Part shown: positions 1 through 64,000 of the stretch, one piece after another | How positions within the stretch are numbered: the first letter of the stretch is position 1 | Layout: each line of letters opens with the position of its first letter | Assembly (NCBI RefSeq): GCF_004342485.1 | Contig: NZ_SMBU01000010.1 | Span: 62,001 to 126,000, forward strand | Direction: 5' to 3' | DNA from: Roseateles saccharophilus | GTDB lineage: Bacteria > Pseudomonadota > Gammaproteobacteria > Burkholderiales > Burkholderiaceae_C | DNA: 64,000 bases | Notes under the pieces: model-generated | Databases searched by the model: none | What the model was told of the DNA's origin: nothing | The model's input: only the letters and a program-made list of their open reading frames with translations | Translations under genes and position numbers: made by a program

Positions 1-32
1 GTGCCGAGGAACGCGACGAAGCGACCGCCTGA
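1..32 (+). CDS. nirB: 3' end of an upstream gene, probably nirB (nitrite reductase large subunit)
   Basis: Ten in-frame codons end in TGA at 30-32 and read AEERDEATA. The tail lies 19 bases before nirD, the position nirB normally occupies, so the NirB assignment is inferred from order only. The fragment is too short to identify by sequence. Confidence 0.35.
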   Translation, partial: AEERDEATA

Positions 33-51
33 TCAACGCCGAGGAAACGAC

Positions 52-375
52 ATGACCTACACCCCCATCTGCCGCATCGACGACATCCTGCCCGACACCG
101 GCGTCGCCGCCCGCGTGGGCGACCGCCATGTGGCCGTGTTCCGCATCGGCGCCGAGCGCTTCCATGCCATCGACAACATCGACCCGCGCTCCGGCGCCAG
201 CGTGCTGGCCCGCGGCCTGGTGGGCAACATCGGCGAGCGCGTCGTCGTCGCGTCGCCGCTCTACAAGAACCATTTCGACCTGAGCACCGGCGAGTGCCTG
301 GAGGCGCCCGAGCAGTCGGTGCGCGCCCATGCCGTGTGCGTGCAGGACGGCCGCGTGCTGGTGGCACTGAACTGA
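52..375 (+). CDS. nirD: Nitrite reductase (NADH) small subunit NirD
   Basis: This 107-residue protein matches NirD, the Rieske-fold small subunit that pairs with NirB in the cytoplasm to reduce nitrite to ammonium with NADH. The Rieske beta-sandwich is recognisable, but the usual CxH and CxxH iron-sulfur ligands are absent (SGASVLARG and PLYKNHFDL occupy those positions). That is normal for NirD, so the subunit is structural rather than a cluster carrier. The ATG at 52 follows a GAGGAA ribosome site. An in-frame GTG at position 1 would add 17 residues that look like translated nirB and spacer. nirC follows after 17 bases, so the genes form one operon. Confidence 0.93.
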   Translation: MTYTPICRIDDILPDTGVAARVGDRHVAVFRIGAERFHAIDNIDPRSGASVLARGLVGNIGERVVVASPLYKNHFDLSTGECLEAPEQSVRAHAVCVQDGRVLVALN

Positions 376-392
376 AGCAAGAGGAGCAAACC

Positions 393-1205
393 ATGGCCTA
401 CGTCGTCCCCACCGAATTCGTCACCAAGATGGTGGACGCGGGTGAATCCAAGCTGCTGATGTCGACCCGCGACACGCTGATCCGCGCCTACATGGCCGGC
501 GCCATCCTGGCCCTGGCCGCCGCCTTCGCGGTGTCGGTCAACGTCAACTCCGGCAACCCGCTGCTCGGCGCCCTGCTCTTCCCGGTCGGCTTCATCCTGC
601 TCTACCTGATGGGCTTCGACCTGCTGACCGGCGTGTTCACGCTGGTGCCGCTGGCCGTGCTGGACAAGCGCCCCGGCGCCACCTGGGCCGGCGTGCTGCG
701 CAACTGGGGGTTGGTGTTCTGCGGCAACTTCGCCGGCGCGCTGACCGTGGCGGTCTTCATGGCCGTCATCTTCACCTTCGGCTTCAGCGAGGCGCCCAAC
801 GCCATCGGCCTGAAGATCGGCACCATCGGCGAGAGCCGCACGGTGGGCTATGCGGCCCACGGCGCCGCCGGCATGCTGACCCTCTTCATCCGCGGCGTGA
901 TGTGCAACTGGATGGTCTCGACCGGTGTCGTCGCGGCCATGATGTCGACCTCGGTGTCGGGCAAGGCCATCGGCATGTGGATGCCGGTGATGGTGTTCTT
1001 CTACATGGGCTTCGAGCACAGCATCGTCAACATGTTCCTGTTCCCGTCGGGCCTGATGCTGGGCGGCAAGTTCACGATCGCGGACTACATGATCTGGAAC
1101 GAGATCCCCACCGTGCTCGGCAACCTCGTCGGCGGCATCACCTTCGTCGGGCTGACGCTGTACTCGACGCACTACAAGACAGCCCCGAAGCGAGTCCTCG
1201 GCTGA
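393..1205 (+). CDS. nirC: Formate/nitrite transporter family protein, nitrite channel NirC-like
   Basis: A 270-residue inner-membrane protein of the FNT family, with about six membrane segments. It moves nitrite (or formate) across the inner membrane. The family's central-pore histidine is visible in GFEHSIVNM near residue 210. The start at 393 has a GAGGAG site just upstream. Longer in-frame extensions begin inside nirD and read as low-complexity sequence. Its place after nirD favours nitrite as substrate. The stop codon overlaps the start of the kinase/phosphatase gene (TGATG), so the two are translationally coupled. Confidence 0.92.
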   Translation: MAYVVPTEFVTKMVDAGESKLLMSTRDTLIRAYMAGAILALAAAFAVSVNVNSGNPLLGALLFPVGFILLYLMGFDLLTGVFTLVPLAVLDKRPGATWAGVLRNWGLVFCGNFAGALTVAVFMAVIFTFGFSEAPNAIGLKIGTIGESRTVGYAAHGAAGMLTLFIRGVMCNWMVSTGVVAAMMSTSVSGKAIGMWMPVMVFFYMGFEHSIVNMFLFPSGLMLGGKFTIADYMIWNEIPTVLGNLVGGITFVGLTLYSTHYKTAPKRVLG

Positions 1206-2935
1206 TGACGTTGCGCCTGTCGGTCGGCCAGCATTCGGAGGCCGGCCGCAAGCCGCTGAATCAGGACTTCCACGGCGTCGCGCAGCCCACCGATGCGCAG
1301 CGCCGCTCCCGCGGCATCGCGCTGGCCATCGCCGACGGCATCAGCAGCAGCGCGGTCAGCCAGGTGGCCAGCGCGGCGGCCGTGCGCGGCTTCCTGGAGG
1401 ACTACTACGGCACCTCGGAGGCCTGGACCGTGGGCCGCGCGGCCCAGTGCGTGCTGGCCGCCACCAATGCCTGGCTGCATGCCCAGACCCAGCGCGGCGA
1501 CGGCCGCTTCGACAAGGACCGCGGCCACGTCTGCAGCTTCAGCGCCCTCGTCTTCAAGGGCCGTGAGGTGCATCTGCTGCATGTCGGCGATACGCGCGCC
1601 TACCGCCTGCACCCCGGCGCGCTGGAGCAACTGAGCCAGGACCACCGCGTGCGCGTGGACGGCCAGACCTATCTCGGCCGCGCCTTGGGCGTGAGCCCGC
1701 ATCTGGAGATCGACCACGCCTGCTGGCCCGCCGAGGTCGGCGAGACCTTTGTGCTCGCCACCGACGGCGCCTACGAGCATCTGGACGCGGCCCGGGTGCA
1801 CGAGGTGCTGGCCGGCAGCGGCGCGGACCTGCAGGCCGCCTCCGAGGCCCTCGTCGCCGCGGCCCTGGCGGCCGGCAGCCCGGACAACGCGACGGTGATG
1901 CTGGCTCGCGTCGAGGCCCTGCCCGCCGCGCTGGCACCCGCCGTCAACCGCGACGGCCTGCGCCTGCCACCGCGCCTGGCCCCGCGCCAGGACTTCGAGG
2001 GCTATCGCGTCGTGCGCGAGCTGCACACCAGCGCGCGCAGCCAGGTCGTGCTGGCCGTGGACGCGGGCGGGCGCGAATGGGCGCTCAAGCTGCCTTCGGC
2101 CGAGCTCGCCACCAGCACGCGCGAGCTGGACCGCTTCGCCATCGAGGAATGGGTGGCCCGGCGCATCGACAGCCCCCACGTCATCAAGGCCGCGCCGGCC
2201 GACGCCAGGCGCGAGCACCTGTTCAGCGCGATGGAGTTCGTGCAGGGCCAGACGTTGGCCCAGTGGATGACCGACCACCCCGCGCCCGGCCTGGACGAGG
2301 TGCGCGAGATCATCGGCCAGATCGCCCGCGGCCTGCAGGCCCTGCATCGCAAGGAGATGCTGCACCAGGACCTGCGGCCCGAGAACCTCATCATCGACCG
2401 CCAGAGCACCGTCGTCCTCATCGACCTGGCCTCGGCCCATGTGGCCGGCCTGAGCGAAGGCATGGGCGGGGGCCTGGGCGATGCCAAGCCGCGCGACATC
2501 GCCGGCACGCTGCAGTACACCGCTCCCGAATACTTCAGCGGCGACGGCGGCACGCCGCTGTCCGAGCTGTTCTCGCTGGCCGTGCTGGCCTACCAGATGC
2601 TGACCGGCGCCCTGCCCTACGGCCTGGAGGTGACGCAGGTGCGCGGCCCGCGCGACCTGCACAAGCTTCACTATGTGCCGCTGCGCACGCGCCGGCCGGA
2701 TCTGCCGGAATGGCTGGACCGCGTGCTGCGCAAGGCGCTGCAGCCGCAGCCCGTGCGGCGTCAGCAGGCGCTGTCGGAGTTCGTACACGACCTGCATGCA
2801 CCGGGGCCGGAGTTCACGACACGTGACCGCACACCGCTGCAGCAGCGGCATCCGCTGTTGTTCTGGCGCGGGTTGACGTTGGTGTTCGGGTTGGCGACGG
2901 TGGTGCTGCTGGGGTTGCGGGCTAGCGGGCGTTGA
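1205..2935 (+). CDS. Bifunctional PP2C-type phosphatase / serine-threonine protein kinase with C-terminal membrane anchor
   Basis: A 576-residue fusion. Residues 1-240 are a PP2C phosphatase with metal-binding D21 (NQD) and D44 (IADG), then HVGDTRAYR, LATDGAYEH and SPDNATVML. Residues 265-545 are a Hanks-type kinase with K295 (ALK), catalytic D389 in HQDLRPEN (usually HRDLKPEN) and magnesium-binding D407 in IDLAS, which replaces the DFG motif. A hydrophobic helix at about 553-573 should anchor the C-terminus. It overlaps nirC by one base. A similar kinase gene lies between nirB and nasA in Pseudomonas aeruginosa (PA1782), so the link to nitrate assimilation recurs. Substrates are not known to me. 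Both active sites look largely intact, but the DFG change could lower kinase activity. Confidence 0.9.
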   Translation: MTLRLSVGQHSEAGRKPLNQDFHGVAQPTDAQRRSRGIALAIADGISSSAVSQVASAAAVRGFLEDYYGTSEAWTVGRAAQCVLAATNAWLHAQTQRGDGRFDKDRGHVCSFSALVFKGREVHLLHVGDTRAYRLHPGALEQLSQDHRVRVDGQTYLGRALGVSPHLEIDHACWPAEVGETFVLATDGAYEHLDAARVHEVLAGSGADLQAASEALVAAALAAGSPDNATVMLARVEALPAALAPAVNRDGLRLPPRLAPRQDFEGYRVVRELHTSARSQVVLAVDAGGREWALKLPSAELATSTRELDRFAIEEWVARRIDSPHVIKAAPADARREHLFSAMEFVQGQTLAQWMTDHPAPGLDEVREIIGQIARGLQALHRKEMLHQDLRPENLIIDRQSTVVLIDLASAHVAGLSEGMGGGLGDAKPRDIAGTLQYTAPEYFSGDGGTPLSELFSLAVLAYQMLTGALPYGLEVTQVRGPRDLHKLHYVPLRTRRPDLPEWLDRVLRKALQPQPVRRQQALSEFVHDLHAPGPEFTTRDRTPLQQRHPLLFWRGLTLVFGLATVVLLGLRASGR

Positions 2936-3003
2936 AGGGTTCTGCGCCTGGCGAGTAGTGCCCCGCTCGGCCGTCGACCAAGACCACGATAGGCTCGTTC
3001 ATC

Positions 3004-3471
3004 ATGAACGACTTCGACGCACTGCCGTACGACCTGCACAGCGGCCGGGAGCTGGAACTCATGCTCCTCGGCGTCAAGCCGCTGGCATCGTTCACGGATG
3101 AATATCCTGCAGATCCGTGTGAAGAGATCATCCCGGAGGCGGCCTTCAGACCGCACGTTCAGAGCGGAAAGCTGGAGCAGCGGGAGTACGTGGAACTTCT
3201 TGTCGGTACACCGCCGCAGAGTCGCCCCGATCTGAAGGGATTCCGCTGCATGCTCTATTCGCTACCGGGCGAAAGCTGGCGGATGGACGCCTACATCGAA
3301 ATGAAGGCGCGAGCGAGAGTTTCCGGGTGGAGCGAAGAGCTCGAACGCCTTGAAGGGAGTCTGCTCGGATACGAGGACTGGCAAACGGACGCGTGGATCG
3401 ACATGCTGCTCGCCAGGCCGCAAGCTAAACATGTGCCCTGGCTTGCGCGGTTAGCCCGTAGGTTGGGGTGA
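3004..3471 (+). CDS. Hypothetical protein of unknown family
   Basis: A 155-residue soluble acidic protein that I do not recognise. It has no signal peptide or membrane segment. The C-terminal half is amphipathic, with W residues at DAWIDM and HVPWLARL. Its base composition is visibly less GC-rich than the flanking genes and it uses more A/T-ending codons, which suggests recent acquisition. It has no obvious Shine-Dalgarno. The stop codon lies inside the first of two inverted palindromic repeats. It stands alone between the nitrite operon and the convergent ntrC gene, so context gives no function. Confidence 0.6.
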   Translation: MNDFDALPYDLHSGRELELMLLGVKPLASFTDEYPADPCEEIIPEAAFRPHVQSGKLEQREYVELLVGTPPQSRPDLKGFRCMLYSLPGESWRMDAYIEMKARARVSGWSEELERLEGSLLGYEDWQTDAWIDMLLARPQAKHVPWLARLARRLG

Positions 3472-3569
3472 ACAGCGTGAACCCCAACGCCTCCAGTGAA
3501 TCGGATGCATCACCCGCTTCATTGTCCCGCCGCGATGTTGGGGTTCGCTGCGCTCACCCCAACTTACGG
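3456..3569. repeat. Inverted pair of REP-like palindromic elements
   Basis: Two 33-base copies lie head to head: 3456-3488 on the + strand and 3537-3569 on the - strand. Each carries the core GTTGGGGTGA...GAACCCCAAC, itself an inverted repeat, preceded by CCGTA. About 50 bases separate them. They sit between convergent genes, where REP/BIME-type elements often act in termination or mRNA protection. Function here is inferred. The first copy supplies the stop codon of the preceding gene. Confidence 0.75.
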
Positions 3570-3589
3570 CATGCAGCCCGGCTCGAACC

Positions 3590-5062
<1,473 letters not shown>

Positions 5063-5096
5063 TCGGTTCCTCAACCGCGCCGGCGGGCTCGTGACC

Positions 5097-6203
5097 TCAG
5101 GGCAGCGGAATCGTGATTCGGAAGTTCGTCAGGCCCGGCTCGCTCTCGCAATCGATCATGCCCTGGTGCTGTTGGGCGATCGTCTGCGCGAGCGTGAGTC
5201 CGAGGCCCGAGCCGCCCTCCCGCCCCGAGACCAGGGGGAAGAAGATGCGATCCCGGATCTCGGCGGGGACGCCGGGACCGTTGTCCTCAATATGCAATTC
5301 CAATGCCAAGCGCCAGCGCTGCTTACCAATGGTCACCTGCCGGGCGACGCGGGTGCGCAGCGTGATCCGGGCGTCGCCGGCCGCGATGCGCGAACCGAGC
5401 GCCTGAGCGGCGTTCTGCACGATGTTGAGCACCATCTGGATCAACTGCTCGCGGTCGCCGCGGAAGTCGGGCAGCGAGGTGTCGTAATCGCGCTGGATGC
5501 GCAGGCCCCCGTTCGAGTTCTGATGCTCGATGAGCACGAGCGAGCGCACGCGCTCGCAGATCTCGTGGATGTTGACGTCGCCGACGACCTGGGCCTTGCG
5601 GTGCGGCGCGAGCAGCCGGTCCACCAGGCTCTGCAGGCGGTCCACCTCGTGGACGATGACCTGGGTGTATTCGTTCAGCTCGGGGTTGCCGTCCTGCAGT
5701 TCCAGCGCCAGCAACTGGGCCGCGCCACGGATGCCGCCGAGCGGGTTCTTGATCTCGTGGGCGAGGTTGCGCGTGAGCTCCTTGGTGGCCTGGACCTGGT
5801 CGAGGCTGCGCTCGTCGCGGTCCTGGCGGGCCTGCTGGGCGATCTCGATGAGCTCGACGAGCACGCGCGGCTCGCCGTCCTCGCCCGCGTCCATCTGCGA
5901 CACGATGACATGCACCGGCAGGCCGTCCTCGTGCGCCCAGGCGCCGCGGCGCAGCAACGCATCGAAGCGGCTGCTGGAGTAGTGGTTGGCGGCCACGCCG
6001 GCCAGGGTCTCGGTGAGGCGCTGGGCGTCGTCGAACCAGTCGGGCAGTTGGGCCTTCTGCACCGTGCGGCGCGACAGCCGCATGCCGTTCTCGAAGGCCG
6101 CGTTGGCAAACAGGCATTCGCCGTCGGCACGGGCGACGACGACCATCGTCGCCAGCAGGTCCAGGCCGGCGAACTCGGCCGGCAACAGATGCGCATCAGA
6201 CAT
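5097..6203 (-). CDS. ntrB: Nitrogen regulation sensor histidine kinase NtrB (NR(II))
   Basis: A 368-residue cytoplasmic histidine kinase/phosphatase that controls NtrC in response to PII. An N-terminal PAS-like region (about 10-120) precedes the H-box NLAHEIKNPLGG (phosphorylated His near residue 150), N-box NIVQNAAQA, G1 EDNGPGVP and G2 GREGGSGLGL. There are no membrane segments, as expected for NtrB. It is co-oriented with glnA upstream and ntrC downstream. A small secreted-protein gene and a GC palindrome separate it from glnA, so it may be partly uncoupled from glnA transcription. Confidence 0.96.
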   Translation of the reverse strand: MSDAHLLPAEFAGLDLLATMVVVARADGECLFANAAFENGMRLSRRTVQKAQLPDWFDDAQRLTETLAGVAANHYSSSRFDALLRRGAWAHEDGLPVHVIVSQMDAGEDGEPRVLVELIEIAQQARQDRDERSLDQVQATKELTRNLAHEIKNPLGGIRGAAQLLALELQDGNPELNEYTQVIVHEVDRLQSLVDRLLAPHRKAQVVGDVNIHEICERVRSLVLIEHQNSNGGLRIQRDYDTSLPDFRGDREQLIQMVLNIVQNAAQALGSRIAAGDARITLRTRVARQVTIGKQRWRLALELHIEDNGPGVPAEIRDRIFFPLVSGREGGSGLGLTLAQTIAQQHQGMIDCESEPGLTNFRITIPLP

Positions 6204-6276
6204 CGCTGCACTCGCAATGGGTAGTGCCCTGCCGAGTGGCCAGCGCGGTGCCGGCTCTGCCAGGCCGCTGCTGGCA

Positions 6277-6290
6277 CCCCCTCGAGGGGG
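6277..6290. repeat. Perfect palindrome CCCCCTCGAGGGGG
   Basis: A 14-base perfect palindrome in the 92-base gap between ntrB and the preceding gene. A related GC hairpin (CCGCCCCC TC GGGGGGCGG) occurs between phaC and phaA at 19967-19985. The pair looks like a dispersed intergenic family. The element could form a weak hairpin, but no U-tract follows. Confidence 0.5.
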
Positions 6291-6295
6291 CCGGG

Positions 6296-6787
6296 TCAGG
6301 AGGGCAGTTTGGCGATTTCGCGCTTGAGGGCCTGCACGTCGGCCTCGTAGCGGGAGATGTTGTCCTTGAGCTCGGCCATGCGGTCGAGGTACTTCTGATA
6401 GTTGCGCTCGTCGCCGCGGCGCTCGCCCTGGCCGTTGTTGAATTCCTTCTGCGCAGTGGCCAGGCGCTCCTCGGCCGAACGCAGCTCGGTCTGCAGCACG
6501 CGGCGGCGCTCGTCGTCGCGCGTGCGCTGCTGCTGGGCATCGACGCGGCCCTCAGCACCACGGCCCTCCGCGGACGGCGCCGGCGCGCTGCCGGCACGTG
6601 GCTTGGCCATCTGCATGACCGTGATGGGCGTGCCCTCGATGGTGCGGCAGCCCCTCTCGCTGGCTTCCTTGGCGCTCAGGGCGTCGGTGTAGAGCACCGG
6701 CGGGCCGGGGCAACGGTAGACCGTGCCCTCGGCTTGCGCGCCCAGAGCCACCAGTACGAGCAGGGCGGCAGGAAGTCGGTTCGGCAT
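6296..6787 (-). CDS. Small exported coiled-coil protein, DUF4124-like, between glnA and ntrB
   Basis: A 163-residue protein with a cleavable signal peptide (MPNRLPAALLVLVALGAQA). A short segment with two cysteines follows (VYRCPG...RGCRTIEG), then a basic/acidic coiled coil over roughly residues 90-160 (RRRVLQTELRSAEERLAT...). The first part resembles the DUF4124 domain found in periplasmic proteins of Burkholderiales; that link is tentative. The start at 6787 was chosen because it begins the signal peptide; upstream in-frame codons run through the glnA terminator. Function is unknown. It is transcribed in the same direction as glnA and ntrB. Confidence 0.7.
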   Translation of the reverse strand: MPNRLPAALLVLVALGAQAEGTVYRCPGPPVLYTDALSAKEASERGCRTIEGTPITVMQMAKPRAGSAPAPSAEGRGAEGRVDAQQQRTRDDERRRVLQTELRSAEERLATAQKEFNNGQGERRGDERNYQKYLDRMAELKDNISRYEADVQALKREIAKLPS

Positions 6788-6814
6788 GCCGGCATTGTGT
6801 ACGAAGGGCCGCAA

Positions 6815-6841
6815 CAAAAAAGGGGCCGCGTGTGCGGCCCC
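6815..6841 (-). terminator. Rho-independent terminator after glnA
   Basis: On the - strand, GGGGCCGC-ACAC-GCGGCCCC is followed by a run of six T, 46 bases downstream of the glnA stop. The 8-bp GC stem and T-run make it a textbook terminator, so most glnA transcripts should end before ntrB. Confidence 0.88.
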
Positions 6842-6886
6842 CTTGCGTGGGGATGGCAACGGCAGCGAAGTTGCTGCCCATGGCCA

Positions 6887-8302
6887 TCACAGCGCGTAGT
6901 ACATGTCGAACTCGACCGGGTGGGTCGCCATGCGGAAGCGGGTCACTTCCTGCATCTTCAGCTCGATGTAGGCATCGATGTAGCTGTCGGTGAACACGCC
7001 GCCCTTGGTCAGGAAGGCACGGTCCTTGTCCAGGTAGTCCAGCGCTTGGTCGAGGCTGTGGCAGACGGTCGGGATCTTCGCGTCTTCCTCGGGCGGCAGG
7101 TGGTACAGGTCCTTGGTGGCGGCTTCGCCCGGGTGGATCTTGTTCTCCACGCCGTCCAGGCCGGCCATCAGCAGCGCGGCAAAGGCCAGGTAGGGGTTGG
7201 CGGAGGGGTCCGGGAAGCGGGCTTCGATACGGCGGCCCTTGGGGTTGCCGACGTAGGGGATGCGGATCGAGGCCGAGCGGTTCTTGGCCGAGTAGGCCAG
7301 CTTCACCGGGGCTTCGAAGCCGGGCACCAGGCGCTTGTACGAGTTCGTGCCGGGGTTGGTGATGGCGTTCAGCGCACGGGCGTGCTTGATGATGCCGCCG
7401 ATGTAGTACAGCGCGAAGTCGGACAGGCCTGCATAGCCGTCACCGGCGAACAGGTTCTTGCCATCCTTCCACACGGACTGGTGCACGTGCATGCCGGAGC
7501 CGTTGTCGCCAACGAGGGGCTTGGGCATGAAGGTCGCGGTCTTGCCATAGGCGTGGGCGACGTTGGTGATGATGTACTTCTGCAGTTGCAGCCAGTCGGC
7601 GCGCTCGACGAGGGAGCTGAACTTGGTGCCGATTTCCATCTGGCCGGCGTTCGCCACTTCGTGGTGGTGCACTTCGACCGGGATGCCCATCTGCTCGAGG
7701 ATCAGGCACATTTCCGAGCGCATGTCCTGGCCGCTGTCGACCGGGGGCACGGGGAAGTAGCCGCCCTTGACCGTGGGACGGTAGCCGCTGTTGCCGTGCT
7801 CGTACTCCTTGGCGGAGTTCCAGGCGCCTTCCTCGGACTCGATCTTGAAGAACGAGCCGGACATCTCATTGCCCCAGCGCACGCTGTCGAAGATGAAGAA
7901 CTCGGGCTCAGGGCCGAAGAAGGCGGTGTCGCCCAGGCCGGAAGCCTTCAGATAGGCCTCGGCGCGCTTGGCCAGCGAACGCGGGTCGCGCTCGTAGGCC
8001 TTGCCGTCGGCGGGGTCGACCACGTCACAGGTCAGGATCAGCGTCGGCTCTTCGAAGAAGGGGTCGACGTTGGCCGTGTTGGGATCGGGCATGAGCAGCA
8101 TGTCCGAGGCCTCGATGCCCTTCCAGCCGGCGATCGAGGAGCCGTCGAAGGCGTGGCCCGACGTGAACTTGTCTTCATCGAAATGGGAGACCGGCACGGT
8201 GACGTGCTGCTCCTTGCCACGGGTGTCGGTGAAGCGGAAGTCGACGAACTTGACTTCGTTCTCCTTCACCATGTTCATCACATCGGCGACGGTCTTGGCC
8301 AT
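6887..8302 (-). CDS. glnA: Type I glutamine synthetase
   Basis: A 471-residue GSI that condenses ammonium and glutamate to glutamine with ATP, as a cytoplasmic dodecamer. Signatures seen are FDGSSIAGW near residue 55, EPEFFIFD, the ATP-binding segment [25 protein letters not shown], and [10 protein letters not shown], which carries the regulatory adenylylation tyrosine near residue 398. That site implies GlnE control. The ATG at 8302 follows an AGGAGC site; a TTG one codon earlier is unlikely. A sigma-54 promoter lies 80-95 bases upstream and a strong terminator follows, so it can be expressed alone under NtrC control. Confidence 0.98.
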
Positions 8303-8380
8303 CAAAAGCTCCTAGCGGGATCGAGAGGGGTGGGTTGCTGCCGCTGGCGCACACGCGCCAACGGCCACGGAGGAAATCAA

Positions 8381-8396
8381 AGCAGGTTGCATGCCA
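8381..8396 (-). promoter_or_regulatory. Sigma-54 (RpoN) -24/-12 promoter of glnA
   Basis: The - strand reads TGGCATG-CAAC-CTGCT, with GG and GC exactly 12 bases apart as in the consensus TGGCAYR-N4-TTGCW. The predicted start site is near 8369, giving an approximately 67-base leader. A TGCACC half-site at 8400-8405 within TGCACCGACATGGG resembles half of an NtrC site, but it is too close to the promoter to be a typical enhancer. Confidence 0.8.
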
Positions 8397-8467
8397 GAGT
8401 GCACCGACATGGGTTGTCGCCAGGCTGCGCGGGGCATTATGTGACTCCGCCGGTTACAGCGCGAGGA

Positions 8468-9259
8468 CTATCGCACCAGCTCGGTGCCGATGAGCGCACC
8501 AAACTGGATCACGCCCTGTTTGAGGGCATCGTAGGCCGGCAAGAGGCGTTGGGCATCACCCTTGACGCCGAGCTCGATGCAGCGGCCCCATTGCGGGTGG
8601 TCGACGCTGGGCAGGCTGAAAACCTTGATGCCGTCGAAGCCGGCCTCGATGGCCTCCATCAACGGCGTCAAGCTGGCCTCCATGGCGCCCTGCACGATCA
8701 GCGAGCGCTCGGTGACGCCAACCTCGCGATGCAGTTGCGGATAGCGGTCCAGCACCCAGGCCATCATCGGGTGGGCCATCACCGGGAAGCCGGGCACGAA
8801 GTGCAGGTTGCCGACGAAGAAGCCGGGGATCTTGTTGAAGGGGTTGGGGATGATGCCGGCGCCTTCGGGGAAGACGCCCATCTCGAAGCGGCGCAGGCTG
8901 TCTGGTTCGTCGGCCCTGACGGTCTTGCCCTGCTCCTCGGCCATCTTCCGGATGCGCTGCCAGATCAGCTCGCGCGCCTCGGGATGCAGGGCCAGCGGGC
9001 GGCCGAGCGCGGCGGCGGCGGCCTGGCGGGTGTGGTCGTCGGGCGTGGCGCCGATGCCGCCGCAGCTGACCACCAGATCGCCGCTCGCGAAGACTTCGCG
9101 CAGTCGCGCCGTCAGTAGCTCGCGGTCGTCGCCCAGGTATTGCGCCCAGGACAGCTGCATGCCGCGCTGGGCCAGCAGCTCGATGAACTTGGCCAGATGC
9201 GCGTCCTGGCGCTTGCCGGACAGGATCTCGTCGCCAATGATGAGCAGGCCGATCTGCAT
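8468..9259 (-). CDS. Competence/damage-inducible protein A-like, molybdopterin-binding domain protein
   Basis: A 263-residue protein starting MQIGLLIIGDEILSGKRQD, the N-terminal MoCF-biosynthesis fold of CinA. The motif SCGGIGATPDDHT is conserved. Full CinA is about 400 residues and carries a C-terminal PncC nicotinamide-nucleotide amidase domain; that domain is absent. The protein may therefore be an ADP-ribose-type pyrophosphatase or a nucleotide-binding protein of unknown role. The start at 9259 is four bases after the EI24 gene stop. The remaining upstream 5' sequence is the glnA promoter region of the neighbour. Confidence 0.85.
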   Translation of the reverse strand: MQIGLLIIGDEILSGKRQDAHLAKFIELLAQRGMQLSWAQYLGDDRELLTARLREVFASGDLVVSCGGIGATPDDHTRQAAAAALGRPLALHPEARELIWQRIRKMAEEQGKTVRADEPDSLRRFEMGVFPEGAGIIPNPFNKIPGFFVGNLHFVPGFPVMAHPMMAWVLDRYPQLHREVGVTERSLIVQGAMEASLTPLMEAIEAGFDGIKVFSLPSVDHPQWGRCIELGVKGDAQRLLPAYDALKQGVIQFGALIGTELVR

Positions 9260-9263
9260 GTTT

Positions 9264-10094
9264 TCAGGCTTCCAGAAGGATGGCGGATTCGGCCACCGGC
9301 TCCGCCGCGCGCCGCGCCTGCAGGGCCGCGAGCGCGTAGTGCGCGAACCAGGCCGTGGAGAAGGCGAACACCAGCGTGTAGAGCCAGATCGCCAGCAGCA
9401 CGAGGAAGGGCGCGAAGACGATAGCCATCGCGCCAAAGGCCCAGATCAGCGACGGCGCCGCCCCGAGATAGCCGCAGACGACGCCCATGACCAGCATCGG
9501 GATGCGGTGCTCGCGCAGCAGCGCACGGCGCTCCTCGACCGAGGCATGCTCGGCCAGCACGTCGAAGCCGAACACGCGGTAGGTCAGCCAGCCCCAGATC
9601 AGCGGCGGCAGCACCATGACCAGGGGCGGGATCAGCCACAGCGGAATGGACAGCACGATCAGCACGAGGGCCACCAGCGTGGCGCCCAGCGAGGCGGCCA
9701 CGCTCTGCAGCAGCGTGCCGCCGCGCTTCTTCTCGAGCAGCGGGAAGCGCCGCTCGGCCACCAGGCGCACGATGGCCGGCGTCATGCACAGCGCGACGAG
9801 CAGCAGACTCAGCAGCAGCACGACGGGCACCACGCCCGCCAGCACGACGACGGCGGCCAGCGCACTGCGCAGCGACTGCAGGCCCCAGGCGTCCAGCCAC
9901 TGCAGCAGGCTTTCGACGAGGCGCCAGCTCTCCAGCGTCGCGCGCACGCCGGCGATGGCGTCTTCCCAGAAGAAATACATGAAACCGAACACCAGCACGC
10001 CGGAGATGAACAGCGGCAGCAGCGACAGCGCGATGACCCGCGGATGCAGGCAATAGGCCGCGGCGCGCCAGAAGGAATCGGCGAGGCCTTGCAT
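9264..10094 (-). CDS. EI24 domain-containing inner-membrane protein
   Basis: A 276-residue polytopic membrane protein with about six hydrophobic segments. The LHPRVIALSLLPL start and the spaced helices fit the EI24/CysZ-like family. CysZ is a sulfate channel in enterobacteria, but I cannot assign a substrate here. The ATG overlaps the stop of the desaturase gene by one base. Four bases separate its stop from the CinA-like gene. Members of this family are common in Burkholderiales and mostly uncharacterised. Confidence 0.85.
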   Translation of the reverse strand: MQGLADSFWRAAAYCLHPRVIALSLLPLFISGVLVFGFMYFFWEDAIAGVRATLESWRLVESLLQWLDAWGLQSLRSALAAVVVLAGVVPVVLLLSLLLVALCMTPAIVRLVAERRFPLLEKKRGGTLLQSVAASLGATLVALVLIVLSIPLWLIPPLVMVLPPLIWGWLTYRVFGFDVLAEHASVEERRALLREHRIPMLVMGVVCGYLGAAPSLIWAFGAMAIVFAPFLVLLAIWLYTLVFAFSTAWFAHYALAALQARRAAEPVAESAILLEA

Positions 10095-11089
10095 CAGGCG
10101 GTCTTTCCGAACGTGGCGAAGAGCCGGGTCAGGCCCAGCCACTGCTGGCGCCAGAAGCCGCGGCCGTAGTCGCGGCCGCCCTCTTCCGGCAGCTGGTCGC
10201 GCACGCCGGTGGCGTCGAAGCGGCGCTCGAAGTCCGCGGTGCGGAAGAGCATGTCCCACCAGGGCAGCAGCACGCCGAAGTTGTGGCCGCCCAGCGTGCC
10301 GCGGCCGGAACCCTCGTGGCCGATGCCGATGCTGTGATGGCGGCGGTGAAAGCGCGGGCTGATCAGCAGCCGCTCGCCCAGGGCACCGAAGCTGATGCGC
10401 GCGTTGGCATGCTGCAGGCTCTGCAGCAGCTGGGTCACGACGGTGATGGCGACGAACTGCCCCGGCTCGACGCCGATCAGGCGGGCCAGCAGCGCGAAGG
10501 CGGTGGCGACGAGGACGTCGTCGAGCAGGTGGTTGCGGTCGTCGCACCACATCGTCATCTGGCGCTGGCTGTGGTGCAGGCTGTGCAAGGCCCACCACCA
10601 ATGGAACTGGTGCTGCCAGCGGTGCAGCCAGTAGCCGACGAAGTCGAAGACGACGAGGTAGAGCGCGAGGCTGACCCAGGCGATGTCGGTCACGCCCGGC
10701 CACAGCGCGTCGAGCTGCCAGGTGGGCAGGCCGGCCAGGCGGAGCTGGCCGGCCAGGCGGAGCTGGCCGGCGACCGCGTCCCAGGCCGGCTGCACGGCGA
10801 AGAACAACGCCAGGCGCACGAGGCCGAGACGGTGGATCAGCGTGTAGACGACGTCGGTGCGCACGCTGGCGCGGTCCGTCACCGGCTCGACCGGCCAGAA
10901 CCGCTCCAGCAGGCCGATGCCGAGCAACAGCACGGCCACCTGGATCAGGCCCCAGAGCAGCCAGCCGGTGGCGTCGAAGGCGTCCTCCAGCAGGTTGCCG
11001 AAACCCAGCCCGAAGACGATGGGTTGCACGACGGACTCGTACAGCGCGAGCTGCACGGCATCGAAGGCGTTGCTGATCCAGTCGATCAC
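10094..11089 (-). CDS. Sterol desaturase / fatty acid hydroxylase family membrane enzyme
   Basis: A 331-residue integral membrane di-iron oxygenase. The histidine clusters HRWQH, HSLHHSQ and FHRRHHSIG fit the family pattern HX3H, HX2HH and HX2HH. The likely start is GTG at 11089, which overlaps the TGA of the deacetylase gene (GTGA); an upstream in-frame start would give a basic non-conserved extension. Substrate is unknown; relatives hydroxylate lipids or carotenoids. An in-frame 18-bp tandem duplication encodes AGQLRL twice. The gene is coupled to both neighbours by overlaps. Confidence 0.85.
   Translation of the reverse strand: MIDWISNAFDAVQLALYESVVQPIVFGLGFGNLLEDAFDATGWLLWGLIQVAVLLLGIGLLERFWPVEPVTDRASVRTDVVYTLIHRLGLVRLALFFAVQPAWDAVAGQLRLAGQLRLAGLPTWQLDALWPGVTDIAWVSLALYLVVFDFVGYWLHRWQHQFHWWWALHSLHHSQRQMTMWCDDRNHLLDDVLVATAFALLARLIGVEPGQFVAITVVTQLLQSLQHANARISFGALGERLLISPRFHRRHHSIGIGHEGSGRGTLGGHNFGVLLPWWDMLFRTADFERRFDATGVRDQLPEEGGRDYGRGFWRQQWLGLTRLFATFGKTA
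10731..10766 (-). repeat. 18-bp tandem duplication inside the desaturase gene
   Basis: Two perfect adjacent copies of CCGGCCAGGCGGAGCTGG encode the repeated hexapeptide AGQLRL. The duplication keeps the reading frame and lies in a loop between membrane segments, so it is probably a recent slippage event. Confidence 0.9.
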
Positions 11090-11877
11090 GGTTTCTTGGG
11101 TTCGGCGGTCTTGAAGAGGGCGGCGTAGCGCGGATGCTCGTGCAGCGGCGCGAAGCATAGGCCCCGCTGCTCCAGGCCGGTCATCAGCGGCTCCAGCACC
11201 GCAGGCGCCCAGGGGTCTTGGCGCTGCCAGATGCCGAGATGGGCGATCAGGATGTCGCCGGGCCTGATGTCGCGCAGCGCCTTCTCCAGCAGCTGGGCGT
11301 TGGGAGAAGTCTGGCTCGGCAGCTCGTCGCCGAGAAAGCCCGCGCGGCTCCAGCCCACATGGGTGAAGCCGCAGGCCCTGGCCGCGTTCAGCAACGCCGG
11401 GGAGGTGCGCCCGGCCGGCGCGCGAAAGATGGGGCTGAGCTTCTGTCCCGTCATCGCGGCGAAGCGCTCGCCGACCTTCTTCAGGCTCTCGCAGTACTGC
11501 TCGGGCGTCAGCTCGCGCACGACCGGCGGGCTGATGCCGGCCTGGGTGCGCACCTTGAAGCGCACCACCTTGCCGTCGGCGTCGGGCACGTCCTCCAGGA
11601 AGACGTCATGGTCCCAGGTGTGGGAGCCGAAGTCATGGCCCTCGGCCACACGCTCGCGCCACCAGGGCGCCCAGATCTCGTCCAGCGTCGTGCCGCCGGT
11701 CAGCGTGGGCTCGCTGGCGAGGAAGAAGGTCGCCTTCGCGTTGTGCTTCTTCAGCGTCTCGGCGATCAGCGGCGCGACACCCATGTGGCCGGTGTCGAAG
11801 GTGAGATAGACCGGCTTGTCGCAGGCCGGCTGCGCCGCGGCCGTGCCGACCGCGAGCGCCAGGAGCAGAGCCTTCAT
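11086..11877 (-). CDS. Polysaccharide deacetylase (NodB homology) family protein, exported
   Basis: A 263-residue protein with a signal peptide (MKALLLALAVGTAAA). The carbohydrate esterase 4 fold is seen in YLTFDTGHMG (motif 1, usually TFDDG), GSHTWDHD (metal-binding His pair), FRAPAGRTSP and LIAHLGIWQ. The change from DDG to DTG removes one of the usual catalytic/metal aspartates, so activity is uncertain. It acts in the periplasm on an N-acetylated or acylated glycan. Its ATG overlaps the stop of the YVTN propeller gene (ATGA) and its stop overlaps the desaturase start. Confidence 0.88.
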   Translation of the reverse strand: MKALLLALAVGTAAAQPACDKPVYLTFDTGHMGVAPLIAETLKKHNAKATFFLASEPTLTGGTTLDEIWAPWWRERVAEGHDFGSHTWDHDVFLEDVPDADGKVVRFKVRTQAGISPPVVRELTPEQYCESLKKVGERFAAMTGQKLSPIFRAPAGRTSPALLNAARACGFTHVGWSRAGFLGDELPSQTSPNAQLLEKALRDIRPGDILIAHLGIWQRQDPWAPAVLEPLMTGLEQRGLCFAPLHEHPRYAALFKTAEPKKP

Positions 11878-12860
11878 TGCCGGGGCTGATGATCCAGCGT
11901 CCAGATGCCGTGCGGCGACTTGCCGACCTTGACCTGGCGCACGACCCGGTGCGTCGTCGTGTCGATCTCGGTCAGCTTGCCGGCCCAGCGCGAGGTGACG
12001 AGCAGGGTCTTGCCGTCGCCCAGCACCTCCATGTCGTCCGGGCCCGCCGGGCCGGGGAACTGGTCGACGACGGTGAAGTTCGTGTAGTCGATCTTGCTGA
12101 TGGTGTTGCCGGCGCGGTTGCTGAGGAGGACGTGGCGCTTGTCGCCCCAGCCGCGGAAGGAGTGGGCGCCGTCGCCGGTGGGGATGCGCTTGACGAGCTG
12201 GGGGGCCTTGCCCGACACGTCCCAGACCTCGACGAAGCGGTCGCCGGTCAGCGCGACGAGCAGGAACTTGTCGTCCGGCGTCAGGAAGATGTCGGCCGGC
12301 AGCTTGCCCACCGGCTGCTTCCAGCGCACGGTCTGCGTGGCCAGGTCGATGGCCAGCAACTCACTGCTGTCCTGCAGGCTGGCGTAGAGCACGGTGCTCT
12401 TGCTGTCGATGTTCAGGTGGCTGGGCGTCTTGGGCGCCGGGATCTGCTTGACCAGCTGCAGCGGCTCCTTGGCCTCGCTGCCCTGCCAGCGGTAGAGGCT
12501 GACGTAGTCCAGCCGGTTGGACGCGGTGACGAACCACTTCATGTCCGGCGAGAAGCGCAGGTGGTAGGGGTCGGAGACGCCGCGCACGATGCGCTGCACC
12601 TCGGCCGTGCGCGGATTCAGGAAGGTCAGCGAGTCGCCCAGCGCGTTGGCGACGATGAGGCTCTTCTCGTCGGGCGACAGGTAGAGATGGTGGGGTTCCT
12701 TGCCCGTCGGGATGCGCTTGATGACCTGGAAGCTCGCCGGGTCGACGACGGAGATGTCGGCGTCCAGCGAGTTCAGCACGAAGACCGGCGGGCGCCCCGG
12801 CTGGGCCTGGGCCCCGAACGCCACCACCAAACCCAAGGCCAATGCCCAGCTGCGCAACAT
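11874..12860 (-). CDS. YncE-like YVTN beta-propeller protein, exported
   Basis: A 328-residue protein with a signal peptide (MLRSWALALGLVVAFGAQA). It contains about seven 40-residue beta-propeller repeats typical of YncE/surface-antigen propellers (for example HHLYLSPDEKSLIVAN, PDDMEVLGDGKTLLVTS). Such proteins bind ligands or DNA or act as scaffolds; no catalytic residues are recognisable. The ATG at 12860 has GGAG nine bases upstream; a GTG three codons earlier would overlap that site. It is the first gene of the five-gene overlapping run ending with the CinA-like gene. Confidence 0.85.
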   Translation of the reverse strand: MLRSWALALGLVVAFGAQAQPGRPPVFVLNSLDADISVVDPASFQVIKRIPTGKEPHHLYLSPDEKSLIVANALGDSLTFLNPRTAEVQRIVRGVSDPYHLRFSPDMKWFVTASNRLDYVSLYRWQGSEAKEPLQLVKQIPAPKTPSHLNIDSKSTVLYASLQDSSELLAIDLATQTVRWKQPVGKLPADIFLTPDDKFLLVALTGDRFVEVWDVSGKAPQLVKRIPTGDGAHSFRGWGDKRHVLLSNRAGNTISKIDYTNFTVVDQFPGPAGPDDMEVLGDGKTLLVTSRWAGKLTEIDTTTHRVVRQVKVGKSPHGIWTLDHQPRQ

Positions 12861-13014
12861 CCCGATCACTCCAAAGCAAAGGGCGGCACGCCGCCGCCCT
12901 GTACATCGAGTTTACCCGGGGGTGTTCCCTGGGCTCTGACCTGCATCAAGCCAGTTCACTCGCTCCCCTTGCAGGGCGCGCCGTCGCGGAGCTCCGGCCA
13001 CTCGTGAGGCGTCA

Positions 13015-13034
13015 CCGAGTCCGCAGGGACTCGG
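13015..13034 (-). terminator. Stem-loop after the AIM24-like gene
   Basis: CCGAGTCC-GCAG-GGACTCGG forms a perfect 8-bp stem eight bases after the stop of the upstream gene on the - strand. There is no T-run, so it may terminate weakly or protect the transcript's 3' end. A second imperfect GC hairpin lies at about 12880-12900, before the propeller gene. Confidence 0.5.
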
Positions 13035-13042
13035 CTCGGCCC

Positions 13043-13855
13043 TCACTCCTCATCGCCCCCAAGGATGCCGCCGAGCAGCCCGCCGGCGCCGAAGCCGCCC
13101 AGCACCGAGCCCTCCTCCTTGTGGCCGCCGTTCTGCGGCGCCGCCGCGAAGATGCGCGAGGCCAGGCGCGAGAAAGGCAGGCTTTGCAGCCAGACCTCGC
13201 CGGGACCGGTCAGCTTGGCCAGGAACAGGCCTTCGCCGCCGAACAGCGCCGTCTTGATCTTGCCGACGTACTGGATCTCGAAGTTCACGCTCGGCGTGTA
13301 GGCCACCACGCAGCCCGTGTCGACCAGCAGCGTCTGCCCCGGCTGCAGGCTGCGCTTGACGATGGTGCCGCCCGCATGCACGAAGGCCAGGCCATCGCCG
13401 TCCAGGCGCTCCATGATGAAGCCCTCGCCGCCGAAGAAGCCGGTGGACAGCTTCTGCTGGAAGGCGATGCCGAGAGACACGCCGCGCGCCGCGCACAGGA
13501 AGGCATCCTTCTGGCAGATCAGTGTGCCGCCGAGCTTTGCCAGGTCCATCGCGACGATCTTGCCCGGATAGGGCGCCGCGAAGGCCACGCGCTGCTTGCC
13601 CGTGCCGTGGTTGGTGTAGATGGTCGTGAACAGCGACTCACCCGTCAGCAGCCGCTTGCCGGCACCCAGCAGCTTGCCGAAGAAGCCGCCCTGGCCCGCC
13701 GAGCCATCGCCGAAGACGGCATCCATGCCGATGGCCGAGTCCATGAAGAACATCGAGCCGGCCTCGCCGATGGCCGCCTCGCCGGGGTCGAGTTCGATCT
13801 CGACGAACTGCATCTCGGCGCCCTTGATCTCGTAGTCCACCACATCCATGGCCAT
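13043..13855 (-). CDS. TIGR00266 / AIM24 family protein
   Basis: A 270-residue cytoplasmic protein of the AIM24 double-stranded beta-helix family (TIGR00266). Typical are the glycine-rich repeats [22 protein letters not shown] and [15 protein letters not shown] and the Gly-rich C-terminus [18 protein letters not shown]. Bacterial members are of unknown biochemical function. AIM24 in yeast mitochondria maintains inner membrane organisation. The ATG at 13855 has a GGAGAG site. It is divergent from the GbsR-type regulator, so the operator between them could also affect this gene. Confidence 0.88.
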
Positions 13856-13915
13856 GTGGCTCTCCTGCTCAAAAAAGGGGTCGCATGATAGCCACAGCCG
13901 TTGGCATGGGAAGTT

Positions 13916-13935
13916 ATTTCTCTGTTGACAGAAAT
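13916..13935 (+). promoter_or_regulatory. Putative GbsR operator 1, overlapping the -35 box of the regulator gene
   Basis: ATTTCTCT-GTTG-ACAGAAAT is a near-perfect inverted repeat (7 of 8 bases per arm). The same 20-mer, differing only in the four central bases, occurs before the next operon at 14605. It contains a perfect TTGACA (13925-13930), spaced 16 bases from TACGCT (13947-13952). Autoregulation is inferred from position. Confidence 0.72.
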
Positions 13936-13959
13936 TTCAGACGGCGTACGCTCGCGGCC

Positions 13960-14568
13960 ATGGAACTCACCGACATCGCCCGCCGCTTCGTCGTCCACTG
14001 GGGCGAAATGGGCTCGAACTGGGGCGTCAACCGCAGCGTCGCCCAGATCCACGCGCTGCTCTTCGTGCATGGCCGGCCGCTGCATGCCGAGGACATCGCC
14101 GACACCCTCGCGCTGGCCCGCTCCAATGTCAGCAACAGCCTGAAGGAGTTGCAGAACTGGCGGCTGATCCGCGTGACCCATGAACTCGGCGACCGGCGCG
14201 ATTACTACGAGACCTCGGGCGACGTCTGGGAGCTGTTCCGCACCATCGTGCGCGAGCGCAAGGAGCGCGAGTTCGACCCCACGGTGCGCCTGCTGCGCGA
14301 GCTGTCGGCCGACCCGGCGCTGGCCCAGGAGTCACCGGCGCTGCAAGACCGGCTGCGCAGCACGATGGAGTTCATGCAGACCCTGGGCAGCTGGAGCGAC
14401 GAGATGCTGCGGCTGAGCCCGGCAACGCTGGAGAAGATCCTGCGCCTGGGTGCCCAAGTGCAGCGCTTCGTGCGGCCGGCCGAGTCCAACCCGCCCTCCG
14501 CAGGCCCCGCCACCGCCGATGTCGCTCCCGCCTTCCCGGCCGTCCCGCCCTTCCCTCCCATGGCTTGA
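13960..14568 (+). CDS. GbsR/MarR family transcriptional regulator
   Basis: A 202-residue winged-helix regulator. The GbsR signature is clear: residues 15-95 hold WGVNRSVAQIHALLFVHG, the recognition region DTLALARSNVSNSLKELQNW, and wing GDRRDYYETSGDVWELFR. The C-terminus is Pro/Ala-rich and unconserved. Relatives repress choline/betaine genes or envelope-stress genes. The start at 13960 begins the conserved domain; it has no Shine-Dalgarno, and a TACGCT box seven bases upstream suggests a leaderless mRNA. A strong terminator follows, and a matching operator precedes the next operon, so it probably controls itself and that operon. Confidence 0.88.
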   Translation: MELTDIARRFVVHWGEMGSNWGVNRSVAQIHALLFVHGRPLHAEDIADTLALARSNVSNSLKELQNWRLIRVTHELGDRRDYYETSGDVWELFRTIVRERKEREFDPTVRLLRELSADPALAQESPALQDRLRSTMEFMQTLGSWSDEMLRLSPATLEKILRLGAQVQRFVRPAESNPPSAGPATADVAPAFPAVPPFPPMA

Positions 14569-14573
14569 GCCTT

Positions 14574-14596
14574 CGGAGACCTAGGTCTCTTTTTTT
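14574..14596 (+). terminator. Rho-independent terminator after the GbsR gene
   Basis: GAGACCTAGGTCTC, a perfect palindrome, is followed by seven T, six bases after the stop codon region. It separates the regulator transcript from the operon that starts at 14632. Confidence 0.85.
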
Positions 14597-14604
14597 GATC
14601 ACAA

Positions 14605-14624
14605 ATTTCTCTTTCAACAGAAAT
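14605..14624 (+). promoter_or_regulatory. Putative GbsR operator 2, before the DCC/DoxX/DUF2269 operon
   Basis: ATTTCTCT-TTCA-ACAGAAAT matches operator 1 in 16 of 20 positions, including both arms. It ends seven bases before the ATG of the first operon gene, so a bound regulator would block transcription start. Regulation is inferred. Confidence 0.72.
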
Positions 14625-14631
14625 AACCGCC

Positions 14632-15054
14632 ATGACTGCAAACAACCACAGCCACACGGTCTACTACGACGGCGCCTGTCCGCTGTGCCGCAGCGAGATG
14701 GGCGTGCTGATGCGCGACAACTGCGCCGGCCGGCTGAGCTTCGTCGACATCTCGCAGCCAGACTTCGACGCCGCGGCACTCGGTGTGACCCGGGCCGCAC
14801 TGATGGCGCGGCTGCACCTGCAAGCCCGTGACGGCAGCTGGCTGATCGGCGTCCCAGCCGTGCAGGCGGCCTACGCCGCGACCGGCCACGACCGTGTCGC
14901 CCGCGCGCTGACCCATCCCGCCGTGACGCGGCTGGCGCGGCCAGCCTACGACTGGCTGGCGGCCCATCGCTACCGCCTGCCGCGCTGGCTGCTGAAGCTC
15001 GTGCACCTGCACGCCGGCCGCTGCGCGCCCGAAGGCGCCTGCCGCGCCCACTGA
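14632..15054 (+). CDS. DCC-family thiol-disulfide oxidoreductase
   Basis: A 140-residue protein of the DUF393/DCC family with the signature YYDGACPLCRSEM (residues 11-23), in which the CxxC pair forms a thioredoxin-like redox centre. The family is predicted to exchange disulfides; few members are characterised. The C-terminal half has a hydrophobic helix followed by LHAGRCAPEGACRAH with two more cysteines. It is the first gene of the operator-controlled operon. There is no clear Shine-Dalgarno, because the operator occupies the space. Confidence 0.85.
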   Translation: MTANNHSHTVYYDGACPLCRSEMGVLMRDNCAGRLSFVDISQPDFDAAALGVTRAALMARLHLQARDGSWLIGVPAVQAAYAATGHDRVARALTHPAVTRLARPAYDWLAAHRYRLPRWLLKLVHLHAGRCAPEGACRAH

Positions 15055-15075
15055 TTTCAACCCAAGGAGAGCACC

Positions 15076-15465
15076 ATGTCCGAGCTGAACTTTTTCGTGA
15101 CCCTCTTCATCGCCGTCCTCGGCCCCGTCCTCGCCATCCGCTATCTGCAGCCCATCCTGCTCGTAGTGCTGGATGCACTGTGCGTGGAGCCGCTACCCGG
15201 CAAGGTCGGCGCGCATTTCTGGGTGCGCAGCGCCTATGTGCTGGCCATCGCCGGCACACTGGTGCTGGCGCTGAGCTTCGGCGAGTTCCACGCCAGCCTG
15301 CTGGACGCCGTGCACCGCGCACTGTGGCTGGCCTCGACGGGCAGCTTCGTCAGCATCGCCATCATCACGCGCCGTGTCTGGGCGCCGGTGCAGGGTCGAT
15401 TGGCGAATCGTGTCGCACTGTCGGCCGCCCACGGCCATGCGGCGGCAGTCGTGACGGATCGCTGA
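15076..15465 (+). CDS. Small integral membrane protein, unknown
   Basis: A 129-residue protein with about three hydrophobic segments (near residues 5-28, 52-70 and 83-97) and a basic C-terminus. I do not recognise the family. A strong AAGGAGA site precedes the ATG. It lies 21 bases after the DCC gene and three bases before the SDR gene, so it belongs to the same operon. A membrane partner for the DCC or DoxX-like proteins is plausible but unproven. Confidence 0.75.
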   Translation: MSELNFFVTLFIAVLGPVLAIRYLQPILLVVLDALCVEPLPGKVGAHFWVRSAYVLAIAGTLVLALSFGEFHASLLDAVHRALWLASTGSFVSIAIITRRVWAPVQGRLANRVALSAAHGHAAAVVTDR

Positions 15466-15468
15466 GCC

Positions 15469-16287
15469 ATGAATATCCTCGTCATCGGCGCCGGCGGCTT
15501 CATCGGCCGCCACCTCTGCGCCGCGCTCGCCGCCGCCGGCCACCAGGCCCGGCGCGCCGAGCTGCGGCCTGCCACCACCTGGGACCGCCCCGAAGCCTGG
15601 CAGCCCCTGCTGCAGGGCATGGACGGCGTCATCTATGCCGCCGGCTGCCTGCGCGATCAGGCCGGCGGCGTAGACGACCTGCTCGACCTGCTACACCACC
15701 GCGCGCCAGCCGCTCTGGCCGACGCCTGCGAGGCGGCGGGCGTCGGCCGCCTCGTGCATGTATCTGCGCTGTGTGGCGGCGTCAGCACCTACACGCGCAG
15801 CAAGCACGCTGGCGAGGTCGCGCTGGCCGGCCGGGCCTGCATCGTGCGGCCCAGCCTTGTCGTCGGGGTGGGCGGCGTCAGCAGCCGCATGCTGGACCTG
15901 CTGGCCCGCCTGCCCTGGCTGCCACTACCGGCCGAAGTCGCGCGCTGCCGCGTGCAGCCGATCCGCGTCGAGGACCTGGCCGCAGGCATCGTCGCAGCGC
16001 TGGCCGCACCACAGCCGGCAGCGTCGTGGACCGCCGTCGGCCCGGAAGCAGCGACGGTGGCCGAGTGGATCGCCCGGCGCCGCGCCGCCCGCGGCCAGGC
16101 GCCGGCCCGGCACATCGTGCTGCCGCAGGCGCTGACGCGCGCCTCGGCCCGCCTGGGCGATCTGATCGCGTTGGGTCCCTGGTGCAGCACGGCGCTCGAG
16201 CTGCTGGCCCATGACAGCGCCGAGCCACCATCGGCCTCGCCGCTGGCGCGGCCGCTGCGCAGCGCGATGGAAGGCGCCTGGGCATGA
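15469..16287 (+). CDS. NAD(P)-binding SDR / epimerase-like protein
   Basis: A 272-residue Rossmann-fold protein. The N-terminus MNILVIGAGGFIGRHL carries the GxGGxxG nucleotide-binding motif of atypical extended SDRs. The canonical YxxxK is represented by YTRSK in VSALCGGVSTYTRSKHAGE. Related proteins pair with or fuse to DoxX-like domains and act as NAD(P)H-dependent reductases or quinone-binding proteins. Its stop overlaps the DoxX-like gene start by four bases (ATGA). No clear Shine-Dalgarno exists, so translation is probably coupled to the preceding gene. Confidence 0.82.
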   Translation: MNILVIGAGGFIGRHLCAALAAAGHQARRAELRPATTWDRPEAWQPLLQGMDGVIYAAGCLRDQAGGVDDLLDLLHHRAPAALADACEAAGVGRLVHVSALCGGVSTYTRSKHAGEVALAGRACIVRPSLVVGVGGVSSRMLDLLARLPWLPLPAEVARCRVQPIRVEDLAAGIVAALAAPQPAASWTAVGPEAATVAEWIARRRAARGQAPARHIVLPQALTRASARLGDLIALGPWCSTALELLAHDSAEPPSASPLARPLRSAMEGAWA

Positions 16288-16655
16288 CGCCGCGTCAACA
16301 CCTGCTCGCACGCGGCTCGTTGGTGCTGCTGTGGTGGGGCACGGTCGCGGCCAGCCTGCACGACGGCGGCGCTGCTGGCATCGCGCTGCTGCGCAACGCC
16401 ACGGGCATGAGTGCCGGCCCGGCGCTCGGCCTGGTGCTGCTCGGCTGCATCTGGGATGCAGTCACAGGTTTGTGGCTGCTGCTGCGCCCCGGCGCCCTCG
16501 CCTGCCGCGTCGCCGCCGCCGGCGTCGTCGGCATGACGGGGCTGGCCAGCCTGCTCGTCCCCGCACTCTGGCTGGACCCCTTCGGCGCCTTGCTGAAGAA
16601 CCTGCCGGTGTTGGTGCTCCTCGCTCTTCTGGCCCGGGAGGCCCGCCCCGAATGA
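16284..16655 (+). CDS. DoxX-like membrane protein
   Basis: A 123-residue protein with four hydrophobic segments typical of the DoxX-like family (DoxX_3): LVLLWWGTVAASL, LGLVLLGCIWDAVTGLWLLL, VAAAGVVGMTGLASLL and LKNLPVLVLLALLA. DoxX-type proteins are subunits of quinone- or thiosulfate-linked oxidoreductases or membrane partners of redox proteins. It overlaps both neighbours by ATGA, so the three genes are stoichiometrically coupled. Confidence 0.8.
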   Translation: MTPRQHLLARGSLVLLWWGTVAASLHDGGAAGIALLRNATGMSAGPALGLVLLGCIWDAVTGLWLLLRPGALACRVAAAGVVGMTGLASLLVPALWLDPFGALLKNLPVLVLLALLAREARPE

Positions 16656-17128
16656 ACACCTACCTGCTCGTCAAATGCCTGCACATCGTCAGCAGCGTGC
16701 TGCTCGTGGGCACAGGCTTCGGCTCGGCCTTCTACCTCTTCTTTGCCAACCGCAGTGCCAGCCTGGAGGCCCGCACCGTCGTCGCCCGGCTGGTCGTCAG
16801 GGCCGACCTGTGGTTCACGACACCGGCCGTCATCGTGCAGCCCCTCAGCGGCCTCTGGCTGGCCCATGGCGGCGGCTGGCCGCTGGCGACGCCGTGGCTG
16901 CTGGCTTCGATCACTCTGTACGCACTGGCCGGCGCCTGCTGGCTGCCGGTGCTGTGGCTGCAGCTGAAGATGGCGCGGGAGGTGCAAGCGGCGCTGGAGC
17001 AGCGCCGGCCGCTGACGCCGTCCTACCGGCGCTGGCAACTTGCCTGGGAGTGGCTGGGCTACCCCGCCTTCGCGGCCATGATGGCCGTCTTCTTCCTGAT
17101 GGTGAACAAGCCTGCGCTGTGGGGCTGA
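16652..17128 (+). CDS. DUF2269 family integral membrane protein
   Basis: A 158-residue protein with four membrane helices. The start MNTYLLVKCLHIVSSVLLVGTG, with histidine in the first helix, and the closing FFLMVNKP match DUF2269, often found beside SDR-DoxX proteins. The conserved histidines suggest a cofactor or quinone role, but this is conjecture. It is the last gene of the operon; no T-run terminator follows, only the decayed LuxR remnant on the opposite strand. Confidence 0.82.
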   Translation: MNTYLLVKCLHIVSSVLLVGTGFGSAFYLFFANRSASLEARTVVARLVVRADLWFTTPAVIVQPLSGLWLAHGGGWPLATPWLLASITLYALAGACWLPVLWLQLKMAREVQAALEQRRPLTPSYRRWQLAWEWLGYPAFAAMMAVFFLMVNKPALWG

Positions 17129-17246
17129 TCAGATCGGCAGCTCGCGCCGGGCCATCGCGACGGCCCGAGCGCGGCCCTCGGCGCCTAGCCTGGCCAGCGT
17201 AGCCGGCACATGGTGCTCCACGGTGCGATGGCCCAGCTGCGATAGG
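17129..17246 (-). pseudogene. Remnant of a LuxR-type regulator C-terminus
   Basis: Reading the - strand from 17246 to 17129 gives CLSQLGHRTVEHHV followed by PATLARLGAEGRARAVAMAR and a stop. This is the recognition and dimerisation part of a GerE/LuxR helix-turn-helix (compare TVEHHV...KLG..SRAEAV). The rest of the gene is missing and no start codon is in frame, so it is a fragment, presumably of a deleted response regulator. Confidence 0.65.
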
Positions 17247-17285
17247 CAGCGCCGGAGCCGCCGACACGATGTCGCGGCCGCTTCT

Positions 17286-17674
17286 TCAGCGCTCCGTCTT
17301 CAGCGCGGCCAGCAGCGGCGAGCTGGCGTCCAGGGCCACGGGCTGGGGCTGGCCTTCGCCCTCGGGCAGCACGCGGATGACGAAGGCGATGCTGGTTGGC
17401 CTGTCCATCATCGCGGCCGCTAACCTGCCACATCGCACGCCGGATCGTCCGCTGCCGGTCGTAGGGCGTCTGGCGAAAGGCGACCCGCGTGATGGCACCG
17501 TCGTGCAGTCGGAAATGCACCAGCAGATCAATGGGCGAATCCACCGCCGGCAGGCTGAGGTTGTCGCGCAGCGTGTCGCCGTAGCCCGCGCAGACCTGCG
17601 ACACGTCGACGCGCGGCGCCCGGCGTGGCGACAAGGCCGGTGGCGAGCAGCTTGAGCTTGAGTTGCTGGAACAT
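17286..17674 (-). pseudogene. Frameshifted gene for a small exported protein
   Basis: An ATG at 17674 follows a perfect AAGGAGG ribosome site and begins a signal peptide (MFQQLKLKLLATGLVA). Sense-like sequence then continues in a second frame (VDVSQVCAGYGDTLRDNLSL onward to AMWQV). It finishes in a third frame (DRPTSIAFVIRVLPEGEG...KTER, stop at 17286). Two frameshifts therefore break a protein of about 125-130 residues. The family is unknown. Either the gene has decayed or the assembly contains two indels; the adjacent LuxR fragment favours decay. Confidence 0.68.
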
Positions 17675-17820
17675 GGTGACCTCCTTAGGTTGCATCCTTG
17701 GAGCGCAGCCATCGCGCTCGGAGCAAACTTGGTGGTCACCGCCGCAACGGCCCATGGCGATGATGAAAAAGCTAGTCAGCACTGCCTAGCCAAAGCTGCG
17801 GTGCCGACACGCCGCCCAAT

Positions 17821-17847
17821 GGAAACGGCCGCCTCGCGGCGGCCGTT
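17821..17847 (-). terminator. Terminator after phaB
   Basis: AACGGCCGCC-TCGC-GGCGGCCGTT forms a 10-bp stem 22 bases after the phaB stop, followed on the - strand by TT. The T-run is short, but the stem is very stable and marks the end of the pha operon. Confidence 0.7.
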
Positions 17848-17869
17848 CAAGCGCGGGCGAGGCGCTCGC

Positions 17870-18607
17870 TCAGCCCATGTGCAGGCCGCCGTTGCAGGAG
17901 AAGTCCGCACCGGTCGTGAAGCCGCTGTCCTCACCGGCCAGCCAGGTCACGACGGAGCCGATTTCCTCGGGCGTGCCCAGGCGCTTGACGGGAATGGTCG
18001 CGACGATCTTCTCCAGCACCTCGGGCTTGATCGCCTTGACCATGTCGGTGCCGATATAGCCGGGGCTGACGGTGTTGACCGTCACGCCCTTGGCCGCCAG
18101 TTCCTGGGCCAGGGCCATCGTGAAGCCGTGCATGCCGGCCTTGGCGGCCGAGTAGTTGGTCTGGCCGGCCTGGCCCTTCTCGCCGTTGACCGACGAGATC
18201 TGGATGATGCGGCCCCAGCCCTTCTCGACCATGCCCGGCACGACCTGCTTGGTCACGTTGAACATGGAGTTCAGGTTGGTGTCGATGACGGCCTTCCAGT
18301 CTTCGGGCGTCATCTTCAGGAACATGCGGTCGCGCGTGATGCCGGCGTTGTTGACGAGGACGTCGATGGCGCCGTGTTCGCTGATGGCTTTGGTGAAGGC
18401 CTCGACCGTCGAGTCCCAGTCGGCCACGTTGCCGACCGAGGCATGGAAGGCGAAGCCCAGGGCCTTCTGCTCGTCCAGCCACTTCTGATAGTCGCGGCTG
18501 GGGCCGCAACCGGCGATGACCTTGAAGCCCGCCTTGGCCAGCTTCTGGCAGATGGCGGTGCCGATGCCGCCCATGCCGCCGGTGACGTAGGCAATCTTTT
18601 GGCTCAT
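17870..18607 (-). CDS. phaB: Acetoacetyl-CoA reductase
   Basis: A 245-residue short-chain dehydrogenase that reduces acetoacetyl-CoA to (R)-3-hydroxybutyryl-CoA with NADPH, the second step of PHB synthesis. The Rossmann motif TGGMGGIG (residues 9-16), NNAG, and the catalytic set S139, Y152 and K156 (NYSAAK) are all present. The length equals that of Cupriavidus PhaB (246). It is the last gene of phaC-phaA-phaB; a 40-base gap separates it from phaA, and a GC-rich terminator follows. Confidence 0.97.
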   Translation of the reverse strand: MSQKIAYVTGGMGGIGTAICQKLAKAGFKVIAGCGPSRDYQKWLDEQKALGFAFHASVGNVADWDSTVEAFTKAISEHGAIDVLVNNAGITRDRMFLKMTPEDWKAVIDTNLNSMFNVTKQVVPGMVEKGWGRIIQISSVNGEKGQAGQTNYSAAKAGMHGFTMALAQELAAKGVTVNTVSPGYIGTDMVKAIKPEVLEKIVATIPVKRLGTPEEIGSVVTWLAGEDSGFTTGADFSCNGGLHMG

Positions 18608-18647
18608 TGGATGTCTCCTAGTGGTTGGAGTGGGGGAAAGAAAATTT

Positions 18648-19832
18648 TCAGCGCTCGACGGTCAGGGCCACGCCCATGCCGCCGCCGATGCACAGCGATG
18701 CGATGCCCTTCTTCGCGTCGCGCCGCTGCATCTCGTGCAGCAGCGTCACGAGGATGCGGCAGCCGCTGGCGCCGATGGGGTGGCCCAGCGCGATCGCGCC
18801 GCCGTTGACGTTGACCTTGCTGGTGTCCCAGCCCATCTCGTTGTGCACGGCACAGGCCTGGGCCGCGAAGGCCTCGTTGATCTCGAGCAGGTCCAGGTCG
18901 GCCGGCTTCCAGCCGGCCCGCTCCAGGGCCCTGCGGGCGGCAGGCACCGGGCCCATGCCCATGTAGGCGGGGTCCAGGCCGGCCGAGGCATAGGAGGCGA
19001 TGCGGGCCAGCGGCTTCAGGCCCAGGGCCGCGGCCTTGGCGGCGGTCATGACGACCACGCCGGCCGCGCCGTCGTTCAGGCCCGAGGCATTGCCGGCCGT
19101 CACGCTGCCGGCCTTGTCGAAGGCGGGCCGCAGGCCGGCCAGAACGTCGGCACTGGACTTGCGGTTGATGAACTCGTCGGCGGCGAAGACGACGGGGTCG
19201 CCCTTCTTCTGCGCGATGCTGAAGGGCACGATCTCGTCCTTGAAGCGGCCGGCGTCCTGGGCCGCGGCGGCCTTCTGCTGCGAGGCCAGCGCCAGCGCGT
19301 CCTGCTGTTCGCGGCTGATGCCGTACTTCTTCGCGACGTTCTCGGCGGTGATGCCCATGTGGTACTGGTTGTACACGTCCCACAGGCCGTCGTTGATCAT
19401 GGTGTCCACCATCTTCCAGTCGCCCATGCGCTGGCCGTCGCGCGAGCCGTTGAGCACGTGGGGGCTCAGGCTCATGCTCTCCTGGCCGCCGGCGATGACG
19501 ATGTCGCTGTCGCCGTCGCGGATGGCTTGGGCGGCCAGCATCACGGCCTTCAGGCCCGAGCCGCAGACCTTGTTGATGGTCATGGCCGGCACGGCTTGGG
19601 GCAGGCCGGACTTGATGACGGACTGGCGCGCCGGGTTCTGGCCAACGCCGGCCGTCAGCACCTGGCCGAGGATGACCTCGTTGATCTGGTCGCCGGCCAG
19701 GCCGGTGCGGCGCAGCAGGTCCTGGATGACGGCGGCGCCAAGCTCGCTGGCGGGGGTCTTGGCGAGCGTGCCGCCGAACTTGCCGATGGCGGTGCGCGCG
19801 GCAGCGACGATGACGATGTCTTCCTTGCTCAT
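18648..19832 (-). CDS. phaA: Acetyl-CoA acetyltransferase (beta-ketothiolase)
   Basis: A 394-residue thiolase that condenses two acetyl-CoA into acetoacetyl-CoA. The nucleophile is C89 in INKVCGSG, the signature NEAFAAQ and histidine in [14 protein letters not shown] follow, and the base is C381 in SLCIGGGMG. Length and motifs match PhaA of Cupriavidus necator (393). It lies between phaC, 185 bases upstream, and phaB. The long gap before it holds stem-loops that could set the phaC to phaAB ratio. Confidence 0.97.
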
Positions 19833-19917
19833 GGTTCAGCTTCCTTATCAGTGATCAGTGACAGCGCGCCTGCAGCGCGCACGAGGGATTCTTCGGACCG
19901 AGCGCCGGGCCGCTCCC

Positions 19918-19991
19918 AAGCCGGTCCGGCGGGCGATGTGCTTGCGGCTCAATGCCGCAAGCATCGCCGCCCCCTCGGGGGGCGGACCGGC
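19918..19991. repeat. Nested inverted repeats between phaC and phaA
   Basis: Three structures stack here: GCTTGCGGC-TCAAT-GCCGCAAGC (about 19940-19962), CCGCCCCC-TC-GGGGGGCGG (19967-19985), and an outer pair GCCGGTCCG / CGGACCGGC bracketing both. Together they could fold into a cruciform or mRNA barrier. The middle hairpin resembles the palindrome at 6277. There is no T-run. Confidence 0.7.
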
Positions 19992-20017
19992 GTACTCGCT
20001 GGGCCAGGGGTTTCATC

Positions 20018-21703
20018 TCAGGCTTTGACCTTGACGTACCGGCCCGGCGCCGGCTCGATGGATTTGTATTTGCGGTTGCCCGGCGCCTTGGGCGCGGGCT
20101 TGGGCGCGCCGGCATGCGAGGCCAGCCAGGCGGACCAGTCCGGCCACCAGCTGCCGGCATGCTCGGTGGCACCCTTGAACCAGGCCTCGGGGTCGGCCGG
20201 CAACGTGGCCCCCTTGGCGATCCAGTGGCTGCGCCTGGGCGGCTTGCCGGGCTTGGGCGGCGGATTGATGACGCCGGCGATATGGCCCGAGGCGCCCATC
20301 ACGAAGCGCTTCTTGCCGGCCAGGATCTGTGTGCTGCGGTAGGCGCTGGTCCAGGGCACGATGTGGTCCTCGCGCGAGCCGTAGATGTAGACCGGAGCCT
20401 CGATGGCGCCGAGGTCCAGCTTCTCGCCGCAGACGGTCAGCTTGCCCGGCTGCTTCAGCTCGTTCTGCAGATAGGTGTGGCGCAGATACCAGCAGTACAT
20501 CGGGCCCGGCAGGTTGGTCGAGTCGCCGTTCCAGTACAGCAGGTCGAAGGGCGGCGGCGCCTCGCCCTTCAGGTAGTTGCCGACGACATAGTTCCAGACC
20601 AGGTCGTTGGGGCGCAGGAAGCTGAAGGTCGTCGCCAGTTCCTGGCCGTGCAGCAGCTGCGGGCCCTTGGGCGAGTCGGGGCCGAGGGTGGCCTCGCGCA
20701 GGCGCACGCTGGCCTCGTCGACGAAGATGTCCAGGATGCCGTTGTCGCTGAAGTCCAGCAGCGTGGTCAGCAGCGTGACGCTGGCGGCCGGCTGTTCGCC
20801 GCGTGCGGCCAGCACGCCCAGCGCGGTGGCGAGGATGGTGCCGCCGACGCAGAAGCCCAGCGTGTTGATCTGGTCCTGACCCGAGATCTCCTGCGCGACG
20901 CGGATGGCTTGGATGGCGCCGCTCTCGATGTAGTCGTCCCAGCTCAGGTGCCGGACCGACTCGTCCGGGTTGCGCCAGCTGACGACGAAGACACGGTTGC
21001 CCTCGGCCACCGCGTAGCGGATCAGCGAGTTGTCGGGCTGCAGGTCGAGGATGTAGAACTTGTTGATGCAGGGCGGCACCATCAGCAGCGGCCGCGCCTT
21101 GATCTCGGCCGTCAGCGGCGCGTACTCGATGAGCTGGAAAAGCTCGTTCTCGTAGACGATGTTGCCGGCCGTCGTGGCCACGTTGCGGCCGACCTCGAAG
21201 GCGCTCTCGTCCGTCTGCGACACATGGCCGCGCTGCACGTCGCCCCACAGGTTCTGCAGTCCGCGCGACAGCGTCTCGCCGCTGCTGTCCAGCGCCAGTT
21301 TCTGGGCCTCGGGATTCAGCGCCAGGAAGTTGCTCGGCGAGGCCGCGTCGACGAACTGCTGCACGGCGAAGCGGATGCGTGCCTTGGTCTTGCCGTCGGC
21401 CTCGACCGCCGCGGCCATCTGCGACAGCGTGCGGCCGTTGAGCAGGTAGAGCTGGGTCAGGAAGCTGGCGGCCGGGTTGGAACGCCATTCGGGCGCCGCG
21501 AAGCGCCGGTCGCTGACGGTCGGAGCCTCGCTCTGGCCGAGCGACAAATTCCACAGCGCCGTGGCCTGCTGCAGATAGTCGGCTTGGAGTTCGGCCAGCG
21601 TGGCCGCTGAGATCTGCGGCAGATGCGCCATCTGCTGCATCAGCTCCGCAAAGGCCTGCCCCTCCGTCGGGGGCGGGGCGTCGTTCTTCTTGCGAGTGGC
21701 CAT
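20018..21703 (-). CDS. phaC: Class I polyhydroxyalkanoate synthase
   Basis: A 561-residue PHA synthase that polymerises (R)-3-hydroxyacyl-CoA at the granule surface. It has the class I N-terminal region, then the alpha/beta-hydrolase core with lipase-like box GFCVGG (catalytic C285), aspartate in SREDHIVPW and histidine in SGHIAGV. KSIEPAPGRYVKVKA is a typical C-terminus. The ATG at 21703 has a GAGGAAC site. A near-perfect sigma-54 element lies 50-65 bases upstream. pgeF lies upstream on the same strand, separated by a small gene on the opposite strand. phaA and phaB follow. Confidence 0.97.
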   Translation of the reverse strand: MATRKKNDAPPPTEGQAFAELMQQMAHLPQISAATLAELQADYLQQATALWNLSLGQSEAPTVSDRRFAAPEWRSNPAASFLTQLYLLNGRTLSQMAAAVEADGKTKARIRFAVQQFVDAASPSNFLALNPEAQKLALDSSGETLSRGLQNLWGDVQRGHVSQTDESAFEVGRNVATTAGNIVYENELFQLIEYAPLTAEIKARPLLMVPPCINKFYILDLQPDNSLIRYAVAEGNRVFVVSWRNPDESVRHLSWDDYIESGAIQAIRVAQEISGQDQINTLGFCVGGTILATALGVLAARGEQPAASVTLLTTLLDFSDNGILDIFVDEASVRLREATLGPDSPKGPQLLHGQELATTFSFLRPNDLVWNYVVGNYLKGEAPPPFDLLYWNGDSTNLPGPMYCWYLRHTYLQNELKQPGKLTVCGEKLDLGAIEAPVYIYGSREDHIVPWTSAYRSTQILAGKKRFVMGASGHIAGVINPPPKPGKPPRRSHWIAKGATLPADPEAWFKGATEHAGSWWPDWSAWLASHAGAPKPAPKAPGNRKYKSIEPAPGRYVKVKA

Positions 21704-21752
21704 GTGTTCCTCAGGTCTCAGTCATCGCCGCAGCGGTCATTTATGGGGCCAG

Positions 21753-21768
21753 TGCAATAAGCTTGCCA
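21753..21768 (-). promoter_or_regulatory. Probable sigma-54 promoter of phaCAB
   Basis: The - strand reads TGGCAAG-CTTA-TTGCA, which differs from the consensus TGGCACG-N4-TTGCA at one position and has exact GG-to-GC spacing. The predicted start is near 21742, about 39 bases before the phaC ATG. No convincing NtrC site was found nearby; an enhancer could lie inside the gene at 21833-22099. The promoter call is by motif only. Confidence 0.72.
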
Positions 21769-21832
21769 CATCTTGCCGACATGGCTTTGTAACTTTGGGC
21801 GCTGACGCGCTCATGACACACCCGTCTCATTC

Positions 21833-22099
21833 ATGTATCTCGTCGCCATCGCCTGGGCCTACGTCGCGCTGACGATGGCCGCAGCGGAAGCGCTCAGCCC
21901 GCAGGGCACCCTGCTCGGCGCCTTCATCACGCTGCTGCTCTACGGCGTGCTGCCGCTGGGCCTGCTGCTCTACATCCTCGGCACGCCGGGCCGCAAACGG
22001 CGCCGGCGCGCGGCCGAATCACTGGCCGAGGGCGATGCAAGCGGCCATGCGGCCGCGGGGCCGGCCGAGGGCCTCGCCGCGGAACGAGAAGAAGCGTGA
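21833..22099 (+). CDS. Small hypothetical membrane protein, overlapping the end of pgeF
   Basis: An 88-residue protein with two hydrophobic segments (residues 2-20 and 27-50), then a basic stretch (PGRKRRRRAAE) and an acidic Ala-rich tail. The last 81 bases overlap the 3' end of pgeF on the opposite strand, where both frames are open. It has no strong ribosome site. The hydrophobic N-terminus supports a real gene; the tail may have extended over the neighbour. Its role is unknown. Confidence 0.5.
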   Translation: MYLVAIAWAYVALTMAAAEALSPQGTLLGAFITLLLYGVLPLGLLLYILGTPGRKRRRRAAESLAEGDASGHAAAGPAEGLAAEREEA

Positions 22100-22747
22100 C
22101 TCGTCGGTCAGCGTGCACCAGCCGCCGCCGCTGACCTCGGTGACGCCGGCCGCCTGCAGGCGCTCGCGCGCCAGCAGGGCCAGGTCCGCACGCCAGCGCG
22201 GTTCGGGGTTGGGGCGATAGAGGAAGCCGGGCTGGTCGCGCGCCAGCGGCTCACGGCCGAAGGCCTGCACGACCTCCGGCCCGACCTCGAAGGCCTCGGG
22301 GCCGATGCAGGCGCCGAGCCAGGCCCCGACCTCACCGGGCTCGCAGCCCACCGCGCCGCACAGCTCGGCCACCGTGTTCTCCAGCACGCCCGCGGCCAGG
22401 CCGCGCCAGCCCGCATGGGCGCCGGCCACGCCCCCGGGCACAGCGAACAGCACCGGCAGGCAGTCGGCCACGAGGATGGCCACGGCCAGATCGGGATCGG
22501 TGGACACGGCGGCATCGGCCTGGGGCGCGTTGCCGTCGTGCCAGTCGGCGCGCAGGCGCACGACGCCGGCGCCATGCACCTGATCCAGGAAGACGGGCCG
22601 TGCGCCGAGCAACTCGGCCAGGCCGGCGCGATTGGCGCGCACCTCGTCGGGGTCGCCCGCCTTGCGCCCGAAATTCGGCCCGCGCGTCGTCATGAAGGCG
22701 GTCACGCCAGGCCAGTCCGGCTTCAGCCAGTTCGCGTCAGGCCGCAT
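22019..22747 (-). CDS. pgeF: Peptidoglycan editing factor PgeF (YfiH, laccase-domain multicopper family)
   Basis: A 242-residue protein of the DUF152/YfiH family. Family motifs seen are LDQVHGAGV, VADCLPVLF, GAHAGWRGLAAGV and GACIGPEAFEVG, in which His and Cys bind zinc. Characterised members remove L-serine-containing muropeptides from wrongly built peptidoglycan precursors or act on purine nucleosides. It starts 11 bases before the end of maiA (overlap), so they are coupled. Location next to phaC recurs in Burkholderiales. Confidence 0.9.
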   Translation of the reverse strand: MRPDANWLKPDWPGVTAFMTTRGPNFGRKAGDPDEVRANRAGLAELLGARPVFLDQVHGAGVVRLRADWHDGNAPQADAAVSTDPDLAVAILVADCLPVLFAVPGGVAGAHAGWRGLAAGVLENTVAELCGAVGCEPGEVGAWLGACIGPEAFEVGPEVVQAFGREPLARDQPGFLYRPNPEPRWRADLALLARERLQAAGVTEVSGGGWCTLTDESRFFSFRGEALGRPRGRMAACIALGQ

Positions 22748-23372
22748 CGGGGCAGACGCTGGGATGGGTGTTCGCGAAGGCCGGCAGGGCCAGGCAGGCG
22801 GCGTTGACGCGCATGACCGTCGGATAGGCCTCCAGCGGACAGTCGAAGCGCTGTGCGTTGTAGACCTGGGGCACCAGCAGGCAGTCGGCCAGGCCCGGCG
22901 TATCGCCGAAGCCGAACTGCCCCGCCGTGCCGGCCAGACGCTGTTCGACGATGGCCAGGCCGGTCGCCACCCAGTGGCGGTACCAGCGGTCCACCTCGTC
23001 CTGCGGATGGCCGAGGTCGTTCTTCAGATAGCGCAGCACACGCAGGTTGTTGACCGGATGGATGTCGCAGCCGATGTCCTGAGCCAGCGCCCTCACCTGC
23101 GCCCGCGCGACGGGGTCGCGCGGCAGCAGCGGCGGCTCGGGATGGGTCTCGTCCAGGTATTCGAGGATGGCCATGGACTGGCTCAGCCAGCGGCCGTCGT
23201 CCAGCACCAGGGCCGGCACGAGGTGCGACACCTGCTGGTTCGCGAAGGGCTCGGCGAACTGCTCGTTCTTCGCGAGATGGATCGGTATGTAGTCGTAGTC
23301 CAGGCCCTTCATCGCGAGGCCGATGCGCACGCGCCAGGAGGCCGAGGAGCGGAAGTAGTTGTAGAGCTTCAT
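22737..23372 (-). CDS. maiA: Maleylacetoacetate isomerase (zeta-class glutathione transferase)
   Basis: A 211-residue GST-fold enzyme. It converts maleylacetoacetate to fumarylacetoacetate with glutathione in tyrosine/homogentisate degradation. The zeta signature SSASWRVRIGLAMKG (usually SSCSWRVR) lies at residues 9-23; the change of the cysteine to alanine is unusual but not at the catalytic serine. ESMAILEYL-type motif appears as SQSMAILEYLDE. The other homogentisate genes are not nearby. A 32-base region with overlapping promoter elements separates it from the divergent Nudix gene. Confidence 0.9.
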   Translation of the reverse strand: MKLYNYFRSSASWRVRIGLAMKGLDYDYIPIHLAKNEQFAEPFANQQVSHLVPALVLDDGRWLSQSMAILEYLDETHPEPPLLPRDPVARAQVRALAQDIGCDIHPVNNLRVLRYLKNDLGHPQDEVDRWYRHWVATGLAIVEQRLAGTAGQFGFGDTPGLADCLLVPQVYNAQRFDCPLEAYPTVMRVNAACLALPAFANTHPSVCPDAA

Positions 23373-23404
23373 GCCCTTAATTTAGCGCCTCTAAACTCGG
23401 CCGC

Positions 23405-23959
23405 ATGCCCATCCCCAGCCGCTTCAAGCATTGCCCCAACTGCGGCACCGTGGTGGACTACCGCGTGCCGGCCGACGACAACCGCGAACGCGCCGTCTGC
23501 CCGGCCTGCCACGCCATCCACTACCAGAACCCGCTGAACGTCGTCGGCACGCTGCCGGTCTGGGAGGCCGATGGCCGCGTGCTGCTGTGCCGCCGCGCGA
23601 TCGAGCCGCGCCACGGCCTGTGGACGCTGCCGGCCGGGTTCATGGAGCTGGGCGAGACGACGGCCGAGGGCGCGCTGCGCGAGACCCAGGAGGAGGCCGG
23701 CGCCGACGTGGAGATGGGGCCGCTTTACACGGTGCTCAACGTCGTGCGGGTGGGCCAGGTCCACCTGTTCTACCGCGCGCGGCTGCGCTCGCCGGAGTTC
23801 AACCCGGGGCCGGAGTCGCTGGAGGCGCGCCTGTTCGCCGAGAGCGAGATCCCCTGGGACGACATCGCCTTCAAGACGACGCGCGAGACGCTGCGCTGCT
23901 TCTTCGAGGACCGCCGCCGCGGCAGCAGCTACGGCTTGCACGACATCGACATCGCTTGA
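23405..23959 (+). CDS. Nudix hydrolase with N-terminal zinc ribbon
   Basis: A 184-residue protein with a zinc ribbon at residues 10-39 (HCPNCG...VCPACH) and a Nudix domain with the box GFMELGETTAEGALRETQEE followed by AG. Zinc-ribbon Nudix proteins of this layout hydrolyse NADH, ADP-ribose or related nucleotides; substrate is unproven. The ATG at 23405 has no ribosome site, but TAAACT lies seven bases upstream, which fits a leaderless mRNA. It is divergent from maiA. Confidence 0.9.
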   Translation: MPIPSRFKHCPNCGTVVDYRVPADDNRERAVCPACHAIHYQNPLNVVGTLPVWEADGRVLLCRRAIEPRHGLWTLPAGFMELGETTAEGALRETQEEAGADVEMGPLYTVLNVVRVGQVHLFYRARLRSPEFNPGPESLEARLFAESEIPWDDIAFKTTRETLRCFFEDRRRGSSYGLHDIDIA

Positions 23960-24013
23960 TCGGGCCCCGCGGCGCGCGCATCATCACCAGCACCCAAACG
24001 ACAGAGGCTGGTC

Positions 24014-24784
24014 ATGTCGACGCGGCGCATGTGGTGCAAGGCGGGCCTGGGCTGGATGGGCGCCCTGGCACTGGCCCGGACAGCCCGCGCAACACAGCTA
24101 CGCGCCGTCGGCTCGCAGTTCGCGCGCATCTTCGAAGGCAGCGAAGGACTGCCGCCCCGGGGCCTGGCCGTGGACCTGCTGGGCCAGCTCTTCGGCGACG
24201 GCCTACGCTGCGAATGGCTGCCCTGGTCGCGCGCCCAGCTGATGTTGGAGCAGGGCGAGGCCGACATCCTCATCGGCCCCTACCGCACGCCAGAGCGCGA
24301 GACGCGCATGCTGTTCAGCGTGCGCTCCTTCTATTCCGACGCGATGGTCTGGTATGCCCGCCGCGGCGAGGAGGCACGCTGGACGGGTGAGTTCGCCGAG
24401 GTCGCGCAGACGTCGGTGGCGGCCGTGCGCGGCTGGGCCTATGGCAGCCGCTTCGAGCGCATGAGGACATCCCTGGCCCAGCTGACCTGGGTGCAGAACG
24501 TGGACGCGGGGCTGCAGATGCTGATGAAGCACCGCGTCGAGCTGTTCGCGGCCAACGACCGCAACTGCCAGCCGGTGCTGCAGAGGCTGAACCTGGCGGA
24601 CGCCGTCGCGCGCTGCTCGCCGCCTCTGGACGTGCTGCACGGCCATATGGCCTTCGCGCGCAGCGCCGCCGGCGAGGCGCTATCGCAGCGCTATGACCAG
24701 GCCTTCGAGCAGTGGCTGCGCACCGGCTCGGCGGCCGAGCTGTACCGCCGCTGGGGCGTGGACAGGCCGGTCACCGCGCTCTAG
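24014..24784 (+). CDS. Periplasmic amino-acid-binding-like protein (SBP_bac_3 type), no linked transporter
   Basis: A 256-residue exported protein. The N-terminus has a basic stretch (MSTRRMWCKAG) then a hydrophobic segment ending ALARTARA. The remainder fits the type II periplasmic binding fold (DLLGQLFGDGLRCEWLPWSR, EQGEADILIGPYRTPER). No permease or ATPase gene is adjacent, so it may be an orphan sensor or a solute-binding domain. The gene's 3' end overlaps the small membrane gene at 24781 by four bases on the opposite strand. A second orphan of the same type is at 49309. Confidence 0.8.
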   Translation: MSTRRMWCKAGLGWMGALALARTARATQLRAVGSQFARIFEGSEGLPPRGLAVDLLGQLFGDGLRCEWLPWSRAQLMLEQGEADILIGPYRTPERETRMLFSVRSFYSDAMVWYARRGEEARWTGEFAEVAQTSVAAVRGWAYGSRFERMRTSLAQLTWVQNVDAGLQMLMKHRVELFAANDRNCQPVLQRLNLADAVARCSPPLDVLHGHMAFARSAAGEALSQRYDQAFEQWLRTGSAAELYRRWGVDRPVTAL

Positions 24785-24978
24785 CGCCGCCCGCTGCCGA
24801 GCACCCGCGCCGGCAGCATGACGATGGCGCGCAGCAGCTCGAAGGCGCCCTCGACCGCAATGCCCAGCAGCCTGAAGGGCAGCGTGATCAGCCAGACCAC
24901 GGGCCACAGCAGCAGGGCCAGCAGCGCCAGCGGCCAGCAGACCACGAAGAGCACGCACCAGAGCAGGAAGCTGAACAT
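24781..24978 (-). CDS. Small membrane protein, unknown
   Basis: A 65-residue protein with two closely spaced hydrophobic helices (residues 3-22 and 24-45) and a basic C-terminus. An AAGGAG site lies nine bases before the ATG, which supports translation. It sits 15 bases after the S9 peptidase gene on the same strand and is probably co-transcribed with it. I do not recognise the family. Confidence 0.72.
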   Translation of the reverse strand: MFSFLLWCVLFVVCWPLALLALLLWPVVWLITLPFRLLGIAVEGAFELLRAIVMLPARVLGSGRR

Positions 24979-24993
24979 CGCGATCTCCTTCGA

Positions 24994-26901
<1,908 letters not shown>

Positions 26902-26998
26902 GGAGTCTCCGTGTGAATGTGTAGGCAGACTCTAGCCAGCCGCAGGCCCCTCCCCCATCGGGGTTGTGACGAAGCGGCGGATTCGCGGGATGGCCGGC

Positions 26999-28306
26999 TC
27001 AAACCCGGCGCTGGCCGGCGACATAGCAGGCCGCCAGGTTGCGCTCGTCCGCCTGCGTCATCCACGCGAAGACCCGCTCGTGCAGCTCGCGGGCGGCCGC
27101 GTCGCGCGCCTCGGCCACCGGTCCCCTGGCCCAGTCCCAGACGCAGAGGTCGGCCGCCTGGCCGGCCGACAGGCCGCCGACCTCGCCGCCCAGGCGCAGC
27201 GCCTCCGCCGCACCGCGGGTGGCGGCATGCAGGGCCGCCCAGGCCGTCAGCCGCGCGCCCCGCAGGGCCTGGATCTTGTAGGCATCGAGCAGGTTGCGTG
27301 GCAGGCTCAGCGAGGTACCACCGCCGACGTCGGAGGCGAGGCTGACGTTGAACTCTGCGCCCGGCCAGTCGAACAGCCCGCTGCCGAGGAAGAGGTTGCT
27401 CGACGGGCAATGCGCCACCTGGGCGCCGCGCTCGGCCAGCAGGCGCTTGTCGGCGGCGTCCAGCCAGATGCCGTGCGCCAGCACGGCGCGCTCGTGCACC
27501 AGGCCGACGCACTCGTAGACATCCAGATAGCTGCGCGCCTGCGGGAACAGCTGCGCCACCCAGGCGACCTCGGCGCGGTTCTCGGCGACATGGGTCTGCA
27601 TGTAGAGGCTGGCGTCGGCGCGGCACAGCGCGCCGGCCATCGCGAGCTGCTCCGGGGTGCTGGTCGGCGCGAAGCGCACCGTGACCGCATAGGCCAGGCG
27701 CTCCCGGCCATGGAAGCGGTCTATCAGGTCGACGCAGTCACGCTCGGCCTGCTCGACGTCGTCCCTGAGCCCGTCAGGCGCATGCCGATCCATCAGCACC
27801 TTGCCGGTGACGAGGCGCATGCCGCGCGCCGCCGCGCCCTCGAACAGCGCCTCGGCCGAAACCTTGTGCACGGTGGGGAAGACGACGGCCGAGGTCGTGC
27901 CGCTGGCCAGCAGCGCGTCCAGGAAGACCTCGGCCCCGGCGCGGCTGCGGGCCGGGTCGGCAAAGGCGCGCTCGGCCGGGAAGGTGTAGCGCTGCAGCCA
28001 GTCCAGCAGCTCGGTGCCATAGGAGCCGATGACCTCCAGCTGCGGGCAGTGCACATGGGTGTCGATGAAGCCCGGCAGCACCAGCTGGCCGGCATGGTCC
28101 TTGCGCGCCCAGCTGGCGTCAGGCTCGGCGGCCTGGCGGCCGACGATGCGGCCGTCCTCGATCAGCAGCCAATGGTCGCGGTCGAAACGCACCGCCGGCG
28201 ACTCGGTATCGCCCCAGGCCGGTGCGGCCGTGAAGTCCAGCAGATCGCCGCGCAAGGCCCATCTCCGCGGGGCGATCGAGGATTTTTCCTGGTTAGTAAA
28301 ACTCAT
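26999..28306 (-). CDS. guaD: Guanine deaminase
   Basis: A 435-residue amidohydrolase that converts guanine to xanthine and ammonia. Motifs are PGFIDTHVHCPQ (the HxH zinc pair), THVAEN, VLAHGIWL, HCPSSNLFLGSG and SDVGGGTSLS, all diagnostic of GuaD. The start at 28306 was chosen because upstream codons lie in the xdhA leader. No Shine-Dalgarno is present; CAGAAT lies six bases upstream. It is divergent from xdhAB, which oxidises its product xanthine, so the two form a purine-catabolic unit. Confidence 0.95.
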   Translation of the reverse strand: MSFTNQEKSSIAPRRWALRGDLLDFTAAPAWGDTESPAVRFDRDHWLLIEDGRIVGRQAAEPDASWARKDHAGQLVLPGFIDTHVHCPQLEVIGSYGTELLDWLQRYTFPAERAFADPARSRAGAEVFLDALLASGTTSAVVFPTVHKVSAEALFEGAAARGMRLVTGKVLMDRHAPDGLRDDVEQAERDCVDLIDRFHGRERLAYAVTVRFAPTSTPEQLAMAGALCRADASLYMQTHVAENRAEVAWVAQLFPQARSYLDVYECVGLVHERAVLAHGIWLDAADKRLLAERGAQVAHCPSSNLFLGSGLFDWPGAEFNVSLASDVGGGTSLSLPRNLLDAYKIQALRGARLTAWAALHAATRGAAEALRLGGEVGGLSAGQAADLCVWDWARGPVAEARDAAARELHERVFAWMTQADERNLAACYVAGQRRV

Positions 28307-28307
28307 A

Positions 28308-28323
28308 TGGCAATTCTGAGGCA
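28308..28323 (+). promoter_or_regulatory. Possible sigma-54 promoter of xdhAB, overlapping the guaD -10 region
   Basis: TGGCAAT-TCTG-AGGCA keeps the TGGCA element and the invariant GG-N10-GC spacing, but the -12 box departs from TTGCA at two positions. The predicted start is near 28334, 12 bases before the xdhA ATG. The sequence also includes the guaD -10 candidate on the other strand, so the promoters would exclude each other. Low to moderate support. Confidence 0.4.
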
Positions 28324-28345
28324 AGCTCGGACAATCGAGGCCAGC

Positions 28346-29836
28346 ATGAATACCCGCCCAAACCTTCGCCCTGTGCGCTTTTTCCATCGCGGCGCGGTCG
28401 TCGAGGTGGCCGGCCTGCCCCCGACGACGACGGTCCTGCAATATCTGCGCGAGCATGCCGGCTGCACCGGCACCAAGGAAGGCTGCGCCGAGGGCGACTG
28501 TGGCGCCTGCACCGTCATCCAGGGCGAGCTGGACGAGGCCGGCGAACTGCAGCTGCGCAATGTCAACGCCTGCACCCAGTTCCTGCCGACGCTGGACGGC
28601 CGCGCGCTGCTGACCGTGGAAGACCTCGGCGGCCCCGGGCAACCCAACCCGGCCCAGCAGGCCCTGGTGGATTGCCATGGCTCGCAGTGCGGCTTCTGCA
28701 CGCCGGGCTTCGTCATGACGATGACGGCTTGCTACGAGGCCCACCAGGCCGCCGGCACGCGGCCCGACCGCCAACAGCTGGCCGACGCACTGGCCGGCAA
28801 CCTGTGCCGCTGCACCGGCTACCGGCCCATCCTGGACGCCGGCGAGCAGATGTTCGATGCGCCGGCCCGGCGCATCGCGCGCGCGCCCATCGCCGCGGCG
28901 CTGCGCACGCTGGCCGCCGACGCGCCGCTGGACTACGGCCACGCCGGTGCCCTCTTCCACGCGCCGCAGACCCTGGCCGAGCTGGCTCTGCTGCGCGAGA
29001 CCTATCCCGAGGCGACGCTGCTGGCCGGCTCCACCGACATCGGCCTGTGGGTGAACAAGCAGTTCCGCGCGCTGCCGCAGCTGATCTACACCGGCCGCGT
29101 GGCCGCTCTGCGCGAAATCCGCGCCGAGGACTTCCACGGCCAGCCCGGGCTGTGGATAGGCGCGGCCGCGCCGCTGGAGGAGGCCTGGACGGCGCTGGCC
29201 GAGCTGGCGCCCGCGCTGGCCGAACTGTGGCGGCGCTTTGCATCGCCGCCGGTGCGCCATGCGGGGACCCTCGGCGGCAACATCGCCAACGGTTCGCCCA
29301 TCGGCGACGGCTCGCCGGCCCTGATCGCTCTGGGCGCCGAGGTCGTGCTGCGCCGCGGCACCCGGCAGCGCCGCCTGCCGCTGCAGGACTTCTACCTCGA
29401 CTACATGAAGAAGGACCTGCAGCCGGGCGAGTTCGTCGAGGCGCTGCACCTGCCCCGGCCCGACACCGGCTGGGCCATCTCGGCACACAAGATCTGCAAG
29501 CGCCACGACAGCGACATCTCGGCCGTCTGCGCCGTGCTGGCCCTGCAGCTGCGCAACGGCACGGTACAGCAGGCACGCTTCGTGTTCGGCGGCATGGCGG
29601 CCATCGTGAAACGCGCGGCGCATGCCGAGGCTGCCGTCGTCGGCCAGCCCTGGGTCGAGGCTACCGCCGAGGCCGCGGCCGCCGCGCTGGCCGGCGACTT
29701 CAAGCCCATGACCGACATGCGCGCCTCCGACGCCTATCGCATGAAGGTCGCGCAGAACCTGCTGCGCAAGCTCTGGCTGGAGACGCTGGAGCGCCGCACG
29801 ATCGGCGTCTGGCGCGCCGGGAGGCTGGCCGCATGA
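28346..29836 (+). CDS. xdhA: Xanthine dehydrogenase small subunit (2Fe-2S and FAD)
   Basis: A 496-residue protein. The N-terminal ferredoxin domain has GCAEGDCGACTV; the second 2Fe-2S domain has CHGSQCGFCTPGF and CRCTGYRPI. The FAD domain (about 195-370) carries LLAGSTDIGLWVNK and GGNIANGSPIGD. With XdhB it oxidises hypoxanthine and xanthine to urate with NAD. A GAGG site precedes the ATG. The stop overlaps the xdhB start (ATGA). Fourth-base spacing and order match other xdhAB operons. Confidence 0.96.
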   Translation: MNTRPNLRPVRFFHRGAVVEVAGLPPTTTVLQYLREHAGCTGTKEGCAEGDCGACTVIQGELDEAGELQLRNVNACTQFLPTLDGRALLTVEDLGGPGQPNPAQQALVDCHGSQCGFCTPGFVMTMTACYEAHQAAGTRPDRQQLADALAGNLCRCTGYRPILDAGEQMFDAPARRIARAPIAAALRTLAADAPLDYGHAGALFHAPQTLAELALLRETYPEATLLAGSTDIGLWVNKQFRALPQLIYTGRVAALREIRAEDFHGQPGLWIGAAAPLEEAWTALAELAPALAELWRRFASPPVRHAGTLGGNIANGSPIGDGSPALIALGAEVVLRRGTRQRRLPLQDFYLDYMKKDLQPGEFVEALHLPRPDTGWAISAHKICKRHDSDISAVCAVLALQLRNGTVQQARFVFGGMAAIVKRAAHAEAAVVGQPWVEATAEAAAAALAGDFKPMTDMRASDAYRMKVAQNLLRKLWLETLERRTIGVWRAGRLAA

Positions 29837-32151
29837 ACAAGCCCGAAGCCCTGGTACTGAACGAACCGGTCGTCGGCAGCTCCCGCCCGCACGAGTCGGC
29901 GCATCTGCACGTCCGCGGCGCCGCGCCTTACACCGACGACCTGCCCGAGCCCGCCGGCACGCTGCATGCGGCCCTGGGCCTGTCGCCCATCGCGCACGGC
30001 AAGTTGCTCGGCATCGACCTGGAGCGCATCCGCCGCATGCCCGGCGTTGTCGCCGTACTGAGCGCGGCCGACATCCCCGCCGAGAACAACTGCGGCCCGC
30101 TGCTGCACGACGACCCCATCCTCGCCGCGGGCGAGCTGCGCTATGTCGGCCAGCCGGTCTTCGCCGTCATCGCGACGGACCGCGAGCTGGCGCGACGCGC
30201 GGCGGCGCTGGCGAACCAGGTCATCCAAGCCGAGCCCCTGCCGGCCGTGCTGACGGCGCTCGACGCCCACGCCGCCGGCCAATATGTGCTGCCGCCCATG
30301 CACCTGACGCGCGGCACGCCGGCCGCACAGCTCGCCGCCGCGCCACAGCGGCTGGCCGGTATGTGGAGCCTGGGCGGCCAGGAACAGTTCTATCTGGAAG
30401 GCCAGATCAGCCTGGCCGTCCCGCAGGAAGGCGGCGAGGGCCTGCTTGTGCACTGCTCGACCCAACACCCGAGCGAGATGCAGCAGCTCGTGGCCCATGC
30501 GCTGGGCTGGCAGGCCCACCGCGTCGCCGTGCAATGCCGGCGCATGGGCGGCGGCTTCGGCGGCAAGGAGTCGCAATCCGCCCTCTTCGCCTGCGTCGCG
30601 TCCATTGCCGCGCTGAGACTGGGCAAACCCGTCAAGCTGCGCGTGGACCGCGACGACGACTTCCTGATCACCGGCCGCCGCCACGGCTTCGACTACCGCT
30701 GGGACGTGGGCTTCGATGCCGACGGCCGCGTCCTCGCCGTCGATATCGACCTGATCGCCAACGCCGGCCACAGCGCCGACCTGTCAGCGCCGGTCATGGC
30801 CCGCGCGCTCTGCCACTTCGACAACGCCTACTGGCTGCCCCATGTGGCCATGAACGGCTATTGCGCGAGGACCAACACGCAGAGCAACACCGCCTTCCGC
30901 GGCTTCGGCGGCCCGCAGGGCGCCATCGCCATCGAGATGATCCTGGACGGCGTCGCGCGCCGGCTGCGGCTGGACCCGGCCGAGGTGCGCCGGCGCAACT
31001 TCTATGCCGCCGGCCGGGACATCACGCCCTATGGCCAGCAGGTCGAGGAGCTGCACGCCCAGACGCTGACCGCGCAGTTGCTCGCCAGCAGCCGCTACGA
31101 GGAACGCCGCCTGGAAATCGCCGCCTTCAACGCCACCAGCCCGGTGCTGAAGAAGGGCCTGGCCTTCACGCCGGTCAAGTTCGGCATCTCCTTCAACGTC
31201 GCCCACCTGAACCAGGCCGGCGCGCTGGTGCATGTCTACACCGACGGCTCGGTGCTCGTGAACCATGGTGGCACCGAGATGGGCCAGGGGCTCAACACCA
31301 AGGTGGCCCAGGTCGTCGCGCACGAACTCGGCCTGCCGCTGGCTGCCGTGCGCTGCTCGGCCACCGACACGAGCAAGGTCGCCAACACCTCGGCCACCGC
31401 CGCCTCGACCGGCAGCGACCTGAACGGCAAGGCCGCGCAGGATGCCGCGCGCAAGATCAGGGCGCGGCTGGCGGCCCTGGCGGCCGAGCGCTTCGGCTGC
31501 GCGGCGGAACTCGTCGCCTTCGAGAATGGCCAGGTCAGCGGCGGCGGACACGGCCTGCCCTTCCGGGATCTCGTCGCCGCGGCGTATCTGCAGCGCGTCC
31601 AGCTCTGGAGCGACGGCTTCTACGCCACGCCCGGCCTGCACTGGGACAAGACCAGGCTGCAGGGCCACCCCTTCTACTACTACGCCTGGGGCGGCGCCGT
31701 CTGCGAGGCGCTGGTCGACACGCTGACCGGCGAAAGCCGCATCACGCGGGCCGACCTGCTGCACGACGTAGGCCAGAGCCTGAACCCGGCCATCGACATC
31801 GGCCAGATCGAGGGCGGCTTCATCCAGGGCATGGGCTGGCTGACGATGGAAGAACTCGTCTGGCATCCCGTCACGGGACTGCTGACGACCCACGCACCCA
31901 GCACCTACAAGATCCCGACGGCCAACGACTGCCCGACCGAGTTCCGCACCGAGCTCTTCGGCATCGCCAACGCCAGCGAGACCATCCACCGCAGCAAGGC
32001 CGTGGGCGAGCCGCCGCTGCTGCTGGGCTTCGCGGCCCTGCTGGCCATCAAGGAGGCTTGCGCGGCCGCCGGCCCCGAGGGCTGCGACCCGCCGCTGCGT
32101 GCGCCGGCGACGGCCGAGGCGGTGCTGGACGCGATCGACGCGGTGCGCTGA
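29833..32151 (+). CDS. xdhB: Xanthine dehydrogenase molybdenum-binding subunit
   Basis: A 772-residue molybdenum hydroxylase subunit. Family motifs are GQEQFYLEGQ, RRMGGGFGGKE, the molybdopterin loop FRGFGGPQG, and the catalytic glutamate in SKAVGEPPLLLG. It forms a heterotetramer with XdhA. The maturation factor gene xdhC, which normally follows, is missing here; the next gene is a convergent response regulator one base away. The enzyme would need XdhC from elsewhere in the genome. Confidence 0.96.
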   Translation: MNKPEALVLNEPVVGSSRPHESAHLHVRGAAPYTDDLPEPAGTLHAALGLSPIAHGKLLGIDLERIRRMPGVVAVLSAADIPAENNCGPLLHDDPILAAGELRYVGQPVFAVIATDRELARRAAALANQVIQAEPLPAVLTALDAHAAGQYVLPPMHLTRGTPAAQLAAAPQRLAGMWSLGGQEQFYLEGQISLAVPQEGGEGLLVHCSTQHPSEMQQLVAHALGWQAHRVAVQCRRMGGGFGGKESQSALFACVASIAALRLGKPVKLRVDRDDDFLITGRRHGFDYRWDVGFDADGRVLAVDIDLIANAGHSADLSAPVMARALCHFDNAYWLPHVAMNGYCARTNTQSNTAFRGFGGPQGAIAIEMILDGVARRLRLDPAEVRRRNFYAAGRDITPYGQQVEELHAQTLTAQLLASSRYEERRLEIAAFNATSPVLKKGLAFTPVKFGISFNVAHLNQAGALVHVYTDGSVLVNHGGTEMGQGLNTKVAQVVAHELGLPLAAVRCSATDTSKVANTSATAASTGSDLNGKAAQDAARKIRARLAALAAERFGCAAELVAFENGQVSGGGHGLPFRDLVAAAYLQRVQLWSDGFYATPGLHWDKTRLQGHPFYYYAWGGAVCEALVDTLTGESRITRADLLHDVGQSLNPAIDIGQIEGGFIQGMGWLTMEELVWHPVTGLLTTHAPSTYKIPTANDCPTEFRTELFGIANASETIHRSKAVGEPPLLLGFAALLAIKEACAAAGPEGCDPPLRAPATAEAVLDAIDAVR

Positions 32152-32784
32152 TCAGGATCTGTTTTTCTGCGTCGCGGCGACGACGGCCTGGGTGCGCGAG
32201 CTGACTCCCAGCGCCTTCAGCACCGCGGCGACATGGTCCTTGACGGTCTCGACGCTGACGCCGAGTTCGCGCGCAATCAGCTTGTTGGACAGTCCCTGCG
32301 TCAACAGGTGCAGCACATGCTTCTGGCGTGGCGTCAGCGGCAGCTCGGCCCAGTCGGGCACCGGCGTGGCTGCGACGGGCGGTGCGGGCGTGTCGTCGGC
32401 GCGAGGCTTCAGCGGCGGTACATAGGTGCCGCCGGCCAGCACGAGATGCAGGGCCTGCACCAGCGTGTGCAGGTCGCTGCGCTCGGGCACATAGCCCATC
32501 GCACCGGCGCCCAGGGCCCGCAATGCATCCTCGGTTTCGTCGCTGCCGGAAACCACCACCACCGGCAGCATCAGGTGCTCGCGGTGAATCTGCTGCAGCA
32601 GTTCGAAGCCCCCCTCCACCCTCAGGTCCAGCAGCACGAGGCGGGGCAGGCCCTGGGCCAGCGCGGCGCGGGCGGCCTCGACCGTGTCGACACCCTGCAC
32701 CTGGGTATCGGCGAAATGCTGCTCGATCAGGCCGGTGAGCGCGGCGCGCACCATCGGGAAAGCATCGACCAGCAAGATCCTCAT
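32152..32784 (-). CDS. NarL/FixJ-type response regulator
   Basis: A 210-residue two-domain regulator: receiver (1-120) with D7 and phospho-acceptor D53 (LLDLRVEGG), then LuxR helix-turn-helix (about 145-205; LTPRQKHVLHLLTQGLSNKL, SVETVKDHVAAVLKALGV). The second acidic residue of the usual DD pair is alanine (VDAF), so magnesium binding may be weakened. No sensor kinase is adjacent. Its ATG at 32784 was preferred over a GTG one codon earlier. It converges on xdhB. The target genes are unknown. Confidence 0.85.
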   Translation of the reverse strand: MRILLVDAFPMVRAALTGLIEQHFADTQVQGVDTVEAARAALAQGLPRLVLLDLRVEGGFELLQQIHREHLMLPVVVVSGSDETEDALRALGAGAMGYVPERSDLHTLVQALHLVLAGGTYVPPLKPRADDTPAPPVAATPVPDWAELPLTPRQKHVLHLLTQGLSNKLIARELGVSVETVKDHVAAVLKALGVSSRTQAVVAATQKNRS

Positions 32785-32820
32785 CACAACCCAAGCCTGT
32801 TCATTGGGCGACGATGATAG

Positions 32821-33441
32821 TCAACGCAGGGCCGCAGCCAGCACGGGCTTGGCCCAGGCGGGCACGCTGCGCAGCGGCGCGTGCGCGACGACACGCCCGG
32901 CCTGCATCTGCAGTAGCAGCACGGGCTGGGGTTTGCGGCCGGCGCGCGGGTCGGCCTCGAAGCTGTTGTCGTAGACACGCAGGCTGGCGAGCTGCGGCAT
33001 CAGCTTGACGAGGTTGGCCCGGCTGGCGTCGAAGCGCTCACGCACCTTGGCCTCGGGGATGTCGTGGCCGCCGGCCGTCACGCGCGCCTGGATGCGGCGC
33101 AGATGCAGCTCGGGCGTGGCCAGGCCGGCGAACCAGACATGGACCTCGGCGCCGGCGCGTGCGCCGTCCAGCAGCAGCCTGGCAATGCTGTGGCCGCCCA
33201 GTGTCGTCTCGAAGGCATAGGTCAGGCCTTCGGCCAGTGCGCGCTCCAGGCCGCGCCGGCCCAGCGTCCAGGCCAGACCGTTGGCCTGTTCGGCGGACAG
33301 GCCCGGCTGCTGCTCGCGCAGCCGCGCGGCGATCGCGTCGGGGTTGAAGAACTCGGCGCCGCTGGCCTGGATGGCCGCGCCGCCCAGCGAACTCTTGCCG
33401 GCGCCGTTGACGCCGGCCAGCACGAAAAGCCTGGCGGGCAA
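32821..33441 (-). CDS. Zeta-toxin-like P-loop kinase (putative toxin)
   Basis: A 206-residue P-loop protein with Walker A GVNGAGKSS (residues 10-18), a DAIAAR segment and FETTLGGHS, characteristic of the zeta toxin/UDP-N-acetylglucosamine kinase group. The likely start is TTG at 33441, two bases after the stop of the Phd-like gene; no ATG exists before the Walker A loop. Zeta toxins phosphorylate UDP-sugars and poison cell-wall synthesis. Coupling with a Phd/YefM antitoxin is not the classical epsilon/zeta or PezAT pairing. Toxicity is inferred. Confidence 0.78.
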   Translation of the reverse strand: MPARLFVLAGVNGAGKSSLGGAAIQASGAEFFNPDAIAARLREQQPGLSAEQANGLAWTLGRRGLERALAEGLTYAFETTLGGHSIARLLLDGARAGAEVHVWFAGLATPELHLRRIQARVTAGGHDIPEAKVRERFDASRANLVKLMPQLASLRVYDNSFEADPRAGRKPQPVLLLQMQAGRVVAHAPLRSVPAWAKPVLAAALR

Positions 33442-33443
33442 GC

Positions 33444-33791
33444 TCAGGCGGCCTTGCGACGAGAAGGCTTGGCGGCCTTGGCTGCCGCGGCGCCGATGGC
33501 GTCGGGCGCCATCGCGAAGGCGTCCGCCAGCGCGTCGCCCTGGCCCTGCATGCGCGCCAGCATCGCGTCGAATTCGCCGCCCAGAGCGCCCAGGTCGGGC
33601 TCGGCGGCGCGCTGCAACTCGCGGTAGCGCTCGACCGACATCAGCACGAAGGCCGGCTGGTCATGCTTGGTGATCAGCACCGCGCCATGCGCGGCCACCG
33701 CGCGACCGACCTTCTGGATGCCGGCCACGAGCTCAGTCGCGGTGACGCTGGGCAATGGGTCGGCAATCAGCGGCTCAAGGACGGCGGACAT
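33444..33791 (-). CDS. Phd/YefM-family antitoxin
   Basis: A 115-residue protein. The Phd/YefM DNA-binding fold is seen in residues 16-62 (SVTATELVAGIQKVGRAVAA, FVLMSVERYRELQ). The rest is an Ala-rich helix with a lysine/arginine tail (KPSRRKAA) that would neutralise a partner. A GGAGTCC site precedes the ATG. The 58-base AT-rich gap behind polA holds its promoter. It is directly followed by the zeta-like gene. Antitoxins of this family usually repress their own operon. Confidence 0.8.
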   Translation of the reverse strand: MSAVLEPLIADPLPSVTATELVAGIQKVGRAVAAHGAVLITKHDQPAFVLMSVERYRELQRAAEPDLGALGGEFDAMLARMQGQGDALADAFAMAPDAIGAAAAKAAKPSRRKAA

Positions 33792-33849
33792 GCTGGACTC
33801 CGGATATAGGCATTACGCATATTTTCCCCATTTTATGAAAAATAGGAAA

Positions 33850-36621
33850 TCAATGCGCTTCTTCCCAGTTGCTGCCCACGCCCACCTCGGCCAGCAGCGG
33901 CACCTTGAGCTCGGCCACGCCGGCCATCAGCCGCGGCACCTCGGTGCGCACCCAGTCCAGCTCGGCCTCGGGCACCTCGAAGACCAGTTCGTCATGCACC
34001 TGCATGACGATGGCCGTCTGCTTGGCCGAGCGGTCCAGCTCGGCCTGCACAGCCAGCATCGCCAGCTTGATGAGGTCGGCCGCCGTGCCCTGCATGGGCG
34101 CATTGATGGCCTGGCGCTCGGCGCCGGCGCGGCGCGGGCCGTTGCCGCCGCGGATCTCGGGCAGGTAGATGCGCCGGCCGAACAGGGTCTCGACATAGCC
34201 GCGTTCGGCGGCGCGCGCCTTGGTCTCGTCCATATAGCGCTTCACGCCGGCGAAGCGGGTGAAGTAGCGCTCGATGTAGTCCTTGGCGGCCTTCTGCTCG
34301 ATGCCCAGTGCGGCGGCCAGGCCGAAGGCACCCATGCCGTAGATCAGGCCGAAGTTGATGGTCTTGGCATAGCGGCGCTGCTCGCTGGACACCTCGCCCA
34401 GCGGCACGCCGAAGACCTCGCTGGCGGTGGCCCGGTGCACGTCCTGGCCTTCCTGGAAAGCCTTCAGCAGGCCCGGGTCCTCGCTGATGTGGGCCATGAT
34501 GCGCAGCTCGATCTGGGAGTAGTCGGCGCTGACGATGCTGCAGCCCGCAGGGGCGACGAAGGCCTCGCGCACGCGCCGGCCCTCGGCCGTGCGGATGGGG
34601 ATGTTCTGCAGATTGGGCTCGTTGCTGGACAGCCGCCCCGTCACGGCCACGGCCTGGGCGTAGTTGGTGTGCACGCGGCCGGTGTGGGCGTTGATCTGCA
34701 GCGGCAGCTTGTCGGTGTAGGTGCTCTTGAGCTTGGCGAGACCACGGTATTCGAGGATGCGGGCCGGCAGCGGGAAGTCGGCAGCCAGCTCGGTCAGCAC
34801 CTCCTCGTCGGTGGAGGGCGCGCCGGTGGCGGTCTTCTTGACGACGGGCAGGCCGAGCTTGCCGAACAGGATGTCGCCGATCTGCTTGGGCGAGCCGATG
34901 TTGAAGGGCTGGCCGGCGATCTCGTAGCACTGCTGCTCCAGCGCGATCAGGCGCTGGCCGATCTCGTGGCTCTGGGCCTGCAGCCTGGCCGCGTCAATCA
35001 GCACGCCGTGGCGTTCGATACGGGCCAGCAGCGCGGCCGTGGGCATCTCGATGTCGCGGTAGATGCGGGTCAGCCCCGGCTCTAGCTCGATCTGCGGCCA
35101 CAGCACCTGGTTCAGGTGCAGGCACATCTCGGAGTCCTCGCCCGAATAGGTCGTGGCCCGGGCCACGTCCACCTGGGCGAAGGGGATCTGGTGGGCGCCC
35201 TTGCCGCACAGATCCTCGTAGGACAGGCCCTTGCGGCCCAGGTGGCGCTCGGCCAGGGCCTCGAGGTTGTGCGTCTTGTGGGCCTCCAGCACATAGCTCT
35301 GCAGCAGGGTGTCGTGCTGCACGCCGGCCAGCGCGATGCCGGCGTTGGCCAGCACATGCCGGTCGTACTTGAGGTTCTGGCCGATCTTCTTGGCCGACTC
35401 GTCCTCCAGCCAGGGCTTGAGGCGGGCCAGCACTTCGTCGAAGGGCAGTTGCTCGGGCGCGTCCGGGCCGCTGTGGTGCAGCGGGATGTAGGCTGCCTCG
35501 CCGGGCTTGTCGGCGAAGGAGATGCCGACGATCTGCGCGGCCATCGGGTCCAGCGAATCGGTCTCGGTGTCCAGCGCGCACAGCGGCGCGGCGCGCAACC
35601 GGGCGATCCAGGCCTCGAGCTGCTCGAAGCTGAGGATGGTGTCGTAGCGGCGGGCCAGATCGACACCATCGGCGGCGGCCCCGGCGGGCGGCGCGGGCTC
35701 GTCGAACAGGCCCGGATTGGCCGCCACCGCCTTGGGCTTGGGGGCCGGGGCTTCGCCGGTCAGTTCCTTCAGCCAGGTCTTGAAGCCGTTGCGCGCGTAG
35801 AACTCGGCGAGCAGCGCCTTGTCCGCCTCGCGCAGGGCCAGCGGCTCCAATGTCGGCCAGCCGGCGATGTGGCTGCCGAGGTCGCAGTCCAGCTTCACGG
35901 TGACCAGCCTGCGGCCCATCGGCAGCCAGTCCAGCGCCGCGCGCAGGTTCTCGCCAGCCTTGCCCTTGACCGTGGGCGCCGCGGCGATGACGCCGTCCAG
36001 CGAGCCGTACTCGGCCACCCACTTGGCGGCGGTCTTCGGGCCGACGCCGGTCACGCCCGGCACGTTGTCCACGGTGTCGCCCATCAGCGTCAGGTAGTCG
36101 ATGATGCGGTCCGGCGCCACGCCGAACTTGGCGACGACGCCGGCCTCGTCCAGGCGCTCGTTGCTCATCGTGTTGATCAGCTCCACGTCGGCGTTGACGA
36201 GCTGGGCCAGGTCCTTGTCGCCGGTGGAGACGATGACGCGATGGCCCTGCTCCACAGCGACGCGGCTGAGCGTGCCGATGGCGTCGTCGGCCTCGATGCC
36301 GGGCACCGTCAGTACCGGCCAGCCCAGCAGCTTGACGACCTCGTGGATGGGCTCGATCTGTGCGCGCAGCTCCGGCGGCATGGGCGCGCGCTGGGCCTTG
36401 TACTCGGGGTACCACTCGTCGCGGAAGGTCGGGCCGGAGGCGTCGAAGACACAGACCGCGTGCTCGGCACCGACGTCGCTGCGCAGGCGCTGAAGCATCG
36501 CCACCATGCCATGCACGGCGCCGGTGGGCTGGCCCTCGGGGCCGCGCAGGTCGGGCATGGCATGGAAGGCACGGTAGAGGTAGCTGGAGCCGTCGACCAG
36601 CAGCAGGATGGGTTTACTCAT
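33850..36621 (-). CDS. polA: DNA polymerase I
   Basis: A 923-residue protein with all three parts: 5' nuclease (1-290; LLVDGSSYLYRAFHAM, GVTGVGPKTAAKWV), 3'-5' exonuclease (about 325-515; ALDTETDSLD, active acidic residues intact) and family A polymerase (about 550-923; SADYSQIELRIMAH, RRYAKTINFGLIYGMGAFG, MQVHDELVFEV). Length matches E. coli PolA (928). The ATG at 36621 starts the conserved sequence; upstream in-frame extension runs through the DUF2782 gene. It replaces RNA primers and repairs gaps. Divergent from DUF2782. Confidence 0.98.
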   Translation of the reverse strand: MSKPILLLVDGSSYLYRAFHAMPDLRGPEGQPTGAVHGMVAMLQRLRSDVGAEHAVCVFDASGPTFRDEWYPEYKAQRAPMPPELRAQIEPIHEVVKLLGWPVLTVPGIEADDAIGTLSRVAVEQGHRVIVSTGDKDLAQLVNADVELINTMSNERLDEAGVVAKFGVAPDRIIDYLTLMGDTVDNVPGVTGVGPKTAAKWVAEYGSLDGVIAAAPTVKGKAGENLRAALDWLPMGRRLVTVKLDCDLGSHIAGWPTLEPLALREADKALLAEFYARNGFKTWLKELTGEAPAPKPKAVAANPGLFDEPAPPAGAAADGVDLARRYDTILSFEQLEAWIARLRAAPLCALDTETDSLDPMAAQIVGISFADKPGEAAYIPLHHSGPDAPEQLPFDEVLARLKPWLEDESAKKIGQNLKYDRHVLANAGIALAGVQHDTLLQSYVLEAHKTHNLEALAERHLGRKGLSYEDLCGKGAHQIPFAQVDVARATTYSGEDSEMCLHLNQVLWPQIELEPGLTRIYRDIEMPTAALLARIERHGVLIDAARLQAQSHEIGQRLIALEQQCYEIAGQPFNIGSPKQIGDILFGKLGLPVVKKTATGAPSTDEEVLTELAADFPLPARILEYRGLAKLKSTYTDKLPLQINAHTGRVHTNYAQAVAVTGRLSSNEPNLQNIPIRTAEGRRVREAFVAPAGCSIVSADYSQIELRIMAHISEDPGLLKAFQEGQDVHRATASEVFGVPLGEVSSEQRRYAKTINFGLIYGMGAFGLAAALGIEQKAAKDYIERYFTRFAGVKRYMDETKARAAERGYVETLFGRRIYLPEIRGGNGPRRAGAERQAINAPMQGTAADLIKLAMLAVQAELDRSAKQTAIVMQVHDELVFEVPEAELDWVRTEVPRLMAGVAELKVPLLAEVGVGSNWEEAH

Positions 36622-36663
36622 GGAGAGGGATTCTCGGACAGACGCCCGCCTAGAATCGACAGC

Positions 36664-36945
36664 ATGCGTCGCCCCACCGCCCTCCTGCTGCTCGCAGTCT
36701 GCTGCACGAGCGCACTCGCCGAACCGCCGCCCGAGCCCAAGGTCGAGCGCACCGTGACCGAGGACGACCAGGTCCGCATCGAGGAGCTCAAGGTGCGCGG
36801 CGAGACCAAGAAGGTCACGGTCAAGAACAAGAAGACCCGGGCCCCCGACTACGAGATCGTCGTCAACGACGCCGGCCACGAGTCGGCCGGCGGCAGCGGC
36901 AAGAGCGGCTCGGGCACACGGGTCTGGCGAATCCTCAATTTCTGA
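36664..36945 (+). CDS. DUF2782 small exported protein
   Basis: A 93-residue protein with a signal peptide (MRRPTALLLLAVCCTSALA). Its charged mature part (VERTVTEDDQVRIEELKV..., NDAGHESAGGSG) matches DUF2782. It is commonly located between polA and thrB in Burkholderiales. TAGAAT lies seven bases before the ATG and there is no Shine-Dalgarno, so a leaderless mRNA is likely. The function is unknown; co-location with thrB may be accidental. Confidence 0.85.
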   Translation: MRRPTALLLLAVCCTSALAEPPPEPKVERTVTEDDQVRIEELKVRGETKKVTVKNKKTRAPDYEIVVNDAGHESAGGSGKSGSGTRVWRILNF

Positions 36946-36988
36946 TCGCGCGCGGCCCTCGGCCGTTTCAGTCGCTTTTTTCCGACCC

Positions 36989-38002
36989 ATGGCCGTTTTC
37001 ACCGAAGTCAGCCCGGCGCAGGCACAAGCCCTGCTGGACCACCTCCAACTCGGGACCCTGAGCTCGCTGCGCGGCATCGGCGCCGGCATCGAGAACACCA
37101 ACTACTTCGTCGACTGCACCCGCGGCGACGGCCATCTGCACCGCTATGTGCTGACGCTGTTCGAGCGCCTGACAGCCGAGCAGTTGCCGTTCTACCTGCG
37201 CCTGATGCAGCACCTCGCCCAGCGCGGCGTGCCGGTGCCCGAACCGCACGCCGATGCCACCGGCGAGATCCTGTTCGAGGTGGCGGGCAAGCCGGCCGCC
37301 ATCGTCGATCGCCTGCATGGCGGCCACCAGCTCGCGCCCGACGCCTTCCACTGCCAGCAGGTGGGCGCGACGCTGGCGCGCATGCACCTGGCCGGGCGCG
37401 ACTTCGGCATGCACCAGCCCAATCTGCGCGGCCTGGCCTGGTGGCGCGAGGTCGTGCCGCAGATCCTGCCCTTCCTCGAGGCCGACCAGGCCGGACTGCT
37501 GAAGAGCGAGCTGACCTACCAGGAACAGCTGGCCGCGTCGGCCGAGTTCGCGCAACTGCAGCAACACCACTCAGGCCCCATCCACGCCGACCTGTTCCGC
37601 GACAACGTGATGTTCGAGCCCGGCGAGGGCCCGGGCCGCGAGCGCCTGACCGGTTTCTTCGACTTCTATTTCGCGGGCTGCGACACCTGGCTGTTCGACC
37701 TCGCCGTCTGCCTGAACGACTGGTGCATCGACCTGACGACCGGCGTCCTCATCGAGGAGCGCGCCGCGGTCTTCGTCTCGTCTTACGAGAGCGTGCGCCC
37801 GCTGTCCGGCGCCGAGCACCGCCTGCTGCCCGCGCTGCTGCGGGCCGCGGCGCTGCGCTTCTGGGTGTCGCGCCTCTATGACCTGCACCTGCCGCGCGAG
37901 GCCAGCCTGCTCAAGCCCCACGACCCGCGCCACTTCGAGCGCGTGCTGCGCGAGCGCATCGCCAAACCCTGGCATGCCTTGCACGACGGGGCCAAGGCAT
38001 GA
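36989..38002 (+). CDS. thrB: Homoserine kinase (APH-fold type)
   Basis: A 337-residue aminoglycoside-phosphotransferase-like kinase that phosphorylates homoserine in threonine synthesis. Typical are GIGAGIENTNYFVD near residues 30-45, catalytic HADLFRDNVMF (Asp about 195) and FFDFYFAGCDTWLFDLAV. It is distinct from the GHMP-type ThrB of enterobacteria. It is located 43 bases after the DUF2782 gene, and its stop overlaps the start of the BPSS1780-type gene (ATGA). Confidence 0.95.
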   Translation: MAVFTEVSPAQAQALLDHLQLGTLSSLRGIGAGIENTNYFVDCTRGDGHLHRYVLTLFERLTAEQLPFYLRLMQHLAQRGVPVPEPHADATGEILFEVAGKPAAIVDRLHGGHQLAPDAFHCQQVGATLARMHLAGRDFGMHQPNLRGLAWWREVVPQILPFLEADQAGLLKSELTYQEQLAASAEFAQLQQHHSGPIHADLFRDNVMFEPGEGPGRERLTGFFDFYFAGCDTWLFDLAVCLNDWCIDLTTGVLIEERAAVFVSSYESVRPLSGAEHRLLPALLRAAALRFWVSRLYDLHLPREASLLKPHDPRHFERVLRERIAKPWHALHDGAKA

Positions 38003-38814
38003 CGATGCAGTTGCATCTGCAACAGGTGCCGGCCCGCAACGGCCGGCTGTGGATTCGCCACGGCTTCAAGGTCTTCCAGCGCCAGCCCCTGGCCCTGTCC
38101 AGCCTGTTCGGGCTCTTCCTCTTCCTGGGCTTCGTCGCGATGCTGCTGCCGGGCGTCGGCCTGCTGCTGACCTTCGGCTCGCTGCCGCTGCTGTCGCTGG
38201 GCTTCATGCTGGCCACCCATCTGGTGCTGCAGAAGAAGACGCCGACGGCCAGCGTCTTCGTCGCGCCGCTGAAGCTCACGCCCGAGCGCCGCCGCAGCCA
38301 GATCGCGCTGTGCTTCAGCTATGCGCTGGCCATGCTGGCGATCGGCCTGCTGGCCGACTGGGTGGACGGCGGCAGCACCGCCGACCTGCAGAAGCTGATC
38401 GCCGACAACGCCGACAGCGAGGCCATCGCACAGGCTGCCACCGACCCTCGCCTGCTGTGGGGCATGTTCACGCGCCTGGGCCTGGTGACCCTGCTGTCCG
38501 TGCCCTACTGGCACGCCCCTGCCCTGGTGCACTGGGGCGGCCAGGGCATGGCGCAGGCCCTCTTCTCCAGTTCGCTGGCGCTATGGCGCAACAAGGCGGC
38601 GTTCGGGCTGAACGCCCTGCTCTGGGCCGGCCTGCTGATGGCCGTGGCCAGCATCGTCAGCCTGGCCTTCGGCCTGCTGGGCCTGACGCAGTTCGCCCCC
38701 ATGGTGCTGATGGCCACCGGCCTGGTGCTGTCGACGGTGTTCTACGCGTCGCTGTATTTCAGCTTCGTCGACTGCTTCATGTTCGGCGCGCCGAGCGACG
38801 TGCTCAGCGACTGA
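37999..38814 (+). CDS. BPSS1780 family membrane protein
   Basis: A 271-residue polytopic protein with six hydrophobic segments. The N-terminal LQQVPARNGRLWIRHGFKVF and GAPSDVLSD end fit BPSS1780-type proteins, which are found next to thrB in Burkholderiales. Role unknown. It overlaps thrB by four bases. The next gene is convergent, 12 bases away, with no terminator between. Confidence 0.88.
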   Translation: MTMQLHLQQVPARNGRLWIRHGFKVFQRQPLALSSLFGLFLFLGFVAMLLPGVGLLLTFGSLPLLSLGFMLATHLVLQKKTPTASVFVAPLKLTPERRRSQIALCFSYALAMLAIGLLADWVDGGSTADLQKLIADNADSEAIAQAATDPRLLWGMFTRLGLVTLLSVPYWHAPALVHWGGQGMAQALFSSSLALWRNKAAFGLNALLWAGLLMAVASIVSLAFGLLGLTQFAPMVLMATGLVLSTVFYASLYFSFVDCFMFGAPSDVLSD

Positions 38815-38826
38815 CGCTTTGACGGC

Positions 38827-39249
38827 CTAACGCTTCGGCGGAACGGCATAGGTGCCGGTCGCATGCGCCACCGGCTCGTCCTCGCCCTCCGAAAAGATCC
38901 ACACCTCGCCCACCGCCAGGCTCTTGCCCAGCTTCATCAGCCGGCAGCGCGCGATGACGCGCCGGTCGGCGCGTGGCTTACGCAGGAAGTTGATGGAGAG
39001 ATTGGTCGTCACCGCCAGCGGCACGATGCCGATGCGCGCCAGGATGGCGATGTAGAGGGCCACGTCGGCCAGCGTCATCATGACCGGTCCCGACACCGTG
39101 CCGCCCGGCCTCAGCTCGCTCTCGCCCACCGGGTGGGCCACGACGACGCTGCCATCCGCGTCCAGCTCCTCCAGCGTGCAGCGGTTCTGCGGAAACTCGG
39201 CCTGCAGGAAGGCAGCCAGCTCGGCCTGTGAGGGGCGGTGTTCGGTCAT
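38827..39249 (-). CDS. PaaI-type hotdog thioesterase
   Basis: A 140-residue hotdog-fold protein. PGGTVSGPVMMTLADVALYI gives the acyl-CoA thioesterase loop and helix, with the catalytic aspartate in LADVA, then TTNLSINFLRKP and HATGTYAVPPK. It hydrolyses an acyl-CoA; the substrate is not defined. The ATG at 39249 begins the conserved sequence; a TTG four codons earlier is less likely. It is convergent with the BPSS1780 gene and divergent from the methyltransferase. Confidence 0.88.
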   Translation of the reverse strand: MTEHRPSQAELAAFLQAEFPQNRCTLEELDADGSVVVAHPVGESELRPGGTVSGPVMMTLADVALYIAILARIGIVPLAVTTNLSINFLRKPRADRRVIARCRLMKLGKSLAVGEVWIFSEGEDEPVAHATGTYAVPPKR

Positions 39250-39324
39250 GGGGAATTGCAAGGAATTGCGTTGCGAGCGGCGGCGAGCCTAGCACCGCGC
39301 CGGCAACAAGCTCAGAATCGGCCC

Positions 39325-40137
39325 ATGGAACTCGCCGACCGGGGCTTCACGGGCTCCATCCCCCAGCTCTACGAGCGCTACATGGTGCCGCTGATCTTCG
39401 AGCCGTACGCGGTCGATCTGGCGGCGCGTGCCGCCGCGCTGCAGCCCAACCAGGTGCTGGAGATCGCGGCAGGCACCGGCGTGCTGACCCGACGCCTGGT
39501 GGCCGAACTGCCGCCGCAGGCCCGCATCATCGCCAGCGACCTGAACGCCACGATGCTGGACATGGCCGCAACGCTGGGCACCACGCGGCCGGTGGAGTGG
39601 CGTCTGGCCGACGCGATGGACCTGCCCTTTGCCGATGCGAGCTTCGACCTCGTGGCCTGCCAGTTCGGCGCGATGTTCTTCCCGGACAGGCCACATGCCT
39701 ATGCGGAGATCCGCCGCGTGCTCAAGCCCGGCGGCTTCTTCGTCTTCAATGTCTGGGACCACATCGACAGCAACGAGCTGGCCGACACCGTCACCACTGC
39801 GCTGGCCGAGGCCTTCCCGGACGACCCGCCGCGCTTCATGGCCCGCACGCCGCATGGCTATCACGACGTCGACCGTCTGCGCACCGACCTGGCGCAAGGC
39901 GGCTTCGAGCACGAGGCCGACATCGTCACGCTGTCGCTGCGCGCTCGTGCCGAATCGCCGTCCGGCCCGGCCCTGGGCTACTGCCAGGGCACGCCGCTGC
40001 GCAACGAGATCGAGGCCCGCGCGCCCGGGCGGCTGCCGGAGCTGACGGCCCGGGTCGCGCAGGCCATCGGTGATCGCTTCGGCGTCGGTGCCATCGACAC
40101 CTTGATCCAGGCCCACGTGGTGATCGTCGGGCGTTAG
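39325..40137 (+). CDS. Class I SAM-dependent methyltransferase
   Basis: A 270-residue UbiE/Methyltransf_11-type protein. Motif I VLEIAAGTGVLTRRL (residues 48-62) binds SAM; ASDLNATMLD is motif II, LPFADASFDLVACQFG motif III/IV. The substrate is unknown. CAGAAT lies six bases before the ATG at 39325 and no Shine-Dalgarno is present, consistent with leaderless expression. The gene stands alone before the addiction module. Confidence 0.9.
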   Translation: MELADRGFTGSIPQLYERYMVPLIFEPYAVDLAARAAALQPNQVLEIAAGTGVLTRRLVAELPPQARIIASDLNATMLDMAATLGTTRPVEWRLADAMDLPFADASFDLVACQFGAMFFPDRPHAYAEIRRVLKPGGFFVFNVWDHIDSNELADTVTTALAEAFPDDPPRFMARTPHGYHDVDRLRTDLAQGGFEHEADIVTLSLRARAESPSGPALGYCQGTPLRNEIEARAPGRLPELTARVAQAIGDRFGVGAIDTLIQAHVVIVGR

Positions 40138-40197
40138 CGCCTGGTGAGCACCATGCGGCTTGTGGCAAGCTGTCGGCCTGCAAGCCTTGGAACCGCC

Positions 40198-40446
40198 ATG
40201 GACACCTCCTTTGAAACGCTGGAAGCCGAGGTGCTGAAGCTGCCGCCCGCACAACGCGCCAAACTACTGGACCGCGTGGTGGCCAGCCTCGACACCGATG
40301 CCGCACGCGACGCGGCCTGGGAAGCCGTTGCGGCGCAGCGGGACGCCGAATCGGCACAATTCGAACCCCTGGACGAGGTGCTGGCGAAGTTGCGCGACGA
40401 ACCGGCACGAGCCGCTCCATCCACCGGCTGGCAGCCGAAGAACTGA
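40198..40446 (+). CDS. Addiction module antitoxin (PF09720-like unstable antitoxin)
   Basis: An 82-residue acidic protein. The sequence MDTSFETLEAEVLKLPPAQR followed by AKLLDRVVASLD fits the short putative addiction-module family (unstable antitoxin, ParE/RelE-linked). The DNA at 3' overlaps the reading frame of the RelE/ParE-like toxin by about 40 bases. The ATG at 40198 starts the conserved segment. It would bind and neutralise the toxin. Confidence 0.82.
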   Translation: MDTSFETLEAEVLKLPPAQRAKLLDRVVASLDTDAARDAAWEAVAAQRDAESAQFEPLDEVLAKLRDEPARAAPSTGWQPKN

Positions 40447-40487
40447 CGGAGGCTTTCCGCTTCTACCGACGAGAGGCCGGCCTGCGA

Positions 40488-40700
40488 ATGGCTCAGCGCT
40501 TTCTTGACGAGTTCGAACACATCGCGCGGTTGGTGGAGCGCCAGCCCGAACTCGGCACGCCGGCAGGCGCTGATCGCCGCAGCTATCCACTGCATGACTT
40601 CCCCTATTCGCTGATCTACACGACGGACGAGCGCGGCCTCCGGGTGCTCGTCGTCAGACACCAGCACCGCGATCCAACGCATGGCGAAGGCCGGCGCTGA
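40488..40700 (+). CDS. RelE/ParE-superfamily toxin, apparently 5'-truncated or with non-ATG start
   Basis: From the first standard start (40488) the protein is 70 residues: MAQRFLDEFEHIARLVERQP then PLHDFPYSLIYTTDERGLRV and HQHRDP, the C-terminal two-thirds of a RelE/ParE toxin. The same frame is open and homologous upstream: SRSIHRLAAEELTEAFRFYR precedes it. The obvious ancestral start at 40407 reads ACG instead of ATG. The gene is therefore either inactivated at its start or uses ACG. It overlaps the antitoxin gene when extended. Confidence 0.65.
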   Translation: MAQRFLDEFEHIARLVERQPELGTPAGADRRSYPLHDFPYSLIYTTDERGLRVLVVRHQHRDPTHGEGRR

Positions 40701-43052
40701 TCAATCGATAGGCGTCAGCTTCGCCACCGACAACGCCAGCCACTTGGTGCCATGGCGGCCGAAATTGACCTGGGCGCGCGCATCCGTGCCCGAGCCCTCC
40801 AGCGTCAGCAGCACGCCTTCGCCGAACTTGGTGTGGAAGACGCCCTTGCCCACGCGCAGGCCGCCATGCTCGTTGGAGACCTTCTGCTTCATGCTGGCCG
40901 GCACAGGTGGCTCGACCCAGGCCGCCCTCTCGACGCGGCCCGCGCCCACCATGCCCTTGAGCCCGCTGCCACGCTCCCAGGCCTGCTGGTACTCGCGCGC
41001 AAAGCCCGAGCCGAAGCCCTGGTTGCGCGGCGTCAGCCACTTCAGCGCGCCCTCGGGCAGCTCGTCGAAGAAGCGGCTCTTCACGTTGTAGCGGGTCTGG
41101 CCGTGCAGCATGCGGGTCTGGCAGAAGCTGAGTGAGAGCTTCTTGCGCGCCCGCGTGATGGCCACATACATCAGCCGGCGTTCCTCCTCCAGCCCGTCAT
41201 GGTCGGACATCGCGTTCTCGTGCGGGAACAGCCCCTCTTCCAGGCCGGTGATGAAAACCGCGTCGAACTCCAGGCCCTTGGCCGAGTGAACCGTCATCAA
41301 CTGCACGGCATCCTGGCCCGCCTGGGCCTGGTTGTCGCCGGCCTCCAGCGACGCATGCGTCAGGAAGGCCACCAGCGGCGACATGATCTCGCCCGTCTCG
41401 GCGTCGGGCACGGCACCCGGCGTACCGGCTTCGGCCACCTCGTCCACCGGCAGGCCCACCGCGTTCTTGCCGAAGCCCTCCTGCATGACGAAGGCCTCGG
41501 CCGCGTTGATCAGTTCGTCCAGGTTCTCCAGCCGCTCGGCGCCGTCCTTGTCGGTGCGGTAGAAGTCCAGCAGGCCCGAGGTTTCCAGCACCTGCTCGAT
41601 GATTTCGCGCAGCGTCATGCCCTGCGTGAGGTTGCGCGTCGAGTCGATCAGGTTGGTGAAGGCCACGAGGTTGGCGCCCCCCTTGCCTTGAATGGCCCCC
41701 ACGCTCTGGTAGAGGCTGCGGCCCGTGGCCTTGGCCGCGTCCTGCAGGTTCTCCAGCGTCTTGGCGCCGATGCCGCGGGTCGGGAAGTTCACGACGCGCA
41801 AAAAGCTGGTGTCGTCGTTGGCGTTCTCCAGCAGGCGCAGATAGGCCAGCGCATGCTTCACCTCGGCGCGCTCGAAGAAGCGTAGGCCGCCGTAGACGCG
41901 ATAAGGAATGCCCGAGTTGAACAGCGCCGACTCGATGACCCGCGACTGCGCATTGCTGCGGTAGAGCACGGCGATCTCCTGCCGGTCCAGCCCGCCGCGA
42001 TGCAGCTGCTGGATCTCCTCAATCAGCCACTGCGCCTCGGCGAAGTCGCTCGGCGCCTCCTGCACGCGGATGGGGTCGCCCAGGCCGGCGTCGGTGCGCA
42101 GCGTCTTGCCCAGGCGCTGGCTGTTGCGGCTGATCAGCTCGTTGGCCGCGTCGAGGATGTGGCCGAAGCTGCGGTAGTTCTGCTCCAGCTTGATGACGCG
42201 CTTGACGCGGTACTCGCGCTCGAAGTCGGCCATGTTGCCGACGCGCGCGCCACGGAACGCGTAGATGCTCTGGTCGTCGTCGCCCACGGCCAGCAGGCTC
42301 TGGCCGTTGCCGGCACCCGGCGGCGCGAACATCTTCAGCCAGGCGTATTGCAGCTTGTTCGTGTCCTGAAACTCGTCGACGAGGATGTGGCGGAAGCGAT
42401 TTTGATAGTGCTCGCGCACGGCCGGGTTGTCGCGCAGCAGCTCATAGCTGCGCAGCATCAGCTCGGCAAAGTCGACCACGCCCTCGCGCTGGCACTGGTC
42501 CTCGTAGTTGGCGTAGATCTCGACGAGCTTCCTCGTCTGCTCGTCGCGCGCGTCCACGTCGCCAGGGCGCTGGCCGTCCTCCTTGCAGCCGGCGATGAAC
42601 CAGCCGACCTGCTTGGGCACGAAGCGCTCCTCGTCGAGGTTCATCGCCCTGATCACACGCTTGATGGCCGAGGTCGTGTCGCTCGCGTCCAGGATCTGGA
42701 AGGCCTGGGGCAGGTGGGCCAGCTTCCAGTGCGCGCGCAGGAAACGGTTGCACAGGCCGTGGAAGGTGCCGATCCACATGCCGCGCACGTTGAAGGGCAG
42801 CATCGTGGACAGGCGCGTCAGCATCTCCTTGGCAGCCTTGTTCGTGAAGGTCACGGCCATCACGCCACCGGGGCTGACCTGGCCCGTCTGCAGCAGCCAG
42901 GCAATGCGCGTCGTCAGCACGCGGGTCTTGCCCGAACCGGCACCCGCCAGGATCAGCGCCGGCTCCGGCGCGGCGGTGACGGCGGCAAGCTGCTCGGGAT
43001 TGAGGTTCTTGAGGAGGGGACTGTGCTGAGCAGCGTCTGAGACCGGATTCAT
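40701..43052 (-). CDS. uvrD: DNA helicase II (UvrD/Rep family)
   Basis: A 783-residue superfamily 1A helicase. Walker A AGAGSGKTRVL, motif Ib GTFHGLCNRFLR, Walker B DEFQDTN, motif III GDDDQSIYAFRGA, motif IV NYRS, motif V TVHSAKGLEFDAVF and motif VI YVAITRARKKL are present. Its C-terminal Tudor-like domain (HTKFGEGVLL, INFGRHGTKWLAL-like) is typical of UvrD and contacts UvrB/RNA polymerase. It unwinds DNA in excision and mismatch repair. Gene length matches UvrD (about 720-790). It is convergent with the toxin gene, one base apart. Confidence 0.97.
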   Translation of the reverse strand: MNPVSDAAQHSPLLKNLNPEQLAAVTAAPEPALILAGAGSGKTRVLTTRIAWLLQTGQVSPGGVMAVTFTNKAAKEMLTRLSTMLPFNVRGMWIGTFHGLCNRFLRAHWKLAHLPQAFQILDASDTTSAIKRVIRAMNLDEERFVPKQVGWFIAGCKEDGQRPGDVDARDEQTRKLVEIYANYEDQCQREGVVDFAELMLRSYELLRDNPAVREHYQNRFRHILVDEFQDTNKLQYAWLKMFAPPGAGNGQSLLAVGDDDQSIYAFRGARVGNMADFEREYRVKRVIKLEQNYRSFGHILDAANELISRNSQRLGKTLRTDAGLGDPIRVQEAPSDFAEAQWLIEEIQQLHRGGLDRQEIAVLYRSNAQSRVIESALFNSGIPYRVYGGLRFFERAEVKHALAYLRLLENANDDTSFLRVVNFPTRGIGAKTLENLQDAAKATGRSLYQSVGAIQGKGGANLVAFTNLIDSTRNLTQGMTLREIIEQVLETSGLLDFYRTDKDGAERLENLDELINAAEAFVMQEGFGKNAVGLPVDEVAEAGTPGAVPDAETGEIMSPLVAFLTHASLEAGDNQAQAGQDAVQLMTVHSAKGLEFDAVFITGLEEGLFPHENAMSDHDGLEEERRLMYVAITRARKKLSLSFCQTRMLHGQTRYNVKSRFFDELPEGALKWLTPRNQGFGSGFAREYQQAWERGSGLKGMVGAGRVERAAWVEPPVPASMKQKVSNEHGGLRVGKGVFHTKFGEGVLLTLEGSGTDARAQVNFGRHGTKWLALSVAKLTPID

Positions 43053-43093
43053 CGACGCATTTTAGGGAGGCGGTGATTCAGCGCCTCCCTGGG

Positions 43094-43354
43094 CTACCGC
43101 CGCCTCGCCCTGCCGGCCCGCCCGGCCTTGGACCACTCATAGGCCTCGCCGTCCGGCGTTTTGCCGCCCTCCACCGCCGCGACGCCGGCGCGACCGACGT
43201 GGTCGTCCAGCTCCGAGGAGATGCTGACGTGGCGGTGGCCCTGCCTGCGCCTGTCCTCGGCGCAGGCCAGGGCCTGGGTCAGTTCAGCGCTGCCGAAGCT
43301 CTGGCAGGCAGGCGCCGCCTCTTCGCCTTCCAGCCAGTACACGACGATGCCCAT
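43094..43354 (-). CDS. Small hypothetical protein coupled to the DUF885 gene
   Basis: An 86-residue cytoplasmic protein: MGIVVYWLEGEEAAPACQSF, then an EDRRRQGHRHVSISSELDDH segment and a basic Gly-Arg tail. I do not recognise a family. Its ATG overlaps the TGA of the DUF885 gene (TGATG), so it is coupled. The remote beta-strand/helix pattern gives no function. Confidence 0.65.
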   Translation of the reverse strand: MGIVVYWLEGEEAAPACQSFGSAELTQALACAEDRRRQGHRHVSISSELDDHVGRAGVAAVEGGKTPDGEAYEWSKAGRAGRARRR

Positions 43355-45126
43355 CACTGCGCCCTTCCCTTGTCGCGCTGCGTCTCGATCCACCGCCCCA
43401 CCTCGCGCTCCAGCAGGTCCAGCGGCATCGGCCCGCCGCGCAGCACCACGTCGTGGAACTCGCGCAGGTCGAAGCGCCCGCCCAGCTCGCGCTCGGCCCG
43501 CTCGCGCAGCGCGCGGATGCGCAGCTCCCCGAGCTTGTAGCCCAGCGCCTGGGCCGGCCAGCCGATGTAGCGGTCCACCTCGGCCTCGATGAAGCCGGCG
43601 CCCAGCGCGGTGTGCTCGCGCAGATAGGCCACCGCCTGCTCGCGCGTCCAGCCCTGCGCATGCAGGCCGGTGTCGACGACAAGGCGGCAGGCGCGCCAGA
43701 TCTCGAAGGACAGCCGCCCGAAGTGCTCGTAGGCGTCGCGGTACAGGCCCATCTCCACGCCCAGGTGCTCGGCGTACAGCGCCCAGCCTTCGACATAGGC
43801 GTTCTGGTCGTCGATGCGGCGGAAGGCCGGCAGGTCGTCGCGCTCCTGCGCCAATGCGATCTGCAGGTGGTGGCCGGGCACGCCCTCGTGCAGCGTCCAG
43901 GCCGTGAGGCCGTAGAGCGGGTTGTCGGTCACGGCCTCACGGCCGACCAGCACCGTGCCGGCCACACCCTGCTTCAGGCTGCCGGGGTTGTAGCCCGAGG
44001 ACGATGCCTTCATCTCCGGCGCCACCGCGCGCAGGCCATAGCTCAGCTGCGGCAGACGGCGGAAGTAGGCGGGCAGCAGGGCGTCGGCGCGCTTGGCGAC
44101 GTCGCGCGCACGGGTCACATAGTCGTCCAGGCTGGCAGCGCGAAAGCGCGGGTCATCGCGCAGCTGTGCCGAGAACTCGGCGACGCTGCCGGTGAAGCCG
44201 GTACCGGCCATCACCTGCCGCATTTCGGCCTCGATGCGCGCCACCTCGCGCAGCCCGAGGGCATGGATGTCTTCGGGCGACATCCGCGTGGACGCCTGCT
44301 GGCGGATCAGGTAGGTGTAATAGTCCGCACCGCCCGGCAGCGCCGAGATGCCCAGGGCCGAACTGGCCGCCGGCACCACGACACGCTCGAACAGCTCGGC
44401 CATCTCGCGCTCGGCCGGCTTCACCGCCTGCTGCACGTGGGCCAGGCCCTCGGCCTGCAGCTGCGCGCGCAGCAGCGGTGGCATGGACGCCGGCAGCTCG
44501 GCCAGCGGCTTCAGCAACGCGTGAGCTTCGGCGGGCTGGTCGGCGCGGGAGCGCAAGGCCGCAGCCGCGCCCTCGGCGATGAAGCGCGGCCGCACGAAGC
44601 CGGTCGCCGCGCCGCGCCTCAGGTTGTCGGCCTGCACCTTGTAGAAGGCCGGCAACGCGGCGATCTTGTCCAGCCAGGCACGGGCCTGCGCCTCGTCGCG
44701 CAGCACGACGCCATCGGCCGCGTAGTTGGGCAGCGTGTAGAACCCGTCGCCCGAGATATAGGGCAGGCGCGCCACGTCGAAGGCCAGTCCTTGCAGCTCG
44801 AGTTCGACACGCTCGGCCAGCAGATCGCGGCTCAGCGCGTCCTCGGCCGGCAGGCCGGCCCGCTCGAGCAACGCCAATCGCGCCTGCAGGCGCTGCAACC
44901 ACAGCCGCCGCTGCTGCAGGGCCGGCGCGCTTTCGTCCGGCCAGCGGGCCAGCGCGCCCATGTCGCCCAGCAGCACCGCCCGCAGCGGGTCGGCGGCGCG
45001 CAGATGCTGGTCGTAGTCCGCCAGCACCGCCTGCCAGGCCTGCACCACGCGCGTGGGCGGCGCCGCCACGGCCAGCGGTGCGACCGCCAGCAGCGGCGCG
45101 AGGGCAAGGCAGAAGGATCGAAGCAT
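43354..45126 (-). CDS. DUF885 family exported peptidase-like protein
   Basis: A 590-residue protein with a signal peptide (MLRSFCLALAPLLAVAPLAVA). DUF885 members resemble zinc metallopeptidases; here LHEGVPGHHLQIAL provides an HExxxH-like motif, and AYVEGWALYAEHLG adds the downstream glutamate region. This suggests a periplasmic carboxypeptidase-like enzyme, though substrate is unproven. A GGAG site precedes the ATG. A small gene follows with overlapping stop/start. It is divergent from the MarR-GNAT gene. Confidence 0.9.
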   Translation of the reverse strand: MLRSFCLALAPLLAVAPLAVAAPPTRVVQAWQAVLADYDQHLRAADPLRAVLLGDMGALARWPDESAPALQQRRLWLQRLQARLALLERAGLPAEDALSRDLLAERVELELQGLAFDVARLPYISGDGFYTLPNYAADGVVLRDEAQARAWLDKIAALPAFYKVQADNLRRGAATGFVRPRFIAEGAAAALRSRADQPAEAHALLKPLAELPASMPPLLRAQLQAEGLAHVQQAVKPAEREMAELFERVVVPAASSALGISALPGGADYYTYLIRQQASTRMSPEDIHALGLREVARIEAEMRQVMAGTGFTGSVAEFSAQLRDDPRFRAASLDDYVTRARDVAKRADALLPAYFRRLPQLSYGLRAVAPEMKASSSGYNPGSLKQGVAGTVLVGREAVTDNPLYGLTAWTLHEGVPGHHLQIALAQERDDLPAFRRIDDQNAYVEGWALYAEHLGVEMGLYRDAYEHFGRLSFEIWRACRLVVDTGLHAQGWTREQAVAYLREHTALGAGFIEAEVDRYIGWPAQALGYKLGELRIRALRERAERELGGRFDLREFHDVVLRGGPMPLDLLEREVGRWIETQRDKGRAQ

Positions 45127-45189
45127 GCGCGGCTCCCGGTTTGACGCCCGGGCATCATGGCACGCCGCCCGGCCCCGTCGGCAAGATGA

Positions 45190-45202
45190 TTGCCAAAGGC
45201 AA
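45190..45202 (+). promoter_or_regulatory. Perfect inverted repeat, likely operator of the MarR-GNAT gene
   Basis: TTGCC-AAA-GGCAA is a perfect 5-3-5 inverted repeat lying 23 bases before the ATG of the MarR-GNAT gene, in the divergent region to the DUF885 gene. MarR proteins commonly bind such symmetrical sites over their own promoters. The binding partner is inferred. Confidence 0.6.
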
Positions 45203-45224
45203 GCATCTCGATGATGATGCCGGT

Positions 45225-46163
45225 ATGGAAACCGCTGCCGAGGCGCTCTGCGTTCGCGCCTTCAACCGCTTCTACACGCGCCGCATCGGCGTGCTCGCCC
45301 CCACGCTGGCCGGCAGCGACTTCACGCTGCCCGAGGCCCGCGTGCTGTGGGAGCTGGCCCACCATGCGCCGCTCAGCGCGGCGGCGCTCGGCAAGGGCCT
45401 GCAACTCGATGCCGGCTACCTGAGCCGGTTGCTGCGCGGTCTGAAAAGCCGCGGCCTGCTGACGAGCCAGGCCCATCCGAGCGATGGCCGCCAGACCCTG
45501 CTCAAGCTCAGCCCCGCCGGCAGGCGCGCTTTCGCGCCGCTGGACCGCGGCAGCCAGGCCGAGGCCGAAGCGCTGCTGGCGCCGCTTTCGGCGCCGCAAC
45601 GTCAGGCCCTGGCCGGCGCGATGACATGCATACAGGCCGTTTTGGAGCCCGAAGCCGCGCCGGCGGTCGAACTCCGCACCCAGCAGCCCGGCGACCTCGG
45701 GTGGATCATCGAGCGCCACGGCGCCGTCTACGCGGCCGAGTACGGCCTCGACGCCCGCTTCGAGGCCCTGGTGGCGCGCATCTGCGCCGACTTCGTCGAC
45801 CGCCTCAAGCCGCAGCGCGAGGCCTGCTGGATCGCCGCGCGCGGGCCTCAGCGCCTGGGCAGCGTGATGCTGGTACAGCCCCGCGACGACGACACCGGCC
45901 GCGTGCGCCCGGGTGTCGCGCAGTTGCGCCTGCTGCTGCTCGAGCCGCATGCGCGCGGCCTGGGGCTGGGCAAGCGGCTGGTGCGCCAGTGCAGCGAGTT
46001 CGCGCGTGCGGCCGGCTACCGACGCATCGTGCTGTGGACGCAGAGCGCGCTGACGGCGGCAAGGGCGATCTATGCCGCCGAGGGCTACCGGCTCGTGCAC
46101 AGCGAGCCGATGAACAGCTTCGGCCAGACCGTCGTCAGCGAGCGCTGGGAGCTGGCGCTCTGA
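45225..46163 (+). CDS. Bifunctional MarR-type regulator / GNAT acetyltransferase
   Basis: A 312-residue fusion. Residues 1-150 are a MarR winged helix (LPEARVLWELAHHAPLSAAA, LQLDAGYLSRLLRGLKSRGL, SDGRQTLLKLSPAGRR). Residues about 155-312 are a GNAT domain (LLLLEPHARGLGLGKRLVRQ is the acetyl-CoA-binding motif A; VLWTQSALTAARAIYAAEGY). The ATG at 45225 starts the conserved domain; an ATG at 45186 would place the palindrome inside the coding region. Such fusions couple sensing, repression and acetylation; substrate unknown. Confidence 0.88.
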   Translation: METAAEALCVRAFNRFYTRRIGVLAPTLAGSDFTLPEARVLWELAHHAPLSAAALGKGLQLDAGYLSRLLRGLKSRGLLTSQAHPSDGRQTLLKLSPAGRRAFAPLDRGSQAEAEALLAPLSAPQRQALAGAMTCIQAVLEPEAAPAVELRTQQPGDLGWIIERHGAVYAAEYGLDARFEALVARICADFVDRLKPQREACWIAARGPQRLGSVMLVQPRDDDTGRVRPGVAQLRLLLLEPHARGLGLGKRLVRQCSEFARAAGYRRIVLWTQSALTAARAIYAAEGYRLVHSEPMNSFGQTVVSERWELAL

Positions 46164-46181
46164 CGCGCGGACAGGCTGCGT

Positions 46182-46610
46182 TCAGTCGATGCGCAGGCTG
46201 CGCGCCCCCTGGGCCTGCGGCTTCTTGGGCAAGGTCAGCGTCAGCACGCCGTTGTCGTACTTCGCGGCAGCACGCGACTCGTCGACATCGCCCGGCAGCC
46301 TGATGCTGCGCGACACGGCACCGTAGTAACGCTCGCTGCGCAGCACCCGCTCCTCGTCCTTCTTCTGGTCGTGCTGCTTGATCTCGGCGCTGAGCGAGAC
46401 GACGTCGCCGTCGATGGACACCCGGATGTCGTCCCGCGCCACGCCGGGCAACTCGGCATGCACGACGTAGTTGCCGTCATCCTCCTTGACGTCCAGCCTG
46501 ATCTGGCGGGGGAGTGCATCGCCGTGCAGGGGCCGCACCACATAGCCGGGTGCGAAGTCGCGGAACAGGTCGTCGAACAGGCTGCCGGAAACTGAAGGCA
46601 GATAGCTCAT
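46182..46610 (-). CDS. Hsp20/alpha-crystallin small heat shock protein
   Basis: A 142-residue chaperone. The alpha-crystallin domain is seen in residues 36-130 (IRLDVKEDDGNYVVHAELPG, DDIRVSIDGDVVSLSAEI, RSIRLPGDVD, YDNGVLTLTLPK, the AxxxxGVL motif represented by AKYDNGVLTL). It binds unfolded proteins without ATP. The ATG at 46610 follows GGAGAT. It is convergent with the MarR-GNAT gene 18 bases away. No ROSE-like or CIRCE element was seen. Confidence 0.93.
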   Translation of the reverse strand: MSYLPSVSGSLFDDLFRDFAPGYVVRPLHGDALPRQIRLDVKEDDGNYVVHAELPGVARDDIRVSIDGDVVSLSAEIKQHDQKKDEERVLRSERYYGAVSRSIRLPGDVDESRAAAKYDNGVLTLTLPKKPQAQGARSLRID

Positions 46611-46701
46611 GGTGATCTCCAATGAAAGGCAGGAACGGAACTCGGCCGTGCCGCGCCTGCGGACCCATGTTTGCGGGGGAACGGCCGAGCCCCCACCGAT
46701 G

Positions 46702-47037
46702 TCACTGCGTCAACACCCAACGGGCCAGCAGCCTGGCCTCGGCTTCGCTGACGAGCGGCCGTTCGGCCTGGTCGGGCATCCTGGCCTTGGCCCAGTGAGG
46801 ACCGCCGGTGGCCACACTGCCCTGCTGGATGGTCCGCATCAGGCTGGCCTCGGCGTCCTGGCGCCCCTTCCAGAACGCCGCGATCTTCTTGAACGACGGT
46901 GCCGCACCATCCTTCTTGATGTCGTGGCAGCCCATGCACTGCTTTTCCTGGGCGAGCTTCTCGCTCGCCACGGCGGTGCCGGCCAGACCCAGGGCGACCG
47001 AGGCGACCAGGGCCGCGAGCGTCAGAGATGTCTTCAT
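46702..47037 (-). CDS. Class I c-type cytochrome, periplasmic
   Basis: A 111-residue protein with a signal peptide (MKTSLTLAALVASVALGLAG). The heme motif is CMGCH (C34, C37, H38) and the axial methionine lies in ARMPDQAE near residue 87. It resembles cytochrome c-551/c8 electron carriers. Electron donor and acceptor are not indicated by the neighbours (Hsp20, YchJ). Its start has a GGAGGT-like sequence (TGCGGAGGTTCGAC). Confidence 0.9.
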   Translation of the reverse strand: MKTSLTLAALVASVALGLAGTAVASEKLAQEKQCMGCHDIKKDGAAPSFKKIAAFWKGRQDAEASLMRTIQQGSVATGGPHWAKARMPDQAERPLVSEAEARLLARWVLTQ

Positions 47038-47143
47038 GTCGAACCTCCGCACCAACCAGATGGTGAGGCAAGGATAGGCAGGCGTGCCCGCGGCGAATTG
47101 CGCCAGATCAACGCCCCTGCGCGTCGGCCGTAGAGTGCCTGCC

Positions 47144-47575
47144 ATGCTCAATCCACACGCCCCATCACGCTCACCCGCCCGGCCCTGCCCCTGCGGCTCC
47201 GGGCTGGACGACGCCGCCTGCTGCAGTGCGCTGCACGCTGCCTTCGACACCGGCCTTGGCCTGGGTGCCGCGACGCCCGAGGCGCTGATGCGCTCGCGCT
47301 ACACCGCCTTCGTGCGGGACCTGCGCCCCTATCTGCTCGCGAGCTGGCATCCCAGCACGCGGCCGGCGGCGCTCGAACCGCCCGAGCCGGGCCTGAAATG
47401 GCTGGGCTTGAGCGTGAAGGGCAGCGCGATGCAGGACGCCGACCACGGCACGGTCGAGTTCGTCGCCCGCAGCAAGCTCGGCGGCCGGGCGCACCGGCTG
47501 CACGAGGTCAGCCGCTTCGTGCGCGAGGGCGGCGAATGGTTCTATGTCGATGGCGACTTGAAGGCGGCGACCTGA
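47144..47575 (+). CDS. YchJ family protein with SEC-C zinc motif
   Basis: A 143-residue protein beginning with a SEC-C-like motif (PCPCGSGLDDAACC) followed by a YchJ domain (LMRSRYTAFVRDLRPYLLAS, WLGLSVKGSAM, FVARSKLGGRAHRLHEVSRF, EWFYVDGD). Function unknown; the motif binds zinc. TAGAGT lies seven bases before the ATG, suggesting leaderless mRNA. Five bases separate its stop from the truC start. Confidence 0.88.
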   Translation: MLNPHAPSRSPARPCPCGSGLDDAACCSALHAAFDTGLGLGAATPEALMRSRYTAFVRDLRPYLLASWHPSTRPAALEPPEPGLKWLGLSVKGSAMQDADHGTVEFVARSKLGGRAHRLHEVSRFVREGGEWFYVDGDLKAAT

Positions 47576-47580
47576 GCGTG

Positions 47581-48267
47581 ATGCTGCCCCTGCTCCACGC
47601 GGACGAGCACCTCGTCGCCATCGACAAGCCGCCGGGCCTGCTGGTGCACCGCACCCAGCTCGCCGCCCGCGAGGACGAGGCCGCGCTGCAGTTGCTTCGC
47701 GACCAGCTCGGCCGGCCCGTCTGGCCCGTGCACCGGCTGGACCGCGGCACCTCGGGCGTGCTGCTGTTCGCGCTGTCGCCCGAGGTGGCCGCGCTGCTCG
47801 GCACGATGTTCGAGCAGGGATGCATGCACAAGCGCTACCTGGCCCTGGTGCGCGGCTGGCCGCACGAGGACGCGGGCCTCATCGACCACCCGCTGGCGCG
47901 CGACCCCGAGCAGCCCTCGGCCGGCCAGCCCATGCTCGACGCGCAGACCCGCTGGCACGTGCTGAGGCGCGACGAGTGGCCGGTCGCCAGCGACCCGCGC
48001 TTCCCGACCACCCGCGTCGCCCTGCTGGAGGCCGAGCCGCTGCAGGGCCGCCGCCACCAGATCCGCCGCCACCTGAAGCACATCGCCCATCCCATCCTCG
48101 GCGATGCGACGCATGGCAAGGGGCCGCTGAACCGCGCGGTCGCCGCCTTTCTCGGCACGCAGCGGCTGTGGCTGCATGCGCGAGAGCTGAGCCTGGTGCA
48201 TCCGGTCACTGGCGTGCCGCTGCAACTGCAGGCGCCACCCGATGCACGGTGGCCCGCTTCGGGATAA
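47581..48267 (+). CDS. truC: tRNA pseudouridine(65) synthase TruC-like (RluA family)
   Basis: A 228-residue RluA-family enzyme. The catalytic aspartate lies in VHRLDRGTSGVLLFA; KPPGLLVHRT, KRYLALVRGW and GRRHQIRRHLKHIAHPILGD match the TruC pattern of E. coli closely. It isomerises a uridine in RNA, most likely U65 of tRNA. The start is ATG 47581, with an in-frame GTG directly before it. It lies five bases after the YchJ gene and 34 bases before the alcohol dehydrogenase-like gene. Confidence 0.9.
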   Translation: MLPLLHADEHLVAIDKPPGLLVHRTQLAAREDEAALQLLRDQLGRPVWPVHRLDRGTSGVLLFALSPEVAALLGTMFEQGCMHKRYLALVRGWPHEDAGLIDHPLARDPEQPSAGQPMLDAQTRWHVLRRDEWPVASDPRFPTTRVALLEAEPLQGRRHQIRRHLKHIAHPILGDATHGKGPLNRAVAAFLGTQRLWLHARELSLVHPVTGVPLQLQAPPDARWPASG

Positions 48268-48301
48268 GAATCCTCCGCTCCAACCCCGACAGGAGACCGG
48301 C

Positions 48302-49300
48302 ATGGCCATCCAAGGCATCAAGGCGCAGTACGAGCATCGCGGCCCGGTGCCGCAGGACGTCATCCAGGCCCTGGCCTTCGAGCCGCCCGCGCCGGGCTCC
48401 GGCCAGGCTCTCGTGGCCGTGCTGGCCGCGCCCATCAACCCATCCGACGTGCTGATGCTGACCGGCGGCTACGGCATCCTGCCGCCGCTGCCGGCCGTGG
48501 GCGGCAGCGAGGGCGTGGGCCGCGTCATCAGCGTCGGCGAGGGCGTGAGCCATCTCGCGGCCGGCCAGACGGTGCTGCTGCCGGCCGGCAGCGGCACCTG
48601 GGCCAGCCATCTCGTCGCCGACGCGAAGCGCCTCGTGCCCCTGCCTGCCGGTGCGGACGCGCAGCAGCTGTCGATGCTGACGGTGAACCCCGCGACGGCC
48701 TCGCTGATGCTGTCGGAGTTCGTCGCGCTGCAGCCGGGCGACTGGGTCATCCAGAACGTCGCCAACTCGGGCGTGGGCGGCTACCTGACCCAGCTGGCCC
48801 GGCTGCGTGGCCTTCGCACGGTCAACATCGTGCGGCGCGAGAGCGCGGCGGCCGTCGTGAAGGCCGATGGTGGCGACGTGGTGCTGGTGGATGGCGACGA
48901 CCTCGCCAGGCGCGTGAAGGACGCGGTGTCGGGCGCGCCCATCCGTTTGGGGCTGGATGCCGTGGGCGGCAAGGCGACGAACCGGCTGGCGATGTGCGTC
49001 GCCGAGGGCGGCACCGTCATCAACTACGGGCTGATGAGCGGCGAACCCTGCGTCGTGTCGCCGCAGTCCTTCGTGTTCAACGACCTGACGCTGCGTGGCT
49101 TCTGGCTGGCCAAGTGGTTCCGCACCGCCAGCCGCGAGGCCCAGATGGCGCTGTATGGCGAGCTGACGAAGCTGATCGCCACCGGCCAGCTGAAGGTGCG
49201 CATCCACGCGACCTATCCGGTGGAGCAGATCAAGGAGGCCATCGCCGCCGCAGCCAGCGGCGAGCGCGACGGCAAGATCCTGGTCGTGCCCCACCCCTGA
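48302..49300 (+). CDS. Zinc-independent MDR-family reductase (2-enoyl thioester reductase-like)
   Basis: A 332-residue medium-chain dehydrogenase/reductase. NPSDVLMLTGGYG and GSEGVGRVISVG are MDR catalytic-domain motifs, NVANSGVGGYLTQLAR is the NADPH site, and LRGFWLAKWF lies in the C-terminal part. The pattern resembles mitochondrial enoyl-ACP reductase (MECR/ETR). It probably reduces trans-2-enoyl-CoA or a quinone. The ATG at 48302 follows an AGGAGA site; upstream TAAGAAT could be its -10. Confidence 0.88.
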   Translation: MAIQGIKAQYEHRGPVPQDVIQALAFEPPAPGSGQALVAVLAAPINPSDVLMLTGGYGILPPLPAVGGSEGVGRVISVGEGVSHLAAGQTVLLPAGSGTWASHLVADAKRLVPLPAGADAQQLSMLTVNPATASLMLSEFVALQPGDWVIQNVANSGVGGYLTQLARLRGLRTVNIVRRESAAAVVKADGGDVVLVDGDDLARRVKDAVSGAPIRLGLDAVGGKATNRLAMCVAEGGTVINYGLMSGEPCVVSPQSFVFNDLTLRGFWLAKWFRTASREAQMALYGELTKLIATGQLKVRIHATYPVEQIKEAIAAAASGERDGKILVVPHP

Positions 49301-49308
49301 GAAGGGGC

Positions 49309-50043
49309 TCAGCGGACTGCGGCGGGCAGCCAGCGCGCGCGGATGCGCTGCAACTCGCCGCGCGCCTCCAGGCGCTGGATGGCCTGGTCGAAGGCCTGCA
49401 GGTCGGCCTCGGTCAGCGTCTTGCGGCTGAGCTTGTAGCTGACGCTGTCGTGCAGCATGGGGATGGCCAGCTCGACGAGGGGCAGGTCGGCCGCGCGCGC
49501 GGCGTAGGCGATGGCCATGCTGTCGCCGAACAGCACGTCGCCGCGGCCGAGTTGCAGCAGCTGCACGCCCTTGGCATAGTCTTCGAACCGGGTCAGCAGG
49601 CCGCGCGCTTCGAACTCGCCGACGATGGCCAGGCTCGCCGGCCCGCGGTGGGTGAGCAGGCGCAGACCGGCGCCCAGCAGCTCGTCCATCGAGCGGGCCT
49701 TGGGTATGGGTGCGTCGGCACGCACGAAGGCGCCGTAGGCCTCCTCGCGGTAGGGCCGCGTGTACCAGGCCACGGCGCTGGGGACGACGGTCGCGGCGAC
49801 CAGCAGGTCGAGCTCGCCACGGGTCAGCATCGGCAGGCGGCGGTTGCGCGGCACCTCGCGCACATAGCTCACCTCGCAACCCACCTCCTTGGCGACGGCC
49901 GCGAGCAGCTCGGTCTCCAGGCCGGTGTGATGGCCGTCCGCATCGACGAAGGAATAGGGTCGCCAGTCCTCGAAGGGCACGCGCAGCGGCCGCGTGCAGG
50001 CCGCTGCTGCCATCAGCGGTGCGAGCAGCATCAGCCACCCCAT
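49309..50043 (-). CDS. Periplasmic solute-binding protein-like (SBP_bac_3), orphan
   Basis: A 244-residue protein with an N-terminal hydrophobic segment (MGWLMLLAPLMAAAAC), which may be a lipoprotein signal with the cysteine as lipobox. The remainder has DWRPYSFVDADGHHTGLETE and VVPSAVAWYTRPYREEAY, type II periplasmic binding fold features. No transporter genes are adjacent. It is convergent with the reductase gene and adjoins the island border. A similar orphan gene lies at 24014. Confidence 0.82.
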   Translation of the reverse strand: MGWLMLLAPLMAAAACTRPLRVPFEDWRPYSFVDADGHHTGLETELLAAVAKEVGCEVSYVREVPRNRRLPMLTRGELDLLVAATVVPSAVAWYTRPYREEAYGAFVRADAPIPKARSMDELLGAGLRLLTHRGPASLAIVGEFEARGLLTRFEDYAKGVQLLQLGRGDVLFGDSMAIAYAARAADLPLVELAIPMLHDSVSYKLSRKTLTEADLQAFDQAIQRLEARGELQRIRARWLPAAVR

Positions 50044-50074
50044 AAGAACAAATCATGTGAACGCATGAAGACGC

Positions 50075-50111
50075 AAAAGCCCCAGGCGCATCAAGCACTT
50101 GGGGCTTTTTT
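50075..50111 (+). terminator. Rho-independent terminator at the left island border
   Basis: AAAAGCCCCA and TGGGGCTTTT form a 10-bp stem around a 15-base loop, followed by T residues. It is symmetric, so it could stop transcription from either side; on the + strand the T-run is stronger. It precedes the truncated integrase. Confidence 0.82.
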
Positions 50112-50147
50112 CATGTCACGTCCGATCATGTCCGCGCATTGCAGCGC

Positions 50148-50172
50148 AGGGGAACAAGGGGCACATTTGGAG
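50148..50172. repeat. Left direct repeat of the small island
   Basis: AGGGGAACAAGGGGCACATT plus five further bases is closely matched at 51910-51936 (AGGGGAACAAATCGGGGAAC... with an ATC insertion). The repeats bracket the integrase fragment and the HTH-ATPase-STAS gene. They may be old attachment-site copies or integrase-binding arm sites. Confidence 0.5.
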
Positions 50173-50215
50173 GAACGGAGGCGAAATCGCCCCACCGGCC
50201 GAGGATTGTTCCCCT

Positions 50216-50521
50216 ATGCCCCTCACCGACCTGGAATGCAGGAACGCCGCTTGCCCGGCTGAACTGAAGCGCGTCCGGTTTGCCGATGGCCAGGGTCTTT
50301 ACTTGGAAGTCGCGCCCAACGGCTCCAAGCGCTGGTTCTGGAAGTACTACTTCGACGGCAAGGAGAAGCGCCTGGCGCTGGGCTCCTACCCCGAGACTGC
50401 GTCGAAGGCCGCACGGCTGAGGCGAGATGAAGCCCGGCTGCTCCAGCAGGCCGGCTCGGACCCTGCGCAGGAGCGGATCGTTGCCAAGCTGCAACGCAAG
50501 GCGGTAGCTCGATCAGGGTGA
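50216..50521 (+). pseudogene. Truncated P4-type tyrosine integrase (DUF4102 domain only)
   Basis: A 101-codon fragment from the ATG at 50216. It shows the N-terminal arm-binding domain: MPLTDLECRNAACPAELKRV, FADGQGLYLEVAPNGSKRWF, WKYYFDGKEKRLALGSYPE. Complete integrases of this family are about 400 residues; the catalytic domain with RHRHY tyrosine motif is missing. The frame ends with ARSG at 50521. It shows that a genomic island once inserted here. Confidence 0.85.
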
Positions 50522-50542
50522 AGACACCCCCGTCGGCCAGCG

Positions 50543-50746
50543 TCAGTTCTCGACGCCGGCGCCCTGACCAGTTCGTGCAACGGGCTCCGCGTGTCGACAG
50601 AACCAGGCCACGAAGGAGGACTTGGCGCGGGGCCTGCTGTAGCGCTGCTTCCTGAACGTCAGGCGGACGCGACCTGCCCAGCCGGCATCGATCTCGACGC
50701 GCATCTCGTCGTCGATGGCACAAGCAGGGTCGGGCAAACTGAGCAT
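50543..50746 (-). CDS. Possible small protein gene inside the island
   Basis: An open frame of 67 codons begins at ATG 50746 (MLSLPDPACAIDDEMRVEID), followed by AGWAGRVRLTFRKQRYSRPR. The WAGRVRLTFRK segment has the look of small proteins in mobile elements, but I cannot name a family. There is no clear ribosome site. It lies antisense to other open frames, so it may be spurious. The 340-base gap between the integrase remnant and the STAS gene otherwise holds only that gene's promoter. Confidence 0.3.
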   Translation of the reverse strand: MLSLPDPACAIDDEMRVEIDAGWAGRVRLTFRKQRYSRPRAKSSFVAWFCRHAEPVARTGQGAGVEN

Positions 50747-50803
50747 GAACAGCTACACGCCAGCCCGACGCCGGGAGTCCAGCCTCATCACAAGGGAGGC
50801 AAC

Positions 50804-50860
50804 TTGACATTTTCTTTGTGGATGCTTTCCAATTATTGTCGACGTGCTTTACAATTTTGG
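50804..50860 (+). promoter_or_regulatory. Promoter and possible operator of the HTH-ATPase-STAS gene
   Basis: TTGACA at 50804-50809 is a perfect -35 box; TCCAAT at 50828-50833 is a plausible -10 (spacing 18). An imperfect inverted repeat, CCAATTATTGT...ACAATTTTGG (50829-50860), overlaps the -10 and ends at the start codon. It may be an autoregulatory site for the winged-helix domain. The region is strikingly AT-rich. Confidence 0.55.
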
Positions 50861-50861
50861 T

Positions 50862-51866
50862 ATGACAACCGCAGACGAATTCCAGCTTCTACGGCTAGTG
50901 GCGGCTGACGCGCGCAACGTGGCCACGCGGCTGGCCATTGCATTAGGCCTCACCCGCCAGGCCGCCAGCGCGCGGCTGCTCAAGGCCGTAAAGGCAGGGC
51001 TGCTTGAGCGCACTGGTCATGGTGCCGGGGTGCGCTATGCCCTGCGCACCACCAGCGAGGTGCAGCACTCCTACGAGCGCGCGGGGCTCTCCGAGCAGCG
51101 GGTCTGGCAGAGCCTGCTGGCTCCGGTCGTGGCTGACCTACCCGAGAACGTGCGCGACGTCTGGCACTACGGCTTGACCGAGATGATCAACAATGCGGTG
51201 GACCACTCTGGCTCGCCCCAGGTGCATGTGGGCCTGCGGCGCAATGCCTTATTCACCCAGGCCTGGGTGGTGGACGACGGTGAAGGCATCTTCCTGCGCA
51301 TCCAGCGTGCTTTGGATCTGTTCGACCCGCGTGAGGCCATCCTGGAGCTAGCTAAGGGCAAGTTCACCACCGATCCCGCCAACCACTCGGGCGAAGGCAT
51401 CTTTTTCTCGTCCAAGGTGTTCGATGTGTTCGACATCCGTTCGGGGCTGGCGCATTTCGCCCACGACGACGGCAAGGTGGACGTGCTCTTCGAGCGCGAC
51501 GCCGCAGCCCCTGGCACCACGGTGTTCATGCAACTGGCCAACGACAGCCCGCGCACCACGCGCGAGGTGTTCGACAAGTTCGCGGCTCCCGAGGAATACA
51601 CCTTTGCCAAGACCCTTGTGCCGGTGCGCCTTGCCCAGCACGAAGGCGAAAAACTCGTCTCGCGCTCGCAGGCCAAGCGCCTGACCATGCGTTTCGAGCG
51701 CTTCCAGACCGTGGTGCTGGACTTCACCGCCGTGGCCGAGATCGGTCAGGCCTTCGCTGATGAGGTATTCCGCGTGTTCCAGAACGCCCACCCCGGCACC
51801 ACCCTGGTTCCTGTGAACATGGCTCCGGGCGTGAAGGCTATGGTGTCCAGGGCACGCGCCGGCTGA
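50862..51866 (+). CDS. Winged-helix / GHKL ATPase / STAS-like (DUF4325) fusion protein
   Basis: A 334-residue protein. Residues 1-65 are a winged helix (VATRLAIALGLTRQAASARL). Residues about 95-225 are a histidine-kinase-like ATPase: N-box LTEMINNAVDHS, G1 VDDGEGIF, G2 HSGEGIFFSSKV. Residues about 250-330 match the STAS-like DUF4325 domain (SRSQAKRLTMRFERFQTVVL, FTAVAEIGQAFADEVFRVF). It lacks an H-box and receiver, so it resembles an anti-sigma kinase and antagonist in one chain with its own DNA-binding part. It lies between repeats beside a truncated integrase, so it is probably acquired. Target unknown. Confidence 0.88.
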   Translation: MTTADEFQLLRLVAADARNVATRLAIALGLTRQAASARLLKAVKAGLLERTGHGAGVRYALRTTSEVQHSYERAGLSEQRVWQSLLAPVVADLPENVRDVWHYGLTEMINNAVDHSGSPQVHVGLRRNALFTQAWVVDDGEGIFLRIQRALDLFDPREAILELAKGKFTTDPANHSGEGIFFSSKVFDVFDIRSGLAHFAHDDGKVDVLFERDAAAPGTTVFMQLANDSPRTTREVFDKFAAPEEYTFAKTLVPVRLAQHEGEKLVSRSQAKRLTMRFERFQTVVLDFTAVAEIGQAFADEVFRVFQNAHPGTTLVPVNMAPGVKAMVSRARAG

Positions 51867-51909
51867 TCGCGTGAACAGCGCAGGGCTTGGGTGGTAGCGT
51901 CGCTGGCGT

Positions 51910-51936
51910 AGGGGAACAAATCGGGGAACATTCAAG
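51910..51936. repeat. Right direct repeat of the small island
   Basis: AGGGGAACAAATCGGGGAAC followed by ATTCAAG is the partner of the repeat at 50148. They share the AGGGGAACAA core and a GGGG(A/C)ACATT block separated by a three-base insertion. It marks the likely right boundary, 44 bases after the STAS gene stop. The following gap (51937-52080) shows no other feature. Confidence 0.5.
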
Positions 51937-52080
51937 CGCCAAAAGCCGCAGAGTGAGCATTGGCGCGGCCTGCATTGAAGTGTTCAATCTCCAGCAGCAT
52001 CAGCAGTCGTCTCGGCATGTCGGCCTCCACGGTGGCGGCTGGCACAGGATAGCGCCGCAGACACGGCACCGGGGCCTGCC

Positions 52081-54018
52081 TCAGTGCGGCGCCAGCACCT
52101 TCACGTCCAGCCCCGAGGCCTGGCCCTTCCCGTGGTAGAGCTTCTGCGTGGCGGCCTGGAAGTCCTCGGCCTTGGCGCTGCGCAGGGGCACGAAGCTCTG
52201 CGGGTTGCGGTCGATCAGCGGGAACCAGCTGCTCTGGACCTGCACCATGATGCGGTGGCCGCGGCGGAAGCTGTGGTTGATGTCCTGCAGCTCGACCCTG
52301 AGCTCCTCGACCTGGCCCGGCACCATGGCCTCGGCGGCCTCGAAGCCCTTGCGGAAGCGCCCGCGTAGCGGGTCGCCGCGCACGAGCTGCTGGTAGCCGG
52401 CGAGCGGGGCATCCGGCGCCTCGGCATCCTCGCTGCGGGGCTGGCGCTTCTTCGGCGCTGCGCCCTCTTCCTCTTCCAGGTCGCTGGGGTAGACGTCAAT
52501 GAGCTTGACGACCCAGTCAGCATCGGTGCCGCTCGTGGATGCGAACAGCCTCGCGGTGATGGGGCCGGCGAGGGTCACGTCCTCCTCGAGCACGTCGCTG
52601 CGGTAGGTCAGCACATCGGGCCGGGTGGACGCGAAGCGCTGGTCGCCCACCATGTACTCCTGCGGCACGCCCTGGGTCGTGTAGCCGACGAAGGGCACAG
52701 GCTTGGCCGGGTCGCTGGTCCAGGTATCGAAGGCGGGCTCGGCCGCATCGAGCGGCGTGAAGCTGAGCCGGCCGCCGGCGGCGAAATAGAGCCTGCGGGC
52801 CTGGGCCTCGCGCGGCGGCCAGGCGTCGTAGTGGCGCCAGATGTTGGTGCCGGTCTCGAAGACGGTGGCGCGGGCGATCTTCGGCGCCTTGGGGTCGGGC
52901 GCGTCGCGCAGGTATTGCTCGAAGAAGGGCAGCAGCACCTCCTTCTGGAACTGCTCGGCCGTGGGCTGGTGGAACTGCACGCGGCCCAGGCTGCGACCCG
53001 GCGCGCCTATCCAGCCGCCGTGCACCCAGGGGCCCATGACGAGGCGGTTGTCGGTCGCGGGGCTCTGCTTCGCGATGGCGCGGAAGGTGGCCAGCGGGCC
53101 GGCCAGGTCCTCGGCATCGAACCAGCCGCCGACGGTCAGCACGGCGGCGTGGATGTTCTTCAGATGGGGCGTGATCGCACGTGTCTTCCAGAAGGCGTCG
53201 TAGCTGTCGTGGCCGAGCTGGTCGTCGAAATAGTGGTTGGGCTTGCCATCCTGGGCCAGGCGCGCGGCCATCGCGTCGAGGTTGCTGAACTGCAGGAAGA
53301 ACTCATAGCCGTCGGCGGTGCCGTAGTCGAACTCCGGCCAGCGCTTGGGCGGCTTCACAGGCGTGAGCTGGGGCTTGAAGGATGTGTAGAAGCCGAAGTT
53401 GGCGGCCAGCATGAAGGCGCCGCCGTGGAAGCTGTCGTCGCCCATATAGAGGTCGGTCACCGGCGCCTGGGGCGACGCGGCCTTGATGGCCGGGTGCGAG
53501 TCGATGATGGACGCCGACGTGTAGAAGCCCGGGTAGGAGATGCCCCAGAGGCCGACGCGGCCGTTGTTGCCCGGCACGTGGTCGATCAGCCATTGCACGC
53601 TGTCATGGGTGTCGCTGCTCTCGTCGGTGTCGGTGGGCAGCTTCTTGACCGGCCGGTGCGGCGTCATCTCGACAAACGTGCCCTCGGACATGAAGCGGCC
53701 GCGCACGTCCTGGCAGACGAAGATGTAGCCGGCCTTCAGGAAGTCGTCGTTGGGCGCGATGTGGCGCACGCCGTCGCCCTCGACGCCGTAGGGACCGCAG
53801 CCATAGGGCGTGCGCGTCATCAGCAGCGGGTAGCGTCGGGTCTGGTCCTTGGGCACGTAGACGGCGGTGAAGAGCTTGCTGCCGTCGCGCACCGGGATGC
53901 GGTACTCGTACTTGGTGTAGTGCTCGCGGGGTTCGTACTTGGGAGGCTCGGACGGTGTGTCGGCCAGCGCGGGCGCGGCCATGCAAAGGGCGGCAAGTGC
54001 CGCGCAGCAAATTTTCAA
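52081..54018 (-). CDS. CocE/NonD family hydrolase (S15 X-Pro dipeptidyl-peptidase-like), exported
   Basis: A 645-residue protein. The start is TTG at 54018, preceded by a GGAGGGG site and giving the signal peptide MKICCAALAALCMAAPALA; there is no ATG in the correct place. The hydrolase core has the nucleophile GISYPGFYT, the aspartate in GGWFDAEDL and the histidine in the later GPWVHGG context. A C-terminal beta-sandwich (jelly-roll) of CocE type follows. It probably cleaves esters or N-terminal dipeptides in the periplasm. Confidence 0.9.
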   Translation of the reverse strand: MKICCAALAALCMAAPALADTPSEPPKYEPREHYTKYEYRIPVRDGSKLFTAVYVPKDQTRRYPLLMTRTPYGCGPYGVEGDGVRHIAPNDDFLKAGYIFVCQDVRGRFMSEGTFVEMTPHRPVKKLPTDTDESSDTHDSVQWLIDHVPGNNGRVGLWGISYPGFYTSASIIDSHPAIKAASPQAPVTDLYMGDDSFHGGAFMLAANFGFYTSFKPQLTPVKPPKRWPEFDYGTADGYEFFLQFSNLDAMAARLAQDGKPNHYFDDQLGHDSYDAFWKTRAITPHLKNIHAAVLTVGGWFDAEDLAGPLATFRAIAKQSPATDNRLVMGPWVHGGWIGAPGRSLGRVQFHQPTAEQFQKEVLLPFFEQYLRDAPDPKAPKIARATVFETGTNIWRHYDAWPPREAQARRLYFAAGGRLSFTPLDAAEPAFDTWTSDPAKPVPFVGYTTQGVPQEYMVGDQRFASTRPDVLTYRSDVLEEDVTLAGPITARLFASTSGTDADWVVKLIDVYPSDLEEEEGAAPKKRQPRSEDAEAPDAPLAGYQQLVRGDPLRGRFRKGFEAAEAMVPGQVEELRVELQDINHSFRRGHRIMVQVQSSWFPLIDRNPQSFVPLRSAKAEDFQAATQKLYHGKGQASGLDVKVLAPH

Positions 54019-54052
54019 AGGCCCCTCCCTGGGCTGGCGTGGAAAGAAGGAA

Positions 54053-55129
54053 TCAGCCGAACTTGACCGCGTAGATCGGCGGCAGATGGGCCGACACGGT
54101 CTGCCAGCTGTCGCCGGCATCGGCGCTGGCCCACAGGCCGCCGGTCGTCGAGCCCATCATCAATTGCTCGCCGGCGTCGTCCACCGCGAGGCCGTGGCGG
54201 AAGACCAGGTCGTAGCAGTGCTGCTGCGGCAGGCCGGTGCGCAACACGTCAAAGCTCTTGCCGCCGTCGCGGGTGCGCGTGACGCACAGGGCCGCATCGA
54301 CCGGCACGCGGCGTTCGTCCTTGACGGCCGGCACGAACCAGGCCGTCTGCGGGTCGGCCGGATGCGCGGCGACGGCGAAGCCGAAGCTCGACGGCTGCGC
54401 CTGTGTCTCGACCCAGCTGGCGCCGTTGTCCTCGGAGCGGAAGATGCCGCAGTGGTGCTGGCACCAGAGCACGTCCGGCGCCGCGCGGCAGCGGGCGATG
54501 AGGTGGGGGTCCTGCGAGTTCTCGTCGCCCGCCAGCTCGGGCGGCATGAAGTCGGCGCGCATGCCCTTGGCGCGCAGGCCCCAGGTCCGGCCGCCGTCGG
54601 TGGTGCGCCAGGCGCCGCCGCAGGAAACGCCGACCAGCAGTTCCTCCGGCCGGCCGGGATATGGGCAGATGGAGTGCAGGGCCGGCGCGGGGTTGCCGCC
54701 GCCCATCCACTGCAGGCGCCGCGGGTCGCCCCACAGCATCTCGTCGAGCTGCCAGGACTCGCCCTTGTCGCGGCTGACGAACAGCCCGCCCGGCACACTG
54801 CCGCACCAGATCGCGTCGCCCGCGCGCTCCAGCGCGAACACCTGCTGCAGCTTCCACTCCGGGCCCTCGGCCCCGGCAGGCTGCGGCGGGAAGCTGGGGG
54901 CCGCCACCTCGCGCCAGGTCCGGCCGGCGTCGTCGCTGGCGTGCAGCTTGGCACCGAAGTGGCCGAGGTTGAGGCCGGCCAGCATATGGCCCGAGGCGTC
55001 GGGCGGCAGCAGCATCGTGACGGGGTCGGCGAGGAAGCTGAGGTTCTCGATCTGCCAGCCCCCGCCGCGGCGGCGCAGTTCGAACAGGCCTTTGCGGGTC
55101 GCGGCCCAGGCGCGGTCTTGAGTCGTCAT
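54053..55129 (-). CDS. BNR/sialidase-like beta-propeller protein
   Basis: A 358-residue cytoplasmic propeller (no signal peptide) with repeated Asp-box-like SxDxGxTW motifs: SDDAGRTW, SRDKGESW, TTDGGRTW, SEDNGASW, TRDGGKSF, SADAGDSW. The motifs are typical of sialidases, but the catalytic residues of sialidases are not evident. It lies three bases after the MoaD-like gene, so the two are co-transcribed. The pair suggests a function linked to a sulfur-carrier or ubiquitin-like protein. Confidence 0.85.
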   Translation of the reverse strand: MTTQDRAWAATRKGLFELRRRGGGWQIENLSFLADPVTMLLPPDASGHMLAGLNLGHFGAKLHASDDAGRTWREVAAPSFPPQPAGAEGPEWKLQQVFALERAGDAIWCGSVPGGLFVSRDKGESWQLDEMLWGDPRRLQWMGGGNPAPALHSICPYPGRPEELLVGVSCGGAWRTTDGGRTWGLRAKGMRADFMPPELAGDENSQDPHLIARCRAAPDVLWCQHHCGIFRSEDNGASWVETQAQPSSFGFAVAAHPADPQTAWFVPAVKDERRVPVDAALCVTRTRDGGKSFDVLRTGLPQQHCYDLVFRHGLAVDDAGEQLMMGSTTGGLWASADAGDSWQTVSAHLPPIYAVKFG

Positions 55130-55132
55130 GGT

Positions 55133-55402
55133 TCAGCCTCCAGAGAGTGCTTGCAGGACGTGGACCCGGCTGCCCGGGCCGAGCGGATCGGACAGCCCGC
55201 GCAGGTCGCGCGCACGCCGGCCGTCGACGAAGACGACGACATTGGGGCGCAGATGGCCCTGGTCGTCGAGGATGTAGCCGCGCAGGCGCGGGTTGGTCGC
55301 GAACGCGGCGTCCAGGCCCGCGCGCAGCGTGGCCGCCGCCGTGTCGACGACGGGCGTGTCGACGAAGCGGCGCAGCTGGGGCGTGAACTCGATGCGGGCC
55401 AT
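55133..55402 (-). CDS. MoaD/ThiS-like beta-grasp protein ending in Gly-Gly
   Basis: An 89-residue protein with the ubiquitin-like beta-grasp pattern (MARIEFTPQLRRFVDTP, PNVVVFVDGRRARDLRG, PLGPGSRVHVLQALSGG). The terminal Gly-Gly is intact, as needed for thiocarboxylation by a MoeB/ThiF-type enzyme. The ATG at 55402 begins the conserved sequence; two further ATGs lie 9 and 12 bases upstream. No MoaE, MoeB or ThiG gene is nearby. The neighbour is a BNR propeller. Confidence 0.82.
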   Translation of the reverse strand: MARIEFTPQLRRFVDTPVVDTAAATLRAGLDAAFATNPRLRGYILDDQGHLRPNVVVFVDGRRARDLRGLSDPLGPGSRVHVLQALSGG

Positions 55403-55492
55403 GCGCGGCATCATCGGCCCTGCCCTGGCCGAGTTCCAGTGCCGAAAGCCCTGGCTTCCGGCAGGCGCGGGGCGCCCGCCGAGAATGCACCG

Positions 55493-56368
55493 ATGAATCG
55501 AGGCATCTTCTACGCCCTTGGCGCCTATCTGAGCTGGGGGCTGTTCCCGCTCTACTTCCGCCAGATCGCGGCCGTGCCGGCGTTGCAGATCGTTGCGCAC
55601 CGCACGCTGTGGTCCCTCGTGTTCGTCGCCGTCGTCATGCTCACGACGGGGCGCCTGGCCTGGCTGAAGAGCGTGAGCCTGGCGACGTGGCGGCGCTTTG
55701 CGCTGTCGGCCGCGCTGATCGCGGTGAACTGGCTGACCTATGTCTGGGCCGTCGGCCACGGCCAGGTCATCAACGCGAGCCTGGGCTATTTCATCAACCC
55801 GCTGGTCAACGTGGCGCTGGGCTTTGCGGTGCTGCACGAAAGGCCAAGGCCGGTGCAGTGGCTGGCCGTGGGGCTGGCGGCCCTCGGCGTGCTGTGGCTG
55901 ACGCTGGCGGCCGGCACGCTACCCTGGGTGGCCCTGGTGCTGGCGCTGAGCTTCGGCCTCTACGGCCTGATGCGCAAGACCGCGGCCCTGGGCGCGCTGG
56001 AGGGCCTGGCGCTGGAGACGCTGATCCTCGCGCCGCTGGCCGTCGCGGGCCTGGCCTGGTGGTGGCAGGCCGGCGACCTCGCCGGGCAGACGACCACGGA
56101 CTGGGCCTGGCTGATCGGCACCGGGCCGGTGACGGCCGGCGCGCTGCTGCTGTTCGCAGCCGGCGCGCGGCGCATCCCGCTCGCCACGCTGGGCATCGTA
56201 CAGTACGCGTCGCCGTCGCTGCAGTTCCTGCTCGGCGTCTTCCTGTTCCACGAACCCATGGACGCGAACCGCCTCGTGGCCTTCGCCTGCATCTGGGGCG
56301 CGCTGGCGGTCTACAGCGCCGAAGGCCTGTGGCAGACGCGCCGGGCGCTGACGGTCAGGCCGATCTGA
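55493..56368 (+). CDS. rarD: EamA family transporter RarD
   Basis: A 291-residue DMT-superfamily permease with ten predicted membrane helices. The N-terminal GIFYALGAYLSWGLFPLYFR and RTLWSLVFV and the C-terminal IGTGPVTAGALLLFAAGARR match RarD (chloramphenicol-sensitive protein). It probably exports an unknown metabolite. GAGAAT lies six bases before the ATG and there is no Shine-Dalgarno, indicating leaderless mRNA. It is divergent from the MoaD-like gene. Confidence 0.92.
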   Translation: MNRGIFYALGAYLSWGLFPLYFRQIAAVPALQIVAHRTLWSLVFVAVVMLTTGRLAWLKSVSLATWRRFALSAALIAVNWLTYVWAVGHGQVINASLGYFINPLVNVALGFAVLHERPRPVQWLAVGLAALGVLWLTLAAGTLPWVALVLALSFGLYGLMRKTAALGALEGLALETLILAPLAVAGLAWWWQAGDLAGQTTTDWAWLIGTGPVTAGALLLFAAGARRIPLATLGIVQYASPSLQFLLGVFLFHEPMDANRLVAFACIWGALAVYSAEGLWQTRRALTVRPI

Positions 56369-56395
56369 GCCTGCGTGGCTATCTACACTCGAGCC

Positions 56396-56638
56396 ATGCA
56401 ACTCAATATCGTCGTCTACTCCAAGTCCGCCTGCCCCCAGTGCGATACCGTCAAAAGCCTGCTGAAGGCGAAAAACCTGGGCTTCGAGGAGATCAAGATC
56501 GACGACGAGGCGCAGCGCCTGGCCTTCTACGAGAAGTGCGGCCCCGCCGTTCGGCAGATGCCCCAGGTCTTCATCAATGACCAGCGCGTCGGCGGTGTCG
56601 CCGGCCTGCAGGCGGCGTTCGCGCAGCTGAAGCTCTGA
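56396..56638 (+). CDS. Glutaredoxin
   Basis: An 80-residue glutaredoxin-fold protein with the redox motif SACPQC (C13 and C16) and the glutathione-binding TVKS...MPQVFINDQRVGG segment. It is a dithiol class glutaredoxin by the CPxC motif. TACACT lies six bases before the ATG, suggesting leaderless expression. It follows rarD by 27 bases. Confidence 0.9.
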   Translation: MQLNIVVYSKSACPQCDTVKSLLKAKNLGFEEIKIDDEAQRLAFYEKCGPAVRQMPQVFINDQRVGGVAGLQAAFAQLKL

Positions 56639-56747
56639 GAATTCGGGGCCGTTGGCGGACGGTTCTTTACAGACCGCCGGGCCGGAATGGCGTCAACTGT
56701 CGCCCGATGCCCGAGTTGAGCAGCTTGGATTTCCGCGCGAGGCCGCC

Positions 56748-57227
56748 ATGAAGCCCTTTCTCCGCACGCTGATCGTGTCCGCCCTGGTGGCCTCGACGGG
56801 CCTGGCCGGTGCCGGCCCGCGCCACTACGATCCCCCGCCCTACCGCCACCGCGATCACGATCACGACGGCTGGGGCCTGGGCGGACTGATCCTGGGCCTG
56901 GCCATCGCAGTACCGCTGATCGCGCTGGCCAGCCAGGGTGATCGACCGCCCGAGCCGGTCTATGTGCCGCCACCGGCCCCGTTGCCGCCGCCCGCGCCAC
57001 CGGTGTACGCGCCGGCTCCTGTGTACACGCCCGCGCCGGTGCCTGCGCCGAACCGCCCCGCGCCGGTCATCTATCCGCGCAACGGGCAGAGCAACGCGCA
57101 GATCGAAGCCGACAGCCGCGAATGCAACCGCTGGGCCACGACGCAGCAGGCCGCGATGTCCGACTCGAGCGTGTTCCAGCGCGCCGTCGAGGCCTGCATG
57201 GACGGGCGCGGCTACACGCTGCGCTGA
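56748..57227 (+). CDS. Exported proline-rich protein, unknown
   Basis: A 159-residue protein with a signal peptide (MKPFLRTLIVSALVASTGLA). A His/Asp-rich segment (RHRDHDHDGWG) leads to a hydrophobic glycine-rich helix (GLGGLILGLAIAVPLIAL), then a Pro-Ala-Val repeat region, then a C-terminal domain with two cysteines (SRECNRW, VEACMDGRGYTLR). It is probably periplasmic or envelope-associated. The ATG at 56748 begins the signal peptide. No family is recognised beyond the C-terminal pattern seen in many Burkholderiales proteins. Confidence 0.72.
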   Translation: MKPFLRTLIVSALVASTGLAGAGPRHYDPPPYRHRDHDHDGWGLGGLILGLAIAVPLIALASQGDRPPEPVYVPPPAPLPPPAPPVYAPAPVYTPAPVPAPNRPAPVIYPRNGQSNAQIEADSRECNRWATTQQAAMSDSSVFQRAVEACMDGRGYTLR

Positions 57228-57311
57228 GTCGGGACCGAGGACAGCACCTGCGTGCTGTCCGACGCCCGACGAAGGCCCACGACCTGCAGGTCGCGGGCAT
57301 GAACAAGCAGC

Positions 57312-58889
57312 TCAGCTGCGCATCAGGTAGTCGAAGGCACCCAGGGCCGCCTTCGCGCCGTCGCCGGCGGCGATGACGATCTGCTTGAAGGGCACCGTCG
57401 TCACGTCGCCCGCGGCGAACACGCCGGGCATCGAAGTCGCACCCTTGGCGTCGACGATGATCTCGCCGTGCTTGCTGAGCTCAACGGTGCCGCGCAGCCA
57501 CTCGGTGTTGGGCACCAGGCCGATCTGCACGAAACAGCCGTCGATCTCGATTCGCTTCGCCTCGCCGCTCGCGCGGTCGGTGTAGTTCAGGCCGTCGAGC
57601 TTGCCATTCGTGCCGGTGAACTCGGTCGTCAGCGCCTGCGTGATGACGGTCACGTTGGGAAGGCTCCTGAGCTTGTTGACGAGCACCGCGTCGGCGCGCA
57701 GCTCGGCCGCGAACTCGAGCAGCGTCACATGCTTGACGATGCCGGCCAGGTCGATGGCGGCCTCGACGCCCGAGTTGCCGCCACCGATGACGGCGACCGG
57801 CTTGCCCTTGAACAAGGGGCCGTCGCAGTGCGGGCAGTAGGCCACGCCCTTGTTCCTGTACTCGGCCTCGCCGGGCACGCCGACATGGCGCCAGCGCGCG
57901 CCGGTCGTCAGGATGACGGTCTTGCCCTGCAGCGTCGCGCCATTGGCGAGCCTCACGCCGACCAGGCCGCCCGGCTGCCCGGCCGGGATCAGCGCCTCGG
58001 CGCGCTGCAGGTTGTGGATGTCGACCTCGTAGTCCTTCACATGGCCTTCCAGCGCAGCGGCGAACTTGGGGCCGTCGGTGGCGGAGACGGAGATGTAGTT
58101 CTCGATGCCCAGCGTGTCGTTGACCTGGCCGCCGAAGCGCTCGGCGGCGACGCCGGTGCGGATGCCCTTGCGCGCCGCATAGACGGCCGCCGCTGCGCCG
58201 GCGGGGCCGCCGCCGATGATGAGCACGTCGTAGGGCGCCTCGGCGGCCAGCTTCTTTGCCTCGCGCGCCTGTTTTTCCGATTCAGCGCCGGTGTCCAGCT
58301 TGGCGACGATCTCTTCGAGGGTCATGCGGCCGGAGGCGAAGGGCTGACCGTTCAGCCAGACGGCCGGCACGGCCATGATCTCGCGGCCCTCGACCTCGCG
58401 CTGGAACAGGCCGCCGTCAATGACGGTGGTCTTGATGCGCGGGTTCAGCACGGCCATCAGCGACAGCGCCTGCACGACGTCCGGGCAGTTGTGGCAGGTG
58501 AGGCTCATATAGACCTCGAAGTCGAGGTCCGCGTCCAGCGCCTTCACGGCATCGACCGTGGCCTGCTCGACCTTGGGCGGATGGCCGCCGGTCCACAGCA
58601 GGGCCAGCACGAGCGAGGTGAATTCGTGGCCGAGCGGGATGGCCGCAAACCTCAACGATCCAGGCAGGCTCTGCTCGCTGCCGGCGCGGCGCAGCAGGAA
58701 GCTGGGCTTGCGGGCATCGCTGCCGTCGGTGCGCAGCGTGATCTTGTCGCTCATCTCGGCGATCTCGGCCAGCAGTTCGCGCATCTCGGCGGCGGCGGGC
58801 GTGTCGTCCAGCGTCGCGACGATGTCGAAGGGGAGCGTGACGCGCTCCAGATAGGCCTGGAGCTGGGTCTTGAGGGCGGCGTCCAACAT
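57312..58889 (-). CDS. ahpF: Alkyl hydroperoxide reductase subunit F
   Basis: A 525-residue flavoprotein that passes electrons from NADH to AhpC. Residues 1-200 are the double thioredoxin-like N-terminal domain with redox pair SLTCHNCPD. The reductase half has FAD motif [15 protein letters not shown] motif [12 protein letters not shown], and the active disulfide YCPHCDGP. Length matches E. coli AhpF (521). The ATG follows an AAAGGA site. It lies 131 bases downstream of ahpC; a stem-loop between them probably lowers its expression relative to ahpC. Confidence 0.96.
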
Positions 58890-58928
58890 GGCGGTAATCC
58901 TTTCAGGGTGACGTGGCGGGGCGGGCCA

Positions 58929-58965
58929 CTGCTGAAAGGGTCCCGGGTGGAGGCCCTTTCAGCAG
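58929..58965 (-). terminator. Intercistronic stem-loop between ahpC and ahpF
   Basis: CTGCTGAAAGGG and CCCTTTCAGCAG form a perfect 12-bp stem with a 13-base loop. There is no T-run, so it may be an attenuating or mRNA-stabilising hairpin that makes ahpC more abundant than ahpF. Confidence 0.65.
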
Positions 58966-59020
58966 AGCCTGTTCGACTCTGCGGAGGGAAGGAGCCCTCC
59001 CGGGCCCCTTGCAAAAGGCA

Positions 59021-59584
59021 TCAGATCTTGCCGACCAGATCCAGCGACGGGGCGATGGTCTTGGCGCCTTCGTTCCACTTGGCCGGGCAGACCTGGCCGG
59101 GGTTCTTGGCGGTGTACTGGGCAGCCTTCAGCTTGCGCAGCGTTTCCTTGACGTCGCGGGCGATCTCGTTGGAGTGGATCTCGGCCGTCTTGATGACGCC
59201 TTCCGGATTGATGACGAAGGTGCCACGCAGGGCCAGGCCTTCTTCGGGGATATGCACGCCGAAGGCATTGGTCAGCGTGTGGGTCGGGTCGCCGACCAGC
59301 GGGAACTTGGCCTTGCCGACGGCGGGCGAGGTCTCATGCCAGACCTTGTGCGAGAAGTGGGTGTCGGTCGTGACGATGTAGACCTCGGTCTCCAGCTTCT
59401 GGAACTCGGCGTAGTTGTCGGCGGCGTCCTCGACTTCGGTCGGGCAGTTGAAGGTGAAGGCGGCCGGCATGAAGATCAGCACGGACCACTTGCCCTTGAG
59501 CGACTCCTCGGTGAGGGTCACGAACTTGCCGTTGTGGAAGGCCTCGGTCTTGAAGGGCTGGACTTGGGTGTTGATCAGGGACAT
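59021..59584 (-). CDS. ahpC: Alkyl hydroperoxide reductase subunit C (2-Cys peroxiredoxin)
   Basis: A 187-residue peroxiredoxin. The peroxidatic cysteine is C47 in FTFNCPTE and the resolving cysteine is C166 in NPGQVCPAKW. It reduces H2O2 and organic hydroperoxides and is regenerated by AhpF. Length and motifs match E. coli AhpC (187). Its promoter region is AT-rich and contains an ATAG...CTAT element. No oxyR gene is in the window. Confidence 0.97.
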   Translation of the reverse strand: MSLINTQVQPFKTEAFHNGKFVTLTEESLKGKWSVLIFMPAAFTFNCPTEVEDAADNYAEFQKLETEVYIVTTDTHFSHKVWHETSPAVGKAKFPLVGDPTHTLTNAFGVHIPEEGLALRGTFVINPEGVIKTAEIHSNEIARDVKETLRKLKAAQYTAKNPGQVCPAKWNEGAKTIAPSLDLVGKI

Positions 59585-59614
59585 TCGAAAGCTCCGGAAG
59601 GGGCGGTTGATGGG

Positions 59615-59652
59615 ATAGGCATAACTATATCGAAAACAGAGTTTTGGTTGAA
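59615..59652 (-). promoter_or_regulatory. ahpC promoter with OxyR-like ATAG-N6-CTAT element
   Basis: ATAGGCATAACTAT (59615-59628) is a near-palindrome reminiscent of OxyR half-sites, but the spacer is six rather than seven bases. On the - strand TATAGT (59624-59629) can serve as -10, with TTCAAC 17 bases upstream as a weak -35. OxyR control is only a suggestion. Confidence 0.4.
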
Positions 59653-59711
59653 AACGTTAATCAAATCATCATCATTGAGCCAACCTATCGCTCGCCCGGC
59701 CGGAAGCCGGT

Positions 59712-60845
59712 TCAAGCCTCGTAGCGGCGGTCGAAAAGCTGGTGCGGGCTGAGCTTGACGCGCAGTGTCTGCGGCGCAGCCAGGCCGGTGATGGCGTACT
59801 CGGCCTGGGCGCTGTCGCGGCGCACCGGCGCGCCCAGCGGGTCGCCATGCCGGTTCATGACCGCGCTGACAAGGGGCGTGCTGCCCGATGCGCCGCGCCG
59901 CACGGCCACGGCCGTCTCGCCGCTGGCGAGCTTGACCAGTGTGCCGGGCGGGAACATGCCGAACTCCTTGACCAGCAGCGCCGCAAAGGGATGGCCGTTG
60001 CTGCCCGTGTAGAGCAGCTTGGCCGCCTGCGGCGCGGGCAGCCCGGCACGGCCGCCGCGGCTGGCGAGCTTGGCCAGGAAGATGTCGGCCAGGCGCAGCA
60101 GTTGGGCCGTCTCGCAGGGCTCGGCCAGGCCCTGCGGGTAGCCGCCGCCGCCCGGCTGCTCATGGTGCTGGGCCACGGCCGACAGCCATTCGGCGTCATC
60201 CAGCCCGGCGTTGCGCAGCCAGGCGACGGCCTCGTCCGGGTGGCGGTTGATGGCCGCCCGCTGCGGCGGCTGCAGCTTGCCGCCGCGGGAGGCCAGGCGC
60301 CCCTGCAGGTCGATGATGGACAAGTTCATCGTCAGCGCCGCGCCGACGAGGCTCCTCTGCCGCTCCGGCGCCCAGCCCAGGCGCCGCGACACCACGGCGC
60401 AGACGGCGGCCGTGTGCAGCAGATGGGCCAGGCCGTAGACCTCGTGGCGGCTGTGGTCATGCTGCACGACGACGAAGAGCATCTGGTCCGTGAAGCGCTC
60501 CACCCAGCCGATCAGCTGCGCGGCGCACTCCTTCACGCGCGGCAGGAAGAGCGGCTCCTGGGGCGCCCTCAGCAGCGTGGACAGGCGCGTCTGCAGCCCC
60601 TCCCAGCGCCCGAAGAAATCCTCGCCGGCGGCGACGCCGCCGTCGGCACCACGGGCGGATGCGTCACGCAATTCGTCCATGTCGACGAAGACGCCGCGGT
60701 TCAGCAGCGCCTCGCGCATCTGCTCGCTCGGCACGATCTGCCCCTTGGCGAGCAGCAGCTTGCCCTCGGCATCCCGGACGCCGAAGGGCAGCGCGGCACC
60801 CGCCTTGATGTGGCCACCAACCTGCAGAATGGGAACGAGCTTCAT
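59712..60845 (-). CDS. HD-GYP-type protein with degenerate HD motif
   Basis: A 377-residue protein. An N-terminal region with a PilZ-like or DUF3391 look (HIKAGAALPFGVRDAEGKLL) precedes an HD-GYP domain. The GYP part is recognisable (VAQHHEQPGGGGYPQGL), but where HD-GYPs have HDxGK the sequence reads AALTMNLSIIDLQ, so the metal-binding HD pair is lost. It is therefore unlikely to hydrolyse c-di-GMP and may bind it or act as a signalling platform. It ends 128 bases after the ahpC start on the same strand. Confidence 0.78.
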   Translation of the reverse strand: MKLVPILQVGGHIKAGAALPFGVRDAEGKLLLAKGQIVPSEQMREALLNRGVFVDMDELRDASARGADGGVAAGEDFFGRWEGLQTRLSTLLRAPQEPLFLPRVKECAAQLIGWVERFTDQMLFVVVQHDHSRHEVYGLAHLLHTAAVCAVVSRRLGWAPERQRSLVGAALTMNLSIIDLQGRLASRGGKLQPPQRAAINRHPDEAVAWLRNAGLDDAEWLSAVAQHHEQPGGGGYPQGLAEPCETAQLLRLADIFLAKLASRGGRAGLPAPQAAKLLYTGSNGHPFAALLVKEFGMFPPGTLVKLASGETAVAVRRGASGSTPLVSAVMNRHGDPLGAPVRRDSAQAEYAITGLAAPQTLRVKLSPHQLFDRRYEA

Positions 60846-60896
60846 GGCCGGATGATCTCCGGACTTCGAGCTAACGGTCCCAGGCGCTGGACGCGC

Positions 60897-62142
60897 TCAG
60901 ATTTCGAGCGCCAGCAACTCCTCGACGGTCTGGCGGCGGCGGACCAAGCGGCTCGCGCCGCCGTCCACCAGCACCTCGGCCGCCAGCGGCCGGCTGTTGT
61001 AGTTGCTGGACATGGACGCGCCATAGGCCCCGGCGTCGTGGATGACGAGCAGGTCACCCACCTCGGCCTCGGGCAGCTCGCGCATCAGCACCTCGCCGCC
61101 GGCCGCCTGCGTGAACACGTCGCCCGACTCGCACAGCGGGCCGGCCACGACGCAGTCGCGCAGCGGGCGCCGGGCGCCGTCGCGTGGCAGCAGCGTCATC
61201 GCATGGAAGCTGCCGTACATGGCCGGGCGCATCAGCTCGTTGAAGCCGGCGTCCACCAGCATGAAGCGGTTGGCGCCCGCACTCTTGACCGCCCTCACCT
61301 CGGCCAGCAGCACGGCGCTCTCGGCCACGAGGTAGCGGCCGGGCTCCAGTTCCAGCGTCACCGGATGCCCCACCAGGCCCTCGGCCTCGCGACGCGCGGC
61401 ATCCCAGAGGCTGAAGTAGTGATCCACATCGATGGGGTCGTCGACGCCACGGTAGGGAATGGACAGGCCGCCGCCGGCCGAGATGGCGTGAAGGTCATGG
61501 CCGGCCGCGACGGCCTCGCGCACGAAGCCGACCATGGCCTGGCCGACCTGGGCCAGATGGCCATAGTCCACGCCCGAGCCGATGTGCATGTGCAGGCCGA
61601 CGAGGCTGAGCGCGTGCTGGCGGATCGCGGCCAGCGCGGCGCCGAGGTCGCCATGCCAGATGCCGTGCTTGCTGTGTTCGCCGCCGGTATTGGTCTTCTG
61701 GCTGTGGCCATGGCCGAAGCCGGGGTTGATGCGCAGCCAGACCGGGTGGCCGGGCGACACGGCGCCGAGCTGGTGCAGCATGTCGATGGAGCCGGCATTG
61801 ACGGGAATGCGGTGCTCGACGACGGTGGCCAGCGTCGCGTGGTCGAACAGGTCGGCCGTGAAGACGATCTCGTCGCCGCCCGGAACATAGCCGGCGGCCA
61901 GCGCCCGCAGCACCTCGCCCCGAGACACCGAGTCGACCTTGACGCCCTCGGCGCGCAGCAGCTTCAGGATGTGGACGTTGGAGCAGGCCTTCTGCGCGAA
62001 GCGCACGACATCGAAGCGCTGCAGCGACGCGGCGCGCTCGCGGATGGTCGCGGCGTCGTAGACCCACAGTGGCGTGCCGTGTTCGGCAGCCAGGGCTTGC
62101 AGGCGGGAGGGCGTGAAGGCGGAAGGCAGGGGCTTGGTCATG
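60897..62142 (-). CDS. lysA: Diaminopimelate decarboxylase
   Basis: A 414-residue PLP enzyme that decarboxylates meso-diaminopimelate to L-lysine. The PLP lysine is in RFAQKACSN near residue 50, HIGSGVDY binds PLP, AISAGGGLSIPY is the glycine loop, and GPLCESGD carries the active-site cysteine. The ATG at 62142 starts the conserved protein; a second ATG four codons upstream is possible. It is divergent from a LysR-type gene, the same arrangement as lysA/lysR in E. coli. Confidence 0.95.
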
Positions 62143-62168
62143 GCTCGCAGCATGCGCGCCACAATTCA

Positions 62169-62183
62169 TTCAATCAAATTGAA
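62169..62183. promoter_or_regulatory. Putative LysR operator between lysA and lysR
   Basis: TTCAAT-CAA-ATTGAA is a perfect 6-3-6 inverted repeat in the AT-rich 69-base divergent region, with the T-N11-A core of LysR-family sites. Its central position fits repression of lysR and activation of lysA. Confidence 0.68.
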
Positions 62184-62211
62184 ACTTATTCGAAGACAAT
62201 TCAATTCTGAT

Positions 62212-63120
62212 ATGGATATCCAGCACCGCCACATCGAGGTCTTCCGCGCCGTCATGACGGCTGGCAGCGTCACCGGCGCCGCGGCGCTGCTGCACACCTC
62301 CCAGCCCACGCTCTCGCGCGACCTCGCGCGGCTGGAGCAGCTGCTGGGCTACGCCCTGTTCGAGCGCGAGCGCGGCCGGCTGAAGGCGACGGCGCGGGCG
62401 CGGGCGCTGTTCGACGAGGTGGAACGCAGCTTCCAGGGACTGGCCCGCGTCATCGAACGCGCCAAAGGGCTGGGCCGCGCCGAGGACACCGAGCTCAGCG
62501 TGCTCAGCCTGCCGGCGCTCAGCCACGCGCTGCTGCCGGGCGCGCTCGCGGCGCTGCTGGCCGAGCACCCGGCGGCGCGCGTGTCCATCACGCCGGCCGA
62601 GCCGCCGTTGCTGGACGCCTGGATGGGCGAGCAGCGCTTCGACCTCGGCCTGGCCGAGCAGGCCACGCCGCTGCCGGGCGTGCGCGTCGAGCCGGTTCTC
62701 GAAGCCGACGAGGTCGCCGTGCTGCCGGCCGGTCACGCGCTCGCGTCGCGCGAGCAGTTGGCGCTGGTGGATTTCGCCGGCCAGGACTTCATCAGCCTCG
62801 CCGCCGACGACCCCTACCGGCGCGAGATCGATACGCACTTCGACACGGCCGGCATCCCTCGCCGGCTGCGCCTGCAGACGCATAGCGCGGTCGCCGTCTG
62901 CGAATTGGTGCGGGCCGGCCTGGGCCTGGCCATCGTCAACCCGCTGACAGCGGCGGCTTGCGCGGGCGCCGGCCTGGCCGTGCGGCCGCTGGCCGTTTCC
63001 ATCCCCTATCGCGTCAGCGCGCTGATCCCGCTGCACCGGCCGGCGCAGCCGTTGGTAGGCGAGCTGCTCAGCCGGCTGCGCTCGAGCGCACGACCTGGGG
63101 CTTGGCGCCGAAACGCTTGA
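62212..63120 (+). CDS. lysR: LysR-type transcriptional regulator, probable activator of lysA
   Basis: A 302-residue LTTR. The winged helix at residues 1-65 has [20 protein letters not shown] and [20 protein letters not shown]; a PBP-like effector domain follows (about 90-300). The regulator is divergent from lysA, as in enterobacteria, where LysR activates lysA in the presence of diaminopimelate. The ATG at 62212 starts the conserved helix. The last 53 bases overlap the 3' end of dxs on the other strand. Confidence 0.88.
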
Positions 63121-64000
63121 CGATGCTGGCCTCGATGCCGGCCGCGTCCAGGCCGCACAGGCTCATCAGCTTGGCCGGGTCGCCATGCTCGACGAACTCG
63201 TCGGGCAGGCCCAGCTGCAGCACCGGCACGTTCAGGCCGGCCGCGTTCAGCGCCTCGGTGACGGCGCTGCCGGCGCCACCCATGATGCAGCCGTCCTCGA
63301 CGGTGACCAGGGCGTCATGCGTGCGCGCCAGCTCGGCGACCAACTCGGTGTCCAGCGGCTTCACGAAGCGCATATTGGCGACCGTCGCGTCCAGCCGCTC
63401 GGCGGCCTCCAGCGCCGGGTAGAGCAGCGTGCCGAAGGCCAGCACGGCAATCCGCTGGCCGCGGCGGCGAATCTCGCCCTTGCCCCAGGGCTGGGCCGTC
63501 ATCTGCTTGACCGGCGTGACGCCGGCGCCGGCGCCGCGCGGATAGCGCACCGTCACGGGGCCATCGTGCAGGAAGCCGGTGTACAGCGCCTGGCGGCACT
63601 CGTCCTCGTCGGCCGGCGTCAGCACGGCCATATTGGGAATGCAGCGCGTGTAGGCGATGTCGTAATTGCCGGCATGCGTCGCGCCGTCGGCGCCGACGAT
63701 GCCGGCGCGGTCCAGCGCGAACAGCACCGGCAGGTTCTGGATGGCCACGTCATGGACCATCTGGTCGTAGGCGCGCTGCAGGAAGGTGGAATAGATCGCG
63801 ACGACGGGCTTGACGCCCTCGCAGGCCAGGCCGGCGGCGAAGGTGACCGAGTGCTGCTCGGCGATGCCGACGTCGTGATAGCGCTGCGGGAAGCGCTTGT
63901 GGAACTCGACCATGCCCGAGCCCTCGCGCATCGCGGGCGTGATGCCCACCAGCCGCTCGTCCTGCTCGGCCATGTCGCACAGCCATTCGCCGAAGACCTG
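63068..64000 (-). CDS. dxs: 1-deoxy-D-xylulose-5-phosphate synthase, 3' part (continues beyond the window)
   Basis: The C-terminal 310 residues of DXS, the thiamin-diphosphate enzyme that makes DXP from pyruvate and glyceraldehyde 3-phosphate in isoprenoid synthesis. Visible features are [15 protein letters not shown] (ThDP-contacting glutamate), [21 protein letters not shown]-like region ([20 protein letters not shown]), and the transketolase C-terminal domain ([31 protein letters not shown]). The frame is open to the window end (residues QVFGEWLCD before the first methionine), so the 5' half lies to the right. The 3' end overlaps lysR by 53 bases. Confidence 0.96.

Follow-up and report, generated by a model that had tools for sequence, protein, structure and literature searches.

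PHB is classically produced when nitrogen or phosphate is exhausted. The same two triggers are named in the accessible part of PMC5648810. The phaCAB genes of Roseateles saccharophilus, which we studied in a window of 64,000 nucleotides (i.e., the whole stretch of DNA analysed), raise the question of which nutrient signal their promoter reads. The first-pass annotation of this DNA had opted for nitrogen: it described a minus-strand sigma-54 element upstream of phaC, drew attention to ntrBC and to a glnA gene with its own sigma-54 element in the same window, and proposed a sigma-54 promoter linking PHA storage to nitrogen control, although it had seen no NtrC enhancer site at phaC.

The three genes lie on the minus strand, phaC being followed by phaA and phaB: phaC (20018–21703, start at 21703) encodes a class I PHA synthase (TIGR01838, above the cut-off), phaA (18648–19832) an acetyl-CoA acetyltransferase (TIGR01930) and phaB (17870–18607) an acetoacetyl-CoA reductase (TIGR01829). 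A GAGGA on the same strand (21708–21712) is the likely ribosome-binding site of phaC, as judged by its position only. Upstream, an intergenic gap of 129 bp separates phaC from a divergent 88-aa ORF (21833–22099, plus strand), which is present in 97 of the 99 phaC upstream regions and has no match in Pfam or NCBIfam. This ORF shares 81 bp with the 3′ end of a PF02578 (PgeF-like) gene on the other strand (22019–22747, minus strand), and its codons from about 68 onward are almost invariant. The genome also encodes a second, distant PhaC homologue with 38% identity (L002, G000:C5:19158-20741), and neither a Pho-type block nor a sigma-54-like element was found upstream of that PhaC match. As for regulators, rpoN is represented by a single gene above the cut-off in the genome (TIGR02395), PhoB and PhoR are encoded beside pst genes (TIGR02154 and TIGR02966, both above the cut-off), and the PhaR peptide motif was seen in three Ralstonia-type loci, in a search limited to the retrieved loci.

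Conservation was followed in two sets of loci. The same-genus set consists of 19 loci (the window, WIN, and L083–L100; 20 genomes were searched, of which 19 matched), and the family set of 80 phaC-anchored loci, taken in 80 genomes of 45 genera outside the genus so as to cover roughly 500 bp ahead of the phaC match. The latter were chosen among the matches listed (315 of 399 genomes matched), taking the 40 nearest outside the genus and then 40 others with gaps. Because the 102-row scan contains duplicates (WIN/L001, L003/L091, L005/L100 and others), our counts rest on the 19 + 80 loci.

The sigma-54-like element TGGCAAGCTTATTGCA is indeed present on the minus strand at 21753–21768, with its GG at 21767–21766 and its GC at 21755–21754, and both the single departure from the consensus and the exact GG/GC spacing given by the first-pass annotation are confirmed: it agrees with the -24/-12 consensus TGGCACGNNNNTTGCW at 11 of 12 positions (the sole departure being A for C), it has the spacing GG-N10-GC, and its 3′ end lies 49 nt ahead of the phaC ATG. 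As a bare motif, such an element is not beyond chance. The pattern TGGCAN{6,8}TTGCW matches the window twice; shuffled sequences average 0.70 matches, and 16 out of 100 of them reach two as well. The match that is not at phaC (5293–5308) falls within the ntrB frame. Genome-wide, TGGCAN6TTGCW yields 11 matches against 4 in the reversed control. Since these counts are near the chance level, we dropped them as evidence.

The conservation of the element, in contrast, is beyond chance. Close relatives, in which the first-pass annotation had proposed to look for it, keep nine adjacent columns, TGGCAAGCT, invariant in all 19 same-genus loci; GG-N10-GC, with the -12 GC, is retained in 17 of them and the exact 16-mer in 15, while two loci of the genus (L084 and L088) retain TGTGGCAAGCTT without the -12 spacing. 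Across the family set, the 20-mer TGTGGCAAGCTTCTTGCCTG is found at a level of at least 17/20 in 18 of the 80 loci, representing 9 of the 45 genera, whereas the best of 1600 shuffles reaches 15/20. A diverged copy occurs in a tenth genus (g92, L265), and the element is absent from the remaining 61 of the 80 family leaders, including those of g22 and g70 (PhaC identity 73–76%). When sequences were scored as sigma-54 sites, 20 of the 80 family loci attained at least 11/12, against 3 of 800 shuffles, and 19 of these 20 sites are this very element. A functionless chance match, which the motif counts by themselves would allow, is thus already contradicted by the invariant columns of the genus and by the family scan, and we give that reading hardly any credence.

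Other genera mostly have the element in another shape. Outside the genus, 13 of the 19 element-bearing loci (7 of 10 genera) have it as a perfect inverted repeat of 15 bp, GGCAAG-CTT-CTTGCC, usually followed by TG, and the base 3′ of the GC is C, not A/T, in 15 of these 19 loci. The CTT and the T after it are also conserved there, and sigma-54 requires neither of them. Change is nonetheless lopsided, the left arm being near-fixed while the right arm retains mainly TGC: beside a constant left arm, the right arm appears as ATTGCA, CTTGCT, GATGCC, TTTGCC or CTTGCG, in a listing that is biased, having been obtained with a left-arm pattern, whereas the 20-mer scan is unbiased. A left-half-based pattern had matches in 29 of 399 genomes (5 hits in the reversed control), and 22 of the 30 places that it returned have phaC downstream, the other 8 being without it. 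Upstream of phaC, TGTGGCAAGCT is kept without the -12 or right arm in L084, L088 and L246 (g135), which would be unexplained if sigma-54 were the sole constraint.

What the first-pass annotation overlooked is a Pho-type block located directly upstream, which is more widely conserved than the sigma-54-like element. The block, GTCAT-N6-GTCAG-N10-TACAAA (21786–21817, minus strand), comprises two repeats (21817–21813 and 21806–21802; TGTCAT and CGTCAG with the base before each), of which the GTCA starts are 11 bp apart, and a -10-like hexamer TACAAA (21791–21786) after N10, with no good -35. The pattern GTCATN6GTMAGN10TACAAM is found at a level of at least 15/16 in 18 of the 19 same-genus loci and of at least 14/16 in 48 of the 80 family loci (24 of 45 genera), while none of 800 shuffles reaches 14; the other 32 family loci fall below 14/16. 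The block is absent from L100, in the same genus, and from three Ralstonia-type loci (L066, L073 and L077). Azohydromonas lata (L021), which produces PHB, does have it. Outside the genus, the second repeat of most loci with the block is GTAAG, not GTCA. Over the 5.77-Mb genome, GTCAN7GTCAN11TANRAW, a pattern composed after both sites were known, matches twice, before phaC and before pstS, and never in the reversed control; the stricter GTCATN6GTMAGN10TA matches phaC alone. A strict scan of the phaC leader returned no sigma-70 pair, and the best looser pair (8/12) lies elsewhere in the leader.

The Pho-type block and the downstream element are separate elements. Counted from where the -10 hexamer starts, the latter begins 12 to 61 nt further on in the 16 loci with both (21 nt in the window), and a transcript from the Pho-type promoter would include it in its leader. 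Two side observations concern this region. A further conserved stretch, GAGCATATGCGA, lies between the block and the downstream element in L252, L255 and L285 (g135), as well as in L012 and L016; it contains the palindrome GCATATGC and is possibly a lineage-specific binding site (the same genomes are also represented as L202–L204). Moreover, the second repeat of the block in L268 and L279 (g99) is TGTGGTAAGCTT, which is similar to TGTGGCAAGCTT, the downstream element's left half, and a partial duplication is one possible origin.

The classic target of PhoB is pstS, and the layout of a PhoB promoter, as in E. coli phoA, consists of two repeats with an 11-bp period, then 10 bp and a -10 hexamer, with a poor -35. 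In the genus, the 13 primary pstS loci display GTCAC-N6-GTCA(C/T)-N10-TAG(G/C)AT, at 12/12 scored positions in 12 loci and 11/12 in one. The phaC block shares with these promoters the two GTCA repeats 11 bp apart, the 10 bp and the -10 hexamer, but differs from them in its second repeat, which ends as GTCAG or, in many other genera, as GTAAG, and in its hexamer, which is TACAAA, not TAGGAT. Among order-level relatives, the pstS leaders L116, L125 and L128 have GAAA as the comparable second repeat; the pstS scan did not find a Pho box at the paralogous pstS L134, and L135–L142, scanned only with a stricter pattern that demanded TGTC, gave no match. What the sequence itself shows is the phaC block, the geometry of its parts, how well it is conserved and how closely it agrees with the pstS promoters of this genus; from this, PhoB would bind there and phaCAB would respond to phosphate.

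A precedent exists in the Acinetobacter pha locus, for which PhoB-dependent transcripts, Pho boxes and a phosphate-limitation promoter have been described (Schembri et al. 1995, as related in the accessible part of PMC7204398). In both systems, Pho boxes precede the genes of PHA biosynthesis. Dependence on PhoB was demonstrated in Acinetobacter, i.e., in another lineage, whereas the evidence presented here is that of the sequence; unlike in the Acinetobacter locus, a second, sigma-54-like element follows the Pho block in one group. Against the phosphate reading stands Herbaspirillum seropedicae, for which the accessible part of PMC8222739 has the PHB genes, phaC1 included, up at high, not low, phosphate. 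Our search, which covered part of the literature, found no report of a Pho box at a Burkholderiales phaC, nor of the combination of elements or its spread in that order.

The nitrogen genes of the window are those named by the first-pass annotation, and profiles identify all three on the minus strand: ntrC (3590–5074, TIGR01818), ntrB (5097–6203, NF008293) and glnA (6887–8305, TIGR00653). Upstream of glnA stands a sigma-54-type element, TGGCATGCAACCTGCT (8381–8396, minus strand), with 10/12 consensus positions and, 77 bp upstream of it, a perfect NtrC-type site, GCACCGAGCTGGTGC (8473–8487, minus strand, 10/10). The same genome has a sigma-54-type element shortly before the first gene of the glnK-amtB cluster; the promoters of glnA and glnK-amtB carry, like phaC, a -24/-12 element with 10–11/12 consensus positions. 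The resemblance stops at the enhancer: glnA has a perfect NtrC-type site upstream, whereas phaC has none, the best score of GCACY-N5-RGTGC within 600 bp of phaC being at most 8/10 over the window and 17 relatives of the same genus, against 10/10 in the glnA control. A 10/10 NtrC-type site was found at glnK in one of the four loci with 77–119 bp of upstream sequence. Of 11 same-genus loci, 8 have the identical glnK-amtB sigma-54-type 16-mer and one has it with a single base changed, while in two no element was found. Since the glnK-amtB element also keeps its spacer within the genus, spacer constancy is not decisive for the phaC element. A conserved enhancer block was also sought in the divergent gene and not found: the silent sites of its first 60 codons vary freely, so no hidden conserved enhancer is seen in that part, and the scan is confounded beyond about codon 62 by the overlap with the pgeF-like gene. 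An activator other than NtrC may, however, bind at a site that these scans would not recognise.

These results bear on the model of the first-pass annotation, according to which NtrC and sigma-54 would drive phaCAB directly under nitrogen limitation, as its main promoter. The sigma-54-like element and the presence of ntrBC and rpoN agree with it, as does the P. aeruginosa rpoN mutant, in which no PHA is made (accessible part of PMC7204398). Yet phaC lacks an NtrC site, a widely conserved Pho-type block lies upstream, and mutants of other bacteria point the opposite way, insofar as the accessible parts of the sources tell: ntrB/ntrC mutants of Azospirillum, Herbaspirillum and Paracoccus have more PHB (PMC9049629, PMC7204398, PMC5648810), and disruption of sigma-54 in Halomonas leads to higher PHB (PMC13101641). 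Similarly limited excerpts list a PHB depolymerase gene of B. cenocepacia as sigma-54/NtrC-dependent (PMC5491218), and report that nitrogen starvation of P. phymatum induces phasin and depolymerase genes, phaC not being named in the excerpt (PMC5748707). Altogether, these excerpts lend no weight to the view that NtrC activates PHB synthesis, and none of the sites found supports a nitrogen signal reaching phaC via NtrC. We thus regard NtrC control of the main promoter as improbable. What stands of the original proposal is the -24/-12-like element itself, which is conserved, suitably placed and correctly oriented, in a genome with rpoN; its other half, direct control of phaCAB by nitrogen, finds no support here.

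A more serious rival concerns the nature of the downstream element. Instead of a promoter, the 20 bp might be an operator for a dimeric regulator, and the likeness to sigma-54 sites a by-product of the GGCA...TGCC symmetry; located downstream of the Pho-type -10, it would be where a bound repressor blocks the polymerase. It is the palindromic form outside the genus, along with the lack of a conserved enhancer upstream of phaC (NtrC-type scan and silent sites of the divergent gene), that makes an operator a serious rival. A distance to the Pho block varying over 12 to 61 nt is what an operator would permit, and the left half retained alone in three loci also speaks for it, but the two arms are unequally constrained, the right one drifting while the left one stays. 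The exact GGCAAGNNNCTTGCC occurs away from phaC 23 times in 19 genomes, against 3 times in the reversed control; 19 of these 23 sites, however, lie within frames of at least 298 codons and hence look like coding matches, which is why the excess leaves the odds unaltered. The four others do not lie in such frames, and one of them has the CTT spacer, but no shared regulon emerges from the sites away from phaC. Known operators of PHB genes are not a good model either: those of PhbF/PhaR are likewise palindromic sites near PHB genes, but the core of PhbF is TGC-N3-GCA (accessible part of PMC3206438), whereas the phaC element has the reversed order, GCAAG-N3-CTTGC, and a PhaR/PhbF operator was rejected on this by-eye comparison. 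We therefore rank a sigma-54 site first, as the most likely identity of the downstream element, and a dimeric operator second, as a less likely possibility.

Among the distant sites, two of the 19 in long frames fall in related genes (L324 and L325). L320 (G243:C4, mid-locus) has a second GGCAAGCTTCTTGCC outside phaC, with the CTT spacer, where no frame exceeds 195 codons; it is possibly a second target of whatever reads the downstream element. Other candidates for the leader were also discarded. A sigma-70 promoter using TACAAA as its -35 and the downstream element as its -10 has too variable a spacing, and one with GTGGCA as its -35 (8/12 in the window) has a -10 that is not retained in relatives, as judged by reading. 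A leader RNA hairpin was rejected because the leaders of relatives, read without folding, showed no compensatory changes.

The explanation that we put forward, with about an even chance of being right as a whole, is that phaCAB is driven by a PhoB-type promoter, to which a downstream element, most probably a site for sigma-54, has been added in the Roseateles lineage. When phosphate is short, phosphorylated PhoB would bind the repeats of the block and recruit sigma-70 polymerase, as at pstS, and this polymerase would transcribe phaCAB from the upstream block. The downstream element would be a site for sigma-54 polymerase, fired by some enhancer-binding protein, and would provide a second promoter in the Roseateles lineage, with a start near 21742. 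Its consensus match, its fixed GG-N10-GC, its conservation and the presence of rpoN are consistent with such a use by sigma-54. Whether promoter or operator, the element in the leader most likely adds another input in the Roseateles lineage.

Each ingredient of this arrangement is already known, and the phosphate-type block is a more important feature than the sigma-54-like element. With a conserved Pho-type block beside the conserved sigma-54-like site, PHB storage in this organism may have a more direct link to phosphate than to nitrogen. One could go further and see in phaCAB a two-nutrient promoter, in which a younger sigma-54 promoter has settled in the leader of an older PhoB promoter for a second starvation signal; we offer this as a speculative view, rather doubtful at present, but if it is true, carbon storage is set by either of the two limits or by competition between the polymerases. 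How phaC promoters sense nutrient limits is understood in few producers. A Pho-type block in 25 of the 46 sampled genera (that of the window included) would open phosphate control of class I phaC to direct testing, and the downstream element would show a second input being added in one lineage.
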